Assembly: GCA_020053305.1 (NCBI GenBank)
Contig: JAGVNJ010000070.1
Span: forward strand, 1-64,000
Reading direction: 5' to 3'
DNA from: Candidatus Edwardsiibacteriota bacterium
GTDB taxonomy: Bacteria > Edwardsbacteria > AC1 > EtOH8
Length of the DNA: 64,000 bases
Translations under genes and position numbers: made by a program
Part shown: positions 1 through 64,000 of the stretch, piece after piece
How positions within the stretch are numbered: the first letter of the stretch is position 1
Layout: every line of letters begins with the position of its first letter
The notes under the pieces: model-generated
What the model saw: only the letters and a program-made list of their open reading frames with translations
Database searches by the model: none
What the model was told of the DNA's origin: nothing

Positions 1-47
1 AGTGTTTTATGGTCAAGCCGTCTTGCATCGTTTCTCTTCATGCATAT

Positions 48-76
48 ATTATAGCATAAACAAGCGATAGTGTCAA
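48..76 (-). promoter_or_regulatory. Sigma-70 promoter reading out of the left edge
   Basis: On the minus strand a perfect -35 TTGACA (71-76) and -10 TATAAT (48-53) are separated by 17 bases. Transcription would start near base 41 and leave the window, so the gene it serves is not visible. In many bacteria prfA follows rpmE, but nothing here confirms that. Confidence 0.75.
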
Positions 77-114
77 TACTATTATGAGACAGTTAATAAT
101 ATAATCATCTCAAA

Positions 115-154
115 ACGAAAAAAGCAACATCAGGCAGGCTCGTCCCGATGTTGC
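115..154 (-). terminator. Intrinsic terminator after rpmE
   Basis: On the minus strand the inverted repeat GCAACATC/GATGTTGC is followed by a run of T. It lies just past the rpmE stop and ends the rho-rpmE transcript before the outgoing promoter at 48-76. Confidence 0.8.
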
Positions 155-177
155 ATATATATTATGGACAGGCTTGC

Positions 178-543
178 CTATTTTTTCTTGGCGACAGTTT
201 CCTTCTTAGGGGCGGCTTCTTTCTTGGCGGCCGCTTCCTTCTTGGGGGCTACCTCCGGTTTGACGACTATTTCCTTCTTGGCGACAACTTCCGGTTTGAC
301 GGTGGCTTCTTTCTTGACGGCCGTTTCCTTTTTGACCTCGGCGCCTTCCTTGCGGTAACGCTTGTTGAAACGCTCCACCCGGCCGGCGGTGTCCATCAGT
401 TTTTGCTTGCCGGTGAAATAGGGATGGCAGTTGGAGCAGATCTCCACCCGGATATCCTTCAGGGTCGACTTGGTAGGAATCACGTTGCCGCAGGCGCAGG
501 TGATGGTGGTGGTCTCGTACTTGGGATGAATGCCTTTTTTCAT
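178..543 (-). CDS. rpmE: 50S ribosomal protein L31 with a long Lys/Ala tail
   Basis: L31 of the large ribosomal subunit. The first 70 residues match the zinc-binding (C+) form: 'MKKGIHPKY', a CxC pair at residues 16/18 and a CxxC pair at about 37/40, then '[19 protein letters not shown]'. A normal L31 ends near residue 70. Here about 50 extra residues follow, built from degenerate blocks such as 'VKKEA' and 'APKKE', rich in Lys, Ala, Glu and Pro and probably disordered. The gene follows rho by 32 bases, a common arrangement. The family call is secure; the role of the tail is unknown (nucleic-acid or ribosome contacts are possible, by analogy with other basic tails). Confidence 0.95.
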
Positions 544-575
544 TTTGACCTCGTTGATTTATTGATTATTTTTTA

Positions 576-1868
576 TTATTCTCGGTTTCTGGATTTCTTG
601 TCGTTGTTCTCCCGGCCCTCGAAGGCGCTCATGGCGGTGATAAAATCCTTGTTGGATTTGGTGCCCTTGAGGCGTGAGATCAGAAATTCCATGGCCTCCA
701 CCGGGTTCATATCGCTCAACAGTTTCCGCAGGATCCATGACCGGTTGAGAGCCTCCGGCCCCAGCAGCAGCTCCTCCTTGCGGGTGCCGGAGCGATTGAT
801 GTCTATGGCCGGGAATATCCGGCGGTCGGCCAGCTTGCGGTCCAGCACCAGCTCCATGTTGCCGGTGCCCTTGAATTCCTCGAAGATCACCTCGTCCATC
901 CGGCTGCCGGTCTCCACCAGGGCGGTGGCCATGATGGTCAGGCTGCCGCCCTCCTCGATGTTGCGGGCGGTGCCGAAGAATCTTTTGGGCCTCTGCAGGG
1001 CGTTGGAGTCCACCCCGCCGGACAGGGTCTTGCCGGAATGCGGTATCACCGCGTTGTTGGCCCGGGCCAGCCGGGTGATGGAATCCAGCAGGATCACCAC
1101 GTCCTTCTTCCGCTCCACCAGCCGCTTGGCCCTCTCCAGCACCATGTCGGCCACCTGGACATGCCTCTCGGGGGGTTCGTCGAAGGTGGAGCTGAAGACC
1201 TCGGCCTTGACGTGCCGCTGCATGTCGGTGACCTCCTCGGGCCGCTCGTCGATCAGCAGAATGAACAGCACGATCTCGGGATGGTTGGCGGTGATGCTGT
1301 TGGCGATATCCTGCAGCAGCACCGTCTTCCCGGCCCGGGGCGGCGATACCAGCAGCCCCCGCTGGCCCTTGCCGATGGGCGCCAGCAGGTCCATCACCCG
1401 CATCGAGAAATCGGAGGCGCCCCGTTCCAGCACTATCCTCTCCTGGGGATACAGCGCGGTCAGGTTGTCAAAAAAGATCCGGTCCCGGGCCGTCTCCGGG
1501 TTCTCCTGGTCTATGGCCTCGACCTTTAAAAGAGCAAAGTTCTTCTCGCCTTCCTTGGGCGGCCTTATCTGCCCGGTCACCAGGTCGCCGGTGCGCAGCA
1601 AAAAACGCTTGACCTGGGTGGGCCCCACGTAGATGTCGTCCGGGCCCGGCATGTAGCTGTAATCGGGCGAGCGCAGGAAACCGAACCCGTCCGGCAGCAC
1701 CTCCAGCACCCCGCCGCCGAACACCAATCCATTGCGGACGGCCTGGGCCTGCAGTATCTTATAGATGATCTCCTGCTTCTTCAACCCGCTGGCCCCCTGA
1801 ATGTCCAGCTCCTTGGCTATGCTACACAGTTCGGAGACCGTCTTGGATTTAAGCTCAACAATATCCAA
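576..1868 (-). CDS. rho: Transcription termination factor Rho
   Basis: Hexameric RNA-dependent ATPase that terminates transcription. Domains in order are an N-terminal Rho helical domain (1-45), a cold-shock-type RNA-binding domain with the 'DGFGFLR' RNP1 motif (about 60-120), and the RecA-like ATPase with Walker A '[11 protein letters not shown]', Walker B 'VILLDSITR' and R-loop region 'GTGNMEL'. At 430 residues it is of normal length, with no large insertion of the kind seen in some phyla. The start follows the upstream FecR-like gene by 3 bases, so the two are probably cotranscribed, with rpmE behind. Confidence 0.97.
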
Positions 1869-1871
1869 ATA

Positions 1872-2384
1872 TTACTTTTCCGTTTGATTATTTTTCTTGG
1901 AAGAGCTGTCCGGCTGGGTGGAATCGGGAGGCGGGGGCTTGCGGCCGGCGGTCCCGCGGATGCCGGCCACGGCGGTGGGCGTCTGGGTGGTCAGGGTCTG
2001 CTTGGTGCCCTGGATCTTCTGAATGCTTTTTATGACCTTGCTTCCGGCTTTGGCCTCCGAAGCGGCGGCGGTCTTTTCCAACAGGTTGGTCACTTCATCC
2101 GTCTGAGGTCCGGCCAGGTTCAGGGTCCGGCCCTGGGCATCGATCAGTTGTAGCTCGGCCTTTTCGGGGACGCTCAGGCAGTCCCCCTTGAACAGGGTGT
2201 CGCCAATGGCGGCCGGTTCCCATTTACCGCTCAACAGCTTCTGGACATCGCCCTTGACGAAGCCGATGCTGGCGATCATAGCCGGTTTTGCCGGCTCCGG
2301 CATCTCCGCCACCTTGGGCTGCTCCTTCTTGCCGCAGCCGGAGATGACCAGCACGGCCAGAAGGGATAGAACAAATTTATACAT
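1872..2384 (-). CDS. FecR-domain lipoprotein
   Basis: Predicted exported lipoprotein of 170 residues. The track start (2405) is seven codons longer. ATG at 2384 is preferred because it has a GGGGGA ribosome site at the right distance and opens directly into the signal peptide 'MYKFVLSLLAVLVISGCG', whose lipobox ends at the cysteine. The body has FecR-like features: 'GFVKGDVQ', 'GDTLFKGDCLSVPEKAELQL', and the family hallmark 'TPTAVAGIRGT' near residue 145. The C-terminus is a Pro/Ser/Lys-rich tail. Such proteins often act as periplasmic sensors or scaffolds; the partner here is unknown. It sits immediately upstream of rho. Confidence 0.75.
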   Translation of the reverse strand: MYKFVLSLLAVLVISGCGKKEQPKVAEMPEPAKPAMIASIGFVKGDVQKLLSGKWEPAAIGDTLFKGDCLSVPEKAELQLIDAQGRTLNLAGPQTDEVTNLLEKTAAASEAKAGSKVIKSIQKIQGTKQTLTTQTPTAVAGIRGTAGRKPPPPDSTQPDSSSKKNNQTEK

Positions 2385-2414
2385 GACACTTTCCCCCAAA
2401 CACAATTTTGCCTA

Positions 2415-2443
2415 AGGATACTATATTTTTCGTCCGAAGTCAA
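2415..2443 (-). promoter_or_regulatory. Promoter for the FecR-like/rho/rpmE unit
   Basis: Minus-strand TTGACT (2438-2443), 17-base spacer, TATCCT (2415-2420). It overlaps the last codons of mobB and would start RNA about 25 bases before the lipoprotein start codon. Confidence 0.55.
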
Positions 2444-3065
2444 TAGAGATATTTATCTTACGGCCCCTGCCGCCCTTTAGCGTTCCCAGCGCTCCGCGGA
2501 TGGTCTCCTTGACGATTTCGCCCACAAAATCGTTGAGCGGCAGCCTTTTGCCGTCCACCTCTATGACCACTTGGCGGCTTTTTTTGCCGGGGATGATGAT
2601 GTCCCGCTCCAGCCACCTGGCGATATCGGATATTTTTGAGGGCGGAAAATGCTGGACCTTGGCGGAGTCAGGCTTCTTCTTCCCCACGGTGGCGATGATG
2701 CCTTTATGGCTGACGGCTTTTAGTTCGTCAGAAAAAAGCACCTTGGGAAAATGCTCCTTCTTGTAGCCTTCGATGATCAGCAGGTCCAGTTCCTTAGCCA
2801 GCGCCTGGACTATGAACTGAGGCCTGTGGCCTTGTGCCTTTTCAAACCGCACCAGCAGTTTGTCATCGCTGATGGAAGAGACGCCGGCCCCGGCCAGCCG
2901 GAAGCGGTCGGTGTCGGTCCCGCGCCTGTCGGCCTTGATGGCGCCGTGAGTGTGCTTAAGCACCCCGACCTTATAGCCCTTGCGGCTGAGGATGCGGACG
3001 ATCTGCTCGATGATGGTTGTCTTGCCGGAGTTGGAATGTCCGACGAAGGAGATTATCGGCTGCAT
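2421..3065 (-). CDS. mobB: Molybdopterin-guanine dinucleotide biosynthesis protein MobB
   Basis: GTP-binding adaptor that assists MobA in attaching GMP to molybdopterin. The N-terminus 'ISFVGHSNSGKTTIIEQIV' holds the P-loop (residues 5-20), followed by 'VGVLKHTHG' and the 'DTDRFRLAGAG' segment typical of MobB. 'LDLLIIEGYK' is the Walker B-like strand. The protein is 214 residues, longer than the roughly 170 of E. coli MobB, with a C-terminal extension after about residue 165. It is the last gene of the tup-moeA-mobB series, so it probably serves Moco/Tuco enzymes encoded elsewhere. No mobA is visible in the window. Confidence 0.88.
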   Translation of the reverse strand: MQPIISFVGHSNSGKTTIIEQIVRILSRKGYKVGVLKHTHGAIKADRRGTDTDRFRLAGAGVSSISDDKLLVRFEKAQGHRPQFIVQALAKELDLLIIEGYKKEHFPKVLFSDELKAVSHKGIIATVGKKKPDSAKVQHFPPSKISDIARWLERDIIIPGKKSRQVVIEVDGKRLPLNDFVGEIVKETIRGALGTLKGGRGRKINISIDFGRKI

Positions 3066-3189
3066 GGTTTTTTCAAGTTACTGAGTTTACAGTTTAAAGT
3101 TGACAAATCAGCATGAATCCCCGCCATAAGCAAGCAGTTCATATAGGCGGGCAAGCGTTCTAATCGGTGTTCATCCGCGTTCTTTTCTC

Positions 3190-4398
3190 TTAAAATAGTT
3201 CCACTTCTACCATATCACCTACCTTCACTCCCTCGCACTCCTCCGGCAGTATCATCAGCCCTTCGGCCTGGACCATGGAGGTAAGAATGCCAGACCCCTG
3301 CGGCCCGGTGAGAACCGCCTGGTACGCCCCGTCCTGCCATTTTACTTTAGCGCGAAGGAATTCAGTCCTGCCTGCCTGTTTCCTTATTCCCTGATTGCTG
3401 TGCGCTGTCACCTGCACCCTGAACATATTCGCTGCCCCCTGCATGGCCAGCAACAGCGGCCGCACGTACTGGTCGCAGACCACCATCGAGGACACCGGGT
3501 TGCCCGGAAGCCCCACCACCGGCTTGCCGTTGATATGCCCATAGGCCAGCGGTTTTCCCGGTTTCTGCTTCACCTGCCAGAAGTTCATCTGCCCCAGTTC
3601 GGACAGCGCCTGTTTCATCAGGTCGTAGTCGCCCACCGAGACCCCGCCCGAAGTGATGATCACATCGCACTCCCGGGCCGCCTGGTTCAGGGTCTCCTTG
3701 ATCTTTGCCAGATCGTCGGCGATGATGCCGTAATCCCTGACCAAGGCCCCGGCCTCTTTCACCTGTCCGCCGATGCTGAACCGGTTGGCGTCGTAGATCT
3801 GCCCCGGCTTCAGCGGCTGGCCCGGCGCGGCCACCTCGTTGCCGCTGGAGATTATTCCTACTAGCGGTTGTTTAAAGACCATGACTTCGGTCAAGCCCAA
3901 AGAAGCTATCAGCCCCACCTCCTGCGGACGTAGCCTGGTTCCTTTGGCTATCAGCAATTGCCCTGTAGTAACATCCTCTCCCTGCCTGCGGACATTGGCC
4001 CCTTGCTTGACCCCCTTCAATATTCTAACTTCGATATTCTGTATTCCTTTACTGGTCAATTCTACTGGCACCACCGCATCCGCCCCTTCGGGCATCTGCG
4101 CCCCGGTCATGATCCTGATGGCCTGTCCCGGTTTCAAGGACTTGGCGGCCACCCGGCCGGCCGGAACGTCCTCAATCACCTGCAGTGTCACCGGCCTTTG
4201 CTCCGAGGCCCCGGCGACATCGGATGCGATGACGGCAAAGCCGTCCATGGCCGAGTTGTCTTTCGGAGGAATATCAAACGAGGCCGTGACATCCTGGGCC
4301 AGTACCCGGCCCAAAAGGTCCTCCAGACGGCACTTTTCAGAAGGCAATAGTTTTATGCCCTCGAGTATTTTATTTCTGGCTTCGTGAAAGGAGATCAT
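3190..4398 (-). CDS. moeA: Molybdopterin molybdenumtransferase MoeA
   Basis: Inserts molybdate (or tungstate) into adenylylated molybdopterin. The protein shows the MoeA domain order: N-terminal domains with 'DIPPKDNSAMDGFAV' (about 40-55), 'IMTGAQMPEGADAVVP', the MPT-binding core with 'ITSGGVSVGDYD' and 'GLPGNPVSSMV', and the C-terminal beta domain ('GSGILTSMVQAEGLMILP'). At 402 residues it is of normal length. The start codon lies one base after the stop of the AT-rich TIR-like gene. It is linked to a tungstate transporter, which suggests the cofactor made here may carry tungsten. Confidence 0.95.
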   Translation of the reverse strand: MISFHEARNKILEGIKLLPSEKCRLEDLLGRVLAQDVTASFDIPPKDNSAMDGFAVIASDVAGASEQRPVTLQVIEDVPAGRVAAKSLKPGQAIRIMTGAQMPEGADAVVPVELTSKGIQNIEVRILKGVKQGANVRRQGEDVTTGQLLIAKGTRLRPQEVGLIASLGLTEVMVFKQPLVGIISSGNEVAAPGQPLKPGQIYDANRFSIGGQVKEAGALVRDYGIIADDLAKIKETLNQAARECDVIITSGGVSVGDYDLMKQALSELGQMNFWQVKQKPGKPLAYGHINGKPVVGLPGNPVSSMVVCDQYVRPLLLAMQGAANMFRVQVTAHSNQGIRKQAGRTEFLRAKVKWQDGAYQAVLTGPQGSGILTSMVQAEGLMILPEECEGVKVGDMVEVELF

Positions 4399-4399
4399 T

Positions 4400-5461
4400 T
4401 TAATTATTGGTTGGATTATCGTTATTTTTTAAAGGTCCTTCACCATATATCGCAAGAATTCTGTCTTTTAACTTTTCATATAATAATTCTTCCGTTTCCC
4501 ATGGTATATGATTTAAATGCGATGTGTCAAAATGTAGATTTTTAATATCGTCTTGTTTGCATGTAGAAATTGTTTCAATACCCAGGCCCCTTGCAAAGCC
4601 AGCTTCGTAATATACCCCATGTCTTTGACCAGTGTAATCGGCTACAATAAATTTGCTTTTCCGTATTTCTGTAATTATTTTATCTGTAACATCACCGGTA
4701 TAGTGCTCTTTGTCTACTCTTATTGGTTTGTAACCTGCCTCATAGATAGCTTTTTCTATTTTAAGATAAATATTATCCATACTTTGATCAAACCACATGG
4801 CTACGAAACATTGGGGTAAATTTTTCATAGTCTGTACTTCATTCACAACCTTCCAACCATTGACTGTAATTATACAATTAGTCCCACGAATATCTATATA
4901 ATCATTTTTTTCTAAATATTCAAGATAGTAACGAAATTCTTCAGCACTTCCGCTGTATGAAGCCGTATAATCTTTCTCTGAATCAAGGGGTATTAAATTC
5001 CCTGGGAATCTATTGCTGTTCGCTAAATTGGTTAATAATTTAATTGCTTTATCATGGGGCGTTTTAGGTGCTTGTTTGATTGCAAATATTATTTGTTCTT
5101 TTATCTTATCCTTTGCAATTCTTATGAAAGGTTCGTTGCGCAATTTATTGTATTTATAAGACAAAGATTCAGTTGTCCCTGCTTCTGAGCGTAGTTTATT
5201 TACAATATTATAATCTCTAATTTCTGTTTGTTCTCTAGTATAACCGAGGAACCAATATAATTCATCCTCATTAATGATACTAAGCAACAACTCATGAATA
5301 TCGTCAAAATCATCTAATATAAAGGCATAATTTCCACAGCGAGGACAATCGATTTCTAAATATTGTCCATATATTTTTTCTGATATTAGAGCTTCTTTAA
5401 ACTTTGATTCTTTATAATTACATACAGGGCAGGGCCCTTCAGTAAATCCAATTTTACTCAT
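4400..5461 (-). CDS. Zinc-ribbon protein with a TIR/deoxyribosyltransferase-like C-terminal domain
   Basis: Not recognised as a named gene. ATG 5461 (353 residues) is chosen over the track start 5476 because AAGGAGA lies just before it. Residues 10-50 form a zinc ribbon with two CPxC knuckles. The middle, about 80-210, looks like a helical or winged-helix linker. The C-terminal 130 residues begin 'CFVAMWFDQSMDNIY' and contain 'DVTDKIITEIRKSKFIVADY' and 'GVYYEAGFARGLG'. This matches the pattern of nucleoside deoxyribosyltransferase/TIR-like folds, some of which act in phage defence or nucleotide signalling. The DNA is much more AT-rich than its neighbours, suggesting transfer. It sits inside the tup-moeA operon, 27 bases after tupC and one base before moeA. 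Function is inferred only from fold resemblance. Confidence 0.65.
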   Translation of the reverse strand: MSKIGFTEGPCPVCNYKESKFKEALISEKIYGQYLEIDCPRCGNYAFILDDFDDIHELLLSIINEDELYWFLGYTREQTEIRDYNIVNKLRSEAGTTESLSYKYNKLRNEPFIRIAKDKIKEQIIFAIKQAPKTPHDKAIKLLTNLANSNRFPGNLIPLDSEKDYTASYSGSAEEFRYYLEYLEKNDYIDIRGTNCIITVNGWKVVNEVQTMKNLPQCFVAMWFDQSMDNIYLKIEKAIYEAGYKPIRVDKEHYTGDVTDKIITEIRKSKFIVADYTGQRHGVYYEAGFARGLGIETISTCKQDDIKNLHFDTSHLNHIPWETEELLYEKLKDRILAIYGEGPLKNNDNPTNN

Positions 5462-5488
5462 TGTTTTCTCCTTCATTCATTATATAGA

Positions 5489-6559
5489 TTATTCCTCTCG
5501 CCAAACTCTAACACTGCTGGCCTTGAACACCGCATACACCTTGCTGCCCTTCTGCAAACCCATCTCGTCCCACGAGGCCTTGGTAATGGCCACGTCCAAC
5601 AAAAGACCAATATCTAAAGTAACCTTGTACAACCCGCCCTCGGAAACGGCCTCGGTAACAACTCCCTCCAGCACATTGCGGGCGCTGCTGACTAATTTCT
5701 GGGTGGACAATATTATTTCGGTAGGATTAAGACTTGCCATGGCCTGGCCTTCCAGCCCGGTCACAACTTCAAACTCTGTCACTCCAACCTTGAACAATTT
5801 CCTATTTCCCATTTTTCCAATTTCCCCGGCAAAAAGGTTGTCCCGGCCCAAAAACTTCCCCCAGAAGGCCTGATCGCCCTTGTGCAGAACGTCCTGGGCC
5901 GTGCCGGAGATAGAGATCACTCCGTCGTTCAGAAACCAGACCCAGTTAGCGATCCGCTCCACCTGCCAAAGATTGTGGGTGGCCAGTATGACCTTCTTCC
6001 CGCGGCGGGCCAGGGTCAATATGGTCTGCTCTATCAGCTTGGCGCTGATGGGGTCCAGATTGGCGGTAGGCTCGTCCAGGAATATTATTTCCGGTTCGAT
6101 CACCAGGGCCCGGGCCAGAGCCACCCGCTGGATCTCGCCGGCCGACAGGCTCCTAGCCTGGCGTTTTTCGAAACCCGATAGTGATAGATGCTCCAGTACC
6201 TGTTGTGCCCGCTTTCTAATGATCTTCCCAGCCGTTCTCCGGACTTTCAGCCCATAGGCAATATTGTATTCCACCGAACCGGAGAACATCACCGCCGGGT
6301 TGTGGATCAGCGCCATCTTTCTCCTGATCCCGGGTGTGGTATTCAGGGTCGCATAGCCCTCGCTGTCCCGCACCTTGTACTTCAGGATGCCGGAATCCGC
6401 CTTCTCCAACAGTGCCAACATTCGCATCAGTGTGGTCTTGCCGGAACCGTTGGGTCCCACCAGGGCGTAGACGCCGGGCTTTTCTATGATTAGGGAGATA
6501 TCTTTAAGCACCACTTTCCCATCGAAACTCTTGGAGATGTTCCGGGCGACTATCTTCAT
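5489..6559 (-). CDS. tupC: Tungstate/molybdate ABC transporter ATPase
   Basis: Cytoplasmic ATPase that drives oxyanion import with TupB and TupA. Walker A is 'GPNGSGKTTL' (about residue 35), the signature motif 'LSAGEIQRVALARAL' and Walker B 'IIFLDEPTANLD'. After the ABC domain (to about 230) comes a C-terminal domain with 'GVTEFEVVTGLEGQAMA' and 'NVLEGVVTEA', a TOBE/MOP-type oxyanion-sensing region. At 356 residues the architecture resembles ModC/TupC. Its ATG overlaps the tupB stop by four bases (ATGA), implying translational coupling. The substrate is assigned from the neighbouring TupA. Confidence 0.88.
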   Translation of the reverse strand: MKIVARNISKSFDGKVVLKDISLIIEKPGVYALVGPNGSGKTTLMRMLALLEKADSGILKYKVRDSEGYATLNTTPGIRRKMALIHNPAVMFSGSVEYNIAYGLKVRRTAGKIIRKRAQQVLEHLSLSGFEKRQARSLSAGEIQRVALARALVIEPEIIFLDEPTANLDPISAKLIEQTILTLARRGKKVILATHNLWQVERIANWVWFLNDGVISISGTAQDVLHKGDQAFWGKFLGRDNLFAGEIGKMGNRKLFKVGVTEFEVVTGLEGQAMASLNPTEIILSTQKLVSSARNVLEGVVTEAVSEGGLYKVTLDIGLLLDVAITKASWDEMGLQKGSKVYAVFKASSVRVWREE

Positions 6560-7251
6560 CGCCCAGCCCTCCCCTGCACCAATTGGAGGACGACGTTGAT
6601 GCCTATGGCAACCACTAAAAGAACGAACCCCAGAGCGATCCCCAGTTCGAAATTACCCTTGATGGTCTCCAGGGCGATGGCGGTGGTCATCACCCGGGTC
6701 TCTCCCTTGATGTTCCCGCCCACCATCATGGTCATGCCGGTCTCGCCCAGCACCCGGGAAAAGCCGGTGATGAAAGCCGCCGCCATAGCGAACCGGACCT
6801 CTCGCATGATGCCCAGGGTCAGATGCCGGCGGCCGGCGCCCAGGGTGATCATGGTCTCCTTCACCCGGTGCCCCAAAGACTGCAGGGCCGAGATGCTTAG
6901 GCCCGTCATCAGCGGGATGATCAGCAGGGTCTGGGCTATGATGATGGCCGAGGGTGTATACAGCAGGCGCCAGAAGCCCAGCGGACCCGAACGGGATAAT
7001 AGCAGATAACAGACCAGCCCTATCACCACTGCGGGGATAGCGATGAAACTGTTGACCGTTCCGATGACGATCCGCTTGCCCTTGAATTCGTTCTGAGTGA
7101 TGGCAAACGACAGCGGGACGGCCAGGCAGATGGCGATCACCGAAGAGGCCAGCGAGACCCGCAGGGACATCAGGACTATCTGCCAAATCTCGGCGTCGAA
7201 TTTCAGCAGCAGGCCCAGGGCCTGTTGCAGGCTTTGGATCAAATTGAACAT
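6556..7251 (-). CDS. tupB: Tungstate ABC transporter permease
   Basis: Inner-membrane permease of 231 residues with about five to six hydrophobic segments. The coupling loop 'FSRVLGETGMTMMVGGNI' (about 165-185) is the EAA-type motif seen in TupB/WtpB proteins, and 'KGETRVMTTAIALET' follows it. It lies between tupA (213 bases upstream) and tupC (4-base overlap). The tupA-tupB gap holds no recognised element beyond a short palindrome (GTTATATAAC). Confidence 0.88.
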   Translation of the reverse strand: MFNLIQSLQQALGLLLKFDAEIWQIVLMSLRVSLASSVIAICLAVPLSFAITQNEFKGKRIVIGTVNSFIAIPAVVIGLVCYLLLSRSGPLGFWRLLYTPSAIIIAQTLLIIPLMTGLSISALQSLGHRVKETMITLGAGRRHLTLGIMREVRFAMAAAFITGFSRVLGETGMTMMVGGNIKGETRVMTTAIALETIKGNFELGIALGFVLLVVAIGINVVLQLVQGRAGR

Positions 7252-7464
7252 GGTGTGATGATACCAAAATTAAATTTAAAAGACAATAAAAATGATATGA
7301 GCTTATCAACTGCGCTCCTATTTGTATCCAGTGGATAAGATGTCATCACTTCGTCGGTGTTATATAACAGACGTTCTCAGTGGAGGCTCTGAACCGGGCA
7401 AGGTGCGGCAAGGCGAAGGGTTAATAATAACACGATGTTATACTTATAGCAAAACCATCTTTAT

Positions 7465-8292
7465 CTATTTCTTCTCCGCCGCCGGGTAGAACAGGGGCTG
7501 ACCGTATTTGTCCACCCCATATTCGGCGATCATCTTCCGGCCCCGCTCCGAGGTCAGGAAGTCCGAAAATTTTTTGGCCAGGGAATAATTAACGAACGGG
7601 TGCTTGGCCGGGGCCACCAGCATGATATGGTAGGGGTTGAACAGCTCATTGTCCCCGTCGTTCAGGATCGGCAGGTCATATTCTTTCTGGTGGGCCAGGT
7701 AGGTGCCGCGGTCGGTCAGGCTGTATGCCCGCTTTTCGTTGGCGATGCGCAGGATGGCCTCCATCCCGGCACCGGCTTCAAGATACCAGGAGCCCTTGGG
7801 CTTGATCCCGGCCGCTTCCCACAGCCGCTGTTCCTTCTTGTGGGTGCCTGACTGGTCGGCCCGGGAGACGAAGGTTGCCCGCGAAGCCTCTATCATCTTC
7901 AGCGCTTCGGTGGCGGAGGCCAGGCCCTTGATGCCGGCCGGATCCCCGGCCGGGCCGACAATGACAAAATCGTTGTACATCAGGTATTTGCGTTCCACGA
8001 AAAAGCCATGTTTGACCACCTGGGCCTCGGCCACCGGATCGTGCACCAGCACCACATCGGCGTTGCCGTCCTTGCCGTAGCGGATGGCGGCTCCGGTGCC
8101 CACCGCAATGATCTGTACCTTGCAGCCGTTCTCCTTCGCGAAGACCGGGACCAGAAAATCCAGCAGCCCCGAATCCATGGTGCTGGTGGTGGTGGCCAGT
8201 ACCAGCTTGTCCGCCTCCGGCGGATTGGCCATGGCCGGCGTTGCAATACTCAAAGCCAGCAGTGACAGAGCCAGTGTTGCGAACCTCTTCAT
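7465..8292 (-). CDS. tupA: Tungstate-binding periplasmic protein TupA
   Basis: Extracytoplasmic solute-binding protein of 275 residues. It has a Sec signal peptide ('LALSLLALSIATPAMA', cleavage near 22) and the TupA hallmark 'LATTTSTMDSGLLDFLVP' at about 32-50, then 'VGTGAAIRYGKDGNADVVLVH' (quoted in part) and 'YNDFVIVGP'. The TTTS and VGTG segments form the oxyanion pocket in characterised TupA proteins, which prefer tungstate over molybdate. GGAGG precedes the start. It is the first gene after a Moco-type riboswitch with a terminator, so expression is expected to fall when cofactor is plentiful. Confidence 0.93.
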   Translation of the reverse strand: MKRFATLALSLLALSIATPAMANPPEADKLVLATTTSTMDSGLLDFLVPVFAKENGCKVQIIAVGTGAAIRYGKDGNADVVLVHDPVAEAQVVKHGFFVERKYLMYNDFVIVGPAGDPAGIKGLASATEALKMIEASRATFVSRADQSGTHKKEQRLWEAAGIKPKGSWYLEAGAGMEAILRIANEKRAYSLTDRGTYLAHQKEYDLPILNDGDNELFNPYHIMLVAPAKHPFVNYSLAKKFSDFLTSERGRKMIAEYGVDKYGQPLFYPAAEKK

Positions 8293-8341
8293 CTCTCCTC
8301 CAAAAACATGTTGGTGATTGATCTTGATTGATGTTAAATTA

Positions 8342-8371
8342 AAAAAGCCCGCCCCGGAGAAAAGGGCAGGC
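8342..8371 (-). terminator. Attenuator terminator upstream of tupA
   Basis: Minus-strand stem GCCTGCCC / GGGCGGGC with an 8-base loop, followed by six T. It lies between the riboswitch aptamer and the tupA ribosome site, the usual place for an expression platform. It could also catch readthrough from the SDR gene upstream. Confidence 0.85.
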
Positions 8372-8376
8372 TACAT

Positions 8377-8490
8377 TCCCGGTAATTAACGGGATCGTAT
8401 GCAAACCTCTCCTTTCCAAACACGGGAGGCAAGGCCGTTTCCGGCCCCACCCTTGTCCGCCCTTTCGGACGGAACCGTCCCGTCATTCAT
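8377..8490 (-). promoter_or_regulatory. Moco (molybdenum/tungsten cofactor) riboswitch
   Basis: The leader of tupA contains the conserved core 'GCCTCCCGTGTTTGGAAAGG' (8430-8411). As I recall it, the E. coli moaA Moco leader has 'GCCTCCCGTATCTGGAAAGG' at the same place. Two stem-loops with GAAA tetraloops precede it (CCGTCC-GAAA-GGGCGG and GGCCG-GAAA-CGGCC). ACGGGA (8483-8478) can pair with TCCCGT (8394-8389) to close P1. Genes for tungstate uptake, moeA and mobB follow, as expected for this family. Whether the ligand is Moco or the tungsten form cannot be told from sequence. Confidence 0.82.
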
Positions 8491-8514
8491 GGCCTTTAAG
8501 CTTTAGAAAAACGG

Positions 8515-8741
8515 GATCGGAGAACATTTATCAGATTATATCAGAAAGCTGGATGTCTGTCAAACCTTACAGAATGTCTATCAAATTAGCTCAGAAACAT
8601 GCCCCAAAGCTATCTATCCGCAGATTTCACAGATGTTCACAGATTTTTCTATTCAAGTTAATCAGTTAGGTACAAATAGATCAGTTACAATCTGCGTTAA
8701 TCTGTGGATAAAGGTTCCTGAGTACGTTAGATAAGAATTTC
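8515..8741. other. Intergenic region with degenerate 'ATCTGCG/ATCTGTG' phrases
   Basis: No convincing gene is seen between the SDR stop and the riboswitch. Bases 8615-8655 read 'ATCCGCAGATTTCACAGATG' and on, and 8690-8710 read 'AATCTGCGTTAATCTGTGG'. Similar phrases recur in at least seven other gaps of this window, so they look like remnants of a dispersed intergenic repeat. Confidence 0.5.
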
Positions 8742-9515
8742 TTACTGTTTTCTGTTGACCATGCTGACCGCCGCCTGGTCGGTGGGCATGATGATGATGT
8801 CCTCGATATTGACACGGGACGGCCGGGTGCAGGACCAAACCACCGCCTGGGCGATGTCATCGGCTTGAAGCGGTCTGGTCCCCTGATATACCTTCTGAGC
8901 CTTTTCGGAATCTCCCCTGAAACGCACCAGGGAGAATTCCGTCTCCGCCATGCCGGGATCGACGCTGGTGACCCGGATATTGGTTCCAAAGGCGTCCATC
9001 CGCATGGCCTTGTTCAGGGCCTTGACAGCGTGCTTGGTGGCGTTATATACATTCCCGGCTGGATAGACCTCGTGCCCGGCTATGGACCCGATGTTGACGA
9101 TGTGTCCGGAATTGCGTTTGACCATCCCCGGCAGCACCGCCCGGGTGACATAGAGCAGGCCCTTGACGTTGGTGTCTATCATCTCCTCCCAGTTCTGGAT
9201 GACCCCTTCCTGTATCTTCTCCAGCCCCCGGGACAGCCCGGCGTTATTCAACAGAATATCGATATCTGCCCATTCTGCCGGCAGTCCGTCTATGGCCTTC
9301 TGCACGTCCTTCTGATTCCTGACATCCAGTAAAATGGCGAGCGCTTCGGACTTGTATTCTTTGATCAGACGAGCGGCCAGTTGATCCAACCGGTCTTTGC
9401 GCCGGGCGGCCAGGATCAGCTTGGCGCCAAGTTTGGCAAATTCCACCGCAGAAGCCTGCCCGATGCCGCTGGAAGCGCCGGTGATAAGAATTATTTTATC
9501 CTTCAGATCCTGCAT
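8742..9515 (-). CDS. SDR-family NADP-dependent 3-hydroxy acid dehydrogenase (YdfG-like)
   Basis: Classical short-chain dehydrogenase of 257 residues. It has the Rossmann motif 'TGASSGIGQA' (14-23), 'NNAGLSRG' (about 90), the catalytic Ser of 'NIGSIAG' and the YxxxK 'YNATKHA' motif. The stretch 'DPGMAETEFSLVRFRGD' and the end 'IIIMPTDQA' resemble YdfG, which oxidises serine, allo-threonine and 3-hydroxy acids. It is 13 bases downstream of the pyrimidine phosphorylase and probably in the same transcript. Exact substrate is not certain. Confidence 0.85.
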   Translation of the reverse strand: MQDLKDKIILITGASSGIGQASAVEFAKLGAKLILAARRKDRLDQLAARLIKEYKSEALAILLDVRNQKDVQKAIDGLPAEWADIDILLNNAGLSRGLEKIQEGVIQNWEEMIDTNVKGLLYVTRAVLPGMVKRNSGHIVNIGSIAGHEVYPAGNVYNATKHAVKALNKAMRMDAFGTNIRVTSVDPGMAETEFSLVRFRGDSEKAQKVYQGTRPLQADDIAQAVVWSCTRPSRVNIEDIIIMPTDQAAVSMVNRKQ

Positions 9516-9528
9516 CCTGACCTCATTC

Positions 9529-10833
9529 TTATATTATCTCTTTGATCAGCTTAACAACTTCCGGTTTATTCTCAGATATACTGATGCACTTCACCAACCT
9601 TCTAACCGCTTCCTGTCCCTTCTGTTCATCATTGTAAAGCACTTTGGCCATGGTCTCCCCGGCTTTGACCTGATCGCCGATCCTGCGTTCGAAGATGAAC
9701 CCAGCCGAGGGGTCGATCACATCGTCCATCTTCAGCCGACCGCAGCCCAGGAAGACACCGGCCATGCCCACTTCCCGGTTGTCCATGGAATTTATGTATC
9801 CCGAGATTTCAGCTTTGGCTTCTATAACGTGTTTGGCCTGGGGCAGAACCTTCTTGTAATCATCAGCCACCTTTACCTCCCCGCCGTGGGCCGCCACCAT
9901 TTCCCTGAATTTCTCCAATCCCTGGCCGGAAGAAACAATCTGTTCAAGTATTCTTTTACCCGACTCCGCATCACCGGCCCGTTCGCCCATCACCAGCATC
10001 TCGGCGCCCAGGGCATAGGTCAACTCCATCAGATCGTCAGGACCCTTGCCTTTCAGGCAGTCCACGCATTCTTCTATCTCCAGCGCATTGCCCACCGCCC
10101 GGCCCAGCGGCTGGTTCATGTCGGTGATCAGGGCCTTCATCTTTTTGCCCATCCCCTGGCCGATGGCCGTCATGGTTCTGGTGAGATCCAATGCCTCCTG
10201 CTGTTTCTGCATGAAGGCCCCGCTTCCGGTCTTGACGTCCAGCACCAGCCCATCGGCCCCCTCGGCCAGCTTCTTGGACATGATGCTGGCGGCTATCAGC
10301 GGAATGCAGTCCACCGTGGCGGTGACGTCGCGCAGAGCATAGAGCTTCTTGTCGGCCGGGGCCAGGTCCGGGGTTTGGCCCATCATGGCCAGCCCTATCC
10401 GGGCCAGGGTATGGCGGAACTCGTCGTAAGACAGGTTGGTGCGGAAGCCGGGAATGGATTCCAGCTTGTCCAGCGTTCCGCCGGTGTGGCCCAAGCCCCG
10501 CCCGCTGACCATCGGCACCGGCACCCCGGCCGCCGCCACCATCGGCGCCAGGATGATGGAGACCTTGTCCCCCACACCGCCGGTGGAATGCTTGTCAACC
10601 TTGATGCCGGGAATGTCCGACAGGTCGAACACTTTCCCGGAGTTCATCATGGCCATGGCCAGCTCGGTGGTCTCCTGGGGAGTCATGCCTTTCAGGAATA
10701 TGGCCATCAGCAGGGCCGAAGTCTGGTAATCGGGCATGGCCCCGGATGTGTAACTGGCGATGAACCATTTTATCTCGGCAGCCGAGAGTTCACCACCGTT
10801 GCGTTTTTTATAGATTATCTCATAAGGGGTCAT
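9529..10833 (-). CDS. pdp: Pyrimidine-nucleoside phosphorylase
   Basis: Phosphorolysis of thymidine, uridine or deoxyuridine to base and (deoxy)ribose-1-phosphate. The 434-residue length and sequence match the DeoA/Pdp family: 'MTPYEIIYKKRNGGELS' at the N-terminus, the phosphate-binding 'KHSTGGVGDK' (about 81-90), 'SGRGLGHTGGTLDKLES' and 'LDVKTGSGAFM'. DeoA and Pdp are hard to separate by eye; the length is closer to the Bacillus-type Pdp. Its ATG overlaps the stop of the upstream KAP NTPase gene by four bases (ATGA), so it is probably translated by coupling from that gene. Confidence 0.92.
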   Translation of the reverse strand: MTPYEIIYKKRNGGELSAAEIKWFIASYTSGAMPDYQTSALLMAIFLKGMTPQETTELAMAMMNSGKVFDLSDIPGIKVDKHSTGGVGDKVSIILAPMVAAAGVPVPMVSGRGLGHTGGTLDKLESIPGFRTNLSYDEFRHTLARIGLAMMGQTPDLAPADKKLYALRDVTATVDCIPLIAASIMSKKLAEGADGLVLDVKTGSGAFMQKQQEALDLTRTMTAIGQGMGKKMKALITDMNQPLGRAVGNALEIEECVDCLKGKGPDDLMELTYALGAEMLVMGERAGDAESGKRILEQIVSSGQGLEKFREMVAAHGGEVKVADDYKKVLPQAKHVIEAKAEISGYINSMDNREVGMAGVFLGCGRLKMDDVIDPSAGFIFERRIGDQVKAGETMAKVLYNDEQKGQEAVRRLVKCISISENKPEVVKLIKEII

Positions 10834-12200
10834 AGAGATAATCTCTCGATTAATTCAATTGACTTATGGTAAATAGCTTCTTTATATTTGTTTTCACTAC
10901 CACGATTGAAAGCAGTTAATATTTCTTTAATTTGTGTAGTTTTTATAAAGTGAACAGCATACTTTATATGGTCTGGTTGTTTCGAAAGCATTTTTTCATC
11001 ACTCATATAATCTGTGTTTTTACCTATACTTACGATAGAATCAATAATTGATAAACCGGGTTGATGCTTTTTAAGTATATTACAAAATTCTGGATATTTA
11101 TGATATAAAAGAATTGTTAAAAAGAGTGCATCTTTATTTACGGTTGATAAAGCAGTCTGTTCTATATTATTAATTATAAGTATATATTTTGTAAATATTT
11201 TTTTAATTAACCTTATGCTGTATATTTGTGCTGCCAAAAACATACCAGTAGATATCTCCGGGATAAGGGATTCGCTAAATATATCATTGTTCATTTTTTT
11301 GTATTCTTGAACAATACCTGGTATTATATTTCTTAATTCAGTAGGTAAATCAAAGGTAAATTTAATAATTTTTTCTGTGTATTCTTCCCCATCTAATAAA
11401 TTTAACGAACCATATTTATGTGCAATTGCATGACTAATAATGCCTTTGTTTACACCCATAACAAATATACACTTATCTGTATAAAATATATTCTTAATTG
11501 ATTCAAACAGTTGAATCACATTTTCCGGTAAACAACGATCTAAATCGTCAATAAAAATGATTAGCTTCTTCTTCTTTTCTTTTATTAAAATATAATTAAC
11601 ATACTTCTCAAAATCAATTTTCAATTTATCTATTTTTTCATAACTACTTTCATTCTTTTTATCTTTTCCAAATATTGACCATATTTCTTTAAAGATTTCA
11701 ATTGCCACAAGTGGGATACATTTAACATAGCCCAATAAATAGATTATCGGTAAAATAACATGCCCAATTAGCTTCCAGCGTATAACTTTACACCACCATT
11801 CAATTATTTCTATTTTTTTGACTAATGGATATATTAAATTGCCTACCGATTCATATTTCCAGGGTTCAAACCATATAACCTTAATTTCATCTTTATACCT
11901 CTCGTTTATAGAATCATAAATCCAATGCATATAAACAGTTTTACCAGTGCCCCAACCACCATTTATGCAAAATGTATATGGCGGTTTGGCTTTTATAATA
12001 GTGTTAACAATAACTTTGATTGATTTATAACGGTCAGCAAGATCTTCTTCGGGTGTTAAGTATTCAGCATCTGGGTTTAGACAAGATTCACTAAATCCTC
12101 TTTGTGGTTTTTCCACTAAGGCTGATAAGGCAATTTCTGCTTGTGGTTTTTTCTCTTCAGAGATTTTGTCAACCAAATCATGTAAATTTTCATTTAGCAT
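10830..12200 (-). CDS. KAP-family P-loop NTPase
   Basis: 456-residue NTPase of the KAP group. Walker A is 'GGWGTGKTVYMHW' (about residue 83). Two hydrophobic segments ('LIGHVILPIIYLLGYV', 'IPLVAIEIF') lie between Walker A and Walker B 'KLIIFIDDLDRC' (about 215), an insertion typical of the family. 'IFVMGVNKGIISHAIA' follows. KAP proteins are patchily distributed and some are linked to phage defence or plasmid maintenance; many are uncharacterised. The gene is strongly AT-rich in a GC-rich neighbourhood, suggesting transfer. Its stop overlaps the pdp start (ATGA). The start is preceded by a weak AGG. No partner gene is seen beside it. Confidence 0.85.
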   Translation of the reverse strand: MLNENLHDLVDKISEEKKPQAEIALSALVEKPQRGFSESCLNPDAEYLTPEEDLADRYKSIKVIVNTIIKAKPPYTFCINGGWGTGKTVYMHWIYDSINERYKDEIKVIWFEPWKYESVGNLIYPLVKKIEIIEWWCKVIRWKLIGHVILPIIYLLGYVKCIPLVAIEIFKEIWSIFGKDKKNESSYEKIDKLKIDFEKYVNYILIKEKKKKLIIFIDDLDRCLPENVIQLFESIKNIFYTDKCIFVMGVNKGIISHAIAHKYGSLNLLDGEEYTEKIIKFTFDLPTELRNIIPGIVQEYKKMNNDIFSESLIPEISTGMFLAAQIYSIRLIKKIFTKYILIINNIEQTALSTVNKDALFLTILLYHKYPEFCNILKKHQPGLSIIDSIVSIGKNTDYMSDEKMLSKQPDHIKYAVHFIKTTQIKEILTAFNRGSENKYKEAIYHKSIELIERLSL

Positions 12201-12264
12201 AGAACCTCACTTATTATGCTTTAGATACGGGACAAAGCGCTATATTTAAATATAAATCCGCTCG

Positions 12265-12867
12265 TTAAAACTTCAAAATAAAAGTCACCAGGAACGGCAC
12301 CAATATGGTCAGCACCACCCCGCTGAAGACCGAGATGATAGCATATTCCTTCCCGGTGAATTTGGTGATTATGGGCAGGGTGGTATCCATCGCCGTGGCC
12401 CCGCCCGAGGCTATGGGCGCCAGTTTGCCGAAATACCTGACCAGCAGCGGAGTGCCCAGCAGGGTGATGATCTCCCGGGAGATGTTGGATATCAGGGCCA
12501 CCACCCCCAGGGCCTGGCCGCTGATCTGCCCGATGAATATGCTGGAAAGGCTGTAATACCCGAAGCCCGCGCCGACGGCCAGCGATTCCCGCAGGCTGAT
12601 ATCTTTAAGGAATACCGATATAAAAGCCACACCGACCATTGTCCCGATGATTACGGTAATAGGCACCAGGACTATCTTCAACTTGGCGTTTTTCAATATC
12701 TCCCAGGCCTTCTTATCGGCCCCGATGCCGATGCCTACCAGAAACATCAATAAATACAAGGCATAGGCGCTGAGATCATTTTTGATGATCGCATCCGGAA
12801 CCAATGAAGTTACGGCCAGAATAACGCCCAGCGCGAAGAAGCCAACTATGACTAGTGAGTTCTTCAT
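12265..12867 (-). CDS. lysO: LysO-family lysine exporter, C-terminal subunit
   Basis: DUF340/LysO membrane protein of 200 residues with about six hydrophobic segments. The motif 'LYLLMFLVGIGIGADK' and the end 'AVGAGFGYYSLSSIFI' are typical. In E. coli LysO (YbjE) is one chain of about 300 residues that exports L-lysine and toxic analogues. Here the N-terminal part is a separate ORF whose stop overlaps this start by four bases (ATGA). Split forms are known in other anaerobes, so this is probably a genuine two-subunit exporter. Confidence 0.82.
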   Translation of the reverse strand: MKNSLVIVGFFALGVILAVTSLVPDAIIKNDLSAYALYLLMFLVGIGIGADKKAWEILKNAKLKIVLVPITVIIGTMVGVAFISVFLKDISLRESLAVGAGFGYYSLSSIFIGQISGQALGVVALISNISREIITLLGTPLLVRYFGKLAPIASGGATAMDTTLPIITKFTGKEYAIISVFSGVVLTILVPFLVTFILKF

Positions 12868-13139
12868 TTGTCAGTGACAAAGAACATCTTGTACGTCAGA
12901 TACGAAAGCCCTACGCTGCTGGCCACCGCGCCCGCTGCCAACAACAGGGCATTAAAACCCAGTGATCCCAGATTGTCCATGACGGTACGGTTGGCTCCCA
13001 CCGATATGCCCAGCAAAAACAGCAACAGATATATGGATACACGGATGGCGTGATCAACGTATTTTATTAATTCAATCTTATTGCGGACCAAATATCCCAG
13101 GATGATCCCGGCGGACATAATAGTCAAAACTGTGAACAT
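12864..13139 (-). CDS. LysO-family lysine exporter, N-terminal subunit
   Basis: 91-residue membrane protein with three hydrophobic segments. 'YLLLFLLGISVGANRT' mirrors 'YLLMFLVGIGIGADKK' of the downstream subunit, showing the internal repeat of the LysO fold. The ATGA overlap with the C-terminal subunit suggests stoichiometric translation. The upstream region has TTGACA at 13189-13194 but only a 15-base spacer to TATAAG, a weak promoter candidate. Confidence 0.78.
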   Translation of the reverse strand: MFTVLTIMSAGIILGYLVRNKIELIKYVDHAIRVSIYLLLFLLGISVGANRTVMDNLGSLGFNALLLAAGAVASSVGLSYLTYKMFFVTDK

Positions 13140-13203
13140 ATGCTATTTTACATCTCTTTCATTTACCCTTATAATTTATCCCATCTCCTGTCAAAATACA
13201 AGA

Positions 13204-13232
13204 AAAAAATGCTCCGGGTTGACCGGAGCTTT
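13204..13232 (-). terminator. Terminator after the receiver-DUF4388 gene
   Basis: Minus-strand stem AGCTCCGG/CCGGAGCA with loop TCAA followed by seven T. It separates the regulator from the lysO pair. Confidence 0.88.
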
Positions 13233-13239
13233 CTCTGGT

Positions 13240-13878
13240 TTATTCGTGCACCGCTTTAAAGGTGCCCTGGTTCCATCCCAGAAGAATCGTCCAAGTGTTG
13301 GCATCCTGCTGCCCATCGATGGCACATTTCTGGATAAGGCCCTCGAAGACCTCGATCCTTCCCGTCCTGCCGTCAACCGACTTCAAATCGACGAACCCCG
13401 ACCATGCCCCTATGGAGAACATATCTATCAGGCTGAAGATGGAGATGATGTACAGGTCGCCTTCGAATTTTTTGGCCTTTTTGGCAAAGAGTTTTATGGC
13501 CTCGTTGGAGTATTTCAATCTGATGTTGACGGCCTTGAGAAGTTCCTCCTTGTTGACCGGCTTGGTAAGATATTTCTGGGCGCCTATGGAATAACCATAG
13601 ACCTTGTTATCCATCGCAGTCTTAGCTGTCAGGAAAATAAAAGGAATTGATCTGAGATTGGGATCCTCCTTAAGTTGGCGGCAAAAATCATAGCCATCCA
13701 TATTGGGCATCATTATATCCGAAACGATTAGGTCCGGCTTCTCGTTTTTTGTTCTTTCCAAAGCCTCCCTGCCATCGTTGGCTATTATAATGTCATAGCC
13801 TTCTTTTTTCAATTCATAAGCCAATATTCTGGTTATGTTTGGCTCATCATCTACAACTAATAATTTATATGCTCTCAT
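13240..13878 (-). CDS. Response regulator with C-terminal DUF4388-like domain
   Basis: 212-residue two-domain protein. The receiver (1-120) has the acidic pair in 'VVDDEPN' (D10/D11), the phospho-acceptor D54 in 'VSDIMMPNMDGYDF', T84 in 'FLTAKT' and K106 in 'YLTKPV'. The C-terminal part ('FSLIDMFSIGAWSGFVDLKS', 'GRIEVFEGLIQKCAIDG') resembles DUF4388/PATAN domains, which replace DNA-binding outputs in many gliding or multicellular bacteria. A second DUF4388 protein is at 26485-27171. No histidine kinase is adjacent. No ribosome site precedes the ATG, and the promoter places the RNA start nearly at the start codon. Confidence 0.85.
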   Translation of the reverse strand: MRAYKLLVVDDEPNITRILAYELKKEGYDIIIANDGREALERTKNEKPDLIVSDIMMPNMDGYDFCRQLKEDPNLRSIPFIFLTAKTAMDNKVYGYSIGAQKYLTKPVNKEELLKAVNIRLKYSNEAIKLFAKKAKKFEGDLYIISIFSLIDMFSIGAWSGFVDLKSVDGRTGRIEVFEGLIQKCAIDGQQDANTWTILLGWNQGTFKAVHE

Positions 13879-13884
13879 GAGATA

Positions 13885-13913
13885 AATATAATATAAAATT
13901 GCTTAAAAGTCAA
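13885..13913 (-). promoter_or_regulatory. Promoter of the receiver-DUF4388 gene, possibly leaderless
   Basis: Minus-strand TTGACT (13908-13913), 17 bases, TATATT (13885-13890). The expected RNA start is within a base or two of the ATG at 13878, implying a leaderless message. Confidence 0.6.
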
Positions 13914-14120
13914 TAATTTTAATAATCTATGTTTTGATTGATAAATATTTGTTTTTTTTGGATACATGAAAAATATGCAGTTACCAGTAAAACCAAAATT
14001 TCTCAACTATGGGTGTACGCTTTTATTGCAAAGTTAGCATGTAACTTTTTGACAACACAAACGTATTTTACATGAATATCAATAATATTAATAATTATAT
14101 TAAATATTTTAATATATCTC

Positions 14121-14149
14121 TTGACAAAGTTAATTATTTTTGATATAAT
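14121..14149 (+). promoter_or_regulatory. Consensus promoter of the envelope module
   Basis: Perfect TTGACA (14121-14126), 17-base spacer and TATAAT (14144-14149). RNA would start near 14156. The upstream stretch 13930-14120 is strongly AT-rich and holds no gene; it may act as an UP element. The track ORF beginning with TTG at 14121 starts inside this -35 box and is rejected in that form. Confidence 0.88.
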
Positions 14150-14162
14150 ATCAACAATCAGA

Positions 14163-14345
14163 ATGGTCTATGCCGTACTAATTATCTGGACTGGAATTGT
14201 ATTGCTGCACGGCATTACGGGCCTCGGTTTTAGGACCGATTCCATCGGGAAATATCCGGGAAGCAGGATAGTGACAGCCAAACATGTCTCCCCTGCCCCC
14301 GTCCTTGATCGCCTGCTCGATTCATTTACCCCCCTTTACTATTGA
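14163..14345 (+). CDS. Possible 60-residue small membrane protein in the leader
   Basis: ATG 14163 is in frame with the track ORF and lies just downstream of the predicted RNA start. It encodes a hydrophobic segment ('VYAVLIIWTGIVLLHGITG') followed by a polar tail. No convincing ribosome site is present and no family is recognised, so it may be spurious leader sequence. If real, it would be the first gene of a stress operon rich in small membrane proteins. Confidence 0.25.
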   Translation: MVYAVLIIWTGIVLLHGITGLGFRTDSIGKYPGSRIVTAKHVSPAPVLDRLLDSFTPLYY

Positions 14346-14375
14346 TCGTAAAACTCAAATAAGGATGTATATAAA

Positions 14376-14747
14376 ATGATCAAACAGATGCCCAATGCCT
14401 GCCCGTCCTGCGGCGGAAACCTTTACGTGTCGGAATTCAAATGTCCTGGCTGCGATACCGCCGTCAGGGGCGAGTTCCACCTCTCCCCCCTGGGTAACCT
14501 GAGCGAGGAACATTTTGATTTCATAAGAACCTTCGTGCTGTCGCGGGGCAACATCAAGGAGGTGGAGAGCCGGATGGGCATCTCCTACCCCACGGTCAGG
14601 AGCAAATTGGACGAGGTGATCCGGGCCCTCTCGGAACAACAGGCCAATAAAATGACCTCCGCCGAGATACTGGATGCGCTGGAATCCGGGAAAATAACCG
14701 CCTCCCAGGCGGCCGAAATGCTGAAAACCAACCAACAAGGAGAATAA
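14376..14747 (+). CDS. DUF2089-family zinc-ribbon/HTH protein
   Basis: 123-residue predicted regulator. The N-terminus has a zinc ribbon of two CPxC knuckles ('CPSCGG', 'CPGCDT', residues 9-27). The middle 'NIKEVESRMGISYPTVRSKL' is a helix-turn-helix, and the C-terminal 30 residues ('LDALESGKITASQAAEMLK') form a short helical pair that recurs in the next genes. DUF2089 proteins commonly sit next to DUF4097 and PspC/LiaF-like genes and are thought to regulate them. The stop is followed one base later by the DUF4097 start. Confidence 0.85.
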   Translation: MIKQMPNACPSCGGNLYVSEFKCPGCDTAVRGEFHLSPLGNLSEEHFDFIRTFVLSRGNIKEVESRMGISYPTVRSKLDEVIRALSEQQANKMTSAEILDALESGKITASQAAEMLKTNQQGE

Positions 14748-14748
14748 A

Positions 14749-15954
14749 ATGTCACGGGAAACAGTCAAAATACTTAAGATGCTGGAGGACGGCAAGATCA
14801 GTTCCCAAGAAGCAAACTCCCTGCTTTCCGCCCTGGGCGGCAGCCGGCATCGCCATGCCTTCAAGGATCTCAACATTGACCACAGCCAGTTAAAAGAGGA
14901 AATGGATAACCTGCGTGACAATATCCGCGATATCAATCCCGGCAGGATCGTGGCCGAGGCCATGGCCGGGGTCAAAGAAGGTCTGCAGGGATTAAAGGGC
15001 CTAAAAGGGTTGAAGGACATCCATATCGAAATGGATGACCTGCGCGGTTCGGAGAAGGCCGAGGAGGAAAAAGCCATTGCCGTCCCGGCCCAGGGGATCA
15101 CCGTCCTGTCGGTCTCCCAGCCCCGCAGCGATTTCGAGATCACCGGAACCGACGGGGACCAGATCAGCATCAGGGCCGACATCCAGGTCTGGGCCGAGGA
15201 GCAGGATGAGGCCGAGGAAAAACTGAGATCCCTGGACATCACCACCGAGAACGATTCCGGCACCCTGCGCATAAAGGTGGCCGGCCCCCCTTGGACCAAA
15301 AAACGCCGAACCAAGGTCGACTTCACCATAGAGATGCCCCGGCATATAACGGCCGAGATATCCTCGGCCAGCGGGCAGATCACCGTCAGCGGCCTTCATA
15401 ACGGTACCCGTTTGAACACCGCCTCCGGCGAAGTTGAATTATCAGACTGCCAGGGGGAGAACATTCTTTCCTCCGCCTCCGGAGATATATCCGTTGCCGG
15501 CAGCAGCCAGGCCTCCTTGAAGATAAACACCGCCAGCGGGGACATCGAGGTCAGCGACTGTTCGGGAGACCTGGCCTTTCAGACGGTCAGCGGGGATGTC
15601 AGCGCATCGCTGTCGGGCAATGTCCAGGGGCAGACGGTCAGCGGGGATATCGATATAAAAGCCGAGAAGCCCGGCGAGATCAAGATCAACAGCACCAGCG
15701 GGGACATACAATTCAGCGGCCCCGTAAATGAAGGCAACAATTCGGCCATAGCCACGATCTCCGGCGATGTATCCGTTGTGCTGGAGAATGGCTCCTCGCT
15801 GATGATCGAGGCCGGTACTGTCAGCGGTGACATAGACTGCGGCCTGGAATTGGCCGGATCGCGCCAGAGCAGCCGCAGTCTGTCCGGCAAGCTGGGCGGC
15901 GGCCAGGGCAGCCTGAAGGTGAAGACCGTCAGCGGCGACATAGAGATAAATTAA
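14749..15954 (+). CDS. DUF4097 beta-helical protein with N-terminal SHOCT-like helix pair
   Basis: 401-residue protein. Residues 1-28 ('ILKMLEDGKISSQEANSLL') repeat the helix pair of the preceding gene. A polar helical stretch follows to about 100. From about 115 onward it is a DUF4097 repeat region in which 'SGDI' or 'SGDV' recurs about ten times, predicted to form a right-handed beta-helix-like stack. There is no signal peptide. DUF4097 proteins (YvlB/LiaX-like) act in envelope stress responses of Firmicutes; the same role is inferred here. Some repeats are nearly identical at DNA level, so copy number may vary. Confidence 0.85.
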   Translation: MSRETVKILKMLEDGKISSQEANSLLSALGGSRHRHAFKDLNIDHSQLKEEMDNLRDNIRDINPGRIVAEAMAGVKEGLQGLKGLKGLKDIHIEMDDLRGSEKAEEEKAIAVPAQGITVLSVSQPRSDFEITGTDGDQISIRADIQVWAEEQDEAEEKLRSLDITTENDSGTLRIKVAGPPWTKKRRTKVDFTIEMPRHITAEISSASGQITVSGLHNGTRLNTASGEVELSDCQGENILSSASGDISVAGSSQASLKINTASGDIEVSDCSGDLAFQTVSGDVSASLSGNVQGQTVSGDIDIKAEKPGEIKINSTSGDIQFSGPVNEGNNSAIATISGDVSVVLENGSSLMIEAGTVSGDIDCGLELAGSRQSSRSLSGKLGGGQGSLKVKTVSGDIEIN

Positions 15955-15976
15955 CATTCTATGGAAGGATAGCTAA

Positions 15977-16147
15977 ATGAAAAAGACCGCCAAACGCATC
16001 ATCTGGGGATTGTTCTGGATAGCAATCGGGGCCATTCTCCTTCTCTCCAACCACGGGATCATCGCCTACCGGATATCCTTTGCCAGGGACTGGCCGGTGG
16101 TATTCATATTGATCGGCCTTTCCGACCTGATAGAATCATTAACCTAA
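15977..16147 (+). CDS. Small LiaI/LiaF-like membrane protein (not in ORF track)
   Basis: 56-residue ORF too short for the supplied track. It reads 'MKKTAKRIIWGLFWIAIGAI' and continues through a second hydrophobic segment 'DWPVVFILIGLSDLIES'. The pattern WGLFWxAxGAxLLLSNxGxI...DWP is the same as in the next gene, and matches the LiaI-LiaF-like transmembrane family (DUF5668 type). It begins 22 bases after the DUF4097 stop, preceded by AAGGA, and is on the same transcript. It appears to be a truncated paralogue lacking the C-terminal helix pair. Confidence 0.75.
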   Translation: MKKTAKRIIWGLFWIAIGAILLLSNHGIIAYRISFARDWPVVFILIGLSDLIESLT

Positions 16148-16171
16148 ACCAATTCATACAAGGAGAAAGAA

Positions 16172-16489
16172 ATGTTCTGTTTTTACGAAAACCGGTCCCG
16201 GAAACTTTTATGGGGGTTGTTCTGGCTGGCCCTGGGTGCCTTCCTGCTGCTCTCCAACTACGGGGTGATCGGCTACCAGTTCTCTTTCAGTCGGGACTGG
16301 CCCATACTGCTGATCGCCTGGGGCATCATGAAGATATTCGATACCCTGATCTGGCGCCGGGGGAAAAAGGACAGGATCAACGTCCTGCACAGCGAAGGCG
16401 ACAGCCAGTCCCGGGCCCAGATATTAAAAGCCGTCGAAGACGGCCAGATGAACGCCGAAGAGGCCGCCCGGAGGCTGAAGGACCTGTAA
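16172..16489 (+). CDS. LiaI/LiaF-like membrane protein with C-terminal SHOCT-like helix pair
   Basis: 105 residues. 'LLWGLFWLALGAFLLLSNYG' and 'DWPILLIAWGIMKIFDTLIW' are two membrane segments, closely similar to the 56-residue protein just upstream (tandem paralogues). After a basic loop the C-terminus 'AQILKAVEDGQMNAEEAARR' repeats the helix pair of the DUF2089 and DUF4097 proteins. AAGGAGA precedes the ATG. Likely an inner-membrane partner of the envelope module; function inferred from context. Confidence 0.8.
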   Translation: MFCFYENRSRKLLWGLFWLALGAFLLLSNYGVIGYQFSFSRDWPILLIAWGIMKIFDTLIWRRGKKDRINVLHSEGDSQSRAQILKAVEDGQMNAEEAARRLKDL

Positions 16490-16542
16490 ACCGTAAGGAC
16501 ACGGCATGCCGTGTCTCGATAATCAACAAGGAGGACATTATC

Positions 16543-16944
16543 ATGTCGGAGGAAAGACTGCGGATCCTCAAGATGGTCGAAGACAAGAAGATCACCGCCG
16601 AAGAGGCCGCCAAACTGCTGTCAGCCATGGACTCCCCTGCCTCGCAGGGCAAGGCCCACTGGCTTAAGGTCCGGGTGTTCGACCGTGATTCGGACAAGCC
16701 CAAGGTGCGGGTGACCGTGCCGCTGAGCATTTTGAAGATCGCCGGCAAGCTGGGGGGAAAATTCCAGGTGATGATGCCGGAGGAGGCCAAGGCCCAGATG
16801 GAGGCCAAGGGGATCAAGCTGGATGCCGAGAGCCTGGAGAACATCGAACAGCTGTTCGACGAGCTGGCGGTGAACGGGCGTTATCAGCTGGTCAACGTGG
16901 AGGACGACGAGGACGGGCAAAGGGTCGAGGTGTACATAGACTGA
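16543..16944 (+). CDS. SHOCT-like helix-pair protein of the envelope module
   Basis: 133 residues from ATG 16543, which has an excellent AAGGAGGA site; the track ORF (16210) begins far upstream in another gene and is not the real start. Residues 1-28 ('LRILKMVEDKKITAEEAAKL') are the fourth copy of the helix pair. The rest ('LKVRVFDRDSDKPKVRVTVP' and the acidic end) is a small alpha/beta domain often found in DUF4097-linked proteins. It ends the operon and is followed by a strong terminator. Role unknown. Confidence 0.8.
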   Translation: MSEERLRILKMVEDKKITAEEAAKLLSAMDSPASQGKAHWLKVRVFDRDSDKPKVRVTVPLSILKIAGKLGGKFQVMMPEEAKAQMEAKGIKLDAESLENIEQLFDELAVNGRYQLVNVEDDEDGQRVEVYID

Positions 16945-16962
16945 CCTGCCATGCATTTAAGA

Positions 16963-16993
16963 AGCCCCGCTGTTGCCAGCGGGGCTTTGTTTT
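16963..16993 (+). terminator. Terminator of the envelope module
   Basis: Stem AGCCCCGCT/AGCGGGGCT with loop GTTGCC and a T-rich tail. It lies between convergent units and may also serve the PhoH gene on the other strand. Confidence 0.85.
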
Positions 16994-17057
16994 GCATGGC
17001 TGACCGGAAGATCTGCGAAAATCCGTCTTAATCCTAAAAATCCGCGTTCTATGGTAT

Positions 17058-18389
17058 TTACAGCAGGTCGCTGGCCAGCTCGGCCAGGTGGCTCCGCTCA
17101 CCCTTGATCAGATTGACGTGGGCAAACAACTGCTGCCCCTTCATCCGGTCCACCAGATAGGTCAGCCCGTTGGACTGGCTGTCTAAATAGGGAGAATCTA
17201 TCTGATAGATATCTCCGGTGAATACCACCTTGGCTCCCTCCCCCGCCCGGGTGATGATGGTCTTGACCTCCAGAGGCGTCAGGTTCTGGGCCTCGTCCAC
17301 GATGAAGAAGATGTTGGACAGGCTGCGGCCCCGGATGAAAGCCAGGGCCGAGATCACCAGCTTCTCGTTCTGGATCATCTCGTTGATCTTGTTGTGTTCC
17401 TTGCTCTCGGGCGAGAAGCGGTGCTTGATCACCGCCAGGTTGTCCCATAACGGCTCCATGTAGGGATCTATCTTGGATTTTATGTCCCCCGGCAGGAACC
17501 CGATGTCCCGGTTGGCCAGGGGCACCACTGGCCGGGCCAGGTAGATCTGGTGGAACTGCCTTCTCTGTTCCAGAGCCGCCGCCAGAGCCAGCAGGGTCTT
17601 CCCGGTGCCGGCCTTCCCGGTGATGGCCACCAGCTGGATCTCCGGCTGCATCAGGGCATCCAGGGTGATGGTCTGCTCGGCATTGCGGGGCTCTATGCCG
17701 TAGGCGTGACGCTTGACCACCCTCTCCATGGCCTTTTTCTCGGCATTGAAGCGGCACAGCACGCTGGAGCTGTTGTTCTTAAAGACGAAATACTGGTTGG
17801 GTACCGGTGTTTCCATCTTGGGAAGATCCGATATCGCCACATTGTAGGGTTCTTCGTAGAACCTGTTTATGATTGCCTTGTCCAGGTCCTCCATCACCTG
17901 AGCCCCGGCATAAAGCTTGTCCACATGCTGGATCTTGCCGGTCTCGTAATCCTCGGCCGGGATGCCCAGCGATTTGGCCTTCATCCGCAGGTTTATGTCC
18001 TTGCTGACGATGATCACCTGGCGTCCTTTGAGGGTCTTGCAGAACTGGTCGGCCAGGGCCAGTATCCGATGATCGGCCTTGTCGGCGGTGAAGGCATGAT
18101 AGATCAGTTCCGAGTGGGGATCCTCCACCTCCACGTACAGCCGGCCCTTGCCCTTGCCCAGCGAGACCCCCTTGGTGAACAGCTGGTCCCCGGCCAGCTT
18201 GTCCAGCTCCCGGATGAACTCCCGGGCCTCGAAATTGATCAGATCGCTGCCCTTCTTGAACTTGTCCAGCTCCTCCAGCACCACGATGGGGATGACGATG
18301 TCATGTTCCTCAAAATGATTGATACAGGTGTGATCGTACAGGATCACGTTGGTGTCCAGCACGAACAGCTTCTTCTTGACTGCTTTCAT
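17058..18389 (-). CDS. PIN-PhoH fusion ATPase (PhoH2/YlaK type)
   Basis: 443 residues. The N-terminal PIN domain starts 'LFVLDTNVILYDH' with its metal-binding acidic residues ('VVLEELDKFK', 'TADKADHRILALA', 'IIVSKDINLRM'). The C-terminal PhoH ATPase has Walker A 'ITGKAGTGKTLLALAAA' (about 255-270) and Walker B 'FFIVDEAQNLTPLEV'. Related PhoH2 proteins couple an RNA helicase to a PIN ribonuclease. An antitoxin-like small upstream ORF, seen with mycobacterial phoH2, is not evident here. The gene stands alone, between convergent terminators. Confidence 0.9.
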   Translation of the reverse strand: MKAVKKKLFVLDTNVILYDHTCINHFEEHDIVIPIVVLEELDKFKKGSDLINFEAREFIRELDKLAGDQLFTKGVSLGKGKGRLYVEVEDPHSELIYHAFTADKADHRILALADQFCKTLKGRQVIIVSKDINLRMKAKSLGIPAEDYETGKIQHVDKLYAGAQVMEDLDKAIINRFYEEPYNVAISDLPKMETPVPNQYFVFKNNSSSVLCRFNAEKKAMERVVKRHAYGIEPRNAEQTITLDALMQPEIQLVAITGKAGTGKTLLALAAALEQRRQFHQIYLARPVVPLANRDIGFLPGDIKSKIDPYMEPLWDNLAVIKHRFSPESKEHNKINEMIQNEKLVISALAFIRGRSLSNIFFIVDEAQNLTPLEVKTIITRAGEGAKVVFTGDIYQIDSPYLDSQSNGLTYLVDRMKGQQLFAHVNLIKGERSHLAELASDLL

Positions 18390-18431
18390 GATCTTCCTGT
18401 TTTTGTGTTGACGGTTACGGTTTTGAGGACC

Positions 18432-18465
18432 AAAATAAAAGCCGAGATCTTCTATGATCTCGGCT
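18432..18465 (-). terminator. Terminator after the Kelch surface protein
   Basis: Minus-strand stem AGCCGAGATC/GATCTCGGCT with loop ATAGAA followed by TTTATTTT. It closes the CsgG-like/Kelch unit. Confidence 0.88.
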
Positions 18466-18474
18466 TGGGTGTTT

Positions 18475-21400
18475 TTATCTTATCAGCGCCATCCTCCGGG
18501 TCAGGGTGCGGTCCGGCGTCTGCATCTGGTAGAAGTACAGCCCGGCCGCGGCCTTGCGTCCGGCCTGGTCCTTTCCGTCCCAGGCCACGCTGTAGCGCCC
18601 GGTCATCTGGTGCTCATCCAAAAGGGTTCTGACCAATTGCCCTGCTACGTTATAGACAGAGATCCTGACCTTCCCCTCGGCCGCCAGCTGGTAGCTGATG
18701 GTGGTCTGGCCGGAGAAGGGATTGGGCAGGTTCTGGCCCAGCACCGTAGCGGTGGGCACGGAGAATGTGCTGCCCAGCACTTGCTTGGCGTATTCACTGC
18801 TCCCAACAATGATCCGGAACTCCCTGGTCTGTTCGCCGGATTCCGGGATAAAACTGTAAGCTTTGTCGCCGGCGACTTTCACCGAAACCTGTCTGGTAAG
18901 ATCAGCCAAATAGCACTCTGTTCCCGATGGGAAATCGACCGGCAGGTTAATGGCCAGTTCGGTCGAACCGTTGCACTCCACCGCAAAATTCCAGACCTGC
19001 CCCTCGCCTATCTCGGGACGGACGTCGGTGCAGAACTTGTCATCTGCCAGCCGGAAATAACCGGAGGTCCCGGTCAGACCGGAGGGCGGCTCAGGATAGT
19101 CGAAACGGTCGCTCCGGTCGGAGGACTCGGGATTGATTCCGAAATAGTTATGGTCGGCCCCTTCCAGGCCCTCCACCCTGACCAGAGCCTGCCACTGTCC
19201 GGGAGACTTCGCCGGGGCCGAAGCGGCCGGCTTGCTGCCGGCGGCATAGGGATAGATTGTCAGGTCAACGCTGTAGCTGTTGTCGTTCTTGAAGCTGAAG
19301 CCCTTGAAAGGCTGGAACAGCATGCTGCTGGTCACCTCATCCGGCAGCCACCAGCGGACCTGGTTGGGGTTGTAGTGGTAGGGTCCGGATACTGCCAGCG
19401 GAATGTACACGTTCATCCAGTCTATCGGGAACATGAACGGGTTGCCGATGTCGTTCCAGCCGGGATCCAGCGTCAGGGTCAACCCCTCCGACTGCACAAT
19501 GCCGCCAATGCTGCTGTCGGGCGCCTCGAACTTGATGTAATTTTCAGAAACCCGGTCCCGCACCCAGAAGGCCTGGCCCATCTTGTGGATAGTGCTCAGG
19601 TAATTGTCAGGTGTATTCAATTCGTTGTAAATGCCGTTAAACCATACAAACAATCTCCATTTGGCGGCGTTATAAACGTCAAGCTCGTCCGCCAACATAT
19701 GAAAGATGTTCTGGTTGGTGGCATCGCTGGGTATGGAGATCATCTGCCACTGGTCATGTACCAGGGTGGTCTGAAAGTCTTCGTTAAAGCGGACCGGATG
19801 GATGTAATAATCGCCCATCGATGGCCAGGTGCAGGAGTTGCCGGCCGAATCGGTGGCCACCACCTGGTACCGCACCCCCTGTTTGTAGATCTGGGTTCCC
19901 CCTATCGACACGGCATACTCATCGTTGGAGGTCGGCCCCAGCACCATGCCCCCCGGGGCGGAGGTTCCGTCAACCGGGCCCCAATAAACGATGACTTGAG
20001 CTACCTTGACATCGTCGGTCACCCTGACCCTGAACTCGGAACCGGTACCCGCATAAAGCCAGGCGGCATTAGTGATGGGCGGCTCAATGGTCGGGGGCGT
20101 GAGGTCCTCCACTGCCGTAGTGAAATTGAACTGGTGGTTCGAGGCCAGGTTGTTGACGGCCAGGTCCGTGGCATCAGTCAGGGTGAAGGTGATATTTTGT
20201 CCGCCCGGAAACGGGAAATGGTAGAGGGTGACCGTATCGCCGGCGGCATTCCAGGAGTTGCTCCATCCGCCGGGGTCGGGCGAGCAGGTGAAGTTGAATA
20301 TCCCGTATCCGAAGCTGTTGCCTATCGGCTCGGAGAAGCCGATGACTATCGGCTGGTCCACCGCCACCGATGCAGCCGAGATCGAAGGATCGGTATAGGT
20401 CACATAGGGACTGGTCATATCTAATATGAAGCTGGGGATGCTGTGATACCCGGAGTGGTTGCCGGCCGTGTCCCTGGCCTCCACTCTCCAGTAGTAGGTG
20501 CCTTCGCCATACGACGATAGGTTCATGGTGGTTCCGGTTGCTGTTATGCCGGGATCATCGATCAGCACCGCGGCAAAGGTCTGGTCCCAGGCGATCTGCA
20601 GGTGGTACTTGTCAACTCCGTCCACCGCGAACCAGGAAAAATAAACGCTGGGGTTGTTGGTGTACGTGCCGTCGTCCGGGGTGGAAGGAACCGGCTGGTC
20701 CGGCGGGGTCAGGTCCAGGGTCAGCCGCCGCACCGGGGACCACAGCGAACTGTCGCTTAATGACGGATTGTATGACTTCACCCTCCAGTAAAAGTCTCCT
20801 GCCGGGGAGATGGTCACCCCGCTGATCACGGTATCTATGTTGGTGGCCGTCTGGTGATCAAGAATGTCTATGGTGTAAAAGTTGGGATCGGTGGAGACCT
20901 GTATACGGTAACGCCCAGCGTCAGGCACCGATCTCCAGACGAAATTCACCAACTGGTTGTTGACATAAGCATTTGGCGGGGGCAAAACCAGCTGCGGCGG
21001 ATTTGGGGCGAATGGCCGGTACTGCCAGACGCTGTCACTCTGGGAAACTGTGGGATCCGATCCGCCGAAAAGATAAATGGTATTATTAACACCACAAGCC
21101 CCGGCCCTGAACAGCTTTACCGGGATCGAATCGCCCAGGACCCAGGTGTTGGTTACAGGGTTGTAGATATCCACCCGCCTGGTAATAGTGTTGGAGCCGT
21201 CGATAACCCCGCCGATCAGGTAGATCAACCCGTTGACCACCGCTCCGGCCGCCTGCCAGCGCGGCACCGGCATGGAAGTTCCCTTGGTGGTCCAGCCCGT
21301 TCCCGAATCGTATTCCACGATCGAATTCAGAATGTTGTTCAGACTGTCCTTGCCGCCCAGAACATAAATATGGGGCTTGGCATCGCTTCCCATTGCCGTT

Positions 21401-21981
21401 ACGGTCACCGCGCAGGTTCGGGATTGGGGCATGGCCTGCACATATATCGGCGGGCCGCCTTGGGGATCCAGACGCTCTACAGAGGAAGTTGTCTGCCCGA
21501 TATTGTTCGTGCCTCCCACCGCATACAGGTATCGGTTGTAGAGGTATACCAACCCATGGCTGGTCCTGGGTGTCAGGCTGTTCATATTGGTGGCATTCCA
21601 GCTGTAGATCATCTCGGCATACTTGAAGGTGCTGTCCTTGACATTGGGCGAACACCAGCCGCCATGGACATACAGGGTGTCGCCGGCCCGGGCAGCGGCC
21701 GCCGCGGACACGCTATAGGGGTAATTGGCCAGCCAACCCCATGAATGATCGGACAGCTTCAGATAGAACGCCAGGTTGGTATCACCGGCACTGGTCGAAC
21801 CGCCCACTAGGGCGATGCCATCGATGCTATTGGCGGCGTCATAGTAGCGGCTGACCGCTATATTAGAAGCGCCGATACCGCTGGGCAGGTGGCCGATCAT
21901 ATCCCATACCCCGGCCAAAGCCAGGGAGGAGAACAAACAGAGGCAGATTACAGAGATCGCTATTGCTTTATATGTTTTCAT
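18475..21981 (-). CDS. Secreted Kelch-repeat protein with FlgD-like sorting domain
   Basis: 1168-residue exported protein. It has a signal peptide ('AISVICLCLFSSLALAG'), then about five Kelch-type repeats ('VYLYNRYLYAVGGTNN', 'HIYVLGGKDSLNN', 'NGLIYLIGGV', 'NNTIYLFGG') forming a probable beta-propeller. Two fibronectin-like segments ('NFVWRSVPDAGRYRIQVSTD') follow, then a Big_5-like domain ('VAVDQPIVIGFSEPIG') and a C-terminal sorting domain with 'NLPNPFSGQTTISYQL', 'YNVAGQLVRTLL' and 'WDGKDQAGR'. The last type of domain is used for type IX-like secretion in FCB bacteria. It starts 12 bases after the CsgG-like gene. Ligand unknown. Confidence 0.85.
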   Translation of the reverse strand: MKTYKAIAISVICLCLFSSLALAGVWDMIGHLPSGIGASNIAVSRYYDAANSIDGIALVGGSTSAGDTNLAFYLKLSDHSWGWLANYPYSVSAAAAARAGDTLYVHGGWCSPNVKDSTFKYAEMIYSWNATNMNSLTPRTSHGLVYLYNRYLYAVGGTNNIGQTTSSVERLDPQGGPPIYVQAMPQSRTCAVTVTAMGSDAKPHIYVLGGKDSLNNILNSIVEYDSGTGWTTKGTSMPVPRWQAAGAVVNGLIYLIGGVIDGSNTITRRVDIYNPVTNTWVLGDSIPVKLFRAGACGVNNTIYLFGGSDPTVSQSDSVWQYRPFAPNPPQLVLPPPNAYVNNQLVNFVWRSVPDAGRYRIQVSTDPNFYTIDILDHQTATNIDTVISGVTISPAGDFYWRVKSYNPSLSDSSLWSPVRRLTLDLTPPDQPVPSTPDDGTYTNNPSVYFSWFAVDGVDKYHLQIAWDQTFAAVLIDDPGITATGTTMNLSSYGEGTYYWRVEARDTAGNHSGYHSIPSFILDMTSPYVTYTDPSISAASVAVDQPIVIGFSEPIGNSFGYGIFNFTCSPDPGGWSNSWNAAGDTVTLYHFPFPGGQNITFTLTDATDLAVNNLASNHQFNFTTAVEDLTPPTIEPPITNAAWLYAGTGSEFRVRVTDDVKVAQVIVYWGPVDGTSAPGGMVLGPTSNDEYAVSIGGTQIYKQGVRYQVVATDSAGNSCTWPSMGDYYIHPVRFNEDFQTTLVHDQWQMISIPSDATNQNIFHMLADELDVYNAAKWRLFVWFNGIYNELNTPDNYLSTIHKMGQAFWVRDRVSENYIKFEAPDSSIGGIVQSEGLTLTLDPGWNDIGNPFMFPIDWMNVYIPLAVSGPYHYNPNQVRWWLPDEVTSSMLFQPFKGFSFKNDNSYSVDLTIYPYAAGSKPAASAPAKSPGQWQALVRVEGLEGADHNYFGINPESSDRSDRFDYPEPPSGLTGTSGYFRLADDKFCTDVRPEIGEGQVWNFAVECNGSTELAINLPVDFPSGTECYLADLTRQVSVKVAGDKAYSFIPESGEQTREFRIIVGSSEYAKQVLGSTFSVPTATVLGQNLPNPFSGQTTISYQLAAEGKVRISVYNVAGQLVRTLLDEHQMTGRYSVAWDGKDQAGRKAAAGLYFYQMQTPDRTLTRRMALIR

Positions 21982-21993
21982 TTTTCTTTCTCC

Positions 21994-22716
21994 TTATGGC
22001 CTGGTTGGCGGTAGTGGGATGGCGGTGTCCACCGGGGGGGTATCATCAGCCGGGGCGTCCGAAGAGCCCCCGCCCAGCAGGGCCGCCGCCGCACCGCCGG
22101 CCGCCAAGGCCCCGATCCCGCCCCAGAACCACCACTTCTTGGTCAGGGGTTTACCTTGCCCGGCTGGCTCCGATTTCAGAGCCTGATCGTTGACCTTCTT
22201 GTCGGTCTTTTTGGCCCCGTCGGCCTGTACCGAGGCCGCCAGGGTGTAGGCCACGTTCTTCATCACCACCGTCAGCAGCTTGTCGATCTCCCCGGTGTAG
22301 TCCTCGGTAACGCTGCGCTCGATCCTTCCGGTGCGGACGTCTATCATCCGGATATTGACGGTATAGGTCTTGCCCACCTTGCCCAGGCTGCCGGAGACCA
22401 TCTTCTCCACCCCGATCAGCTGGCCCACCTCCATGGCGCAGGCGTCGGTGTTGCAGGCCCCGGACTGCTGAAAGCCCTGCTCTTTGAGGATATCCTGCAT
22501 CTTTCCCCGTTCCATGGCATCGAAGACCCCGGTGCGGAAAAGCTCGGTACGCAGGCGGTCGGACAGGGCCGAAACCTCGGTTTCGGGAACCCCCTTGGGC
22601 TCCAGATCCAAAATAGCCACCGTGGTCTTGCGGGCGGTTTGGGCCCAGCAGAAATCGGCGGCTATCGGAGATAAAAGCAGCAGCAATGCCAGCAAAGTTG
22701 ACATGGTTTTCATCAT
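21994..22716 (-). CDS. CsgG/LpoB-like exported protein
   Basis: 240 residues with a signal peptide ending near 'CWAQ'. The core 'TTVAILDLEPKGVPETEVSA' through 'GVFDAMERGKMQDILKEQG' and 'LGKVGKTYTVNIRMIDVRTG' follows the CsgG/FlgT/LpoB-type fold. There is no lipobox, and a TM-like glycine/alanine segment ('WFWGGIGALAAGGAAAALLG') lies near residue 205, so this is not a standard CsgG pore. 'ACNTDACAMEVG' carries a Cys pair. It is the first gene of a unit with the Kelch surface protein. It may be involved in export or anchoring, but this is inference from position. Confidence 0.7.
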   Translation of the reverse strand: MMKTMSTLLALLLLLSPIAADFCWAQTARKTTVAILDLEPKGVPETEVSALSDRLRTELFRTGVFDAMERGKMQDILKEQGFQQSGACNTDACAMEVGQLIGVEKMVSGSLGKVGKTYTVNIRMIDVRTGRIERSVTEDYTGEIDKLLTVVMKNVAYTLAASVQADGAKKTDKKVNDQALKSEPAGQGKPLTKKWWFWGGIGALAAGGAAAALLGGGSSDAPADDTPPVDTAIPLPPTRP

Positions 22717-22759
22717 AGATCCCCCATATGATTAATGCATTAACTTATGTATGACCAAT

Positions 22760-22788
22760 ATGATACCCGAATAAATATTGATAGTCAA
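22760..22788 (-). promoter_or_regulatory. Promoter of the CsgG-like/Kelch unit
   Basis: Minus-strand TTGACT (22783-22788), 17 bases, TATCAT (22760-22765). GGGGGAT precedes the start codon at 22716. Confidence 0.65.
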
Positions 22789-22799
22789 GTTGAAATTTA

Positions 22800-22828
22800 A
22801 CAAAAAGCCACATAGATGCTATGTGGCT
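22800..22828 (-). terminator. Terminator after tRNA-Asn
   Basis: Stem AGCCACATAG/CTATGTGGCT with a 3-base loop, then TTTTT on the minus strand, eight bases past the tRNA CCA end. Confidence 0.88.
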
Positions 22829-22836
22829 AAATTTTC

Positions 22837-22911
22837 TGGCTCCAGCGGTAGGGCTCGAACCTACAACAACCCGGTTAACAGCCGGGAGCTCTACCATTGA
22901 GCTACGCTGGA
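22837..22911 (-). tRNA. tRNA-Asn (GTT)
   Basis: 75-base cloverleaf with acceptor TCCAGCG/CGCTGGA, D arm GCTC-AATGGTAGA-GC, anticodon loop CTGTTAA (anticodon GTT), T arm 'GTAGGTTCGAGCCCTAC' and an encoded CCA end. It has its own promoter and terminator. The upstream side is now bounded by an insertion sequence. Confidence 0.97.
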
Positions 22912-22930
22912 ATATCTTTTTAGAGGGTTA

Positions 22931-22959
22931 ATTATATTTTATTTTCATCCGTATGTCAA
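22931..22959 (-). promoter_or_regulatory. Consensus promoter of tRNA-Asn
   Basis: Minus-strand TTGACA (22954-22959), 17-base spacer and TATAAT (22931-22936), both perfect. The left target-site copy of the IS starts at the very next base (22960), so only 13 bases of native upstream DNA remain before the IS. Confidence 0.88.
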
Positions 22960-22972
22960 GATTTTAAATACG
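22960..22972. repeat. Target-site duplication, left copy
   Basis: 'GATTTTAAATACG' flanks the insertion sequence; the same 13 bases recur at 24390-24402. Confidence 0.85.
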
Positions 22973-22984
22973 ATGTTAATCAAA

Positions 22985-23066
22985 GTTGAAAAGTGAACCG
23001 TTCAAACTTGAAAAGTGAACCATTTCCAGTTGAAAAGTGAACTAATAAAATGCTTCAAAAGTGAAC
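22985..23066 (+). repeat. Four-copy iteron at the left end of the IS
   Basis: 'GTTGAAAAGTGAAC' or close variants start at 22985, 23007, 23029 and 23053, with 22, 22 and 24-base periods (about two helical turns). They run to within 37 bases of the transposase start, so transposase binding could also repress its own promoter. Confidence 0.85.
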
Positions 23067-23102
23067 TGACCGTGATATAGTACTCCTTAAAAAGGGGATA
23101 CC

Positions 23103-24353
23103 ATGGATCAGTTGCACAAGCGGTTCAGCGGTGAGCAAGTTAAAGTAATACTCCAGGGGTATTGTCAAGGCACGATGACACGGGCAGCAATTGAAGAAAT
23201 GTTAATGATTGGCAAGACGCGCTTTTTTACCTTGCTCGATGAATACCGGCGAAGTCCGGAAACGTTTTCTATTGCTTACGAACGCAATACGCCAACTCGA
23301 CTGTCGGCCACTGTCGAATCTGCCATCAAGATCGGGTTGATGCAGGAAAAAGAACTGATCGAGGATCGAAGGCTTCCCATTTGGAATTACAATTACTCGG
23401 CACTTCGCGATCGCCTGCAAAAGAAAGGCATCGCCGTTTCCGCGACCACCATTACGGATCGGGCACGAAAGCTGGATTGTTATAAGCCGCACCCGAAAGG
23501 GAAAACGCATAATCGAATCGTGGAGACGTCAGCCATCGGAACGTTAGTGCAACACGATGCTTCTATTCACCTGTGGTCCCCTTTTGCCGACGAAAAATGG
23601 ACGCTGATTTCATCCATCGATGATTACAGCCGCAAACTCCTCTTTGCCGATTTATTCCTCAAGGAAACCGCATGGGCGCACATCCAAGCGGCGCAAGAGT
23701 TGATGCAGGCGCATGGCTTGCCTTTACGTTATTACGTGGATAACCTACGGGTATTCCGTTTCATCCAGGGGCGGGATAGCATCTGGCGAAAGCATGTGCT
23801 GGAAACCGACGACGTCGATACGCAGTGGCGGCAGATGATGCGCTTATTGGGAGTCGATGCCATTTACGCCCTGTCACCTCAGGCGAAAGGTAAAATTGAA
23901 CGTCCCTACCGTTGGCTGCAAGATCGTATAGTCCGCACCTGTGCGTTGGAACACATCACAAACATTACTGATGTCCGCGCTGTATTGAAAGAGGAACGGG
24001 ATCGCTACAACAACCACCAAGTACATTCCACCACCGGGGAAATTCCCAGCATCCGTTTTGCTAAAGCCCGCGCGGCTGGAAATACTTTGTTTCGTCCGTT
24101 TGCATTGCCCCAGCCATACAATTCAACCAAGGATGTATTTTGCTTGCGCGACACTCGAGTCGTGGATGGCTATCAGCGGATCTCGCTGTTCAACCACGAG
24201 ATCAAGGTCCCCAATGTCCCTTTACGGGAAATGGTAGAACTGCATATGATTCCCAATCAAACTAAAAATATTATGGACATCCGTATCTGGTGGAGTCAAA
24301 AAATGGTCCATTCGATCAGCTTCCCCTTGGACAAGACAACAGTTCACTTTTGA
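23103..24353 (+). CDS. DDE (integrase-core) transposase
   Basis: 416 residues. The N-terminus ('FSGEQVKVILQGYCQGTMTR') is a helix-turn-helix region that should bind the terminal iterons. The central rve/DDE core shows 'GTLVQHDASIHLW' (first Asp), 'YYVDNLRVF' (second Asp) and 'SPQAKGKIERPYRW' (Glu). GGGGATA precedes the ATG. The final codons and the TGA stop lie inside the inner right-end iteron, so the protein's C-terminus is encoded by transposase-binding DNA. No IstB-like helper ATPase is present, arguing against IS21. Confidence 0.9.
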   Translation: MDQLHKRFSGEQVKVILQGYCQGTMTRAAIEEMLMIGKTRFFTLLDEYRRSPETFSIAYERNTPTRLSATVESAIKIGLMQEKELIEDRRLPIWNYNYSALRDRLQKKGIAVSATTITDRARKLDCYKPHPKGKTHNRIVETSAIGTLVQHDASIHLWSPFADEKWTLISSIDDYSRKLLFADLFLKETAWAHIQAAQELMQAHGLPLRYYVDNLRVFRFIQGRDSIWRKHVLETDDVDTQWRQMMRLLGVDAIYALSPQAKGKIERPYRWLQDRIVRTCALEHITNITDVRAVLKEERDRYNNHQVHSTTGEIPSIRFAKARAAGNTLFRPFALPQPYNSTKDVFCLRDTRVVDGYQRISLFNHEIKVPNVPLREMVELHMIPNQTKNIMDIRIWWSQKMVHSISFPLDKTTVHF

Positions 24354-24378
24354 ACTTTTAGGGTGTTCACTTTTCAAC
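24342..24378 (-). repeat. Two-copy iteron at the right end of the IS
   Basis: Inverted copies 'GTTCACTTTTGAAC' (24342-24355) and 'GTTCACTTTTCAAC' (24365-24378), spaced 23 bases apart. The first overlaps the transposase stop codon. Confidence 0.85.
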
Positions 24379-24389
24379 TTTGGCTAACA

Positions 24390-24402
24390 GATTTTAAATA
24401 CG
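24390..24402. repeat. Target-site duplication, right copy
   Basis: 'GATTTTAAATACG', identical to 22960-22972, directly after the right end of the IS and a few bases before the S8 protease stop on the other strand. Confidence 0.85.
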
Positions 24403-24407
24403 GAAAG

Positions 24408-26435
24408 CTACCTTATTACCATTATCTTTTTGGATGACTGATTCCAGCCGGTGGTCATCAGGGCGATGTACAGGCCGCTGGCTACAGGCTGCCCCCGATC
24501 ATCCTTCAGGTCCCAAAAGGCCGGTCGCTGGGTGTCATCGCGTTCGAACGATATGGGATAAGACCCCAAAAGGCTGCCTAGTTCCAGCTTTCGCACCATC
24601 CTTCCGTCCAGAGTATAAATCCTGAGGATAACATTATACGAGTCCTGAAGCAGATAGAACGGCAGATACACACCGCCGTCACTGGCCTTGACCGGGTTGG
24701 GATATGGGTCAAGCAATTGATCCTTTTCCGGCAATGCAATTTCCGGGTAAACGATCTCAGGGGGAGAATGATACAGGGCCGCGATCCCGTCCGGTATCCC
24801 CCAACCCAGGCGATAGACATCATAAAGGTCATAGGTTACGCCATTGCTGGTGTAATACTTATGGTCGGTGGCAATTCCCGAAAATCCGGGATTGTAATTG
24901 GGATAAGTTCCCAGCGTAATATCTAATGATTCCGGCACGCTAAAAAAAGCTTCCACGGTGTTTTTATTGCTGCCGCTGTATTTTAAGGCGTTAATGACAT
25001 CCTGCGGTCCCCAGGATGGATGGGCCTCCAGCAAAAGAGCGCACAATCCGGCTGTCAGGACGGTGGCTCCGGAAGTGCCTATGGAGCTGGCGTAACGGTT
25101 GAAATTTCCATTATCATCAGGTTCGTTATAAGCATAGTAGTTCTGCCAGGAGGAAGCAATCTCGGGTTTGATGCGCCTGATATAAGCCGAATCTGTCCTG
25201 CCGGTCGGCAGGATCTTTATGCTGTCGGAGGCGGGGCCGGCAGCCGCTCCCGTTAATCTCTCCCCGCTGGCGCCTACCGGATCGGCCCATTTCAAACTGG
25301 TGGCCCAAACTCCGCCCACCGTTAAAATTCCGTCTGCGTCAGCCGGGGTTGCTATGCAGGTGTCGGGACGGCTGGTTAAGCTGGTCAGGGAAGTGTTGAC
25401 ATTGCCAAGCGAATTAAGCACCAAAACCCCGCGGACGGCCGCACTGTCAAGGATGATAGCGCTCAAGGTGGTTTTGCCGTCCATTTGATCATAAGAATAT
25501 GAGGCGGCGTCGGACCAGCGCCTATAGCCCAGCGAGCTGGATATGATGTCGGTGCCCACGCTGTCGACCGCCCACTGGACCGCCGCCACGAACCAGTCCT
25601 CCTCCTGCCGGAAATCGTCCCCGAAATACATTTCGGTCTTGGCCAGAATGAAATCGGCATTATAGGCGCTGCCGATCAGGCTACCGGGCTTATATCCTCC
25701 GGCTATGGACAGCATACCGGTTCCATGCCAGGTCTGGCTATAGATCGAATCCTGATCGATCTCAAAGGAAGTTATGGTATCTGGTTCGCCGTCGGCCAAA
25801 ACCCTTTGGAAGTCACGTTCCGCCACCACTTTGACCCGAAGCAGGGATTCATGCCAGCGGTCAAAGCCGGTATCGATAATGGTCAACCTCACTCCGCTGC
25901 CGGAATATCCTTTCTTATGAAGCTGATCCACTTTCATAAGCTGTATCTGCGCTTGGGAACTGCCGTAATCAACAGCCGATGATGATTTTGAAATGAGATT
26001 TTCGGAGGGTTCCTTTACGGACGGCCTTTTCATTGTAAGCACCTGGTCGATCTTTTCAACCTTATCAATTCCACTTATCAGGACTATCTGCCCGACGCTG
26101 GCCTTGATGCTGACCGCATTGAGCCAGGGACTGACCACCCTGATCTCCGCGCCGGTCCGCCTGATCCTATCCAGGTATTCATGGCTGACCGGCAGGTCGC
26201 CGTACGACAGCTCCCGGCCGATCTTGGCCCGCCGCTTAAGGGCGTTTTCATTAAGCCCCGGAAAATTTTTCGCCTGGCCCTTGTCCCCGAAGAACACCCA
26301 GCACAGAAAGGTATCAGATGACTTCCCCCCGGTAATTTTCTTTTTCAGGGATGGCGTCAAATTGCCTTGCGAAGCAGCAGAAAAGACGGTCACCAGTGAT
26401 ATCAGGGCAATTGATATGACAATTATTTTCTTCAT
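24408..26435 (-). CDS. Secreted subtilisin-like serine protease (S8) with sorting domain
   Basis: 675 residues. A signal peptide (1-21) and propeptide (to about 150) precede the S8 catalytic domain with D188 in 'IIDTGFD', H237 in 'WHGTGML' and S455 in 'GTSGATVLTAG'. The C-terminus ('YPNPVKASDGGVYLPFYL', 'YTLDGRMVRKLEL', end 'KKIMVIR') is a divergent FlgD-like/type IX sorting domain. The protein is expected to be released or anchored outside the outer membrane. No terminator is visible between its stop and the IS 18 bases beyond, so transcripts may run into the element. It follows the DUF4388 gene after a terminator. Confidence 0.9.
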   Translation of the reverse strand: MKKIIVISIALISLVTVFSAASQGNLTPSLKKKITGGKSSDTFLCWVFFGDKGQAKNFPGLNENALKRRAKIGRELSYGDLPVSHEYLDRIRRTGAEIRVVSPWLNAVSIKASVGQIVLISGIDKVEKIDQVLTMKRPSVKEPSENLISKSSSAVDYGSSQAQIQLMKVDQLHKKGYSGSGVRLTIIDTGFDRWHESLLRVKVVAERDFQRVLADGEPDTITSFEIDQDSIYSQTWHGTGMLSIAGGYKPGSLIGSAYNADFILAKTEMYFGDDFRQEEDWFVAAVQWAVDSVGTDIISSSLGYRRWSDAASYSYDQMDGKTTLSAIILDSAAVRGVLVLNSLGNVNTSLTSLTSRPDTCIATPADADGILTVGGVWATSLKWADPVGASGERLTGAAAGPASDSIKILPTGRTDSAYIRRIKPEIASSWQNYYAYNEPDDNGNFNRYASSIGTSGATVLTAGLCALLLEAHPSWGPQDVINALKYSGSNKNTVEAFFSVPESLDITLGTYPNYNPGFSGIATDHKYYTSNGVTYDLYDVYRLGWGIPDGIAALYHSPPEIVYPEIALPEKDQLLDPYPNPVKASDGGVYLPFYLLQDSYNVILRIYTLDGRMVRKLELGSLLGSYPISFERDDTQRPAFWDLKDDRGQPVASGLYIALMTTGWNQSSKKIMVIR

Positions 26436-26455
26436 GTTTATTTGATAAATTTATT

Positions 26456-26484
26456 GCAAAACACCGAAGAATTTATCTTCGGTG
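26456..26484 (-). terminator. Terminator between the DUF4388 and S8 protease genes
   Basis: Minus-strand stem CACCGAAGA/TCTTCGGTG with a 5-base loop followed by TTTTG, directly after the DUF4388 gene stop. Confidence 0.75.
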
Positions 26485-27171
26485 CTATTTCTTCTTCCCG
26501 AAAAGGCCGCCCAGCATGCCTTTTTTCTCGGGCTCCGGTGGTTTGGGCGGTTCCGGTTTGGGCTGGGGTTTGGCAGCCACCGGCGGGGCCGGCTTCGGCG
26601 GCGGGGGCGGATCGACCGGCTTGGGCTTGGCCACCTGTTTGAGCAGTCCGGAAGATACCAATCCGTAAAGGACCTTGCAGGTCTCGAAGTCGCCCATATG
26701 GCTTTCCTTGATCACCTGGTTGATGCTGCGCATGCCGTCCACCAGCGCCAGCACCCGCCATTCGGCCGGCTCCAGCTTGATGTCCTCGGTCCCGGCCGCC
26801 GGGTTCTCCTCGATGGCCAGGATCAGGTCCAGGCTGGGGAGCAGTTTCTGGATATCGTGCCACTCGTCGATCTGGCGGGCAGCCTCCAGCACCAGATGCT
26901 GCAGCGGGGCCTTGATGCTGTGCTGGTCGGCGGTCACATCGGGCTTGAAGGCAAAAGAACCCTGCCGCCAGCGCAGGATGCGGTTGACCGCTTCGTCCCC
27001 TTTGATATCAGTGGCCGTGGCATGGACCGCGGCCCCCTCATTGAAGAAAATGCTTCCGGCGTCTTTTCCAGCTTCAACCTCCAGGGCTCCGGTCTTTTTG
27101 CCCATCTGGATCAACTGCAGAATATCTGACAGATCGAAATCCTGTAGATTGCCTTCCAAACCCATTGTCAA
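26485..27171 (-). CDS. DUF4388 signalling protein with proline-rich tail
   Basis: 228 residues. The first 105 match DUF4388/PATAN: 'GLEGNLQDFDLSDILQLIQM', 'KTGALEVE', 'GSIFFNEGAAVHA', 'RWRQGSFAF'. Residues 125-185 ('WRVLALVDGMRSINQVIKES') look like a winged-helix-type adaptor. The last 45 are a Pro/Lys/Ala-rich linker ending 'GGLFGKKK'. Such proteins act with response regulators in polarity, motility or exopolysaccharide control in some lineages. The related receiver-DUF4388 gene is at 13240. It starts 20 bases after the YfiM-like gene stop and may belong to that operon. Confidence 0.8.
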   Translation of the reverse strand: MTMGLEGNLQDFDLSDILQLIQMGKKTGALEVEAGKDAGSIFFNEGAAVHATATDIKGDEAVNRILRWRQGSFAFKPDVTADQHSIKAPLQHLVLEAARQIDEWHDIQKLLPSLDLILAIEENPAAGTEDIKLEPAEWRVLALVDGMRSINQVIKESHMGDFETCKVLYGLVSSGLLKQVAKPKPVDPPPPPKPAPPVAAKPQPKPEPPKPPEPEKKGMLGGLFGKKK

Positions 27172-27191
27172 AACCCGCTGCTTTATATTAA

Positions 27192-27551
27192 TCAGTTAAT
27201 TGTGAACAGAGCCGTACCTACAGCCGCACCCAGAATATCAGCGGCCAGATCCTTGAAGCTGAAACGATTTCCCCGATGGGCCCCGTCATGGAATTCCTTG
27301 ATCACCCCCAGGGACAATGACAAGGCAACCGCCGTGTTTCTGGCCCGAACCGGGGTCTCGGCATTTTCAGCCGCCAGCCAGTGATTGGCAAAACCCACGG
27401 CTGCCAGGCTTACGGTAAAATGAGCCAACTTGTCCCTTCCCAGCCACCTGTCGGGAACCCCGGCCTTTTCTGCCGTTTGGCTGTATAGAACAGAGACAGA
27501 ACCACAAAGTACTACGACCGCCGGCAGGAATAATTTTATCTTTCGGCTCAA
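27192..27551 (-). CDS. YfiM/DUF2279-like exported protein
   Basis: 119 residues with an N-terminal hydrophobic segment (5-24). 'DKLAHFTVSLAAVGFANHWL' followed by 'LGVIKEFHDGAHRGNRFSFK' and 'DLAADILGAAVGTALF' is the DUF2279/YfiM pattern, distantly like VanZ. The conserved DKxxHF, KE and DLxAD residues are all present. Function in the family is unknown. The start overlaps the PorV-like gene stop by four bases, so the two are coupled. Confidence 0.72.
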   Translation of the reverse strand: MSRKIKLFLPAVVVLCGSVSVLYSQTAEKAGVPDRWLGRDKLAHFTVSLAAVGFANHWLAAENAETPVRARNTAVALSLSLGVIKEFHDGAHRGNRFSFKDLAADILGAAVGTALFTIN

Positions 27552-28477
27552 AATCCAATGCCCAGGGAAAATCGGTGGGAGGTGCCAAGGTCATAAAGGC
27601 TAGGAACGAAGGCATAGTCAAAATCGTAGCTGCGCCACCGGCAACCCATGCCCAGGCTGTAGGTCTCGGTATCATGGCCGGTCTTATATCCCGTTCGGAG
27701 GGCCAGTTGATCCCTCCATAAAAACTCGCCGCCCCATCTGGACTGCCACCCTCCATCGATCGGTTTGGCAACGTCGGTCGCCGCAGTGAATCTGCCGTTA
27801 TAAACGATCCACGGTAGTTTATAGGCTGCTCCCAGTTTGAAGGTGGTGGGCTGCTTAAAAAGGTTGCCGGCCATCTGCATTCTGGGCCCGATATTGTCGG
27901 CCGTGCCGGCCAGAGAAAGATTCCCCTTAAGGAGGTTGAAATTTAGCCCGGCCTGAAGGCTGTGCCCGTATGCCGAGTTCAGATAGATTTTCTCGTACAG
28001 CCGCCGGTAGGACACCCCTACGGACAACAGCGATGACGGAACAAAGGCATACGACAGACTGCCGAAGAAATCATAGGCGTTGTAGTAATCCAACGGCTCC
28101 AGACTGGGAATGTTTTCCCGAAGTGGTATATCGCCGGCCGACAACAGCCGGCCGCCTAAGCCCAGGCGGTGTTTGCCGAATCCGGTGGCGTAATATATCT
28201 CGTCCACCGAGGTCTGGGCTATCCAGGCGTTATGCTGAAAATGGAACGAATTCTTCAGGGGCATCTGGGCCAGCCGGGCCGGATTCCAGTAGCAGGCCGT
28301 GGCATCGTTCACCAGGGCGATCCCGGCTTCGGCCATCCCGGCGGCCCTGGCCCCGGCCCCGATCTTTAGGAACGCCATGGCCGTGCTCCCGGCCAGGGGG
28401 TACACCTCCGCCAAAGCGCTGTTGGCGGCTATAAAGACAAACAGAGCAACAAACAGGCGGCTCAGGTATCGTATCAT
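27548..28477 (-). CDS. PorV/PorQ-family outer-membrane beta-barrel protein
   Basis: 309 residues with a signal peptide ending 'ANSALAEV'. The family start 'AGSTAMAFLKIGAGARAAGM' and 'NDATACYWNPARLA' is diagnostic of the UPF0164/PorV group. The remainder alternates as beta strands and ends in Phe ('HRFSLGIGF'), typical of outer-membrane barrels. In type IX systems PorV shuttles cargo from the translocon to the attachment complex. Several sorting-domain proteins in this window are candidate cargos. No other secretion component is seen here. Confidence 0.85.
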   Translation of the reverse strand: MIRYLSRLFVALFVFIAANSALAEVYPLAGSTAMAFLKIGAGARAAGMAEAGIALVNDATACYWNPARLAQMPLKNSFHFQHNAWIAQTSVDEIYYATGFGKHRLGLGGRLLSAGDIPLRENIPSLEPLDYYNAYDFFGSLSYAFVPSSLLSVGVSYRRLYEKIYLNSAYGHSLQAGLNFNLLKGNLSLAGTADNIGPRMQMAGNLFKQPTTFKLGAAYKLPWIVYNGRFTAATDVAKPIDGGWQSRWGGEFLWRDQLALRTGYKTGHDTETYSLGMGCRWRSYDFDYAFVPSLYDLGTSHRFSLGIGF

Positions 28478-28574
28478 GACAGCCTCGTAAAAAACTTTTC
28501 GGTTAGATGGTGATTACCGACCTTGATTCTTCCGCTACAATGCTCCTTCTAAAAATAACCCAAAAGCTTGTTTT

Positions 28575-29021
28575 CTAAAACCGCCGGTTCCAGGGGTAGG
28601 TGTTGTATGAGTATGGGTCCGCCTGGTTATACTGGAATTCTATCAGGAAGCTCTTGTTGGGCTGGTATTTCATGCCGAACGATGGCAGGAACATTCCCTG
28701 ATTATTAGTGCCGCTCTGCAGAGAGGACAGGCTGTTGAACTGGTTCGGGGTGAAGCGATAGGCCAGGTCCAGGTTCAGCTCCAGTTTATCGGTCAGTTTA
28801 TAGCTCATGGAGTTGCAGTAGACATTGCTTACCAGGCTGCCCTTATTGGTGCCCAGATAGCTCATGGAAAAGCTTTGCTTCATGGTAAGCCGGCTCAGGT
28901 CCATAAAATTATTGTCGAACAAGCTGTTGTATGACGGAACAGCGATCCCGTTGTAGGGCTGGGCCGAAGCCAGGCCGACAACCAAGCAAACAAGCATTAC
29001 GACGGAAACTGATTTTCTCAT
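28575..29021 (-). CDS. Exported protein of unknown function
   Basis: 148 residues with a clear signal peptide ('VVMLVCLVVGLASAQ'). The mature part is rich in Ser, Asn, Tyr and Phe and alternates like short beta strands ('NLDLAYRFTPNQFN', 'SFLIEFQYNQADPY'). It is probably a small beta-rich envelope protein. No family is recognised. Its start overlaps the FmdB-like gene stop by four bases, so the two are coupled. Confidence 0.65.
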   Translation of the reverse strand: MRKSVSVVMLVCLVVGLASAQPYNGIAVPSYNSLFDNNFMDLSRLTMKQSFSMSYLGTNKGSLVSNVYCNSMSYKLTDKLELNLDLAYRFTPNQFNSLSSLQSGTNNQGMFLPSFGMKYQPNKSFLIEFQYNQADPYSYNTYPWNRRF

Positions 29022-29290
29022 TTCTTCCCTCCCTCGCTGGTGGTGCTTTTATTTTCGGTTTTGGCCGGGGAGACGCCGGCCTCTGATTTGGCCTGCTTCC
29101 GGTACTCGCTGCTGCGGTTATCGGTGATGTAAAACCCTGATCCCTTGAACAACAGTCCTGCCCCAGCGCCCAGCAGCCGCTCCACTTTGCCTCCGCATTT
29201 GGGGCACTTCTTCAAAGGATTGTCCTTTATGGATTGGAACTGCTCAAAACGGTGATTGCATAAACTGCATTCATATTCGTAGGTAGGCAT
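29018..29290 (-). CDS. FmdB-family zinc-ribbon protein
   Basis: 90 residues. 'MPTYEYECSLCNHRFEQFQS' and 'CPKCGGKVERLLG' form the two CxxC knuckles of the FmdB/CxxC_CxxC_SSSS regulatory family. The tail is polar and Lys/Ser-rich. Family function is poorly known (possibly regulatory). It has its own promoter and leads the small secreted protein gene. Confidence 0.85.
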   Translation of the reverse strand: MPTYEYECSLCNHRFEQFQSIKDNPLKKCPKCGGKVERLLGAGAGLLFKGSGFYITDNRSSEYRKQAKSEAGVSPAKTENKSTTSEGGKK

Positions 29291-29313
29291 AAAACTCCAG
29301 ATGTTATCTTATA

Positions 29314-29342
29314 AGTATACTCACTAAAATGCCTTATGTCAA
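29314..29342 (-). promoter_or_regulatory. Promoter of the FmdB-like unit
   Basis: Minus-strand TTGACA (29337-29342), 17 bases, TATACT (29314-29319). CTGGAG precedes the start codon. Confidence 0.78.
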
Positions 29343-29352
29343 TACAAAATCA

Positions 29353-32300
29353 TCATTTTATCATCACCATGCGGCGGACCAGCGACCTTCCGGATATCGA
29401 AAGGCGAACAAAATATATACCCCCGGAGAGACCCCTGCCATTAAAATCCTTCCCATCCCAGATAGCATTATAACTTCCCGGCTGGAACATGCCCGAGGTC
29501 AGGATTTTTATCCTCTGGCCCAACACATTATAGACCGACAATTCGATGGGTGATCTCTGTTTCAACTGGAAGCTTATCTGGGTTGACCCGGCAAACGGGT
29601 TGGGCCGATTGGGCAGCAACCTGTCGGTAGAAAGAAGCGCCGGCTGTCCTCCCGTCACTCCGGCTGGAGCCGGACCTACAAAGACATCATCAATGAACCA
29701 CCCCTGCGACCTGATCCCCGGCCCGGCGCTGTCCACATAGGCTATGAACCTCAATTGCAGGGCTTCGCCCGGATCGTACTTGGACAGGTCATATCTTCTT
29801 TTTTCCCACTGCCCGGATGACCCGGCCAGCAGGTCCAACAGCCTGGTCCCGAACGAGCCGGACAATTCTATGAAGCCGTAACCCCACTCGGGAATGAAAT
29901 CGTACCACTGCCAGAAACTTAGCTGGTGGTTTTCTCCCACCAGAAATGGCCGACTAAGCAGGGTATCCACCGCCCGGTAAGGAGCCAGCCCCTCCGGCTC
30001 GATTCCGAAATACCAGCTGTTGGCCGGAGAAAAATTCCTATAGGAGCTTATATGCCAATAACTGGAATCCGCCACCAGCCAGCTGCCGTCGCCCGACTCT
30101 ATTTGATCGTCAAGCCCTGCCGCCCCCACCGTCAAGGTCAACGAATCGGAAAAATATCCCCCGGCATAGAAGCCCTGGATCAAGAGCCTTGGGAAATAGT
30201 TGGTATCCGGCGCCAGCGAATCTACTTTAAGGATGAATCCTGCCGTAGCGGACGAATCCGGCGCCAGCCAAATCAGGCTGTCAGAAGGCTGCAATATATC
30301 GATCAAGGGGTCGGCGGTGCTCAGGCTGAAAGCGCCTTGGTTTAGAGCCGCATGGCCGGTGTTTTTCAAAGACACCGATAGGGAAAAGGTCTCTCCCGGT
30401 TCGATTATTTTATTGCCGTTGCCCAAAAGGCTGTCGTCAGTTATATGATACAAATACTTCAGGGTAGGAGCCGAGAGCACCTGCCCGAGTTGGTAACGCC
30501 AGTTGTTCCCGGCGGAATCGATGAGATCAACATCGAACCGGGCGATATCTCCGTCGCGGCATAATGAGTCGATAGAAATCTCCGGAGAACCGCTGGTCCA
30601 GAGGCTGTCGCCCGGCAGTAGCCCGGAGATATCTGCCAGGCTGTCGGTCACTGCCGAGTTGCTGTCCGTTGACCTCAAGATAGCCCTGGCATTTTGTCCG
30701 GAGGATAATGTTCCGTTATTTCTGATTAAAAGCTCCAGGGTGCCGGATTCGCCGGGTCCGGCCAGGCCGTCGCCGTTGCCCGAGATCTCGGCCCACCTTT
30801 GCCCGGCATACGATAAACTGGGGCCCGGCGTAACTATCTTCAAATCCTTCTGCAGTGGAATACAGTTCGCCGTCCAAGCAGAGAGCACCGCATCCTGCGG
30901 CAGGGCCGCAAATCCCGACAACGTCGCCTGTCCGGCCCGATCGGTGACCGATCTTATGTATGTCGAATCGATATACAAGGTAAGAACAACACCACCGGCC
31001 GGCTGATTGTTCCTTAGCACACTCACCGAAAGCCCAATGGGTCCGGTATTGATGCTGTCGGGGCAGGCCATCTGCAGGCTCTCCGGAGCGGAGGTCCATA
31101 CCGCCAGGGTGGGATCGCCCAGCAGGTTCAGGTTATAGTTGACCCAGCGAAAATATCCGTCGGCCTGGGACAAAGGGATCATATCGGCCTTGGAAAATCC
31201 CACCGCCTGCCCCAGGCTGGGCGCCTGTTGGATCAGCAGCTGATCGAAGAAAGTATTGTCGTAAAGATCAGACGGGCTGTAACCCGGGAATCCCGGAAAA
31301 TACCAACCGTAGCGGGAATTTCCAATGAAAGCCAGCCCCCCGCCCTGCGGGTTGTTGACGAAATGCTCGGCGATGCAGTTGGAATCAAAGCCGGCCGCCT
31401 GGCAGCCCAGCGAATAGAGGATCCCCCACTTCCCCGGATTGTTGAGGGTGTCCATCAGGGTGGTGTCCAGCCAGCCGTCCCCCCCCTGCATCACCTTGAA
31501 CCCGGAGTGGCCGTTGTGGTTTATCAGATGGAGTCCGTTATTGACCGACTGGATTATGCTGGCCGGGTTTTCATTGCCGGCTGATTGATAAAGCTTCTCC
31601 ACCGGCCGGAAGTAATCGGTCATATAATCACGCTCCACCATATCCTTGCCCAGGGCGGCATCGGTGCCGGCATCCAGGTAGGAGGCCCAAAACGAGGTTC
31701 TGGACAGATAACCGGGCGGAGGATTCTTTTCGTAGGTCAATACCTTGTCAACAAAGGTCCCAGCCTGTTCTATGCTGCCGACCGTTGCCCGGCCCACCGA
31801 GATATCGGGATACATATCCACGCTGTCGGCCGGCTCGCCGAAAATGCCATTGTCGTTCAGGTCCCAGCTGCCGTCCAAATCGCTGTAGTAGAGATCGCAG
31901 ATCAGGCTGTCCAGCCCCGGCTTGCCGGTAAGTTCCTCGTAGCCGCTATGCATGGCAAAAGCGGTGCGGGCCGGGATAATTCCGTAATCTCCGCCCAGCA
32001 GCAGGTGGCTGATCCCGTAATTTGCATGCTGTTCGATAACGAAGCTGCGCAATTTCTCCTGTTGATCTCGGCCGGGATATTTGGGATAGACGGTATCCGC
32101 CGCAGCCACTTTTGTCCTGATGCCCTTTTGGTTCTTCCATTGAGCCAATCGCTGAAAAACGGTATCATACTGAGCCGCGGTTATTATCAGCAGATCGTAC
32201 TCGGGGCTTTTCGGGTTTGCCGCCGCAGGATAATTGAGGACAACAGATTCATAGTTCGCGGCAGCTCTTGAAACCCACGGGCCGCCATGTTTGGACATTC

Positions 32301-32835
32301 TTGCCTTCTTGGAATAATCCAGGTCATATTCAATTATGACCTCCATATCCTGAAGCATTTTCAGCTTCCCACCCAGCGGTTGGTAGCTGAAGGGGCAGAC
32401 CACCAGACTCAACAGGTTATAACCGCTGAAATTTCCCTGATGCCGGCTGATCACCGGGTCGGCCGGATAATCACTGCCGGAATTGTAGATCAGGGTATCC
32501 TTGATGAACCCCAGCAGGGCATTCTGGGAGATCGGCTGGTATCTCTGGGCCGGGATGATATTGTAACTACCGGGAAGCTCCCTAAAAGCATCATTGATTT
32601 TTACTGATCTGACAATGGCCTGCGGCGGCAGTAAAAGCGTGACCGTTTTTATCGGCAGCCATGGGGCCCCGGGCTTACCGTAATTTGCCAGGCCGATACA
32701 TTTGATCGTTTGATACTCCCCGGCTTTTCCAAAAACCGGGGACAGCCCCTGAAAGGATATTCGGTGGGTAATGGTTTCCCCCCTGGCTTGGGAAACTAGC
32801 AGCAGGATTGATACTATGGACAGGATTTTCTTCAT
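29353..32835 (-). CDS. Secreted gingipain-type C25 cysteine peptidase with sorting domain
   Basis: 1160 residues from ATG 32835, chosen because the promoter starts RNA at about 32851, which would leave the track start leaderless, and because this ATG opens the signal peptide 'MKKILSIVSILLLVSQARG'. A propeptide-like region with 'YGKPGAPWLPIKTVTLLLPP' leads to the C25 domain: 'YDLLIITAAQYDTVFQRLAQ', the His of 'LINHNGHSGF' and the Cys of 'YSLGCQAAGFD'. CARDB-like and Ig-like domains follow, then a sorting domain with 'NRPNPFAGSTQISFQL', 'YNVLGQRIK' and 'WDGKDFNGR'. Gingipain relatives are type IX cargos that digest extracellular protein. It stands alone in its transcript. Confidence 0.9.
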   Translation of the reverse strand: MKKILSIVSILLLVSQARGETITHRISFQGLSPVFGKAGEYQTIKCIGLANYGKPGAPWLPIKTVTLLLPPQAIVRSVKINDAFRELPGSYNIIPAQRYQPISQNALLGFIKDTLIYNSGSDYPADPVISRHQGNFSGYNLLSLVVCPFSYQPLGGKLKMLQDMEVIIEYDLDYSKKARMSKHGGPWVSRAAANYESVVLNYPAAANPKSPEYDLLIITAAQYDTVFQRLAQWKNQKGIRTKVAAADTVYPKYPGRDQQEKLRSFVIEQHANYGISHLLLGGDYGIIPARTAFAMHSGYEELTGKPGLDSLICDLYYSDLDGSWDLNDNGIFGEPADSVDMYPDISVGRATVGSIEQAGTFVDKVLTYEKNPPPGYLSRTSFWASYLDAGTDAALGKDMVERDYMTDYFRPVEKLYQSAGNENPASIIQSVNNGLHLINHNGHSGFKVMQGGDGWLDTTLMDTLNNPGKWGILYSLGCQAAGFDSNCIAEHFVNNPQGGGLAFIGNSRYGWYFPGFPGYSPSDLYDNTFFDQLLIQQAPSLGQAVGFSKADMIPLSQADGYFRWVNYNLNLLGDPTLAVWTSAPESLQMACPDSINTGPIGLSVSVLRNNQPAGGVVLTLYIDSTYIRSVTDRAGQATLSGFAALPQDAVLSAWTANCIPLQKDLKIVTPGPSLSYAGQRWAEISGNGDGLAGPGESGTLELLIRNNGTLSSGQNARAILRSTDSNSAVTDSLADISGLLPGDSLWTSGSPEISIDSLCRDGDIARFDVDLIDSAGNNWRYQLGQVLSAPTLKYLYHITDDSLLGNGNKIIEPGETFSLSVSLKNTGHAALNQGAFSLSTADPLIDILQPSDSLIWLAPDSSATAGFILKVDSLAPDTNYFPRLLIQGFYAGGYFSDSLTLTVGAAGLDDQIESGDGSWLVADSSYWHISSYRNFSPANSWYFGIEPEGLAPYRAVDTLLSRPFLVGENHQLSFWQWYDFIPEWGYGFIELSGSFGTRLLDLLAGSSGQWEKRRYDLSKYDPGEALQLRFIAYVDSAGPGIRSQGWFIDDVFVGPAPAGVTGGQPALLSTDRLLPNRPNPFAGSTQISFQLKQRSPIELSVYNVLGQRIKILTSGMFQPGSYNAIWDGKDFNGRGLSGGIYFVRLSISGRSLVRRMVMIK

Positions 32836-32857
32836 ATATTTTATCTGCATTTGTTAG

Positions 32858-32886
32858 AATATAACATCAAAAAGATGAGCTGTCAA
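32858..32886 (-). promoter_or_regulatory. Promoter of the C25 peptidase gene
   Basis: Minus-strand TTGACA (32881-32886), 17 bases, TATATT (32858-32863). It begins a few bases after the terminator of the preceding gene. Confidence 0.78.
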
Positions 32887-32890
32887 TAGC

Positions 32891-32924
32891 ATAAAGCCCG
32901 CCCCGCTTGATGCGGGACGGGCTT
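32891..32924 (-). terminator. Terminator after the 745-residue secreted protein
   Basis: Stem AAGCCCGTCCCGC / GCGGGGCGGGCTT with loop ATCA, then TTAT on the minus strand. Confidence 0.8.
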
Positions 32925-32942
32925 AGTCGGTTCATGTAACCA

Positions 32943-35180
32943 TCATCGGACAAGTATCATTTTTTTGGTGGCCGAATAATCGCCGGCCTGTAGCCGGTAT
33001 AAATATATGCCGTTGCCCAACTGGTTGTTCCTGTCATCCCGGCCGTCCCATTTGATATTATAATAGCCAGCATCCTTGCTCCCTTCGTCGAAACTCTTTA
33101 CTGCCTGTCCCAGGATATTGTATATTGTCATTGAAACCTTAGCCGGCTTAGGCAGTTGGTAGGAAATACTGGCAGCGTTCCTCACCGGATTGGGATGGTT
33201 CTGGGATAGCTTGAAAACCGCGGGCATCGGACGGTCTTGGGGATTGCCCTCTACTCCGGTCACATAGGTAAACGTATAGACCCCCCGATAAGTGTCGGAG
33301 TGGGTGATGTCACCGATGCTATAGCTGCCCGGCGATACGTTATAACCGATAACATTAGGAGCCCAAACGTTCCATCCGGTGGAGTTGCAGATATACAGGT
33401 TATAGGTTCCCGAATTGTTTACCTCGACGTTGGCTTGATAGCCATTGGGCCCTGCGCTATTGTCGCTAGCGCTCATCCAGTTTTGGGTGGCCGCGGGATA
33501 GCCCACCAGTGTCACCTCCACCCGGCAGTGGGCATAGTTGGCGATGAAATCCTTGCCTTGAATGGTGTCGTTCGCATTGACCGCCACATTCTGGTGCTGG
33601 CTGGGCTTGAACAGAAACCCGTTGCTCCAGGCGCCTACATTGTAGGTGTCGACGGTCACCGGAATTGAATAATACCCCGCGCCGTCTGGTTGGGCGTTTA
33701 TCCCGCTGCCGCCCGATAAAGGCCAGGCCTGAACATTGGTGTTGTTAAAATTGATGGCCTGGGCATCTCCGGCATCCTGGGTGATCTGGCCTTCTATAAA
33801 TTCGGTGGCCTGGGACAGGTTAAAGTCCAGCCCCGAGGCCGGGGGGTTCACCGGATAATATCCTGAAGGCTGGACTACCCATCCCGCAGGAATGGGGTAA
33901 TCTTCGTCCCAGTCCGTCAAGCTGACGCTGTATTGGCTCTCAACCCCGGAAACCGGAAGGGAATAATATCCGGTGCCGGCCTGGCTGATGACGCTGTTGT
34001 ACATCTGATAATCGTTAGACCAGGCCATCACCCGGTACTGGTTGGTCGGCGCCCCACCGTTCTCGGTAATGGCGCCCGTCACCAGTTCGTCAGCCGGATA
34101 GATGACGAAATTCTCCACCAACTCCCCGGCCCCCACCGGATAAAGGTTCTGGCGGCTGTTCGGCTGCATGTAATCGCTACGATCCCACCACAAACCCAGC
34201 TGCCAGGCTCCGCTGTCAGCGGCGGCAAAGAAGAACTGGTAATGGCCGCCCTGGGTGGTGGTTGATTTATCCCTCCCGCCCGGTCCTTGACACCAGACAT
34301 ACGGCTCGAAGGGCAGGCCGCCGCCGCCATACTGGGTAACATCGCCGGTGATGCTGTCCGTGGCTATCTGGTAATAGAAATCCACGCCGGAGTGATCTCC
34401 GGCGGTAACCATGATCTGGGTGTTCGGCGGCGCCACGTAGAAATCGGAGGCCCCGGCCAAATCCTGCAGCCCCCCGACCCCCCAATTTTCATTCTGATAG
34501 GCGTTATCGAAGTTGATGGTGTAGTTGCCATACTGGTCGGTGATGGCCGCCCAGAATACCTCGTGCTGACCCTCCAAATCGGCCTCCACCCACAGCCCGG
34601 CTTGCAGGGCGCTGTCGCCCGGCACGTGAACATGGCCGGAGACCGTGGCCCAGGGCGATACCATCGGCGTTACCCGCACCGAATCAAAGGCCGAGCTGCC
34701 GTCCACCAAACTGACGGCCTTAAACCAGTATAAAGCCGGGGCAAAGCCGTTTTTAATCGCGTTAACGATTTCATTATCGGAGACGGCCGTGGTGTCGGGC
34801 AGGCCTTGATGGCCAATGGTATCGCCGTTGGCCACCGAGTAGCCGCCGAAATACTGGTCTTGATTGGCGCCGGTGCTGTCAAACAGACCGTTGTGGTTGG
34901 TGTCGATCCATATCTCCCATTGCAGGGTGTCGTTGGTCAGACAATTGGCCGCCCAGGTTAATATTTCGCCCTGCGGTGAAACATGGGTTGGCGCGCCGTT
35001 GGTGGTGAACCAGACCGAACTTACCGTTTTACCGACAGACCCAGGGGTCCGGAAGGCTGCTGTGGGAACATACCGGAGCCATGACGCTTTTTTGCCGTGA
35101 TCAGGCGCCCTATAGCCCGATCCATATACCATAGGTATACTCACCAAAGCAAGCCAAAGCACCAAACATGTTCTTTTCAT
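32943..35180 (-). CDS. Secreted carboxypeptidase-regulatory-like repeat protein with sorting domain
   Basis: 745 residues. A signal peptide ('LVLWLALVSIPMVYGSG') precedes several repeats that look like CarboxypepD_reg/SpaA-type beta sandwiches ('WATVSGHVHVPGDSALQAGL', 'ADELVTGAITENGG', 'TEFIEGQITQDAGDAQAINF'). Asn, Gly and Tyr are frequent. The end 'NHPNPVRNAASISYQLPKPA', 'YNILGQAVKSF' and 'KWDGRDDRNNQLG' is a FlgD-like/type IX sorting domain. No catalytic motif is seen, so it is probably structural or adhesive. Confidence 0.82.
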   Translation of the reverse strand: MKRTCLVLWLALVSIPMVYGSGYRAPDHGKKASWLRYVPTAAFRTPGSVGKTVSSVWFTTNGAPTHVSPQGEILTWAANCLTNDTLQWEIWIDTNHNGLFDSTGANQDQYFGGYSVANGDTIGHQGLPDTTAVSDNEIVNAIKNGFAPALYWFKAVSLVDGSSAFDSVRVTPMVSPWATVSGHVHVPGDSALQAGLWVEADLEGQHEVFWAAITDQYGNYTINFDNAYQNENWGVGGLQDLAGASDFYVAPPNTQIMVTAGDHSGVDFYYQIATDSITGDVTQYGGGGLPFEPYVWCQGPGGRDKSTTTQGGHYQFFFAAADSGAWQLGLWWDRSDYMQPNSRQNLYPVGAGELVENFVIYPADELVTGAITENGGAPTNQYRVMAWSNDYQMYNSVISQAGTGYYSLPVSGVESQYSVSLTDWDEDYPIPAGWVVQPSGYYPVNPPASGLDFNLSQATEFIEGQITQDAGDAQAINFNNTNVQAWPLSGGSGINAQPDGAGYYSIPVTVDTYNVGAWSNGFLFKPSQHQNVAVNANDTIQGKDFIANYAHCRVEVTLVGYPAATQNWMSASDNSAGPNGYQANVEVNNSGTYNLYICNSTGWNVWAPNVIGYNVSPGSYSIGDITHSDTYRGVYTFTYVTGVEGNPQDRPMPAVFKLSQNHPNPVRNAASISYQLPKPAKVSMTIYNILGQAVKSFDEGSKDAGYYNIKWDGRDDRNNQLGNGIYLYRLQAGDYSATKKMILVR

Positions 35181-35210
35181 AACGCTCCTGTTTAATTGTT
35201 ATTTACGCTG

Positions 35211-35239
35211 AGTTTATCACTGTTCCGAATAATTGTCAA
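35211..35239 (-). promoter_or_regulatory. Promoter of the 745-residue secreted protein
   Basis: Minus-strand TTGACA (35234-35239), 17 bases, TAAACT (35211-35216), then ACAGGAG before the ATG. Confidence 0.6.
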
Positions 35240-35244
35240 GGCAA

Positions 35245-35274
35245 TAAAAAGAACCGGCGTCTATTCCGGTTCTT
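35245..35274 (-). terminator. Terminator after pnp
   Basis: Stem AAGAACCGG/CCGGTTCTT with an 8-base loop and a run of T on the minus strand. Confidence 0.88.
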
Positions 35275-35284
35275 TTATACATTC

Positions 35285-37375
35285 CTACATTGCCTGTTTT
35301 CTTGACAGGCTGACCTTGCCCGTCTCGGAATCTATCTTGATCAGCTTGACCATTATCTGTTGGCCCTCCTGAACCACGTCCTCCGCTTTCTCCACCCGTT
35401 TTTTATCCAATTCGGAGATGTGGACCAGGCCTTCCTGGCCGGGCATGAACTCCACAAAAGCCCCGAAATTCATGATCTTGACCACCTTGGCCTGGTAGAT
35501 CTTTCCTATCTCCGGCTCGGCTGTCATCCACTTGATCTTCTCGTAGCAGGCCTCGGCCCCCGCAACCCCGGCCGCTCCCACCGAGGCCACGCAGACCCGC
35601 CCGGAGTTGTCGTCATCGATGTCTATCTTGACCCCGAACTCCTCCTGCAGGGCCCGGATGCTCTTGCCGCCGGGGCCGATGATCATGCCGATCTTGTCCG
35701 GCGGGATCATCAGGCTGAGAATCCGCGGGGCATACGGAGAAAGCTCGGTCCGGGGTTGATCCATGGTCTGGGTCATGATGTCCAGAATATGCATCCGCCC
35801 CTGGTGGGCCTGGGTCAGAGCCTTCTGCAGGATATCCTTGGTGAGCCCCTGGACCTTGATGTCCAGCTGCAGGGCGGTGATGCCCTCCCTGGTGCCGGCC
35901 ACCTTGAAGTCCATGTCTCCCAGATGATCCTCCAGGCCCATGATGTCGGAAAGAACGGCCACCTGGTCCTTTTCCATGACCAGCCCCATGGCGATGCCGG
36001 CCACCGGCGACTTGATGGGCACTCCGGCGTCCATCAGCGACAGCGACGCGCCGCACACCGAGGCCATCGAGGAGGAGCCGTTGGATTCCAGGATTTCCGA
36101 CACCACCCTGACGGTGTAGGGAAACCGGTCCTCGGCCGGGATCATGGGAGCCACTGCCCTCTCGGCCAGCGCGCCGTGTCCTATCTCCCGGCGGCCCGGG
36201 CCCCGGATGGGTTTGACCTCTCCCACCGAGAACGGCGGGAAGTTATAATGCAGCATGTAGCTTTTGGTATATTCGCCCTCCAGGTCCTCTATCCGTTGCC
36301 CGTCGGAGGCGGTCCCCAGGGTGGTCACCGCCAGGCTCTGGGTCTCGCCCCGGGTGAACAGGGCCGAGCCGTGGGTCCGGGGCAGCACCCCCACCTCGCA
36401 GGTTATGGGGCGGATATCGGTCAGGCCCCGGCCGTCGGCCCGTTTGCCCTCCTTCAGGATTCTCTCCCTCAGGTCCTGGCTCTGGATATCCTCGATCAGC
36501 GACTTGATGGTCTTCTCGGATTCCGGATAAGTTTCTTTCAAAGATTCGATGGCCTCGGCGGCCAGTTGCTTGACGGCATCCTGGCGGACCTCCTTTTGCG
36601 GCAGGATATTGGCCGCCCGGACCTTGTTCAGGGTCAGCTCCCGGACCTTCTCTATCAGGGCCTGGTCCTTCTCCGGCGCGGTGACGACCAGCTTGGGTTT
36701 TCCGCATTTTTTGACCAATTCATCCTGCATCTCCACGATCTGTTTGATATACTGGTGGCCGAACTCTATGGCGGCCACGATCTCGTCCTCCGAGACCTCC
36801 CGGGCGCCGGCCTCCACCATGGTGATGGAATCGCGGCTGCCGGCAATGACGATATCCAGCCGGCTTTCCTGCAGCTGCTGGAAAGTGGGATTGATCACAT
36901 ACTGGCCGTTTATCAGCCCCACCCTGACCGATCCGATGGGCCCGAGGAAGGGGACCTCGGAGATGGACAGGGCCGCCGAGGCCCCGATCATTCCCAGTAT
37001 GTCGGAATCGTTCTCCTGGTCGGCCGAAAGTATCAGCGCAAAGACCTGCACTTCGTTCCTGAAATCCTGCGGAAACAGCGGGCGGATCGGCCGGTCGATC
37101 AGCCGGGCCGAAAGGATCTCCTTTTCCCGGGGCCGGCCCTCCCTCTTGAAGAAGCCGCCCGGTATCCTGCCGACGGCATAGGCCTGCTCCCGGTATTCCA
37201 CGGACAGGGGAAAGAAATCTATCCCCTCCCGGGGCTTATCGGCCCCCACTGCGGTCACCAGCACCACGGTGTCGCCGTAGCGCACCGTCACCGAACCGCC
37301 GGCCTGTTTGGCCATCCGGCCGGTCTCGATTATCAGTTTGCGTCCCCCCAGTTCCAGTTCCTGTACTTGTACCAT
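35285..37375 (-). CDS. pnp: Polyribonucleotide nucleotidyltransferase (PNPase)
   Basis: Phosphorolytic 3'-5' exoribonuclease of the RNA degradation machinery. The start is ATG 37375 ('MVQVQELELGGRKLIIETGR'), preceded by AGGAAGG; the track start 37396 is rejected. Two RNase PH domains (about 5-225 and 310-540), with the active-site 'FPPFSVGEVKPIRGPGRREI' stretch in the second, are followed by KH ('MIIGPGGKSIRALQEEFG') and S1 ('AKVVKIMNFGAFVEFMPGQ') domains. At about 696 residues it is of normal length. It follows rpsO in the usual order. Confidence 0.97.
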   Translation of the reverse strand: MVQVQELELGGRKLIIETGRMAKQAGGSVTVRYGDTVVLVTAVGADKPREGIDFFPLSVEYREQAYAVGRIPGGFFKREGRPREKEILSARLIDRPIRPLFPQDFRNEVQVFALILSADQENDSDILGMIGASAALSISEVPFLGPIGSVRVGLINGQYVINPTFQQLQESRLDIVIAGSRDSITMVEAGAREVSEDEIVAAIEFGHQYIKQIVEMQDELVKKCGKPKLVVTAPEKDQALIEKVRELTLNKVRAANILPQKEVRQDAVKQLAAEAIESLKETYPESEKTIKSLIEDIQSQDLRERILKEGKRADGRGLTDIRPITCEVGVLPRTHGSALFTRGETQSLAVTTLGTASDGQRIEDLEGEYTKSYMLHYNFPPFSVGEVKPIRGPGRREIGHGALAERAVAPMIPAEDRFPYTVRVVSEILESNGSSSMASVCGASLSLMDAGVPIKSPVAGIAMGLVMEKDQVAVLSDIMGLEDHLGDMDFKVAGTREGITALQLDIKVQGLTKDILQKALTQAHQGRMHILDIMTQTMDQPRTELSPYAPRILSLMIPPDKIGMIIGPGGKSIRALQEEFGVKIDIDDDNSGRVCVASVGAAGVAGAEACYEKIKWMTAEPEIGKIYQAKVVKIMNFGAFVEFMPGQEGLVHISELDKKRVEKAEDVVQEGQQIMVKLIKIDSETGKVSLSRKQAM

Positions 37376-37619
37376 TTTTTCCTTCCTGCCCCGCACCTCT
37401 GCGGGACCTTCCCCGCTTTTCGGGGGAAATTGATTGTTGATTGGAGCGAATCACAGCAGGTCTTGCCGTACCTTGTCGGACCGGAATGGTCCGGGTTGTT
37501 TCGCGTGTTTCGCAGGCAAAAAAACCTGCTGATACCTGCTCCGGGGTATTACTTGCCGTCCGGTTTACGCCGATCAGGGGCGATTACGATCGCCCCTGTT
37601 GATTATCAAGCCCGGACAA
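37376..37619. other. rpsO-pnp intercistronic region with several hairpins
   Basis: No gene is seen. On the minus strand the region carries at least four inverted repeats: CAGGGGCGAT-CGTA-ATCGCCCCTG, GCAGG(T7)CCTGC, CCCCGAAAAGCGGGG and CCCGCAGAGGTGCGGG. None ends in a T run suited to termination except the weak second one. In other bacteria this interval holds RNase III or RNase E sites through which PNPase controls its own message. Confidence 0.55.
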
Positions 37620-37889
37620 TTATTTTCTTAGTTCCAGCTTTTCCACGATGGCCCGGTAGCGGTCCACATGGCGCTTGGAGAGGTAGTTCAGCAGCCGGCG
37701 CCGCTGGCCCACCATCTTTAAAAGGCCCCGCCGGCAGGCGTGGTCTTTTTTATGGATTTTGAGATGCTCTGTCAGGTCGTTGATCCGCTGGGTAAGCAAA
37801 GCTACCTGCACCTCGGGGCTGCCGGTATCCCCTTCATGTTTCTGATGTTTGTCAATCAGTTCCTGCTTCTTTTCAATGGTCAATGGCAT
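37620..37889 (-). CDS. rpsO: 30S ribosomal protein S15
   Basis: 89 residues, the usual length. It contains the conserved '[20 protein letters not shown]' and '[20 protein letters not shown]' type segments (here '[12 protein letters not shown]') that bind the 16S rRNA three-way junction. AGGAGG precedes the ATG. The 68-base leader contains a hairpin (CTCC...GGGAG) that could be the S15 autoregulatory site, but this is inference. Confidence 0.96.
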
Positions 37890-37963
37890 GGTGTTTTTTC
37901 CTCCTGTTTTTTCTGATGCCTTCTCCCGCGAAGCGGTGCAGGAGAGGTCGTTAATAATAGGTA

Positions 37964-37993
37964 ATTATAATCTATAACAGGCTCCAAAGTCAA
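37964..37993 (-). promoter_or_regulatory. Promoter of rpsO-pnp
   Basis: Minus-strand TTGACT (37988-37993), 18 bases, TATAAT (37964-37969). The -35 box overlaps the end of ribF. Confidence 0.7.
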
Positions 37994-38931
37994 TATGATA
38001 AGCCGGTTCCAAAATATTTTTCTATCTTTTTCTTATCGCCGGCAATGGCCCTTATCAATGCCTCAACGGTATCGAATTTTTTACCGGCCCTGATATATTT
38101 ATGAAAAAATATCTCGGCCTTCTTCCCGGAGAGGTCATATTCCCCCCCGAAAGCGTTGAACTCGATGGTCCGGGCCTTTCGGCCTACGGTAAGGCGGCTG
38201 CCGATATAGAGCATGCCCTGATATTCTTTGCGCCCTATCCTGGCCCCGGCGGCATAGACCCCGTCCCGCGGCAGCAGCTTCTGCGAGTTGGATAACTTTA
38301 TGTTGGCGGTGGGAAAGCCCAGTTTACGGCCCAGCCCCAGCCCTTTTACCACCCGGCCCCTGACGGAGTAGACCCGGCCCAGCATCTTGTTAGCCTTATC
38401 CACCCTGCCGGACGAGACCAGGCTCCTGATGGAAGAACTGCTTATCTTGCTTCCGTTGGTCTTCAATGATGAAAGGACCGATACAATGAAGCCCATTTTA
38501 GCGCCCAGCTCCAGCAGGGTATTGATATTGCCCTTCCTCCCGGCCCCGAACCCGCAGTCATGGCCGCAGATCACCTCCGATACCGCCAGTTTTTTCACCA
38601 TCACACTGCGGATGAACTCCTCTGAAGAAAGCTTAGCCACCTGAGGTGAGAATTTTATGACCGCCATTACGCCGACACCCAACGATTCCAGGATCTCACA
38701 CTTCTCCGGCAGGGTGGTCAAAAGACAGGGGGTTTTATCTTTGGACAACACCTGCCGGGGATGGGGGTCGAAAGTGATCACCACGCTGTCGTGACCTATC
38801 TTTTTTGCCCTGGCCACCAGCTTTTTGATGATGGCCCGGTGCCCCAGGTGCAGGCCGTCGAACGCTCCCAAGGCGGCAATGGCGCCGGGCTGTTTGACGC
38901 CGAAATTATTGAGTCGTTTGATCACCAGCAT
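37990..38931 (-). CDS. ribF: Bifunctional riboflavin kinase/FAD synthetase
   Basis: Makes FMN and FAD from riboflavin. The N-terminal nucleotidyltransferase has 'AALGAFDGLHLGHRAIIKKL' and 'FDPHPRQVL'. The C-terminal kinase has 'GRVVKGLGLGRKLGFPTANI' and 'DGVYAAGARIG'. At 313 residues it is of normal size. It is six bases after truB in the minus-strand array. Confidence 0.95.
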   Translation of the reverse strand: MLVIKRLNNFGVKQPGAIAALGAFDGLHLGHRAIIKKLVARAKKIGHDSVVITFDPHPRQVLSKDKTPCLLTTLPEKCEILESLGVGVMAVIKFSPQVAKLSSEEFIRSVMVKKLAVSEVICGHDCGFGAGRKGNINTLLELGAKMGFIVSVLSSLKTNGSKISSSSIRSLVSSGRVDKANKMLGRVYSVRGRVVKGLGLGRKLGFPTANIKLSNSQKLLPRDGVYAAGARIGRKEYQGMLYIGSRLTVGRKARTIEFNAFGGEYDLSGKKAEIFFHKYIRAGKKFDTVEALIRAIAGDKKKIEKYFGTGLSY

Positions 38932-38937
38932 AGTACT

Positions 38938-39786
38938 CTACAACACGATCTTGGGGTGCAGTTGATTGTCGTCTTTGAATTGCCCCAACGCCACCAAGTG
39001 CCCGTCATATTTGATCCGGTAATAGATGTCTCTTTCTCCCTTTTCATTGACCATGATATTATTGCCGTGTTTGGTTCTTTGATAGCCGTTGGAATCGATC
39101 ATCATCTCGGGCATGAAGTCCAGGGCCTGGTCCATGATTATGCCGTCCTTCGCCGTGATGCTCTCCAGCTCCAGGGCCTGCTCCAAGCGGAATTCACCCA
39201 CCGCGGTGCGGGTCAGGGCCGCCAGGGTCCCGCAGCTGCCCAAGCGTTGGCCGATGTCCCTGGCCAGCGAGCGGATATAGGTTCCCTTGGAGCAACAGAC
39301 CTTGATGGTTACCTCATCGGCAATAAAGTTGATAAGTTCGATCGAATCCACCCTCACCTGCCGTTCCGGAATGTCCACCGCCACTCCTTTCCGGGCTTTT
39401 TTATAGGCCGGCTGGCCGTCGATCTTGATGGCCGAAAAGGCCGGAGGCCTTTGGACTATATCTCCGGTAAATTCAGAGATTACTGATGCGAGGACTTCGC
39501 GATCCAGCACAGGAACTTCACATTGCCTGATGATCTGGCCCTCCAGGTCGCAGCTGTCGGTCTCGATGCCTAATTTGATGATCCCCAGGTATTCCTTGGG
39601 CCGGCCCATCAGGAACTGGGAGAGCCGGGTGGCCCTGCCGGTAAGCACCAGCAGCACTCCGGTGGCCATGGGATCCAGGGTCCCGGCATGCCCGGCCTTC
39701 TTGACGTTCAAAAGCCGCCGGACCCTTGATACTACGGCAAAGGAGGTCAATCCCGGCGGTTTGTTTATGTTGAGGACGACATCCAT
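38938..39786 (-). CDS. truB: tRNA pseudouridine(55) synthase TruB
   Basis: Forms pseudouridine 55 in the tRNA T loop. ATG 39786 ('MDVVLNINKPPGLTSF') is preferred over the track start, a GTG at 39816 that overlaps dxs, because the family begins at this point. The catalytic Asp lies in 'GHAGTLDPMATGVLL'. 'GRATRLSQFL' and 'YIRSLARDIG' are also typical. A C-terminal PUA-like extension follows ('YRIKYDGHLVALGQF'). The gene begins 10 bases past the dxs stop. Confidence 0.94.
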   Translation of the reverse strand: MDVVLNINKPPGLTSFAVVSRVRRLLNVKKAGHAGTLDPMATGVLLVLTGRATRLSQFLMGRPKEYLGIIKLGIETDSCDLEGQIIRQCEVPVLDREVLASVISEFTGDIVQRPPAFSAIKIDGQPAYKKARKGVAVDIPERQVRVDSIELINFIADEVTIKVCCSKGTYIRSLARDIGQRLGSCGTLAALTRTAVGEFRLEQALELESITAKDGIIMDQALDFMPEMMIDSNGYQRTKHGNNIMVNEKGERDIYYRIKYDGHLVALGQFKDDNQLHPKIVL

Positions 39787-39796
39787 GTATCGGCGG

Positions 39797-41662
39797 TCAG
39801 CGGACAAAAAAATCACGGGCGAGCTTGATCACTCCGCTCCGGTCCAGCCGGTAGATCTCCAGGAGCTTGTTTCTGGATCCGGCCTCGATGAATTCATCGG
39901 GCAGGCTCAGGATTTTTATCTGGCAGGACAGGCCCCCGGCCTCGGCCAGTTCCATCACCGTCGAGCCGAAACCGCCGTTCCGCACGTTCTCCTCCAGGGT
40001 AACGATCTTTTTATGGCGTTTGAAAAGTCCGTTTATCGTTTCCTCATCCAGCGGTTTGACGAACCTGGCGTTGACCACCTCCAGTTCCAGCCCTTCTTTA
40101 GCCAACTCCTCGGCCGCCTGCCGGGCTATGGTGGACATGATGCCGATTCCCAGCAGAGCCCCGTCCCTGCCCGGCCGGGTGATCTCGGCTTTGCCCAAAG
40201 TTATCAATTCGGGATTATTTAAGCTTACCCCGAAGCCGGGCCCCCTGGGATAACGTATGGTCACCGGGCCTTTGATCTGCAGGGCGGTCCTGAGCATGGA
40301 GGCCAGCTCCCATTCGTCCCGGGGGGCCATCACCGTCAGGTTGGGGATGCAGCGCAGGAACGACAGGTCGAACGGCCCGTGATGGGTGGGCCCGTCCTCG
40401 CCCACCAGGCCGGCCCGGTCTATGGCAATGATCACCGGAAGCTTCTGCAGGGCTATGTCGTGGATGATCTGGTCGTATCCCCTCTGCAGGAAGGTGGAAT
40501 AGATGGCCACCACCGGCTTGAATCCCTGGGCCGCCAGTCCGGCGGCAAAGGTCAGGGCGTGCTGCTCGGCGATGCCCACATCAAAGAAGCGGTCGGGAAA
40601 AACGCTGCGGAAATAGTCCAGCCCGGTCCCCTCCGGCATGGCCGCGGTAATGGCCACAATTTTTTGGTCGGTCTTGGCCAGTTCCACCAGCGATTTTCCG
40701 AACACCTCGGTGTAGGAACAGATATTCTTGCAGGACAGGGAATCGCCGGTCTCGGGATCGAAAGCGCCCACCCCGTGGTACTTCTCGGCGTCCTCCTCGG
40801 CCGGCTCGTAGCCCTTGCCTTTGACCGTCAGTATATGCAAAAAGGTCGGGCCGGGCTGGTCCTTGATCCTCCGCAGGATATCCACCAGGGCTGCGATATC
40901 GTGGCCGTCTATCGGCCCCTCGTAATGGTAGCCCAATTCCTCAAAAGTCAGCCCCGGCACGATCAGGTTCTTGAAGCCCTGGCGCAGGCGCCGGAAGGCC
41001 ACCCTCAGCGGGCCTCCGATATTGGCGGGCAGCCGCCCCAGAATATCCCACAGGTTCTTTTCGAAGCTGGTATAGGCCGGAGCGGTGGTGATCCTGGTCA
41101 GGTACTGCCCCAGGGCCCCCACCCGCTTGGAGATGGCCATCCGGTTATCGTTGAGGATCACCAGCATGTTCTTCTTCAGCTGGCCAGCATGGTTCAGCCC
41201 CTCAAAGGCCAGACCGCCGGTCAGCGAGCCGTCCCCGATGACGGCCACCGTCCGGAAATCTTCGCCGGTCAGGTCCCGGGCGCAGGCCATCCCCAGGGCC
41301 GCGGAGATGGATGTCGAGGCGTGTCCGGTGTCGAAATTATCGTAGGGGCTCTCGGCCCTTTTGGGAAAGCCGCTCAGGCCCCCATGGGTCCTGACGGTGT
41401 CGAATTGCTCCCGGCGACCGGTGAGGATCTTGTGGGCGTAGGCCTGGTGGCCCACATCCCATACCAGCTTGTCCCGGGGGGTATCCAGAACGTAATGCAG
41501 GGCGATGGTCAGCTCCACCGTGCCCAAACTGGGGGCCAGATGCCCGCCGTTGCGGGATATCACGGCAATGATCTTATCTCTGACTTCTCGGGCCAGGATA
41601 ACCAGCTGGTCAATCTCCAGTTTTTTAAGATCGTCCGGCGAATTTATTTTTTCTAAGTACAT
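39797..41662 (-). CDS. dxs: 1-deoxy-D-xylulose-5-phosphate synthase
   Basis: First step of the MEP isoprenoid pathway: pyruvate plus glyceraldehyde 3-phosphate gives DXP. 'GDGSLTGGLAFEGLNHAG' with the downstream 'LNDN' is the thiamine diphosphate/Mg motif. 'DRAGLVGEDGPTHHG' and 'PRGPG' are in the transketolase pyrimidine domain. At 621 residues it is full length. The nearby polyprenyl synthase gene uses the pathway's product. Confidence 0.97.
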   Translation of the reverse strand: MYLEKINSPDDLKKLEIDQLVILAREVRDKIIAVISRNGGHLAPSLGTVELTIALHYVLDTPRDKLVWDVGHQAYAHKILTGRREQFDTVRTHGGLSGFPKRAESPYDNFDTGHASTSISAALGMACARDLTGEDFRTVAVIGDGSLTGGLAFEGLNHAGQLKKNMLVILNDNRMAISKRVGALGQYLTRITTAPAYTSFEKNLWDILGRLPANIGGPLRVAFRRLRQGFKNLIVPGLTFEELGYHYEGPIDGHDIAALVDILRRIKDQPGPTFLHILTVKGKGYEPAEEDAEKYHGVGAFDPETGDSLSCKNICSYTEVFGKSLVELAKTDQKIVAITAAMPEGTGLDYFRSVFPDRFFDVGIAEQHALTFAAGLAAQGFKPVVAIYSTFLQRGYDQIIHDIALQKLPVIIAIDRAGLVGEDGPTHHGPFDLSFLRCIPNLTVMAPRDEWELASMLRTALQIKGPVTIRYPRGPGFGVSLNNPELITLGKAEITRPGRDGALLGIGIMSTIARQAAEELAKEGLELEVVNARFVKPLDEETINGLFKRHKKIVTLEENVRNGGFGSTVMELAEAGGLSCQIKILSLPDEFIEAGSRNKLLEIYRLDRSGVIKLARDFFVR

Positions 41663-41671
41663 AATGTCAGT

Positions 41672-42121
41672 TTAAAATACATAATGAAACACCAGGCCCC
41701 AAAAGACCCCCAGAAAACCGCCCGCGATGACCTCCACCGGGGTGTGCCCCAGCAATTCCCGAAGCTTCTCGCCGCCGGCCCGCTTTCTTAGGGCCTGGCT
41801 TTCCAGCAGGCGGTTGAGCAGGATGGCCTGCTTTCCCACCGCCCGGCGGACCCCGGCGGCGTCGTACATCACCACGAGGCTGATGTAGGCGGTCAGGGCG
41901 AACAGCAGGCTGTCGAACCCGGCGGACAATCCGATAATGGTGGCCAGGGTCACCGAGGAGGCGGCATGGGAGCTGGGCATCCCTCCCGGTTCAAGGGTGC
42001 GCCGCCAGTTGATATGACCCTCCCAGATGACAGAGGCGAAGGCTTTGAGCACCTGGGTGGAAAGGCCGCTGGCCACCACCGCCCAAAGGATCTTGTTTTT
42101 AAATAGATCTAAGAACAGCAT
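41672..42121 (-). CDS. Divergent PAP2 family protein (DUF212)
   Basis: 149 residues with four hydrophobic segments. 'GGMPSSHAASSVTLATIIGL', 'YDAAGVRRAVGKQA' and 'ELLGHTPVEVIAGGFLGVFW' match the PAP2-related DUF212 group, which keeps the PSSH and GHTPxEV histidines. Members are often found next to isoprenoid genes and may remove phosphate from prenyl diphosphates; this is inferred from context. It lies between the prenyltransferase and dxs with gaps of 9-14 bases. Confidence 0.83.
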   Translation of the reverse strand: MLFLDLFKNKILWAVVASGLSTQVLKAFASVIWEGHINWRRTLEPGGMPSSHAASSVTLATIIGLSAGFDSLLFALTAYISLVVMYDAAGVRRAVGKQAILLNRLLESQALRKRAGGEKLRELLGHTPVEVIAGGFLGVFWGLVFHYVF

Positions 42122-42135
42122 GAATTCTCAGCTTC

Positions 42136-43377
42136 TTAAAACTCCCGGTTGATCATATAATCCGCCCACAGCATCAGCAGTTTCTTGTTTTCACTTTCGG
42201 GCAGGGCCTCCAGGGCGGCCACCGCCTTGCGGACGTATTTCTGGGCCATCTCGGCGGTGTAGGCTATGCTGCCCAACTCCTGGAACAGCTTGGTGACCTG
42301 TTTGACCTGGGTGCTTGTGGCCTGGGGATTATTGAGGGTCCTCAGGATCAGGCTCTTCTCGCTGCGGTTGGCTTCGGCCAGGGCGTGATAGACGATCACC
42401 GTCCGCTTGCCTTCGCGGATATCGGAGCCCACCGGTTTGCCCAGTTTTTTCTCATCGGCCAGTATGCCCAGGATGTCGTCCTGCAGCTGGAAGGCGATCC
42501 CGCAGTTTGAGGTGAACAGCGACAGGGCCTCCACATAGGGGTGGCGGCTGTTGGGCTGGTCGATCCCGATCATGGCCCCGGCTTTTCCGGCGAACTGGTA
42601 AAGGGCCCCGGTCTTCTTCCACAGCATGGCCAGGATCTTTTCCTCGCTCAAGGCCTCGATCGGCATCTTGGAATACTGCAGATCCAGGGCCTCGCCCTCG
42701 ATCAGATTGCACTGGACGTCCACCTCCAGGTCCAGGATCAGCTGCAGCACCAGGATTGGGCTGACGCCCTTCTCCCTGACCAGCTCGGTCAGCAGGGAGA
42801 TGGTCCAGCCCTGCTGCAGGTCGCCGGCCAGGATGGCTATGGCCTGGCCGTAGTGCGCCGCCTCCTCGCCCTTCAGGCCCAGTTTCTTGATGGCCCGGTT
42901 CTTTAGTTCTTCGTGAACGGTGGCCACGCCGCGCCGGGTGCCGTCGCGGTCGATGATATCATCATGCACCAGGGTCCAGGTATGGTAGACCTCCACCGCC
43001 GCCGCCGCCGGGATGGCCTTGTCCTCGTCGCCGCCCACCGCCCCGCAGGCCAGTAGCAGCACTGCCGGACGGAGTGATTTGCCGCCGGCTTTAAGATATT
43101 TATGCACCCCGCAGTAGATGTCTTCGGGCTGGAATTTTTCCGGCCGGTCCTTCAACTGCAGGTACTGGTAGACCTTTTCCTTGCGACACTTGACCTCCTC
43201 CATCAGCCGGGCCAGGCCGCTTAAGGGTTTGCTCTTGGCCGGCATTTCTTTTTTGTCTGCGGCCGCCTTCCCGACCGGGGCGGATTTCTTGACCGGCTTC
43301 TGCTTGACAGCGGCATCTCTCTTGGCGGGTTTCTTCTTGACGGCGGCTGTTTTCTTGACGGGTTTCTTCTGGGCCAT
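42136..43377 (-). CDS. Polyprenyl diphosphate synthase with basic N-terminal tail
   Basis: Isoprenoid chain elongation (IspA/GGPS/octaprenyl synthase family). The first Asp-rich motif is 'VHDDIIDRDGTRRG' and the second 'FQLQDDILGI'. The protein has 413 residues because of a roughly 50-residue N-terminal tail of repeated 'KKPVKK', 'KKKPAK' units, absent from ordinary synthases of about 300-330. Product chain length cannot be told by eye. It directly follows xseB (stop and start adjacent) as ispA does in many genomes. Confidence 0.9.
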   Translation of the reverse strand: MAQKKPVKKTAAVKKKPAKRDAAVKQKPVKKSAPVGKAAADKKEMPAKSKPLSGLARLMEEVKCRKEKVYQYLQLKDRPEKFQPEDIYCGVHKYLKAGGKSLRPAVLLLACGAVGGDEDKAIPAAAAVEVYHTWTLVHDDIIDRDGTRRGVATVHEELKNRAIKKLGLKGEEAAHYGQAIAILAGDLQQGWTISLLTELVREKGVSPILVLQLILDLEVDVQCNLIEGEALDLQYSKMPIEALSEEKILAMLWKKTGALYQFAGKAGAMIGIDQPNSRHPYVEALSLFTSNCGIAFQLQDDILGILADEKKLGKPVGSDIREGKRTVIVYHALAEANRSEKSLILRTLNNPQATSTQVKQVTKLFQELGSIAYTAEMAQKYVRKAVAALEALPESENKKLLMLWADYMINREF

Positions 43378-43626
43378 TTAATTCTCCTCTAAATCGTGCT
43401 CTTCAACCTTCAGCCTGCCCTGGATGTCCCTGGTTATTTTTTTTATTTTATTTTGGGTTTCTTCCAAAGTGGTCTGGCACCGGGCCATCAGTTCCATGCC
43501 CTCCTGGTAGAGCGCCAGGGCCTGGTCCAGTTCGATCTCGCCGGATTCCATCTGATCCACGATCTGCTCGATGCGGGCCAGGGCCTTTTCGAATTTGAAA
43601 TCGGCTTCCGCCTTTGCTTTTTTCAT
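43378..43626 (-). CDS. xseB: Exodeoxyribonuclease VII small subunit
   Basis: 82 residues, a two-helix coiled coil: 'FEKALARIEQIVDQMESGEI' and 'LALYQEGMELMARCQ' are diagnostic. Its start overlaps xseA by four bases (ATGA), coupling the subunits. It binds the large subunit to form the nuclease. Confidence 0.95.
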   Translation of the reverse strand: MKKAKAEADFKFEKALARIEQIVDQMESGEIELDQALALYQEGMELMARCQTTLEETQNKIKKITRDIQGRLKVEEHDLEEN

Positions 43627-44828
43627 GATATGGTTTCCTCGACTGTCATTTGAGCTTTGCCGGTGTGAAACTCGGCAGTTATCAGTTTGCCCTTGTCCAG
43701 CATTTTTGAGGATACGATGACGCGCCCCTCCGGGCTGCGGCAGATGCTGTATCCCCGCCTGAGGGTATTCTTGGGATCCAGTGCTTTTAGAGCTATGGCC
43801 TGCCCCTGCAGTCTATTAGTATACGATCTTGCCCGGTCGTTGATTCTATTATTCAAAGACGTTCCCGCCCAGTCCAGCTGCTGCGATTTCTGGGACAACA
43901 TATCCTGCAGGCGATTCAGGCCGTAGCTGCGCTGGATAGACGTCAGCCGGGCCCCGGCTTCATCCAGCAGATCGTTCATGGATGAAGCTATCCGACGGGC
44001 GGAATCGATCAGATCGGATCTTACCTCACGGATATCGGGCACCGCCAACTCGGCCGCCGCCGACGGAGTGGGCGCCCTCAGGTCGGCCACCAGGTCGGAG
44101 ATGGTGAAATCCACTTCGTGGCCCACCGCCGAGATCACCGGGATATGGGATTTGAATATGGCCCGGGCCAGAATTTCCTCGTTGAAAGCCCACAGGTCCT
44201 CGGCCGAGCCTCCGCCCCGTCCCACGATGATAAGGTCCACTTTACCGTACTCGTTGAGATCGTCCACCGCCCGGGCGACCTTTTCGGCCGCCCCTATTCC
44301 CTGCACCGGCACCGGGCAAAGGATCAGCTCTATCCCCGGCCACCTGCGGCGGGCCACCTTGACCATGTCCCGAATGGCCGCCCCGGTGGGCGAGGTGACT
44401 ATCCCGATTCTTTGGGGATAGGCCGGCAGTTCTTTTTTGAATTCCTGATCGAACAGCCCTTCCTCGGCCAGCTTCTTCTTCAGCCGTTCAAAGGCCTGGG
44501 CCAGCTCGCCGTAGCCCGCCACCTGCAGCTGCTGGACGCTTAATTGATACTGCCCGGCCCGGTCGAAGACGGTAACGTCCCCCTGGACCACCACCTGCAT
44601 GCCGTCCTGGGGCATCAGCATCATGTCTTTGGCATAATTGCGGAACATCACGCAGCGCACCTGGCTGCCGGCGTCCTTCAGCGAGAAGTACAGGTGTCCG
44701 GAACCGTGGACCGTCAGGTTGGAGACCTCGCCCTGCACCCACAGCCGGGGAAAGCTGTTCTCCAGCACCCGTTTGATCTCGCCGGTCAGCTGGCTGACGG
44801 ACAGGATTATTCTTTTATCGTCAGGCAT
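43623..44828 (-). CDS. xseA: Exodeoxyribonuclease VII large subunit
   Basis: 401 residues. The N-terminal OB fold contains 'LWVQGEVSNLTVHGSGHLYF' and the catalytic domain has 'IGIVTSPTGAAIRDMVKVAR', 'VGRGGGSAEDLWAFNEE' and 'ISAVGHEVDFTISDLVADLR'. Coiled-coil helices fill about 270-350. It degrades single-stranded DNA with XseB. No clear ribosome site precedes the ATG. Confidence 0.95.
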   Translation of the reverse strand: MPDDKRIILSVSQLTGEIKRVLENSFPRLWVQGEVSNLTVHGSGHLYFSLKDAGSQVRCVMFRNYAKDMMLMPQDGMQVVVQGDVTVFDRAGQYQLSVQQLQVAGYGELAQAFERLKKKLAEEGLFDQEFKKELPAYPQRIGIVTSPTGAAIRDMVKVARRRWPGIELILCPVPVQGIGAAEKVARAVDDLNEYGKVDLIIVGRGGGSAEDLWAFNEEILARAIFKSHIPVISAVGHEVDFTISDLVADLRAPTPSAAAELAVPDIREVRSDLIDSARRIASSMNDLLDEAGARLTSIQRSYGLNRLQDMLSQKSQQLDWAGTSLNNRINDRARSYTNRLQGQAIALKALDPKNTLRRGYSICRSPEGRVIVSSKMLDKGKLITAEFHTGKAQMTVEETIS

Positions 44829-44839
44829 TATGTTTTACA

Positions 44840-44945
44840 GCACACGGATTGAACGGATTTATACGGATTCACACAGATCATTTCTTAAAAACTGAAAGCA
44901 TAAAATCTTTGCGTTCTTAGCGTCTTTGCGGTAAAAAGAGATATT
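44840..44945. repeat. Degenerate intergenic phrases (TTTGCG/ATACGGATT type)
   Basis: Bases 44846-44875 read 'CACGGATTGAACGGATTTAT' and on; 44908-44935 read 'AATCTTTGCGTTCTTAGCGT' and on. Both belong to a loose family also seen at 3160, 8615, 17010, 51640, 54140, 54240 and 63190. Confidence 0.5.
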
Positions 44946-44947
44946 AA

Positions 44948-45823
44948 TCAGCTCTGCAGCTTGGTCGCCATCACGCAGTTCTTCAGCAGCATGGCGATGG
45001 TCATCAGGCCCACCCCGCCGGGGACCGGCGAAATATTGGCCGCCACTTTTGACGCCGATTCGAAATCCACATCGCCCACCAGGCTGTAACCCGATTTTTT
45101 GGTGGCGTCCGGGATGCGGTTGGTGCCCACGTCTATCACCGTGCAGTTGCTGTTAAGCATATCGCCGGTGATCAGGCCCGGCCTGCCGGCGGCCGCGATG
45201 ACGATGTCCGCCTGCTTGGTGTAATAGGCCAGCCCCTTGGTGCCGGTGTGACAAACGGTGACCGTGGCGTTGCCGCGTTCCGATTTTTGGGCCAGCATGC
45301 CGGCCAGGGGTTTGCCCACGATGTTGGAGCGGCCCACTATCACCACGTATTGCCCGGATATCTTAATGTTGTAGCGCACCAGCAGTTCTATCACCCCGGC
45401 CGGGGTGGCCGGCAGAAAGCGCGGCCTGCCCAGCATTAAAAGCCCCACGTTCTGGGGGTGGAAGCAGTCCACGTCCTTTAAGGGGTGAATGGACTCGAAG
45501 GCTTTTTCCTCGGACAGCCCCTTGGGCACCGGGGATTGCACCAGTATGCCGTGGACAGTCTTGTCTTGATTGAGCTTCTCCACCTGGGCCAATAGTTGCT
45601 CCTGGGTGGTGGTCTCCGGCATTTCGATGACGGTGGACCTGATGCCGGCCTCTTCGCAGGCCTTGTGCTTGTTGCGGACATACACCTGCGAGCCGGGGTC
45701 GGACCCGACGATGATCACCGCCAAATGCGGCTCCATGCCCCTGGCCTTGATCTCGGAGACCTCGGTCTTGACTTCCTGCCGTATCTCGGCAGATATTTTT
45801 TTACCGTCTATGATGGTGGGCAT
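44948..45823 (-). CDS. folD: Methylenetetrahydrofolate dehydrogenase/cyclohydrolase
   Basis: Interconverts methylene-, methenyl- and 10-formyl-tetrahydrofolate. 'GSDPGSQVYVRNKHKACEEA' carries the catalytic Lys. 'GILVQSPVPKGL' and 'VIVGRSNIVGKPLAGMLAQK' (NADP site) and 'PGGVGLMTIAMLLKN' are diagnostic. Length 291 is normal. It is separated from xseA by the degenerate repeat at 44840-44945. Confidence 0.96.
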   Translation of the reverse strand: MPTIIDGKKISAEIRQEVKTEVSEIKARGMEPHLAVIIVGSDPGSQVYVRNKHKACEEAGIRSTVIEMPETTTQEQLLAQVEKLNQDKTVHGILVQSPVPKGLSEEKAFESIHPLKDVDCFHPQNVGLLMLGRPRFLPATPAGVIELLVRYNIKISGQYVVIVGRSNIVGKPLAGMLAQKSERGNATVTVCHTGTKGLAYYTKQADIVIAAAGRPGLITGDMLNSNCTVIDVGTNRIPDATKKSGYSLVGDVDFESASKVAANISPVPGGVGLMTIAMLLKNCVMATKLQS

Positions 45824-45828
45824 AATTA

Positions 45829-46062
45829 TTATAAGAAATATTTAATGAGTTCAAATACACCTATTATTAAAATCATCAACCCCATTGTTATAAAAACCAA
45901 ACGAACACCTAAAACTGATGGCACTTTATACCACCTTAAAACACGCATAGCATCCATATTTAGTCTTTCCCACCATTTACAATACATTTCGGCAAAATCT
46001 CGTGAAGCAACAAGTATAAAAATACCACAAAATATTGCGAATATTGATTCTATTTTACCCAT
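45829..46062 (-). CDS. Small two-helix membrane protein of unknown function
   Basis: 77 residues with hydrophobic segments at about 5-20 ('IFAIFCGIFILVAS') and 53-75 ('VRLVFITMGLMILIIGVFEL'). Between them is 'EMYCKWWERLNMDAMRVLRW'. No family is recognised. The DNA is clearly more AT-rich than the flanking genes. Its start overlaps the ymdB stop by eight bases and its stop is five bases before folD, so it fits an operon and is probably a real gene. Confidence 0.5.
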   Translation of the reverse strand: MGKIESIFAIFCGIFILVASRDFAEMYCKWWERLNMDAMRVLRWYKVPSVLGVRLVFITMGLMILIIGVFELIKYFL

Positions 46063-46843
46063 GATTGTAGTGTTTTATTAAACTTTGAATCTGAATTGCT
46101 TTCCCGCTCTGCTCATCCACCTCCACCACCACACCGTTGAACCTCACATCCCCCTCGGCCACCTCGAACTTGGTGGGCAGTTGGGTCAAGAACTTCTCGA
46201 TTATCGGCTCCTTCTCCATGCCTATCACGCTGTCGAACCCGCCGGTCATCCCGGCGTCGGTGATATAGGCCGTGCCTTTGGGCAGCACCCGCTCGTCGGC
46301 GGTCATCACATGGGTGTGGGTGCCTATCACGGCGGAAACCCGGCCGTCCAAGTACCAGCCCAGGGCGATCTTCTCGGAAGTAGCCTCGGCGTGCATGTCC
46401 ACGATGATGATGTCGGTCTCTTTCTTCAGCTCGGCTATCACCTGGTCGGCAATTCTGAAGGGGCAATCCACCGCCGGCATGAACACCCGGCCCAGCAGAT
46501 TGAACACCCCCACCTTACGCCCCTGCTTGTCTTCATAGATTCCGAAGCTGGTGCCCGGCACCTCCGGCGGATAATTGGCCGGCCGCAGCAGGCGCGGCTC
46601 TTTTTTCAGCCGGGGCAGGATATCTTTCTTGTCCCACAAATGATTGCCGGAAGTGACCACGTCTATGCCCAGGGCGAAAAGGTTATCCAGCACCGCCGGG
46701 GTCAGGCCGAAGCCGGCCGCGGCGTTCTCCCCGTTGGCTATCACAAAGTCTATCTGATGCTCCTCGACCAGCCCGGGTAGGTGCTTCTCCACCGCCTGAC
46801 GGCCCGGCCGCCCGATGATATCGCCGATAAAAAGGATTTTCAT
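46055..46843 (-). CDS. ymdB: YmdB-family metallophosphoesterase
   Basis: Cyclic-nucleotide phosphodiesterase-type dimetal enzyme (TIGR00282). The start is ATG 46843 ('MKILFIGDIIGRPGRQAVEK'), since the 11 extra track residues are not in the family. Metal ligands are visible in 'GDIIG', 'ANGENAA', 'TSGNHLWDKKD', 'VDMHAEATSEK' and 'VIGTHTHV'. YmdB is the usual partner of RNase Y in Bacillus and many others, where it affects biofilm and gene-expression switching. It follows rny by about 120 bases that hold no gene. Confidence 0.92.
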   Translation of the reverse strand: MKILFIGDIIGRPGRQAVEKHLPGLVEEHQIDFVIANGENAAAGFGLTPAVLDNLFALGIDVVTSGNHLWDKKDILPRLKKEPRLLRPANYPPEVPGTSFGIYEDKQGRKVGVFNLLGRVFMPAVDCPFRIADQVIAELKKETDIIIVDMHAEATSEKIALGWYLDGRVSAVIGTHTHVMTADERVLPKGTAYITDAGMTGGFDSVIGMEKEPIIEKFLTQLPTKFEVAEGDVRFNGVVVEVDEQSGKAIQIQSLIKHYNHG

Positions 46844-46962
46844 AACTAAAACAATTGTTATACAATGGGGAAACAATAGGCATACGATGGACCAAACGAT
46901 TGCATACCCACGGTATCACTACACTATTCCCCTGTCATCCATTCCCAATAATCTGTTCCCAG

Positions 46963-48525
46963 TTATTTGGCGTATCCTATCCCCCGCGTTTCGCGGATGA
47001 CCGTCACCTTGATCTGCCCGGGATACTGCAGGGATGACTCCACCTTGTGGGCGATCTCGTTGGCCATCTCGGTGGTCCGGCTGTCGCTGACATCCTCCGG
47101 GGTGACGATGATCCGGACCTCGCGTCCGGCCTGGATGGCGTAGGCCTTGCTGACCCCGCTGAACGAATAGGCCACCTCCTCCAGCTTCTCCAGCCGCTTG
47201 ACGTAAGCCTCCAGCGATTCCCTCCTGGCGCCCGGCCGGGCTCCGGAGATGGCGTCGGCCGCCGCGATCAGCACCGAAATGGGCGAGATGAACTCGATAT
47301 CCTCATGGTGGGCGCCGATGGCGTTGATCACTATGGCCGACTCGCCGTAGCGCTTGGCGATGTCCATGCCGATCTGGCTGTGGGTGCCCTCGATGTTGTG
47401 GTCCACCGCCTTGCCGATGTCATGCAGCAGCCCGGCCCGCTTGGCCAGGGCCGAATCCAGCTCCAGCTCCCCGGCCATCATGCTGGCCAGGAAAGCCACT
47501 TCCTTGGAGTGCTGCAGGACGTTCTGGCCGTAGCTGGTGCGGAATTTGAGCCTTCCCAGCAGCAGCAGCAGTTCGGGATGCAGTCCGGGCACCCCCACCT
47601 CCAGGGCCAGCGATTCCCCGGCCTCCTTGATGCTGCGGTCCACATCCTTCTGGGCCTTTTCAATGACCTCCTCGATGCGGGCCGGCTGGATCCGCCCGTC
47701 GGATACCAGCTTCTCCATGGCCATCCGGGCCACCTCCCGGCGCACCGGGTCGAAGGCCGAGATCACGATGGCCTCCGGAGTGTCGTCTATCAGCACCTCC
47801 ACCCCGGTGGCGGCCTCGAAGGCCCGGATGTTGCGGCCCTCCCGGCCGATGATCCGGCCCTTCATCTCGTCGCTGGCCAGCGGCACCACCGAAACTGTGG
47901 TCTCGGCGGTGTGCTCCCCGGCGTAGCGCTGGACCGCCATGGAGATGATCTGGCGGGCCTCCTTCTCGGCGTTCTCCTTGGCCTCGTCCCGGATGACCTT
48001 CATCATCTGGGCGGACTCGTGGCGCACCTGGGTCTCCAGGTTCTGCATCAGTATCTTCTTGGCCTCCTCCTGGGTCAGGCCGGCAATCTGCTCCAGTTTG
48101 GTGTTCTGCTCGTCGATCAGGGTGGTCAGGCGTTCGTCCTTGGCCCGGATCACCCGCTCCTTGGCCACCAGCTCCCGCTCCCGGACCTCGACATCCTTTT
48201 CCTTGCGGTTGATGATGTCCACCTTGTGGTCGATCTGCTTTTCCTTCTCGGTTATCCGGTGCTCGTAATCCTTGAGCTCCTGGCGCCGGCTCTGGGTCTC
48301 CTTTTCAAAATTGGTCTTCAGCCGGTACGATTCCTCCTTGGCCTGCACCGCCGCCGCCTTCTTGTAGGTGGCCGCCTCGCGCTGGGCCTCGGCAATCACC
48401 TTCTCGGCCAGCTTCTCGGCCCCGGCCAGTTTGGCCTCGGAGATCTTCTGGTGTATCAAATATCCCAAAAAGGACCCCAGTCCGGTGCCGGCCACGGCAA
48501 TAATTATCCAGATCACTGTCATCAT
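46963..48525 (-). CDS. rny: Ribonuclease Y
   Basis: Membrane-anchored endoribonuclease that starts mRNA decay. It has an N-terminal membrane helix ('[20 protein letters not shown]'), a long coiled coil (25-210), a KH domain ('[20 protein letters not shown]') and an HD domain ('[20 protein letters not shown]'). 520 residues is normal. It lies after the 6S RNA gene and before ymdB. With pnp and rho in the window, it indicates an RNase Y-based decay system. Confidence 0.97.
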
Positions 48526-48593
48526 GTGTCTTTCCCTTCCTGTTTATATGTAAAAAGTGTCGCGTTAATTAGCATGTTCTGCTCAATGCAAGC

Positions 48594-48636
48594 TCTTCCC
48601 TCTCCTAATGCTTTAGGAGAGGGGTTGGGGTGAGGT
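48594..48636. repeat. REP-like palindromic repeat
   Basis: 'CCCTCTCCTAATGCTTTAGG' followed by AGAGGGG forms a perfect hairpin, continuing into 'TTGGGGTGAGGTTG'. This sequence type is a widespread intergenic palindrome in bacterial genomes. It lies between the 6S RNA 3' end and rny. Confidence 0.6.
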
Positions 48637-48654
48637 TGCCCGCTGTATCGACCA

Positions 48655-48850
48655 ATAAAAATTCCCCGCCTGTGTCGGGCAAACGGCATCTTTGAACCCA
48701 TTCAAAAGGTGGTACCTCCTCAACCGTTTCAGGCTTCCCCTTGCGGGGCATGCACACCGCGATCGAAGGTTAGGTCCATTAAGAATAGGCGTTGGCTCAA
48801 AAAATATCCGCTGGCTTCGAGCACTGCAGGGAAAATGAACGAACTCTATC
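48655..48850 (-). ncRNA. ssrS: 6S RNA
   Basis: RNA of about 190 bases between zapA and rny. On the minus strand it starts near 'TTTTCCCTGCAGTGCTCGAA' and runs through 'GAGCCAACGCCTATTCTTAA', 'GTGTGCATGCCCCGCAAGGG' and 'GAAGCCTGAAACGG', ending 'CAGGCGGGGAATTTTT'. The 5' TTCCC pairs with the 3' GGGGAA to close the long imperfect hairpin with a central bubble that mimics an open promoter. The 'GCATGC...GAAGCCT' segment matches the E. coli pattern, and a zapA neighbour is classical. It sequesters sigma-70 RNA polymerase. Exact ends are uncertain by several bases. Confidence 0.85.
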
Positions 48851-48857
48851 TAGGCCA

Positions 48858-48886
48858 AATATACTACCATTGGACCGGATTTGCAA
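48858..48886 (-). promoter_or_regulatory. Promoter of 6S RNA
   Basis: Minus-strand TTGCAA (48881-48886), 17 bases, TATATT (48858-48863). The RNA start near 48850 fits the 5' end of the 6S RNA. Confidence 0.72.
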
Positions 48887-48921
48887 GCCCTTTTTGAAAA
48901 ATATTTTCCGGCCCCAAGCTG

Positions 48922-49191
48922 TTATTCGCCGATCTCCTCCAGCCGGTGACTGAGCTTCTCCATCGCTTTCTCGCGCTCCTGTCTTTCCCGGAACAGCTCA
49001 TCGGCGATGTTGATGGCGGCAAGGATGGCGATCTTGGAAACGGCCCCGGTCACCGACATCTGTGACAGCTGGCGCATCTTCTCGTCCACGTATGCGGCCA
49101 CCCGCTTGACGTATTCGGCGTCCGCCTGCCCTTTGATCCGGTATTCGTTCCCGAAGATCTCAACTTTTATGCCCGGTTTGGATTCGGCCAT
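48922..49191 (-). CDS. zapA: Cell division protein ZapA
   Basis: 89 residues with the ZapA pattern: 'VEIFGNEYRIKGQADAEYVK', 'VAAYVDEKMRQLS' and a C-terminal coiled coil ('ERQEREKAMEKLSHRLEEI'). It bundles FtsZ filaments. It starts 44 bases after the coiled-coil ZapB-like gene, forming a division gene pair next to pheT. Confidence 0.9.
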   Translation of the reverse strand: MAESKPGIKVEIFGNEYRIKGQADAEYVKRVAAYVDEKMRQLSQMSVTGAVSKIAILAAINIADELFRERQEREKAMEKLSHRLEEIGE

Positions 49192-49235
49192 AGCTCTCTA
49201 TGATTATGGTTAAAATTTCCCTGCAGTTCAATTAA

Positions 49236-49511
49236 CTACTGCTGAAGCTTCTCCAGCTTGCCTATTATGTTTTCCAGTTTGTCCTTAAGCTCTTCCTGCG
49301 ATCCCTTAAGCTGCCGGTTCTCATCCTGCAGGGACTTCAGGTCCCCGCCCTTGTCCTCCATAGACTTGATCTTTTTATTCAGGGCCTCCAGCTGTCCCTT
49401 GAGCTGGGCGTTCTCACCCTCCAGTTGATCCTTGGCCTTCTTCAATTGGGTGATGGTCCCGACCGCCTTGTCGATCCTTTCCTCCAGTGCATTCAGTGCG
49501 TCTAAGCTCAT
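49236..49511 (-). CDS. ZapB-like coiled-coil protein
   Basis: 91 residues from ATG 49511, preceded by GGAGGATC; the track ORF start (49793) lies inside pheT and is not real. The entire chain is a heptad-rich coiled coil ('ALEERIDKAVGTITQLKKAK', 'LKDKLENIIGKLEKLQQ'), similar in size and character to ZapB. With ZapA next to it, a role in division-ring assembly is likely. Coiled coils are hard to assign by sequence, so the name is tentative. Confidence 0.7.
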   Translation of the reverse strand: MSLDALNALEERIDKAVGTITQLKKAKDQLEGENAQLKGQLEALNKKIKSMEDKGGDLKSLQDENRQLKGSQEELKDKLENIIGKLEKLQQ

Positions 49512-49564
49512 AGATGATCCTCCGAGTTTATATATATAAAATGGCAGGAGCCAAACCAGAATCC

Positions 49565-51628
49565 TTATCTGATATTGGCCTGCAGTTTCCCCTTTAATCC
49601 CTCCACCACTTTTTGATGGATGCCAGAGACCTCGGCGTCGGTCAGGGTCCGGTCGGCCGCCCGGTAGACCAGGGAGAAGGCCATGCTCTTGCGGCCCTGT
49701 TCTATCTGCTTCCCCTGGTACAGGTCGAACAGGGAGACCGATTCCAGTTCGCCCCCGGCCAGCAGTCCGATCAGTTCGGCGACCCGCCGGCATTCCGTCT
49801 GGGCCGGAAGGTCCAGGGCCAGGTCCCGCTTTATTGACGGGTATTTGGGCAGTTCCCGGTACCGGCTCTGCTTCAAACCGGACAGCTCCATCAGAAGTTC
49901 CAGATCGATCTCCAAATAATATATCCGTTCCTTAAGCCCCAGCTTGTCCGCTGCCGACGGATCCAGCTCGCCGCAGCAGCCCAGTATTTTTTTATCGACC
50001 CTGACCAGGGCCGAACGGCCGGGATGCAGAGCCGGGATCTTTTCTGCGGAAAATTCGGCCTCAGCCAGCCCCAGGGAATCCAGCAGGAACTGCAAAGCGC
50101 CTTTGATATCGAAGAAATCGGCCGCCCGGGGCTTGGCATCCCAGAACTGGCCCGCCGCCCGGCCGCACAGCAGGGCCCCCAGACGAAGGCCTTCGTCAGG
50201 AGTTGTTTTTTGGGGCCGGAATATTTTCCCCATTTCGAAAAGCCTGACGCCGTCCAGGCCGTTGTTCAGGTTCTGTCCCGCGGCCTCCAGCAATCCCGGC
50301 AGCAAAATCGTCCTGAGGGCTGATTGGTCCGAGGAGATGGGATTGACCAGTTCCACCGCCGGTTGGGACGGGAAAGCCGGCGACAGGTCCAAAGCCTCCA
50401 GTTGGCCCGGGTCTATCAGGGTCAGGCCGTAATGCTCGGAGAACCCCAGTCCGGTCATGATCTTTGCTATCCCGGCTATAAAAATGTCCTTGGGGCGCTT
50501 GACGGCCGGCACCGCCCAGGGTTCGATCCTATCCCCGGGCAGGTTGTCGTAGCCGAAGATCCGGCCCACCTCCTCTATCAGGTCCACCTCGCGCTCGATA
50601 TCGCTGCGAAAACTGGGGATGTGGACCTCTATGATTTCACCGGAAATTTTTGCCTTCAACTCCAGAGCATTTAAAATCTCAACCGTCCGCTGAACGGGAA
50701 TATCCATTCCCAGCAGGCTGCTGGCCTTTTCCGGACGCAATGTCAGCCGGCGGTATTCGGGGAATTCCGTTTTGGCCACATCCAGAACGCCCGCCGCCAC
50801 CTGGCCTCCGGCCAGTTCGGCTATCAGCTTGGCGGCCCTATCGGCGGCTTTTTTTAGGATCAGCGGATCGGCCCCCCGCTCGAAGCGGTATGAGGCCTCG
50901 GTCTTGAGACCCAACGCCCGGCTTCCTTTGCGTATCAGGTTGGGCTCGAAATAGGCGCTCTCTAAAAGGACATTTTTGGTGTGGTCGGATATCTCCGATT
51001 CCAGGCCGCCCATGATCCCGGCTAGGGCCACCGGCCTCTTGGCATCGGCGATCACTAGGTTTTCGGCCGTAAGTTTTCGCTCCACTCCGTCCAGGGTGGT
51101 GAAATTCTCATTAGGCTTGGCCCGCCTGACCACGATGGTGTGGTCGGCCAGTTTATCATAATCAAACGCATGAAGCGGATGGCCCAATTCGTGCATCACC
51201 AGGTTGGTCACATCCGCCACGTTATTGATGGAACGCAGGCCTATCTTCTCGATCTTCGTTTTAAGCCAGCCGGGGGATTCGGCTATCTTGACCCCGGTGA
51301 TCACCCGGGCCAGATACCTGGGACATCCCGCTCCGTCCTCGATGGACAATTTGGCCAGCTGGTCAATCGGCTGGCCCTTTTCGGCCACCGTGCAGTCGGG
51401 CTGGGTGATCTTCCCGCCGGCCAGGGCCCTGATGTCCCGGGCAATGCCCAGCAATGACAGGCAGTCCGGCCGGTTGGGCGTGATCTCCAGATCCAGCAGA
51501 TGGTCGCCGCCGGACAAAGGCTCGACCGCCTCCACCTCTATGCCGGAGAAGGTCAGCTTGTCGGACAGTTCCTTGACCGTCCAGTTAAAATCTATGAATT
51601 CTTTCAGCCAGTTGTAGGTTATCTTCAT
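49565..51628 (-). CDS. pheT: Phenylalanyl-tRNA synthetase beta subunit lacking the N-terminal OB domain
   Basis: 687 residues against about 795 in E. coli. The N-terminus 'MKITYNWLKEFIDFNWTVKE' runs to 'GIEVEAVEPLSGGDHLLDLE' and straight into 'ITPNRPDCLSLLGIARDIRA'. In the standard protein an OB-fold tRNA-binding insert of about 110 residues sits between these two. B3/B4 editing, B5 and the C-terminal ferredoxin-like anticodon domain ('YPSIKRDLALDLPAQ') are present. It works as (alpha-beta)2 with PheS. It is 102 bases after pheS; that gap contains degenerate intergenic phrases. Confidence 0.94.
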   Translation of the reverse strand: MKITYNWLKEFIDFNWTVKELSDKLTFSGIEVEAVEPLSGGDHLLDLEITPNRPDCLSLLGIARDIRALAGGKITQPDCTVAEKGQPIDQLAKLSIEDGAGCPRYLARVITGVKIAESPGWLKTKIEKIGLRSINNVADVTNLVMHELGHPLHAFDYDKLADHTIVVRRAKPNENFTTLDGVERKLTAENLVIADAKRPVALAGIMGGLESEISDHTKNVLLESAYFEPNLIRKGSRALGLKTEASYRFERGADPLILKKAADRAAKLIAELAGGQVAAGVLDVAKTEFPEYRRLTLRPEKASSLLGMDIPVQRTVEILNALELKAKISGEIIEVHIPSFRSDIEREVDLIEEVGRIFGYDNLPGDRIEPWAVPAVKRPKDIFIAGIAKIMTGLGFSEHYGLTLIDPGQLEALDLSPAFPSQPAVELVNPISSDQSALRTILLPGLLEAAGQNLNNGLDGVRLFEMGKIFRPQKTTPDEGLRLGALLCGRAAGQFWDAKPRAADFFDIKGALQFLLDSLGLAEAEFSAEKIPALHPGRSALVRVDKKILGCCGELDPSAADKLGLKERIYYLEIDLELLMELSGLKQSRYRELPKYPSIKRDLALDLPAQTECRRVAELIGLLAGGELESVSLFDLYQGKQIEQGRKSMAFSLVYRAADRTLTDAEVSGIHQKVVEGLKGKLQANIR

Positions 51629-51637
51629 TTTTAGAAC

Positions 51638-51718
51638 GCTGATTAACGCTGATTTTCCTGATTATTAAAATTCCATACCCCTCCGTCTTGATCCGTGCGA
51701 ATCCGTGTCCCTTTTTAA
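51638..51718. repeat. Degenerate intergenic phrases between pheS and pheT
   Basis: Reads 'ACGCTGATTAACGCTGATTT' and 'TTGATCCGTGCGAATCCGTG'. Similar phrases occur in other gaps of the window; no gene or terminator is seen. Confidence 0.45.
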
Positions 51719-51730
51719 TCTATTGTTGTA

Positions 51731-52756
51731 TCAAAATTGTTCCAGAAACCTCATGTCCCCCTGGTAGAACAGCCGGATATCGTTGATGCCGTACCTCAGC
51801 ATGGCCACCCGCTCCAGCCCCAGCCCCCAGGCAAATCCCTGGTAGATCTCCGGATCGTAACCCACGTTATTGAATACGTTGGGATCCACCATTCCGGCCC
51901 CGGAGATCTCCAGCCAGCCGGACTGCTTGCAGACCCTGCAGCCCTTGCCTCCGCAGAACAGGCAGGAGAAATCATACTCCACGCTGGGCTCGGTGAACGG
52001 AAAGAAATGAGGCCTGAACCGGACCTTTACTTTTTCCCCCAATAGTTGATGAACAAAATAATTTAATATTCCCTTGAAGTCGGCCAGGCTGGCCTTCTTA
52101 TCCACGTAGAGCCCTTCGCACTGGTGGAATACCGGCATATGCGAGGCGTCGATGGCGTCGCGGCGGTAGCACCGCCCCGGGGCGATTATCCGCACCGGCG
52201 GTGGCTGGGACAGCATGGTCCTTATCTGCACCGTGGAGGTATGGGTCCTGAGCAGCAGACTGTTCTCTTTATCAAGGTAGAAAGTGTCCTGCGGATCCCG
52301 CGAAGGATGGCTCTCCGGCGTATTCAACGCATCGAAGTTATTCCAGGCCGTATCCACGTCCGGACCCTCGGCCACCGTGAACCCCATGCCATGGAATATA
52401 TCGGATATCTCCTCCAGCAATTGAGACAACGGGTGCCGGTGCCCGGCAAAAGGCTGCCGCCCGGGCAGGGTGATGTCCACTGTTTCCTGGCTGTGCTGGG
52501 ACTTCCGCTCGGCAGAGGACAACCCGGCCTTCCTGGCATCCAGCAACTGGCCGATCCGGACCTTAAGCTGGTTGGTGGCGGCCCCGAATGACGGCCTCTC
52601 TTCGGGCGGCAGGGAAGATACCGACTTTAAAAGTTCGGTAAGCTCTCCCTTGCGCCCCAGATACAGGACCCTCAGGGCCTCCAGCTCGGCCAGGGACCGG
52701 CAGCCGGAGATCTTGGCCTCGGCTTCGGCTCCAATTATCGCCAGTTTATCTTTCAT
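51731..52756 (-). CDS. pheS: Phenylalanyl-tRNA synthetase alpha subunit
   Basis: Catalytic class II subunit of 341 residues. An N-terminal coiled-coil region (1-90) precedes motif 2 'ASHMPVFHQCEGLYVDKKAS' and motif 3 'GLGLERVAMLRYGI'. 'SVEYDFSCLFCGGKGCRVCK' carries a Cys cluster that may bind zinc. The position behind infC-rpmI-rplT is the standard one. Confidence 0.96.
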   Translation of the reverse strand: MKDKLAIIGAEAEAKISGCRSLAELEALRVLYLGRKGELTELLKSVSSLPPEERPSFGAATNQLKVRIGQLLDARKAGLSSAERKSQHSQETVDITLPGRQPFAGHRHPLSQLLEEISDIFHGMGFTVAEGPDVDTAWNNFDALNTPESHPSRDPQDTFYLDKENSLLLRTHTSTVQIRTMLSQPPPVRIIAPGRCYRRDAIDASHMPVFHQCEGLYVDKKASLADFKGILNYFVHQLLGEKVKVRFRPHFFPFTEPSVEYDFSCLFCGGKGCRVCKQSGWLEISGAGMVDPNVFNNVGYDPEIYQGFAWGLGLERVAMLRYGINDIRLFYQGDMRFLEQF

Positions 52757-52783
52757 CGGATAAAATGATTCGGCTCAATAACC

Positions 52784-53188
52784 TTAGGCCGGGCCGATCT
52801 CCGGCTTTCCTTTTTCGATCGGGACAGCCTTGGCGGCGGATTCCTTCCTGGCCGCTTCCACGATCCTGGTGAAGGCCAGCGGATCGTGCACCGCCAGCTC
52901 GGCCAGCATCTTGCGGTCGATGGCTATGCTGTTCTTCTTGAGCCCGTTGATGAAGGCATTGTAGGAAATGCCGTTCAGCCGGCAGGCGGCGTTCACCCGG
53001 ACGATCCACAGGCTGCGGAACTCCCGTTTCTTGTTGTGGCGGTCGCGGTAGGCGAACTGCCCGGCCCGCATCACCGCTTCCTTGGCGATGCGGTACAGAT
53101 TCTTTCGGCCACCCCAAAAGCCTTTAGCTTTCTTGAATATCTTTTTCTTTCTCTGCCGGGTGGCGACTGCGGTAGTAACTCTGGACAT
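52784..53188 (-). CDS. rplT: 50S ribosomal protein L20
   Basis: 134 residues with the conserved '[20 protein letters not shown]' and '[20 protein letters not shown]'. The last 15-17 residues ('[17 protein letters not shown]') extend past the usual L20 end near 117. L20 is also the known feedback repressor of the infC-rpmI-rplT operon in other bacteria. Confidence 0.96.
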
Positions 53189-53238
53189 ACTGCCTAAATA
53201 TCCTTTCTATAAGATCAGGTCGTCAGACCGTGATGGGT

Positions 53239-53436
53239 TTACAGGTTGGGTAATAGTCTCTTGATGCGTTTAAGATTAGCCTTGTCCACCAGGGTCTCCT
53301 GGCGCAGCACACGTTTTCTTTTGCGGCTCTTGACGGTCAGCTTGTGGCTCTTGCAGGCCCGGGAGCGCTTGATCTTGCCGGTGCCGGTGCCTTTCAGACG
53401 CTTGGCGGCCGCCTTGTTGGTCTTGATCTTGGGCAT
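53239..53436 (-). CDS. rpmI: 50S ribosomal protein L35
   Basis: 65 residues starting '[20 protein letters not shown]', ending '[12 protein letters not shown]'; normal for L35. AGGAGG precedes the ATG. Second gene of the infC operon. Confidence 0.96.
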
Positions 53437-53557
53437 AACACCTCCTGAGGTTTTATGATGTTGGTTTTTATTGTTTCTGCAAAATATAATGCTGCCGGGG
53501 CATAAACAGCCCCCGGCAGTGACCGTTGGATACTACCGCGATGTTTCAGCGATCTCT

Positions 53558-54070
53558 TTAAACTTGCTTGGGGGACACCACCAGGTTGATGGTCCGGCCC
53601 TCCATCTTGGGGGCATGTTCCACGTTGGCCAGCGGGGCGATGTCCTCTATGAAGCGGTCTATCAGCTTCTGGCCCAGGTCCACGTGGGCCATCTCCCGTC
53701 CCCGGAAGCGCATTGAGACCTTGACCTTGTCCCTTTTGGTCAGGAATTCCTTGGCCTGGTTTAGCTTCACCTGATAATCGTGAGCACCCATCTGCGGGCC
53801 CAGGCGGATCTCCTTGACCTTGGTCTGGTGCTGTTTCTTGCGCGATTCCTTAAGTTTCTTCTCCTCGGCGTAGATGAACTTTCCGTAGTCCATTATCTTG
53901 CACACCGGGGGTTTGGCATCGGGGGCTATCTCCACCAGGTCCAGCCCCTGCTCTTCGGCCATTCTTAAGGCTTCGCGGGATTCCAGTATCCCCAACTGGT
54001 TGCCCTCCGCTCCGATCACCCTGATCTCGGGGATTCTGATCCTTTCATTGATTCGGTGTTCTTTCAGAAT
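53558..54070 (-). CDS. infC: Translation initiation factor IF-3 with an AUU start codon
   Basis: IF-3 of about 170 residues: N-domain 'INERIRIPEIRVIGAEGNQL', linker, and C-domain 'KEIRLGPQMGAHDYQVKLNQ'. The track uses TTG 54085, but that TTG is part of the ribosome-binding site TTGGAGG. The likely start is ATT at 54070 with GGAGG eight bases upstream. AUU is the classic infC start in E. coli, where IF-3 rejects it and so represses its own translation; the same control is inferred here. Confidence 0.93.
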   Translation of the reverse strand: MLKEHRINERIRIPEIRVIGAEGNQLGILESREALRMAEEQGLDLVEIAPDAKPPVCKIMDYGKFIYAEEKKLKESRKKQHQTKVKEIRLGPQMGAHDYQVKLNQAKEFLTKRDKVKVSMRFRGREMAHVDLGQKLIDRFIEDIAPLANVEHAPKMEGRTINLVVSPKQV

Positions 54071-54129
54071 AGGGCTTTCCTCCAAAGTGTTTAGATTGCT
54101 AGTATTATTTTCACAAAGGCACAGTATAC

Positions 54130-54290
54130 GGCCTCTGCGTAATTAACCACTGAAACACGGAACTACGGAAAAATACAAAGCAAGAAACTTAACCGATCTT
54201 CCCTCTGGTTATTATTCCGAAAATTTCAGTGTTTCCGTGGTAAAGCATCTTTGTGACTTGGCGGCTTGGTGTGAGGCAAAGATGATTATT
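54130..54290. repeat. Degenerate intergenic phrases upstream of infC
   Basis: 'CCACTGAAACACGGAACTAC' (54145 on), 'TTTCAGTGTTTCCGTGGTAA' (54225 on) and 'CATCTTTGTGACTTGGCGGC' recall the phrases at 63180-63305 and 44908-44935. The first two are partly inverted to each other and could form a large hairpin. No gene is seen. Confidence 0.5.
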
Positions 54291-54314
54291 GCTCCGGCAA
54301 CTAAATACAGCAAT

Positions 54315-54462
54315 ATGTCATTCCCGCACTTCATTGCATTCAGCATAAACCCTGAGCCAGCGGGGCTTGCATGCCTTACTCAGGGCAGGCTTCCAGCGGG
54401 AATCCAGACCTGGATGCCATTCGGAATTTATCCCGCACTTGGTGCGGGAATGCCATGACAAA
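54315..54462. repeat. NEMIS-like palindromic repeat
   Basis: 'ATTCCCGCACTTCATTGC' at 54321 and 'CCCGCACTTGGTGCGGGAAT' at 54435 face each other, with 'GCGGGAATCCAGACCTGGAT' between them. Short palindromes of the type ATTCCCGC...GCGGGAAT are common mobile-like repeats in bacterial intergenic DNA. It separates the infC leader structure from the infC start. Confidence 0.55.
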
Positions 54463-54504
54463 ATGGGTATTGACCCATTTAAACGCTGAAGTAATAACGG
54501 CAAC

Positions 54505-54541
54505 AAAAAAGGCCGGCGGCATATAAAACATGCCACCCGCC
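54505..54541 (-). terminator. Intrinsic terminator ending the infC-side leader RNA
   Basis: Minus-strand stem GGTGGCAT/ATGCCGCC (extendable by outer GGC/GCC) with loop GTTTTAT followed by six T. Confidence 0.8.
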
Positions 54542-54688
54542 ATAACAGTCAACATTCCGACTGGCTGACCTCGGCTGGCCGCAAATGATCTTGGCCGCCG
54601 GGTGAGAAGCTGCTGCCGGAGACCGGCGCGGATGGCTTCTGCTTTTCATCAATGATTTTAGTGCTGAAAAATATAATATTTTTACAAC
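54505..54688 (-). ncRNA. Structured leader or small RNA upstream of infC
   Basis: A promoter at 54695-54723 drives about 185 bases ending in the terminator at 54505-54541. Between them are stems AGAAGC/GCTTCT enclosing GCCGG-TCT-CCGGC, GGCC/GGCC and CAGTC/GACTG. I do not recognise a known RNA family (SRP RNA, T-box and common riboswitches were considered). In Bacillus the infC-rpmI-rplT operon has an L20-controlled attenuator in this position, so an L20 leader analogue is the favoured reading. The terminator is about 430 bases before infC, so it may instead be an independent small RNA. Confidence 0.55.
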
Positions 54689-54694
54689 TGGAAT

Positions 54695-54723
54695 ATTATA
54701 ACAAAAAACGCCTTGAAATGCAA
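54695..54723 (-). promoter_or_regulatory. Promoter of the infC-side leader RNA
   Basis: Minus-strand TTGCAT (54718-54723), 17 bases, perfect TATAAT (54695-54700). Confidence 0.75.
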
Positions 54724-54790
54724 GCAGTTAAATAACTATTATCTTTGCTCATATTTTATCGATTTACAGCCACATCGATTTACAGCCTAA

Positions 54791-54819
54791 TTGACACACA
54801 AATAAAAAGCTGTTATACT
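54791..54819 (+). promoter_or_regulatory. Promoter of uvrA
   Basis: TTGACA (54791-54796), 17 bases, TATACT (54814-54819). It is divergent from the infC-side promoter and lies about 225 bases before the uvrA ATG. No LexA-type operator was recognised nearby. The leader contains a 17-codon ORF (54888-54941) and phrases like 'AATCCTGTAAATCCTGTCAG', and no convincing gene. Confidence 0.8.
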
Positions 54820-55043
54820 TACCGATTGCGCATCCCTTGAAACACTGGACTCCAAACCCTGATAAGGTAAAAGCAGACAGGATTAACATGAGCGCCTTCG
54901 CTGAAGCTATGGCACTTAAAGAAGCCACGATAAAAGCGTAAGCGAATTTCCTGGATTTATTTTTGTAATTGTTTGCTATACCAAAACTTGATAATCCTGT
55001 AAATCCTGTCAGAAATCGTCTTGAGAAATTAAATTATAAGTTT

Positions 55044-57860
<2,817 letters not shown>

Positions 57861-57874
57861 GGTCTCATCATCTT

Positions 57875-58957
57875 ATGATCCGAAAAAACATAATACTTGT
57901 TTTTCTTGCCCTATCCGGACTGAATTCTGCCGGCCGAGCACAGGACTCCGCCGATTATTTCTACCGGGCCCTGCCCTACGGCAGCCAGGCCAATTACGAT
58001 CCGTTGAACGTCATCATCAACGGCGGATATGGGGTCCTGCAGATACCCAATTACACTGATCGGCGGGCATTGGAATATCCCTACCGGTCATGGTGGAATA
58101 ACCTTTGGGGATACATCGGAAACCCGGTCAATACCATCGACCAATTCGGCTGGAAGCGTTTCCTTTCCACCGAGATATTCCCCACCAGCCTGAATATCGA
58201 AAAACAGCAGTTCTTTCCCAATTATTTTCTGCATGCCCTGGGGGCCGGCATGCATTACCGGGCCACCATGGAATGGTACCGGCACCATCGGTTCCCGCAT
58301 CCGGCAATAGGTTCGGTCTTGACCATGACCGCCTATCACCTGCTTTCCGAGGTGGTGGAGAATCGCAATAATAAAGAGATATCGGTCGATGCCATCGCCG
58401 ACCTGTATGTTTTCGATCCTCTGGGTATAGCACTATTCTCAAATGAGAGTATCTGCCGCTTTTTCTCCCAAAAACTGGAGCTGGCCGAATGGTCCAATCA
58501 GCCGGCCTATAATTTTCACAGCCGCAATATGGAGAACATGGGGCAGTTCTATGTGATGAAATATCCTTTGACCTGCGACAAGCGCTGGAAGGCCTTCTCC
58601 CACTTCGGCCTCAATGCGGTGGCCGGCCTGTCCCGGAAGATCGACCGGGAGAGATCGCTCTCCCTGGGCCTGGGTTTCACGGTCAAGGAACTGACCCCGG
58701 CCCAGGAGGAACAGGTGGGCCGGGCCCTTACCGCCAGGCTGGCATTACGGGCCGGAGCATTTTATGACCTCAACAATTCTTTGATGTGCTCGGTCATATT
58801 TACCGGGATCCCGGAAAGCCGCTTTCGGTTGAATCTCTACCCCGGCCTCCTCAAATATAAGAAAATTACCCCAGGGTTATTCCTCTCACAGGAGTCCGGC
58901 CGGGGCTGGGTAACCGGTATCAAATTGCAATATCTGCCGCTGGGCGCGGCATTCTGA
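57875..58957 (+). CDS. Exported protein of unknown function
   Basis: 360 residues with a signal peptide ('IILVFLALSGLNSAGRAQ'). The central 'QQFFPNYFLHALGAGMHYRA' and 'MTAYHLLSEVVENRNNKEIS' followed by 'DAIADLYVFDPLGIALF' recall DUF3943-like periplasmic or outer-membrane proteins, but this is weak. The last 100 residues alternate as beta strands. It begins 14 bases after uvrA, probably cotranscribed, and is followed by a strong hairpin. Confidence 0.6.
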   Translation: MIRKNIILVFLALSGLNSAGRAQDSADYFYRALPYGSQANYDPLNVIINGGYGVLQIPNYTDRRALEYPYRSWWNNLWGYIGNPVNTIDQFGWKRFLSTEIFPTSLNIEKQQFFPNYFLHALGAGMHYRATMEWYRHHRFPHPAIGSVLTMTAYHLLSEVVENRNNKEISVDAIADLYVFDPLGIALFSNESICRFFSQKLELAEWSNQPAYNFHSRNMENMGQFYVMKYPLTCDKRWKAFSHFGLNAVAGLSRKIDRERSLSLGLGFTVKELTPAQEEQVGRALTARLALRAGAFYDLNNSLMCSVIFTGIPESRFRLNLYPGLLKYKKITPGLFLSQESGRGWVTGIKLQYLPLGAAF

Positions 58958-58965
58958 GGTTTTAA

Positions 58966-59005
58966 ACACTGAAGCCCCCGGCAGGAATGCCGGGGGCTTC
59001 AGTGT
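58966..59005. terminator. Bidirectional terminator hairpin
   Basis: Perfect 17-base stem ACACTGAAGCCCCCGGC with loop AGGAAT between convergent genes. A short T stretch follows on the minus side. Confidence 0.75.
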
Positions 59006-59014
59006 GGTATCTTG

Positions 59015-59956
59015 CTACCTTTTATTTACAGTTGACTTGGGCTGTTTCCAGAAATCCTGGCCGTCGATCCACCAGATAACGGCTGAATTGTATTCCAGCC
59101 TGATCCAACGAGCGGCGGGCGCCATCTCTTTGAGACAAGCCACCCAATCGTTCCAGCTGTCCTTCTGCATGCCCTCCATAGCCTGGTCCTGCATCTGCCG
59201 GGCCTGCTCCCCGGCTCCTGTCTGGGCATATCCCTCCTGCATCTCTTGGGCCAGGGCCATCATGGCGGCCATATCGCCGGATTTCTTCAACTCCTTCATT
59301 TTTTTCTTCTTGGCCTCCAGGTCCGCCTTCCGGGCGGCGTCTCCGGGCTTCTCCTGGGGAGGAGCGCCGGGGCCGGCGCCGAACACCTGATCATGGTATT
59401 TTTTGATGATCAATGACCCTTCGGTGCCCGGAGCCCAATACTGAATAAAGCGCAGCCACTGATATTGGTTGAAAAGCTGATCGTAATCGGCCTGGGTGTG
59501 GCCGTAGCGGCCGATCAGCCCTTTCAGCTGGGCCAAGGGCTGGGGGATCATGTATTCATAACCCATGGTCCGCTTTTTAAAGCCACTGGAATCAGTCATG
59601 ACCACCGTCAAACGGGTCAGCTCCGTAAGTTCGTTCTTCGGCTTGCTCCTGTAATGGGCCCGGAAGACCACCGAAAAACCCTTCCGGAAATTCGGCTCAT
59701 CGGTAAAAGGTTCGATGACATCGTATGGCCCCAGGGTCTTTTTATAAAAGGCCATTATTTTCTCAGGACTTTCATTGGTCACCCTGACCAAGGGGTTATC
59801 GGTCAGGGCCTCGCTGTTGGAATAGATCGGAGAACTTACGGTGGTCTTATCGTCTGGGGTATCCACCTCACCGCCGTCAGCCAGGCAAATATTGCGGCCG
59901 AGCAGCAGCAGAATAGCAGTAAGAATGAGAACGTGGAACCGGTTATTTGAATTCAT
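59015..59956 (-). CDS. Exported protein of unknown function with charged coiled-coil region
   Basis: 313 residues from ATG 59956, which has AAGGAGAGG before it; the 16 extra track residues lie upstream of the ribosome site. A signal peptide ('VLILTAILLLLGRNICLADG') is followed by an alpha/beta part ('PEKIMAFYKKTLGPYDVIEP') and, from about 200, a Lys/Glu/Met/Gln-rich helical region ('ADLEAKKKKMKELKKSGDMA', 'EGYAQTGAGEQARQMQDQAM'). No family recognised. It has its own promoter. Confidence 0.6.
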   Translation of the reverse strand: MNSNNRFHVLILTAILLLLGRNICLADGGEVDTPDDKTTVSSPIYSNSEALTDNPLVRVTNESPEKIMAFYKKTLGPYDVIEPFTDEPNFRKGFSVVFRAHYRSKPKNELTELTRLTVVMTDSSGFKKRTMGYEYMIPQPLAQLKGLIGRYGHTQADYDQLFNQYQWLRFIQYWAPGTEGSLIIKKYHDQVFGAGPGAPPQEKPGDAARKADLEAKKKKMKELKKSGDMAAMMALAQEMQEGYAQTGAGEQARQMQDQAMEGMQKDSWNDWVACLKEMAPAARWIRLEYNSAVIWWIDGQDFWKQPKSTVNKR

Positions 59957-59994
59957 ACCTCTCCTTGTATTGAAAATTACACTCATTGGCATGA

Positions 59995-60023
59995 ATATTA
60001 GCATTCAAATCCAAAGAAGTCAA
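59995..60023 (-). promoter_or_regulatory. Promoter of the 313-residue exported protein
   Basis: Minus-strand TTGACT (60018-60023), 17 bases, TAATAT (59995-60000). Confidence 0.65.
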
Positions 60024-60026
60024 TAA

Positions 60027-60054
60027 GAAGCCCCGGCTTTCGCCGGGGTTTCTT
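60027..60054 (-). terminator. Terminator after the second Kelch protein
   Basis: Minus-strand stem AACCCCGGC-GAAA-GCCGGGGCTT with a T/C-rich tail. Confidence 0.8.
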
Positions 60055-60065
60055 AAGTTTAAGCG

Positions 60066-63050
60066 TTACTTTACGATCAGTAGTTTTTTGGTGGCGGTAT
60101 AATCGCCGCTGTTCATCCGGTACATGTATACCCCGTTGGCCACTTTTTGTCCGGCTTGATTCCGGCCGTTCCAGGCAACCTTGTGGTATCCGGCATTCAT
60201 GTTGCCGTTGACCAGGGTCTTCACCCGCTGTCCGGCGATGTTGTAGACCTCTATCCTGACCTGGCTGGACCGGGGCAGGCCGAAGGCGATGGTCGTTTGT
60301 CCGCTTCCCATCGGGTTCGGGGCCGCCGAGGCCATAAAGTAGGGAACTCCTGCCGTAACCGGCTGGCCGCTCACTCCGCTTATCACAGTGCCGAAACCAA
60401 AAGAATCCGGCACAGAACCAGTCTTAAGGGCATAACCGTCCAAGGATTGTCCGGCAGTCACCATAAAACTGTAAGCAGTTGAATAGGCGAACGAATCATG
60501 GCTGACCGTCATTATCGTGTAGTCATAATTCCAGGCTGCGGTCATATTGCCGGGATCAGGGATACAGCTGTAGATCACGGCCGTGGTATCCATGGATTTG
60601 GAGAAGGTGATTACGACCGGGCTGGCTACATTGACGTCCATTACTCCGTCCTCCGGGCTGGTGGCGGTGATCACCGGCTGGGCGGCCTCCGAAGACCCCA
60701 GGTATAAAGCCTCGTTGCAAGTAAGGAAATTCCAACCGTCATAGCCTCCGGCTACCACGAAATAATCACCCACCTGACTGCCGCTGGTATAATATACTGG
60801 CGTGGTCTTGTCCGGCATTTGGATCCAGCCATCTGCCGTCGAATAAGTGTAGGTGCTGCCTATAACTGTACCGAAATCATTATAGCCTCCGGCGATCAAT
60901 AATTTATGACCGGCAGCATTGCTTACATATCCGTTGGCCGATCCGTAAATAGCGCCGCCGGGATAGCTCGCTCCGGCGCTCCAGGCTATGTTGCCGGGGT
61001 TGGCGGGATCTATGATCCCGATATAGGTTATATCCGTTAGGCCAACGCCGGGATTGTAACCTGTGCTGATGACAATGGTATCTCCCAAGATAGTGCCGCC
61101 GGCAAAGCCCAAGGCCAAGGGCAACGGAGTGGGGCTGGTGGCCCAGGCATCATTGACGACATCGTAAAGCACTACTGTAGCCATGGGATTATAGGACGCG
61201 TCATATCCACCGAACCGGAAGATGATGGTGTCCCGCCAGGCCGCCGTCACAAAGCCGTATCCGGCCGAGGGCATGGCCGTCCGGGGATTAAGCGAATCAC
61301 CGTCCGGTGAATAACAGTCCAGGTTGCTAACTATGCCGCTGCCGTCTCCGCCCATCACAAATATCTTGCCCCGGGCCGCCACCGCGCTGTTGAAATAAGA
61401 AGCTGACGAAAGCACGGCCGCCGAGGTTGACCAGGAGGCCGTGGCCGTATCGTAGATAGCTATATTGTCTACCGGGCCGGAAAAGTTATAAAAACCGCCG
61501 AACATATACAATTTTCCCTGATAACCTGCCTCGGCGGCGGCAGTTGCGGCCTCAGAAAGCGGGGTCCAGGTCTGCCAGATATTATAACCGCTTAAAAATG
61601 CGCCGGTAATAGTGTCGTTGGCTTTGTCCAGGTCTTGAGCCATGGCGGCATAAGCGGTGATATCGTAGGTTCCCTCCAGCCGCACACCCGGCCAAACGGG
61701 GAACACCACCGTGGTGTCGGCTCCGCCGGCCAGGCCTGCGATGCTGATAGTCGCATTATACATCAAGCTGCCGCCGTATCTGGCCTGAAAGGTGGCATTA
61801 AAATCGGCGGTTTGAGTCGCCGCATTATGGAAGACGACCCTGGGTATGATATCGGGATCGGGGTTTGCCGAACCAAGCGGATTAAGAATTGCCGTTGTGG
61901 AAACGTCCAGATCCCAGGTGCGGAAGGGTTTGCGCAGGGTGTCGTTCCAACTGTAATCGTCGGCCAATCCGGTCCAGGCTACGGCGGTATATTTGGTCCA
62001 CTGAGCCGGAGTGAAAGTATTGGCAAAAGCAAACTGCCTGAAGGAATCCGGCATAATGCTGTCCGGGCTGGCAATCATGGCCGAATCCAGATAGAGTTGT
62101 GCTCCCAGACTGTCGTTGATCTGGAAGAATATCTGGAAATCGCTCTCCGGGCTTAAACCGGGGTTTTTAATGGTGGCCGCCGGATTAAAGGCTACAGTTG
62201 GGGTCATGACAGTGGCCGGGGTATCTATGGAGGCAACCTTAACGTCATGGGAGGTCGGTATGTATTGTTCGAACTGTATGGCCAGGTTATTGCTCAGAGT
62301 GCCGGCTTCATACATATACTGTAGGCCCCAGAGCGGGGGCTCGGTGGAACTGCCTTGGATGCCTGTGCAGGCATAATAGCCGGGGTCTGCCAGGTCGAGG
62401 TACTGAAATTTGATGGTATTGTCGCTGTTGTTCAGAATAACCTGGAAAGTCAGATAATCTGATGTACCGTAGATCGGAACCTGATACCACTCCACCACCA
62501 GGGTGCTGCCGATCACCTGATAGTAGACCGCTCCTGAGGCGCCGGGGTTAAGGTCGGTCCAGTATGGCGCCATGAAGATATCAATGCCATAGCCATTAGT
62601 GCTTGGTATGGTGGTGTAGTTGTAACCCAGATATGAGTCTTGGAAATAGACCGTTCCGTTTGAGCCGATGGCAATGTTATTGTATGTTGTGCCGTAGAAA
62701 GTAAAGATAAACGGTATGCTGTAGTAATATGAATCGTCACTAAGCGCCATATTGGTGCCGCTGCCGGAGATCTCCACCCAGTTGAAAGCCGGACCGCCCG
62801 GCTCATTGGAATCCTTGAAAGTGTATCCGAGACTGTCGGGGCCACCGGCGCTTTTGGCCGATGTGGAATACTTAATAACATCAACTGTTCTTGGCCGCTT
62901 GGCTTCGCCGGTATGCCGTACTTTGGAATTGCCGGTTGTAAAGGCTTTTTTCGAGCCGTACAAAGCAGTGCTGCCGTAGTTTTGCGCCGCCCAGGTAAAA
63001 CCAGAGGCACAGAACAATGCCAGCATTGCGAGAACTAACTTTTTAGCCAC
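60066..63050 (-). CDS. Secreted Kelch-like protein with sorting domain (GTG start)
   Basis: 994 residues from GTG 63050, preceded by AAAGGAGC; the track start (63110) lies in the -10 box and cannot be translated. The signal peptide is 'LVLAMLALFCASGFTWAAQN'. An N-terminal beta region (100-280, 'IAIGSNGTVYFQDSYLGYNY') and CARDB-like part precede Kelch-like repeats ('YQGKLYMFGGFYNFSG', 'GKIFVMGGDGSGIVSN', 'HKLLIAGGYNDFG'), a Big_5-like domain ('VMDVNVASPVVITFSKSMD') and the sorting domain ('PNPMGSGQTTIAFGLP', 'YNIAGQRVKTL', 'WNGRNQAGQKV'). Domain order is close to the Kelch protein at 18475, so they are probably paralogues. Confidence 0.85.
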   Translation of the reverse strand: MAKKLVLAMLALFCASGFTWAAQNYGSTALYGSKKAFTTGNSKVRHTGEAKRPRTVDVIKYSTSAKSAGGPDSLGYTFKDSNEPGGPAFNWVEISGSGTNMALSDDSYYYSIPFIFTFYGTTYNNIAIGSNGTVYFQDSYLGYNYTTIPSTNGYGIDIFMAPYWTDLNPGASGAVYYQVIGSTLVVEWYQVPIYGTSDYLTFQVILNNSDNTIKFQYLDLADPGYYACTGIQGSSTEPPLWGLQYMYEAGTLSNNLAIQFEQYIPTSHDVKVASIDTPATVMTPTVAFNPAATIKNPGLSPESDFQIFFQINDSLGAQLYLDSAMIASPDSIMPDSFRQFAFANTFTPAQWTKYTAVAWTGLADDYSWNDTLRKPFRTWDLDVSTTAILNPLGSANPDPDIIPRVVFHNAATQTADFNATFQARYGGSLMYNATISIAGLAGGADTTVVFPVWPGVRLEGTYDITAYAAMAQDLDKANDTITGAFLSGYNIWQTWTPLSEAATAAAEAGYQGKLYMFGGFYNFSGPVDNIAIYDTATASWSTSAAVLSSASYFNSAVAARGKIFVMGGDGSGIVSNLDCYSPDGDSLNPRTAMPSAGYGFVTAAWRDTIIFRFGGYDASYNPMATVVLYDVVNDAWATSPTPLPLALGFAGGTILGDTIVISTGYNPGVGLTDITYIGIIDPANPGNIAWSAGASYPGGAIYGSANGYVSNAAGHKLLIAGGYNDFGTVIGSTYTYSTADGWIQMPDKTTPVYYTSGSQVGDYFVVAGGYDGWNFLTCNEALYLGSSEAAQPVITATSPEDGVMDVNVASPVVITFSKSMDTTAVIYSCIPDPGNMTAAWNYDYTIMTVSHDSFAYSTAYSFMVTAGQSLDGYALKTGSVPDSFGFGTVISGVSGQPVTAGVPYFMASAAPNPMGSGQTTIAFGLPRSSQVRIEVYNIAGQRVKTLVNGNMNAGYHKVAWNGRNQAGQKVANGVYMYRMNSGDYTATKKLLIVK

Positions 63051-63109
63051 GAGTTGCTCCTTTGATATGTTGATGATTATGGTTAATCTGTTTATGGTAT
63101 TGACTTGCA

Positions 63110-63138
63110 ATTATACTCTTATTGAAATACCCTGTCAA
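63110..63138 (-). promoter_or_regulatory. Consensus promoter of the second Kelch protein
   Basis: Minus-strand TTGACA (63133-63138), 17 bases, TATAAT (63110-63115), both perfect. RNA starts near 63103, leaving a 53-base leader before GTG 63050. Confidence 0.85.
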
Positions 63139-63174
63139 TGAGTTTTATTAGTGTGTTTTATAAATATTACGAGA

Positions 63175-63308
63175 CTTCTGCAAAAGTCCCTTCTACCGGG
63201 GAAACACAGATTTTTTCGGGAAGAAAATCACTGAAAGTTGATATTTAATAGGCAATATTCCGTGTTTCTATAATTTCCGTGCTTCAGTGGTTAGTTTCGC
63301 AGAGGCCT
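63175..63308. repeat. Degenerate intergenic phrases between the acyl-CoA dehydrogenase and Kelch genes
   Basis: 'GGGGAAACACAGATTTTTTC', 'TTCCGTGTTTCTATAATTTC' and 'CCGTGCTTCAGTGGTTAG' match the phrase family seen upstream of infC. No gene or clear terminator is seen. Confidence 0.5.
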
Positions 63309-63316
63309 CATTACTT

Positions 63317-64000
63317 TTATTCTTTGCTTCCCGCCGCTTCCTTGATCAGGTTGGAGGCGATGACCCCCCGCTGGATCTGGTTGGTGCCCTCGTAGATCTG
63401 GGTGATCTTGGCGTCGCGCATCATTTTCTCCACCGGGTATTCCTTCATGTACCCGTAGCCGCCCAGCACCTGGACCGCATTGGTGGTCACCTCCATGGCC
63501 ACATCGGAGGCGAAGCACTTGCACATGGCGCTCTCCTTGGCGAACTTCTTCTCCCCGGAATCTATGGTCCGGGCGGTGGCGTAGACCAGGGCCCGGGCGG
63601 CCTCCAGCTTCATGGCCATGTCGGCCAGCATGAACTGCACCCCCTGGAAGGCCGAGATCGGCTTGCCGAACTGCACCCGCTCCCGGGAGTATTTCACCGC
63701 CTCATCCAGGGCTCCCTGGGCTATCCCCAGGGCCTGGGCGGCCACCCCGGGCCGGGTCCGGTCTAAGGTGCCCATGGCCACCAGAAAACCCATGCCCTCC
63801 CTGCCCAGGATCTGATCCTTGTGCACCCGGCAGTTGTCGAACACCAGCTCGCTGGTGATCGAGGCCCGGATGCCCATCTTGTTCTCCTTCTTGCCGAAGG
63901 AGAAGCCGGGGGTGCCCTTCTCCACGATGAAGGCGGTGGCCCCGCGGCTGCCCTTGGTGCGGTCGGTCAGGGCCACCACCGTATATACCTCGGCCTCGCC
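63317..64000 (-). CDS. Acyl-CoA dehydrogenase, 3' part (cut by window edge)
   Basis: FAD enzyme that oxidises acyl-CoA to enoyl-CoA. The reading frame is open to base 64000 (upstream codons read G-E-A-E-V-Y-T), so the internal GTG used by the track is not the start; the N-terminal part lies outside. Visible features are 'GSRGATAFIVEKGTPGFSFG', 'KKENKMGIRAS', the C-terminal four-helix domain with 'RVQFGKPISAFQGVQFMLAD' and 'QVLGGYGYMKEYPVEKMMRD', and the catalytic Glu region 'QIYEGTNQIQRG'. It is of the short-chain/butyryl-CoA type. Substrate chain length is not certain. Confidence 0.93.
   Translation of the reverse strand, partial: GEAEVYTVVALTDRTKGSRGATAFIVEKGTPGFSFGKKENKMGIRASITSELVFDNCRVHKDQILGREGMGFLVAMGTLDRTRPGVAAQALGIAQGALDEAVKYSRERVQFGKPISAFQGVQFMLADMAMKLEAARALVYATARTIDSGEKKFAKESAMCKCFASDVAMEVTTNAVQVLGGYGYMKEYPVEKMMRDAKITQIYEGTNQIQRGVIASNLIKEAAGSKE

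Follow-up and report, generated by a model that had tools for sequence, protein, structure and literature searches.

The gene at positions 4400-5476 (minus strand) of the window, the whole 64,000-nucleotide stretch of Candidatus Edwardsiibacteriota DNA that we analyzed, probably encodes a stand-alone anti-phage sensor-effector carried as cargo in the slot between tupC and moeA. We would put this reading at about 60%, with the protein predicted to lie latent and to cleave NAD(P)+ or another nucleotide upon infection. We favor it because of a TIR/nucleoside deoxyribosyltransferase (NDT)-like domain, a variable sensor half, an AT-rich gene, and relatives that are mobile, sporadically present, and found beside type I restriction (hsd) genes. 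From what the sequences offer, namely the architecture, an invariant glutamate, the family context, reuse of the slot, and exchange of the sensor half, we infer a trigger, oligomerization, a substrate, and a defense outcome as follows. The N-terminal half, which evolves fast and comprises the zinc ribbon, a helical linker, and the winged helix, would sense something made or exposed in infection, and recognition would lead the C-terminal TIR/NDT-like domains to assemble. Glu291 would then attack the N-glycosidic bond in NAD(P)+ or in some other nucleotide, and its cleavage would halt growth before phage is produced. The metal-cofactor operon would provide transcription and translation, with no molybdenum or tungsten role needed. 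By this reading, a large family that has no name probably consists of single-gene anti-phage effectors, and a metabolic operon of an ordinary kind has repeatedly been used to house such cargo away from defense islands, where searches based on defense islands would overlook it.

The first-pass annotation had placed an AT-rich open reading frame between tupC and moeA, and its reading of the junction held at every point. The longest reading encodes 358 amino acids, the form used here for residue numbering, and 352 amino acids are encoded from a start at 5461 (Met7, MSKIGF...), which we prefer over 5476 because the Shine-Dalgarno sequence AAGGAG lies 6 bases upstream. Read directly from the sequence, 27 bases separate the tupC stop from this start, and one base separates the stop of the gene from the moeA ATG (4398). 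The base composition is likewise foreign, with GC of 0.31-0.33 across the gene versus 0.50-0.61 around it. Averaged by gene, GC is 0.32 versus about 0.58 in the flanking tupC and moeA, and GC at third codon positions (GC3) is 0.24 versus 0.72 in moeA.

In order along the minus strand, the operon consists of a perfect consensus sigma-70 promoter (TTGACA-17-TATAAT; 8535-8563), the Moco/Tuco riboswitch RF01055 (8393-8534), an intrinsic terminator that is probably the expression platform of the riboswitch (8346-8372), tupA (substrate-binding protein; 7465-8292; PF12849, E = 1e-45), tupB (permease, conserved in sisters; 6556-7251), tupC (ABC ATPase with a TOBE domain by Pfam; 5489-6559), the TIR/NDT-like gene, moeA (Pfam MoeA_N/MoCF/MoeA_C; 3190-4398), and mobB. 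The control by a cofactor riboswitch that had been proposed for this operon is supported by the RF01055 match, which scores 87.5 bits and stands directly behind the promoter.

An AlphaFold2 model of the window protein, built with a 73-sequence alignment (mean pLDDT 86.8), runs from a zinc ribbon (residues 10-58) through helices (60-113) and a winged helix (121-204) with a linker helix to a C-terminal alpha/beta domain (222-345). Both ends agree with the earlier assignment of an N-terminal zinc ribbon and a C-terminal TIR/deoxyribosyltransferase-like domain. The zinc ribbon (5303-5449, minus strand) has beta structure in the model and the pattern C16-x2-C19...C44-x2-C47, with each cysteine kept in about 77-99% of the 73 members. 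A winged-helix-like region (residues 121-219; 4820-5116, minus strand) is suggested by two weak lines of evidence: a Pfam match to HTH_45 below the cut-off (E = 0.0099), and Foldseek matches of the N-terminal half, which folded alone with a pLDDT of 89.6, to CRP/FNR and MarR-type (MepR) winged helices and Sso10a (best E = 0.039). The C-terminal domain (residues 222-345; 4442-4813, minus strand) has a TIR-like fold, with Foldseek matches to the SPARTA TIR (E = 5e-4), nucleoside deoxyribosyltransferase, the SARM1 TIR (TMt 0.61-0.67), and DNPH1, and PF05014 matches it in 72 of the 73 members at E ≤ 0.01 (best 1.2e-7). Glu291 (4604-4606, minus strand), the predicted catalytic residue, lies in VYYEAGFA after the central strand, the place of the ExG motif of PF05014. 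It is present in 100% of the 73 members, as are D280, Y289, F316, D317, and W326. We take Glu291 to be equivalent both to the glutamate of the SPARTA and SARM1 TIR domains and to the NDT nucleophile. Mean column conservation was 0.66 in the enzyme domain versus 0.30-0.36 in the sensor half.

The domain is no closer to TIR NADases than to nucleotide hydrolases (DNPH1, NDT), which counts against the favored reading and is why we leave NAD(P)+ and other nucleotides as alternatives. This kinship also bears on whether the gene might encode an enzyme of nucleotide metabolism unconnected with defense, akin to DNPH1 or a CMP hydrolase, whose other half is regulatory and binds nucleic acid. Such a role would fit weak sequence-profile matches in the PDB that include Rcl/DNPH1 and NDT (E = 0.04-0.2), the resemblance of VYYEAGFA to the NDT/DNPH1 ExG motif, and the DNA binding that the modeled winged helix may suggest. 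We nevertheless consider it unlikely, as sporadic distribution, carriage by phages and plasmids, linkage to restriction-modification (R-M), and a fast-evolving N-terminal half are atypical of housekeeping enzymes. When the window protein's sequence was searched directly against the PDB, no match was returned. DNPH1/Rcl and the nucleoside deoxyribosyltransferases (PF05014) are the best curated domain match and share the ExG active-site motif, but the domain of the window protein is, unlike theirs, fused to a sensor-like N-terminal half.

Relatives were found at 521 places on genome contigs from many phyla (using one peptide pattern) and at 38 viral-contig loci (using two). Scanning the genome contigs with no query but the window protein gave no relatives, whereas the alignment-based scan succeeded. 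Profile matches occurred in 47 of 386 sampled genomes, a sporadic presence; the count takes in distant members sharing only the C-terminal domain. All 73 members scanned matched PHROG 16139 (best E = 3e-191), the window copy at E = 6.5e-44 over residues 141-340. Profile similarity, the zinc ribbon, and the invariant E291 place the window protein in this same family, although the PHROG is a label alone and carries no functional explanation. The TIR effector model of PADLOC matched 73 of 73 members. The window copy falls under the curated cut-off of PF05014 (17.3 versus 28.8 bits), which counts against the defense reading. No fitting model was found in NCBIfam, and we found no description of an architecture combining a zinc ribbon, a winged helix, and a TIR/NDT-like domain in the open-access literature. 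None of the libraries searched gives the family a functional name, and it does not pass the test that defines any of the named systems. Separately, elsewhere in the genome of the congener G003 there is another, distantly related TIR/NDT-like gene (L008, 949-1935) that is 33% identical over the domain and has a different N-terminal half.

The architecture nonetheless resembles several known designs. Swarozyc, a TIR-like NADase with DUF4062 (PMC13174449), likewise has a TIR/NDT-related domain, a conserved glutamate, and a winged/HTH auxiliary domain, the last of which engages the phage portal in the case of Swarozyc (PMC13174449). The window protein differs in that its zinc ribbon and winged helix are N-terminal, and we rejected membership since Pfam scans of the window protein and of family members gave no DUF4062 match. 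NDT-like retron effectors (PMC12548924) have a comparable effector domain within an anti-phage system, and a work listed among its references calls Retron-Eco1 NAD+-hydrolyzing in its title; the window gene, unlike NDT-type retrons, stands alone, with no reverse transcriptase among its slot neighbors. The SPARTA TIR-APAZ protein and the SARM1 TIR NADase share the C-terminal fold by Foldseek, but the window protein has no Argonaute/APAZ part and its motif, VYYEAG(F/Y)A, is NDT-like. Thoeris, CBASS, SPARTA, and NDT-type retrons were all rejected, as the immediate neighbors are tupC and moeA, with no ThsA, CD-NTase, pAgo, or reverse transcriptase. In design, the protein may also be likened to Abi-type TIR/NDT fusions, some with zinc ribbons (PMC3710099), which likewise combine a variable N-terminal part with a toxin-type domain.

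Evidence for a defense-type role, which had been suggested from the C-terminal domain, came from genomic context across the family. Within about 6 kb of the gene, hsdM, hsdS, or hsdR was present at 15 of 80 genomic loci; the other 65 had no hsd gene in the available DNA, some of it on short contigs. At the 15 hsd-linked loci the gene mostly overlapped or touched the end of hsdS, with hsdR downstream. At E ≤ 1e-10, adjacent genes (n = 138) matched 306 PADLOC models, chiefly those for the specificity and methylase subunits of type I systems, compared with 10 models for genes of the same loci that lie at a distance of more than 4 kb (n = 95). Many of these models are redundant and the neighboring reading frames were chosen mechanically, so member counts make for a fairer comparison: about 9 methylases and 8 specificity subunits among adjacent genes, and none of either among far genes. 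Copies in phages have integrases, terminases, and antirepressors nearby, and relatives include plasmid copies and Streptococcus prophage copies, those on plasmids adjoining SEFIR, methyltransferase, and NACHT genes. Family genes were AT-richer than their flanks at 73 of 78 genomic loci (median GC difference -0.06, with 32% below -0.10), whereas 327 other reading frames of the same loci had a median difference of +0.02, with 4% below -0.10. Against the defense reading, no other defense gene adjoins the window copy, the nearest candidate being a KAP P-loop NTPase gene 5 kb away.

The type I linkage raises the question of whether the protein is instead a guard of the restriction enzyme, like PrrC, whose gene sits inside the type I operon EcoprrI (PMC2610378, PMC3710099). 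Such a guard would be held inactive by the Hsd complex and freed when a phage anti-restriction protein strikes, and the window copy would be a stray or act in trans. Relatives of the window gene do lie inside type I R-M operons as prrC does, with hsdS immediately before the gene and hsdR after it at most of the 15 hsd-linked loci, and N6 methylase genes occur on other contigs of the window genome. The enzyme, however, is unrelated to PrrC, restriction operons carry many unrelated cargo genes, 65 of the 80 loci show no hsd gene in the available DNA, and the window operon has no R-M genes either. We regard a guard as improbable.

When the tupC-moeA slot was compared across relatives from the same genus and family, the TIR/NDT-like gene was present in three congeners: the window genome (G000), G001 (92% identical), and G003 (37%). 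It also lies directly before moeA-mobB, with rho further down, in the more distant genome L034, deposited as Holophagales UBA2201 (moeA 66% identical); there the upstream side lies at a contig end and does not read as tupC, which limits the comparison to the moeA side. The slots of G002 and G006 instead contain genes for a Y1 (REP-associated-type) transposase, 46% identical to each other and with stops overlapping the moeA ATG. The G006 copy was confirmed weakly by a Pfam search that missed the G002 copy, so the latter is assigned by similarity to the former. The slot has no gene in G008 and G009 (122-149 bp) or G007 (5 bp), and unrelated genes precede moeA in G004. In two relatives the Y1-type transposase genes in the slot lie at L021 (8022-8579) and L022 (8316-8855), and in two others the slot has palindromes of the kind GTAGGGGCGAGGCGTGCCTCGCCC, as if left by Y1-type elements, at L023 (10090-10125) and L024 (7890-7925).

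The tupC-moeA junction is a reused cargo slot rather than the site of a unique wedge. The first-pass annotation was correct that a foreign gene lies in a cofactor operon, but not that it uniquely interrupts a conserved one, and the comparison of sister loci argues against a lone recent insert. That annotation had held that presence at this position across the phylum with matching composition would speak against an intruder. The position did prove to be shared, by three congeners and, ahead of moeA, by L034, but the composition never matches the host: slot genes have GC of 0.316-0.324 and GC3 of 0.21-0.25 in hosts whose moeA has 0.54-0.63 and 0.63-0.81. In the tree, the four slot genes group together as a single clade (100/99), with the L034 gene nested among the congeneric ones. 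Several independent insertions would fit this nesting, but a topology following species, with the congeners together, was not rejected (p-AU 0.0685), and one old arrival with fast divergence of the slot genes would also be compatible with these sequences.

Slot comparison bears on two further explanations. The gene might work in tungstate or molybdenum cofactor physiology and be kept under the riboswitch for that reason, given a slot common to three congeners, adjacency to moeA in L034, and a zinc ribbon that could bind metal. This seems very unlikely, as the slot lacks the gene in G002, G004, and G006-G009, REP-type transposase genes occupy the same slot, and no tup/moe cluster, nor any other molybdenum or tungsten link, was seen among the recurring neighbor families of relatives elsewhere. 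Because those relatives are located in prophages, on plasmids, and within restriction operons, the tungstate operon more likely does no more than provide expression. Least probable, in our view, is that the slot holds a functionless or purely selfish passenger that its two neighboring genes tolerate. Its AT-richness, its patchiness, and use of the slot by REP-type transposase genes agree with this, but the frame is intact in four genomes, catalytic and zinc residues are retained, and the enzyme half is under purifying selection.

That selection was apparent from nucleotide comparison of G000 with its nearest sister G001, which also exposed a 734-bp tract (4761-5494, minus strand) with only 4 mismatches (99.5% identity). 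The tract spans the last bases of tupC, the leader, and the sensor half, ending at codon 239 in the early TIR domain. Outside it, identity is 78% in tupC, 78% in the rest of the gene, and 79% in moeA, and synonymous divergence is 0.85-1.45 versus 0.015 inside (residues 1-229). For the enzyme half, dN is 0.11 and dS is 1.45 (dN/dS about 0.08). Given this low divergence of the sensor half and high divergence of the enzyme half, the enzyme half dates from about the species split and is under purifying selection, and the leader and sensor half, the latter without the enzyme half, were exchanged much later. An exchange of this sort would be expected of a recognition module on which phages exert pressure, although a neutral conversion tract ending there by chance could also account for a single event (n = 1).

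Long residence is expected to shift the composition of a gene towards that of its host. Of the 27 four-fold sites in the enzyme half that can be compared, 18 differ between G000 and G001, yet GC at these sites is 0.33 and 0.37, respectively, versus 0.79 and 0.74 in moeA. This leaves either selection on AT content or a regular supply of replacement alleles from an AT-rich pool. A tentative elaboration, which we hold to be possible though doubtful, is that the junction is a one-gene immune slot with an old resident, a single-protein receptor. Its recognition half would pass between species by homologous recombination through conserved leader and enzyme-half sequence, its enzyme half would descend along with the host, and selection would hold its AT content at the extreme seen. 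As G000 and G001 have a common sensor half with different enzyme halves, and G003 and L034 differ in the sensor, trigger recognition and enzyme activity could be separable.

Several minor observations concern the surrounding DNA. In several relatives two tupA-like genes stand in tandem, at L020 (13492-15129), L021 (11598-13235), L022 (3527-5170), and L023 (5126-6769); the second shares 40-42% identity with tupA of the window, where that gene is single and a 214-bp gap precedes tupB. Positions 13601-14350, upstream of a response-regulator reading frame, are AT-rich (GC 0.35) and largely without a reading frame of their own. The KAP P-loop NTPase gene (10830-12200, minus strand; Pfam E = 1.5e-32; PADLOC PDC-S20, 7e-31) is a second AT-rich single gene, with no match among nine relatives. 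Its stop overlaps the start of a pyrimidine-nucleoside phosphorylase gene, and it is probably another defense cargo tucked into an operon.
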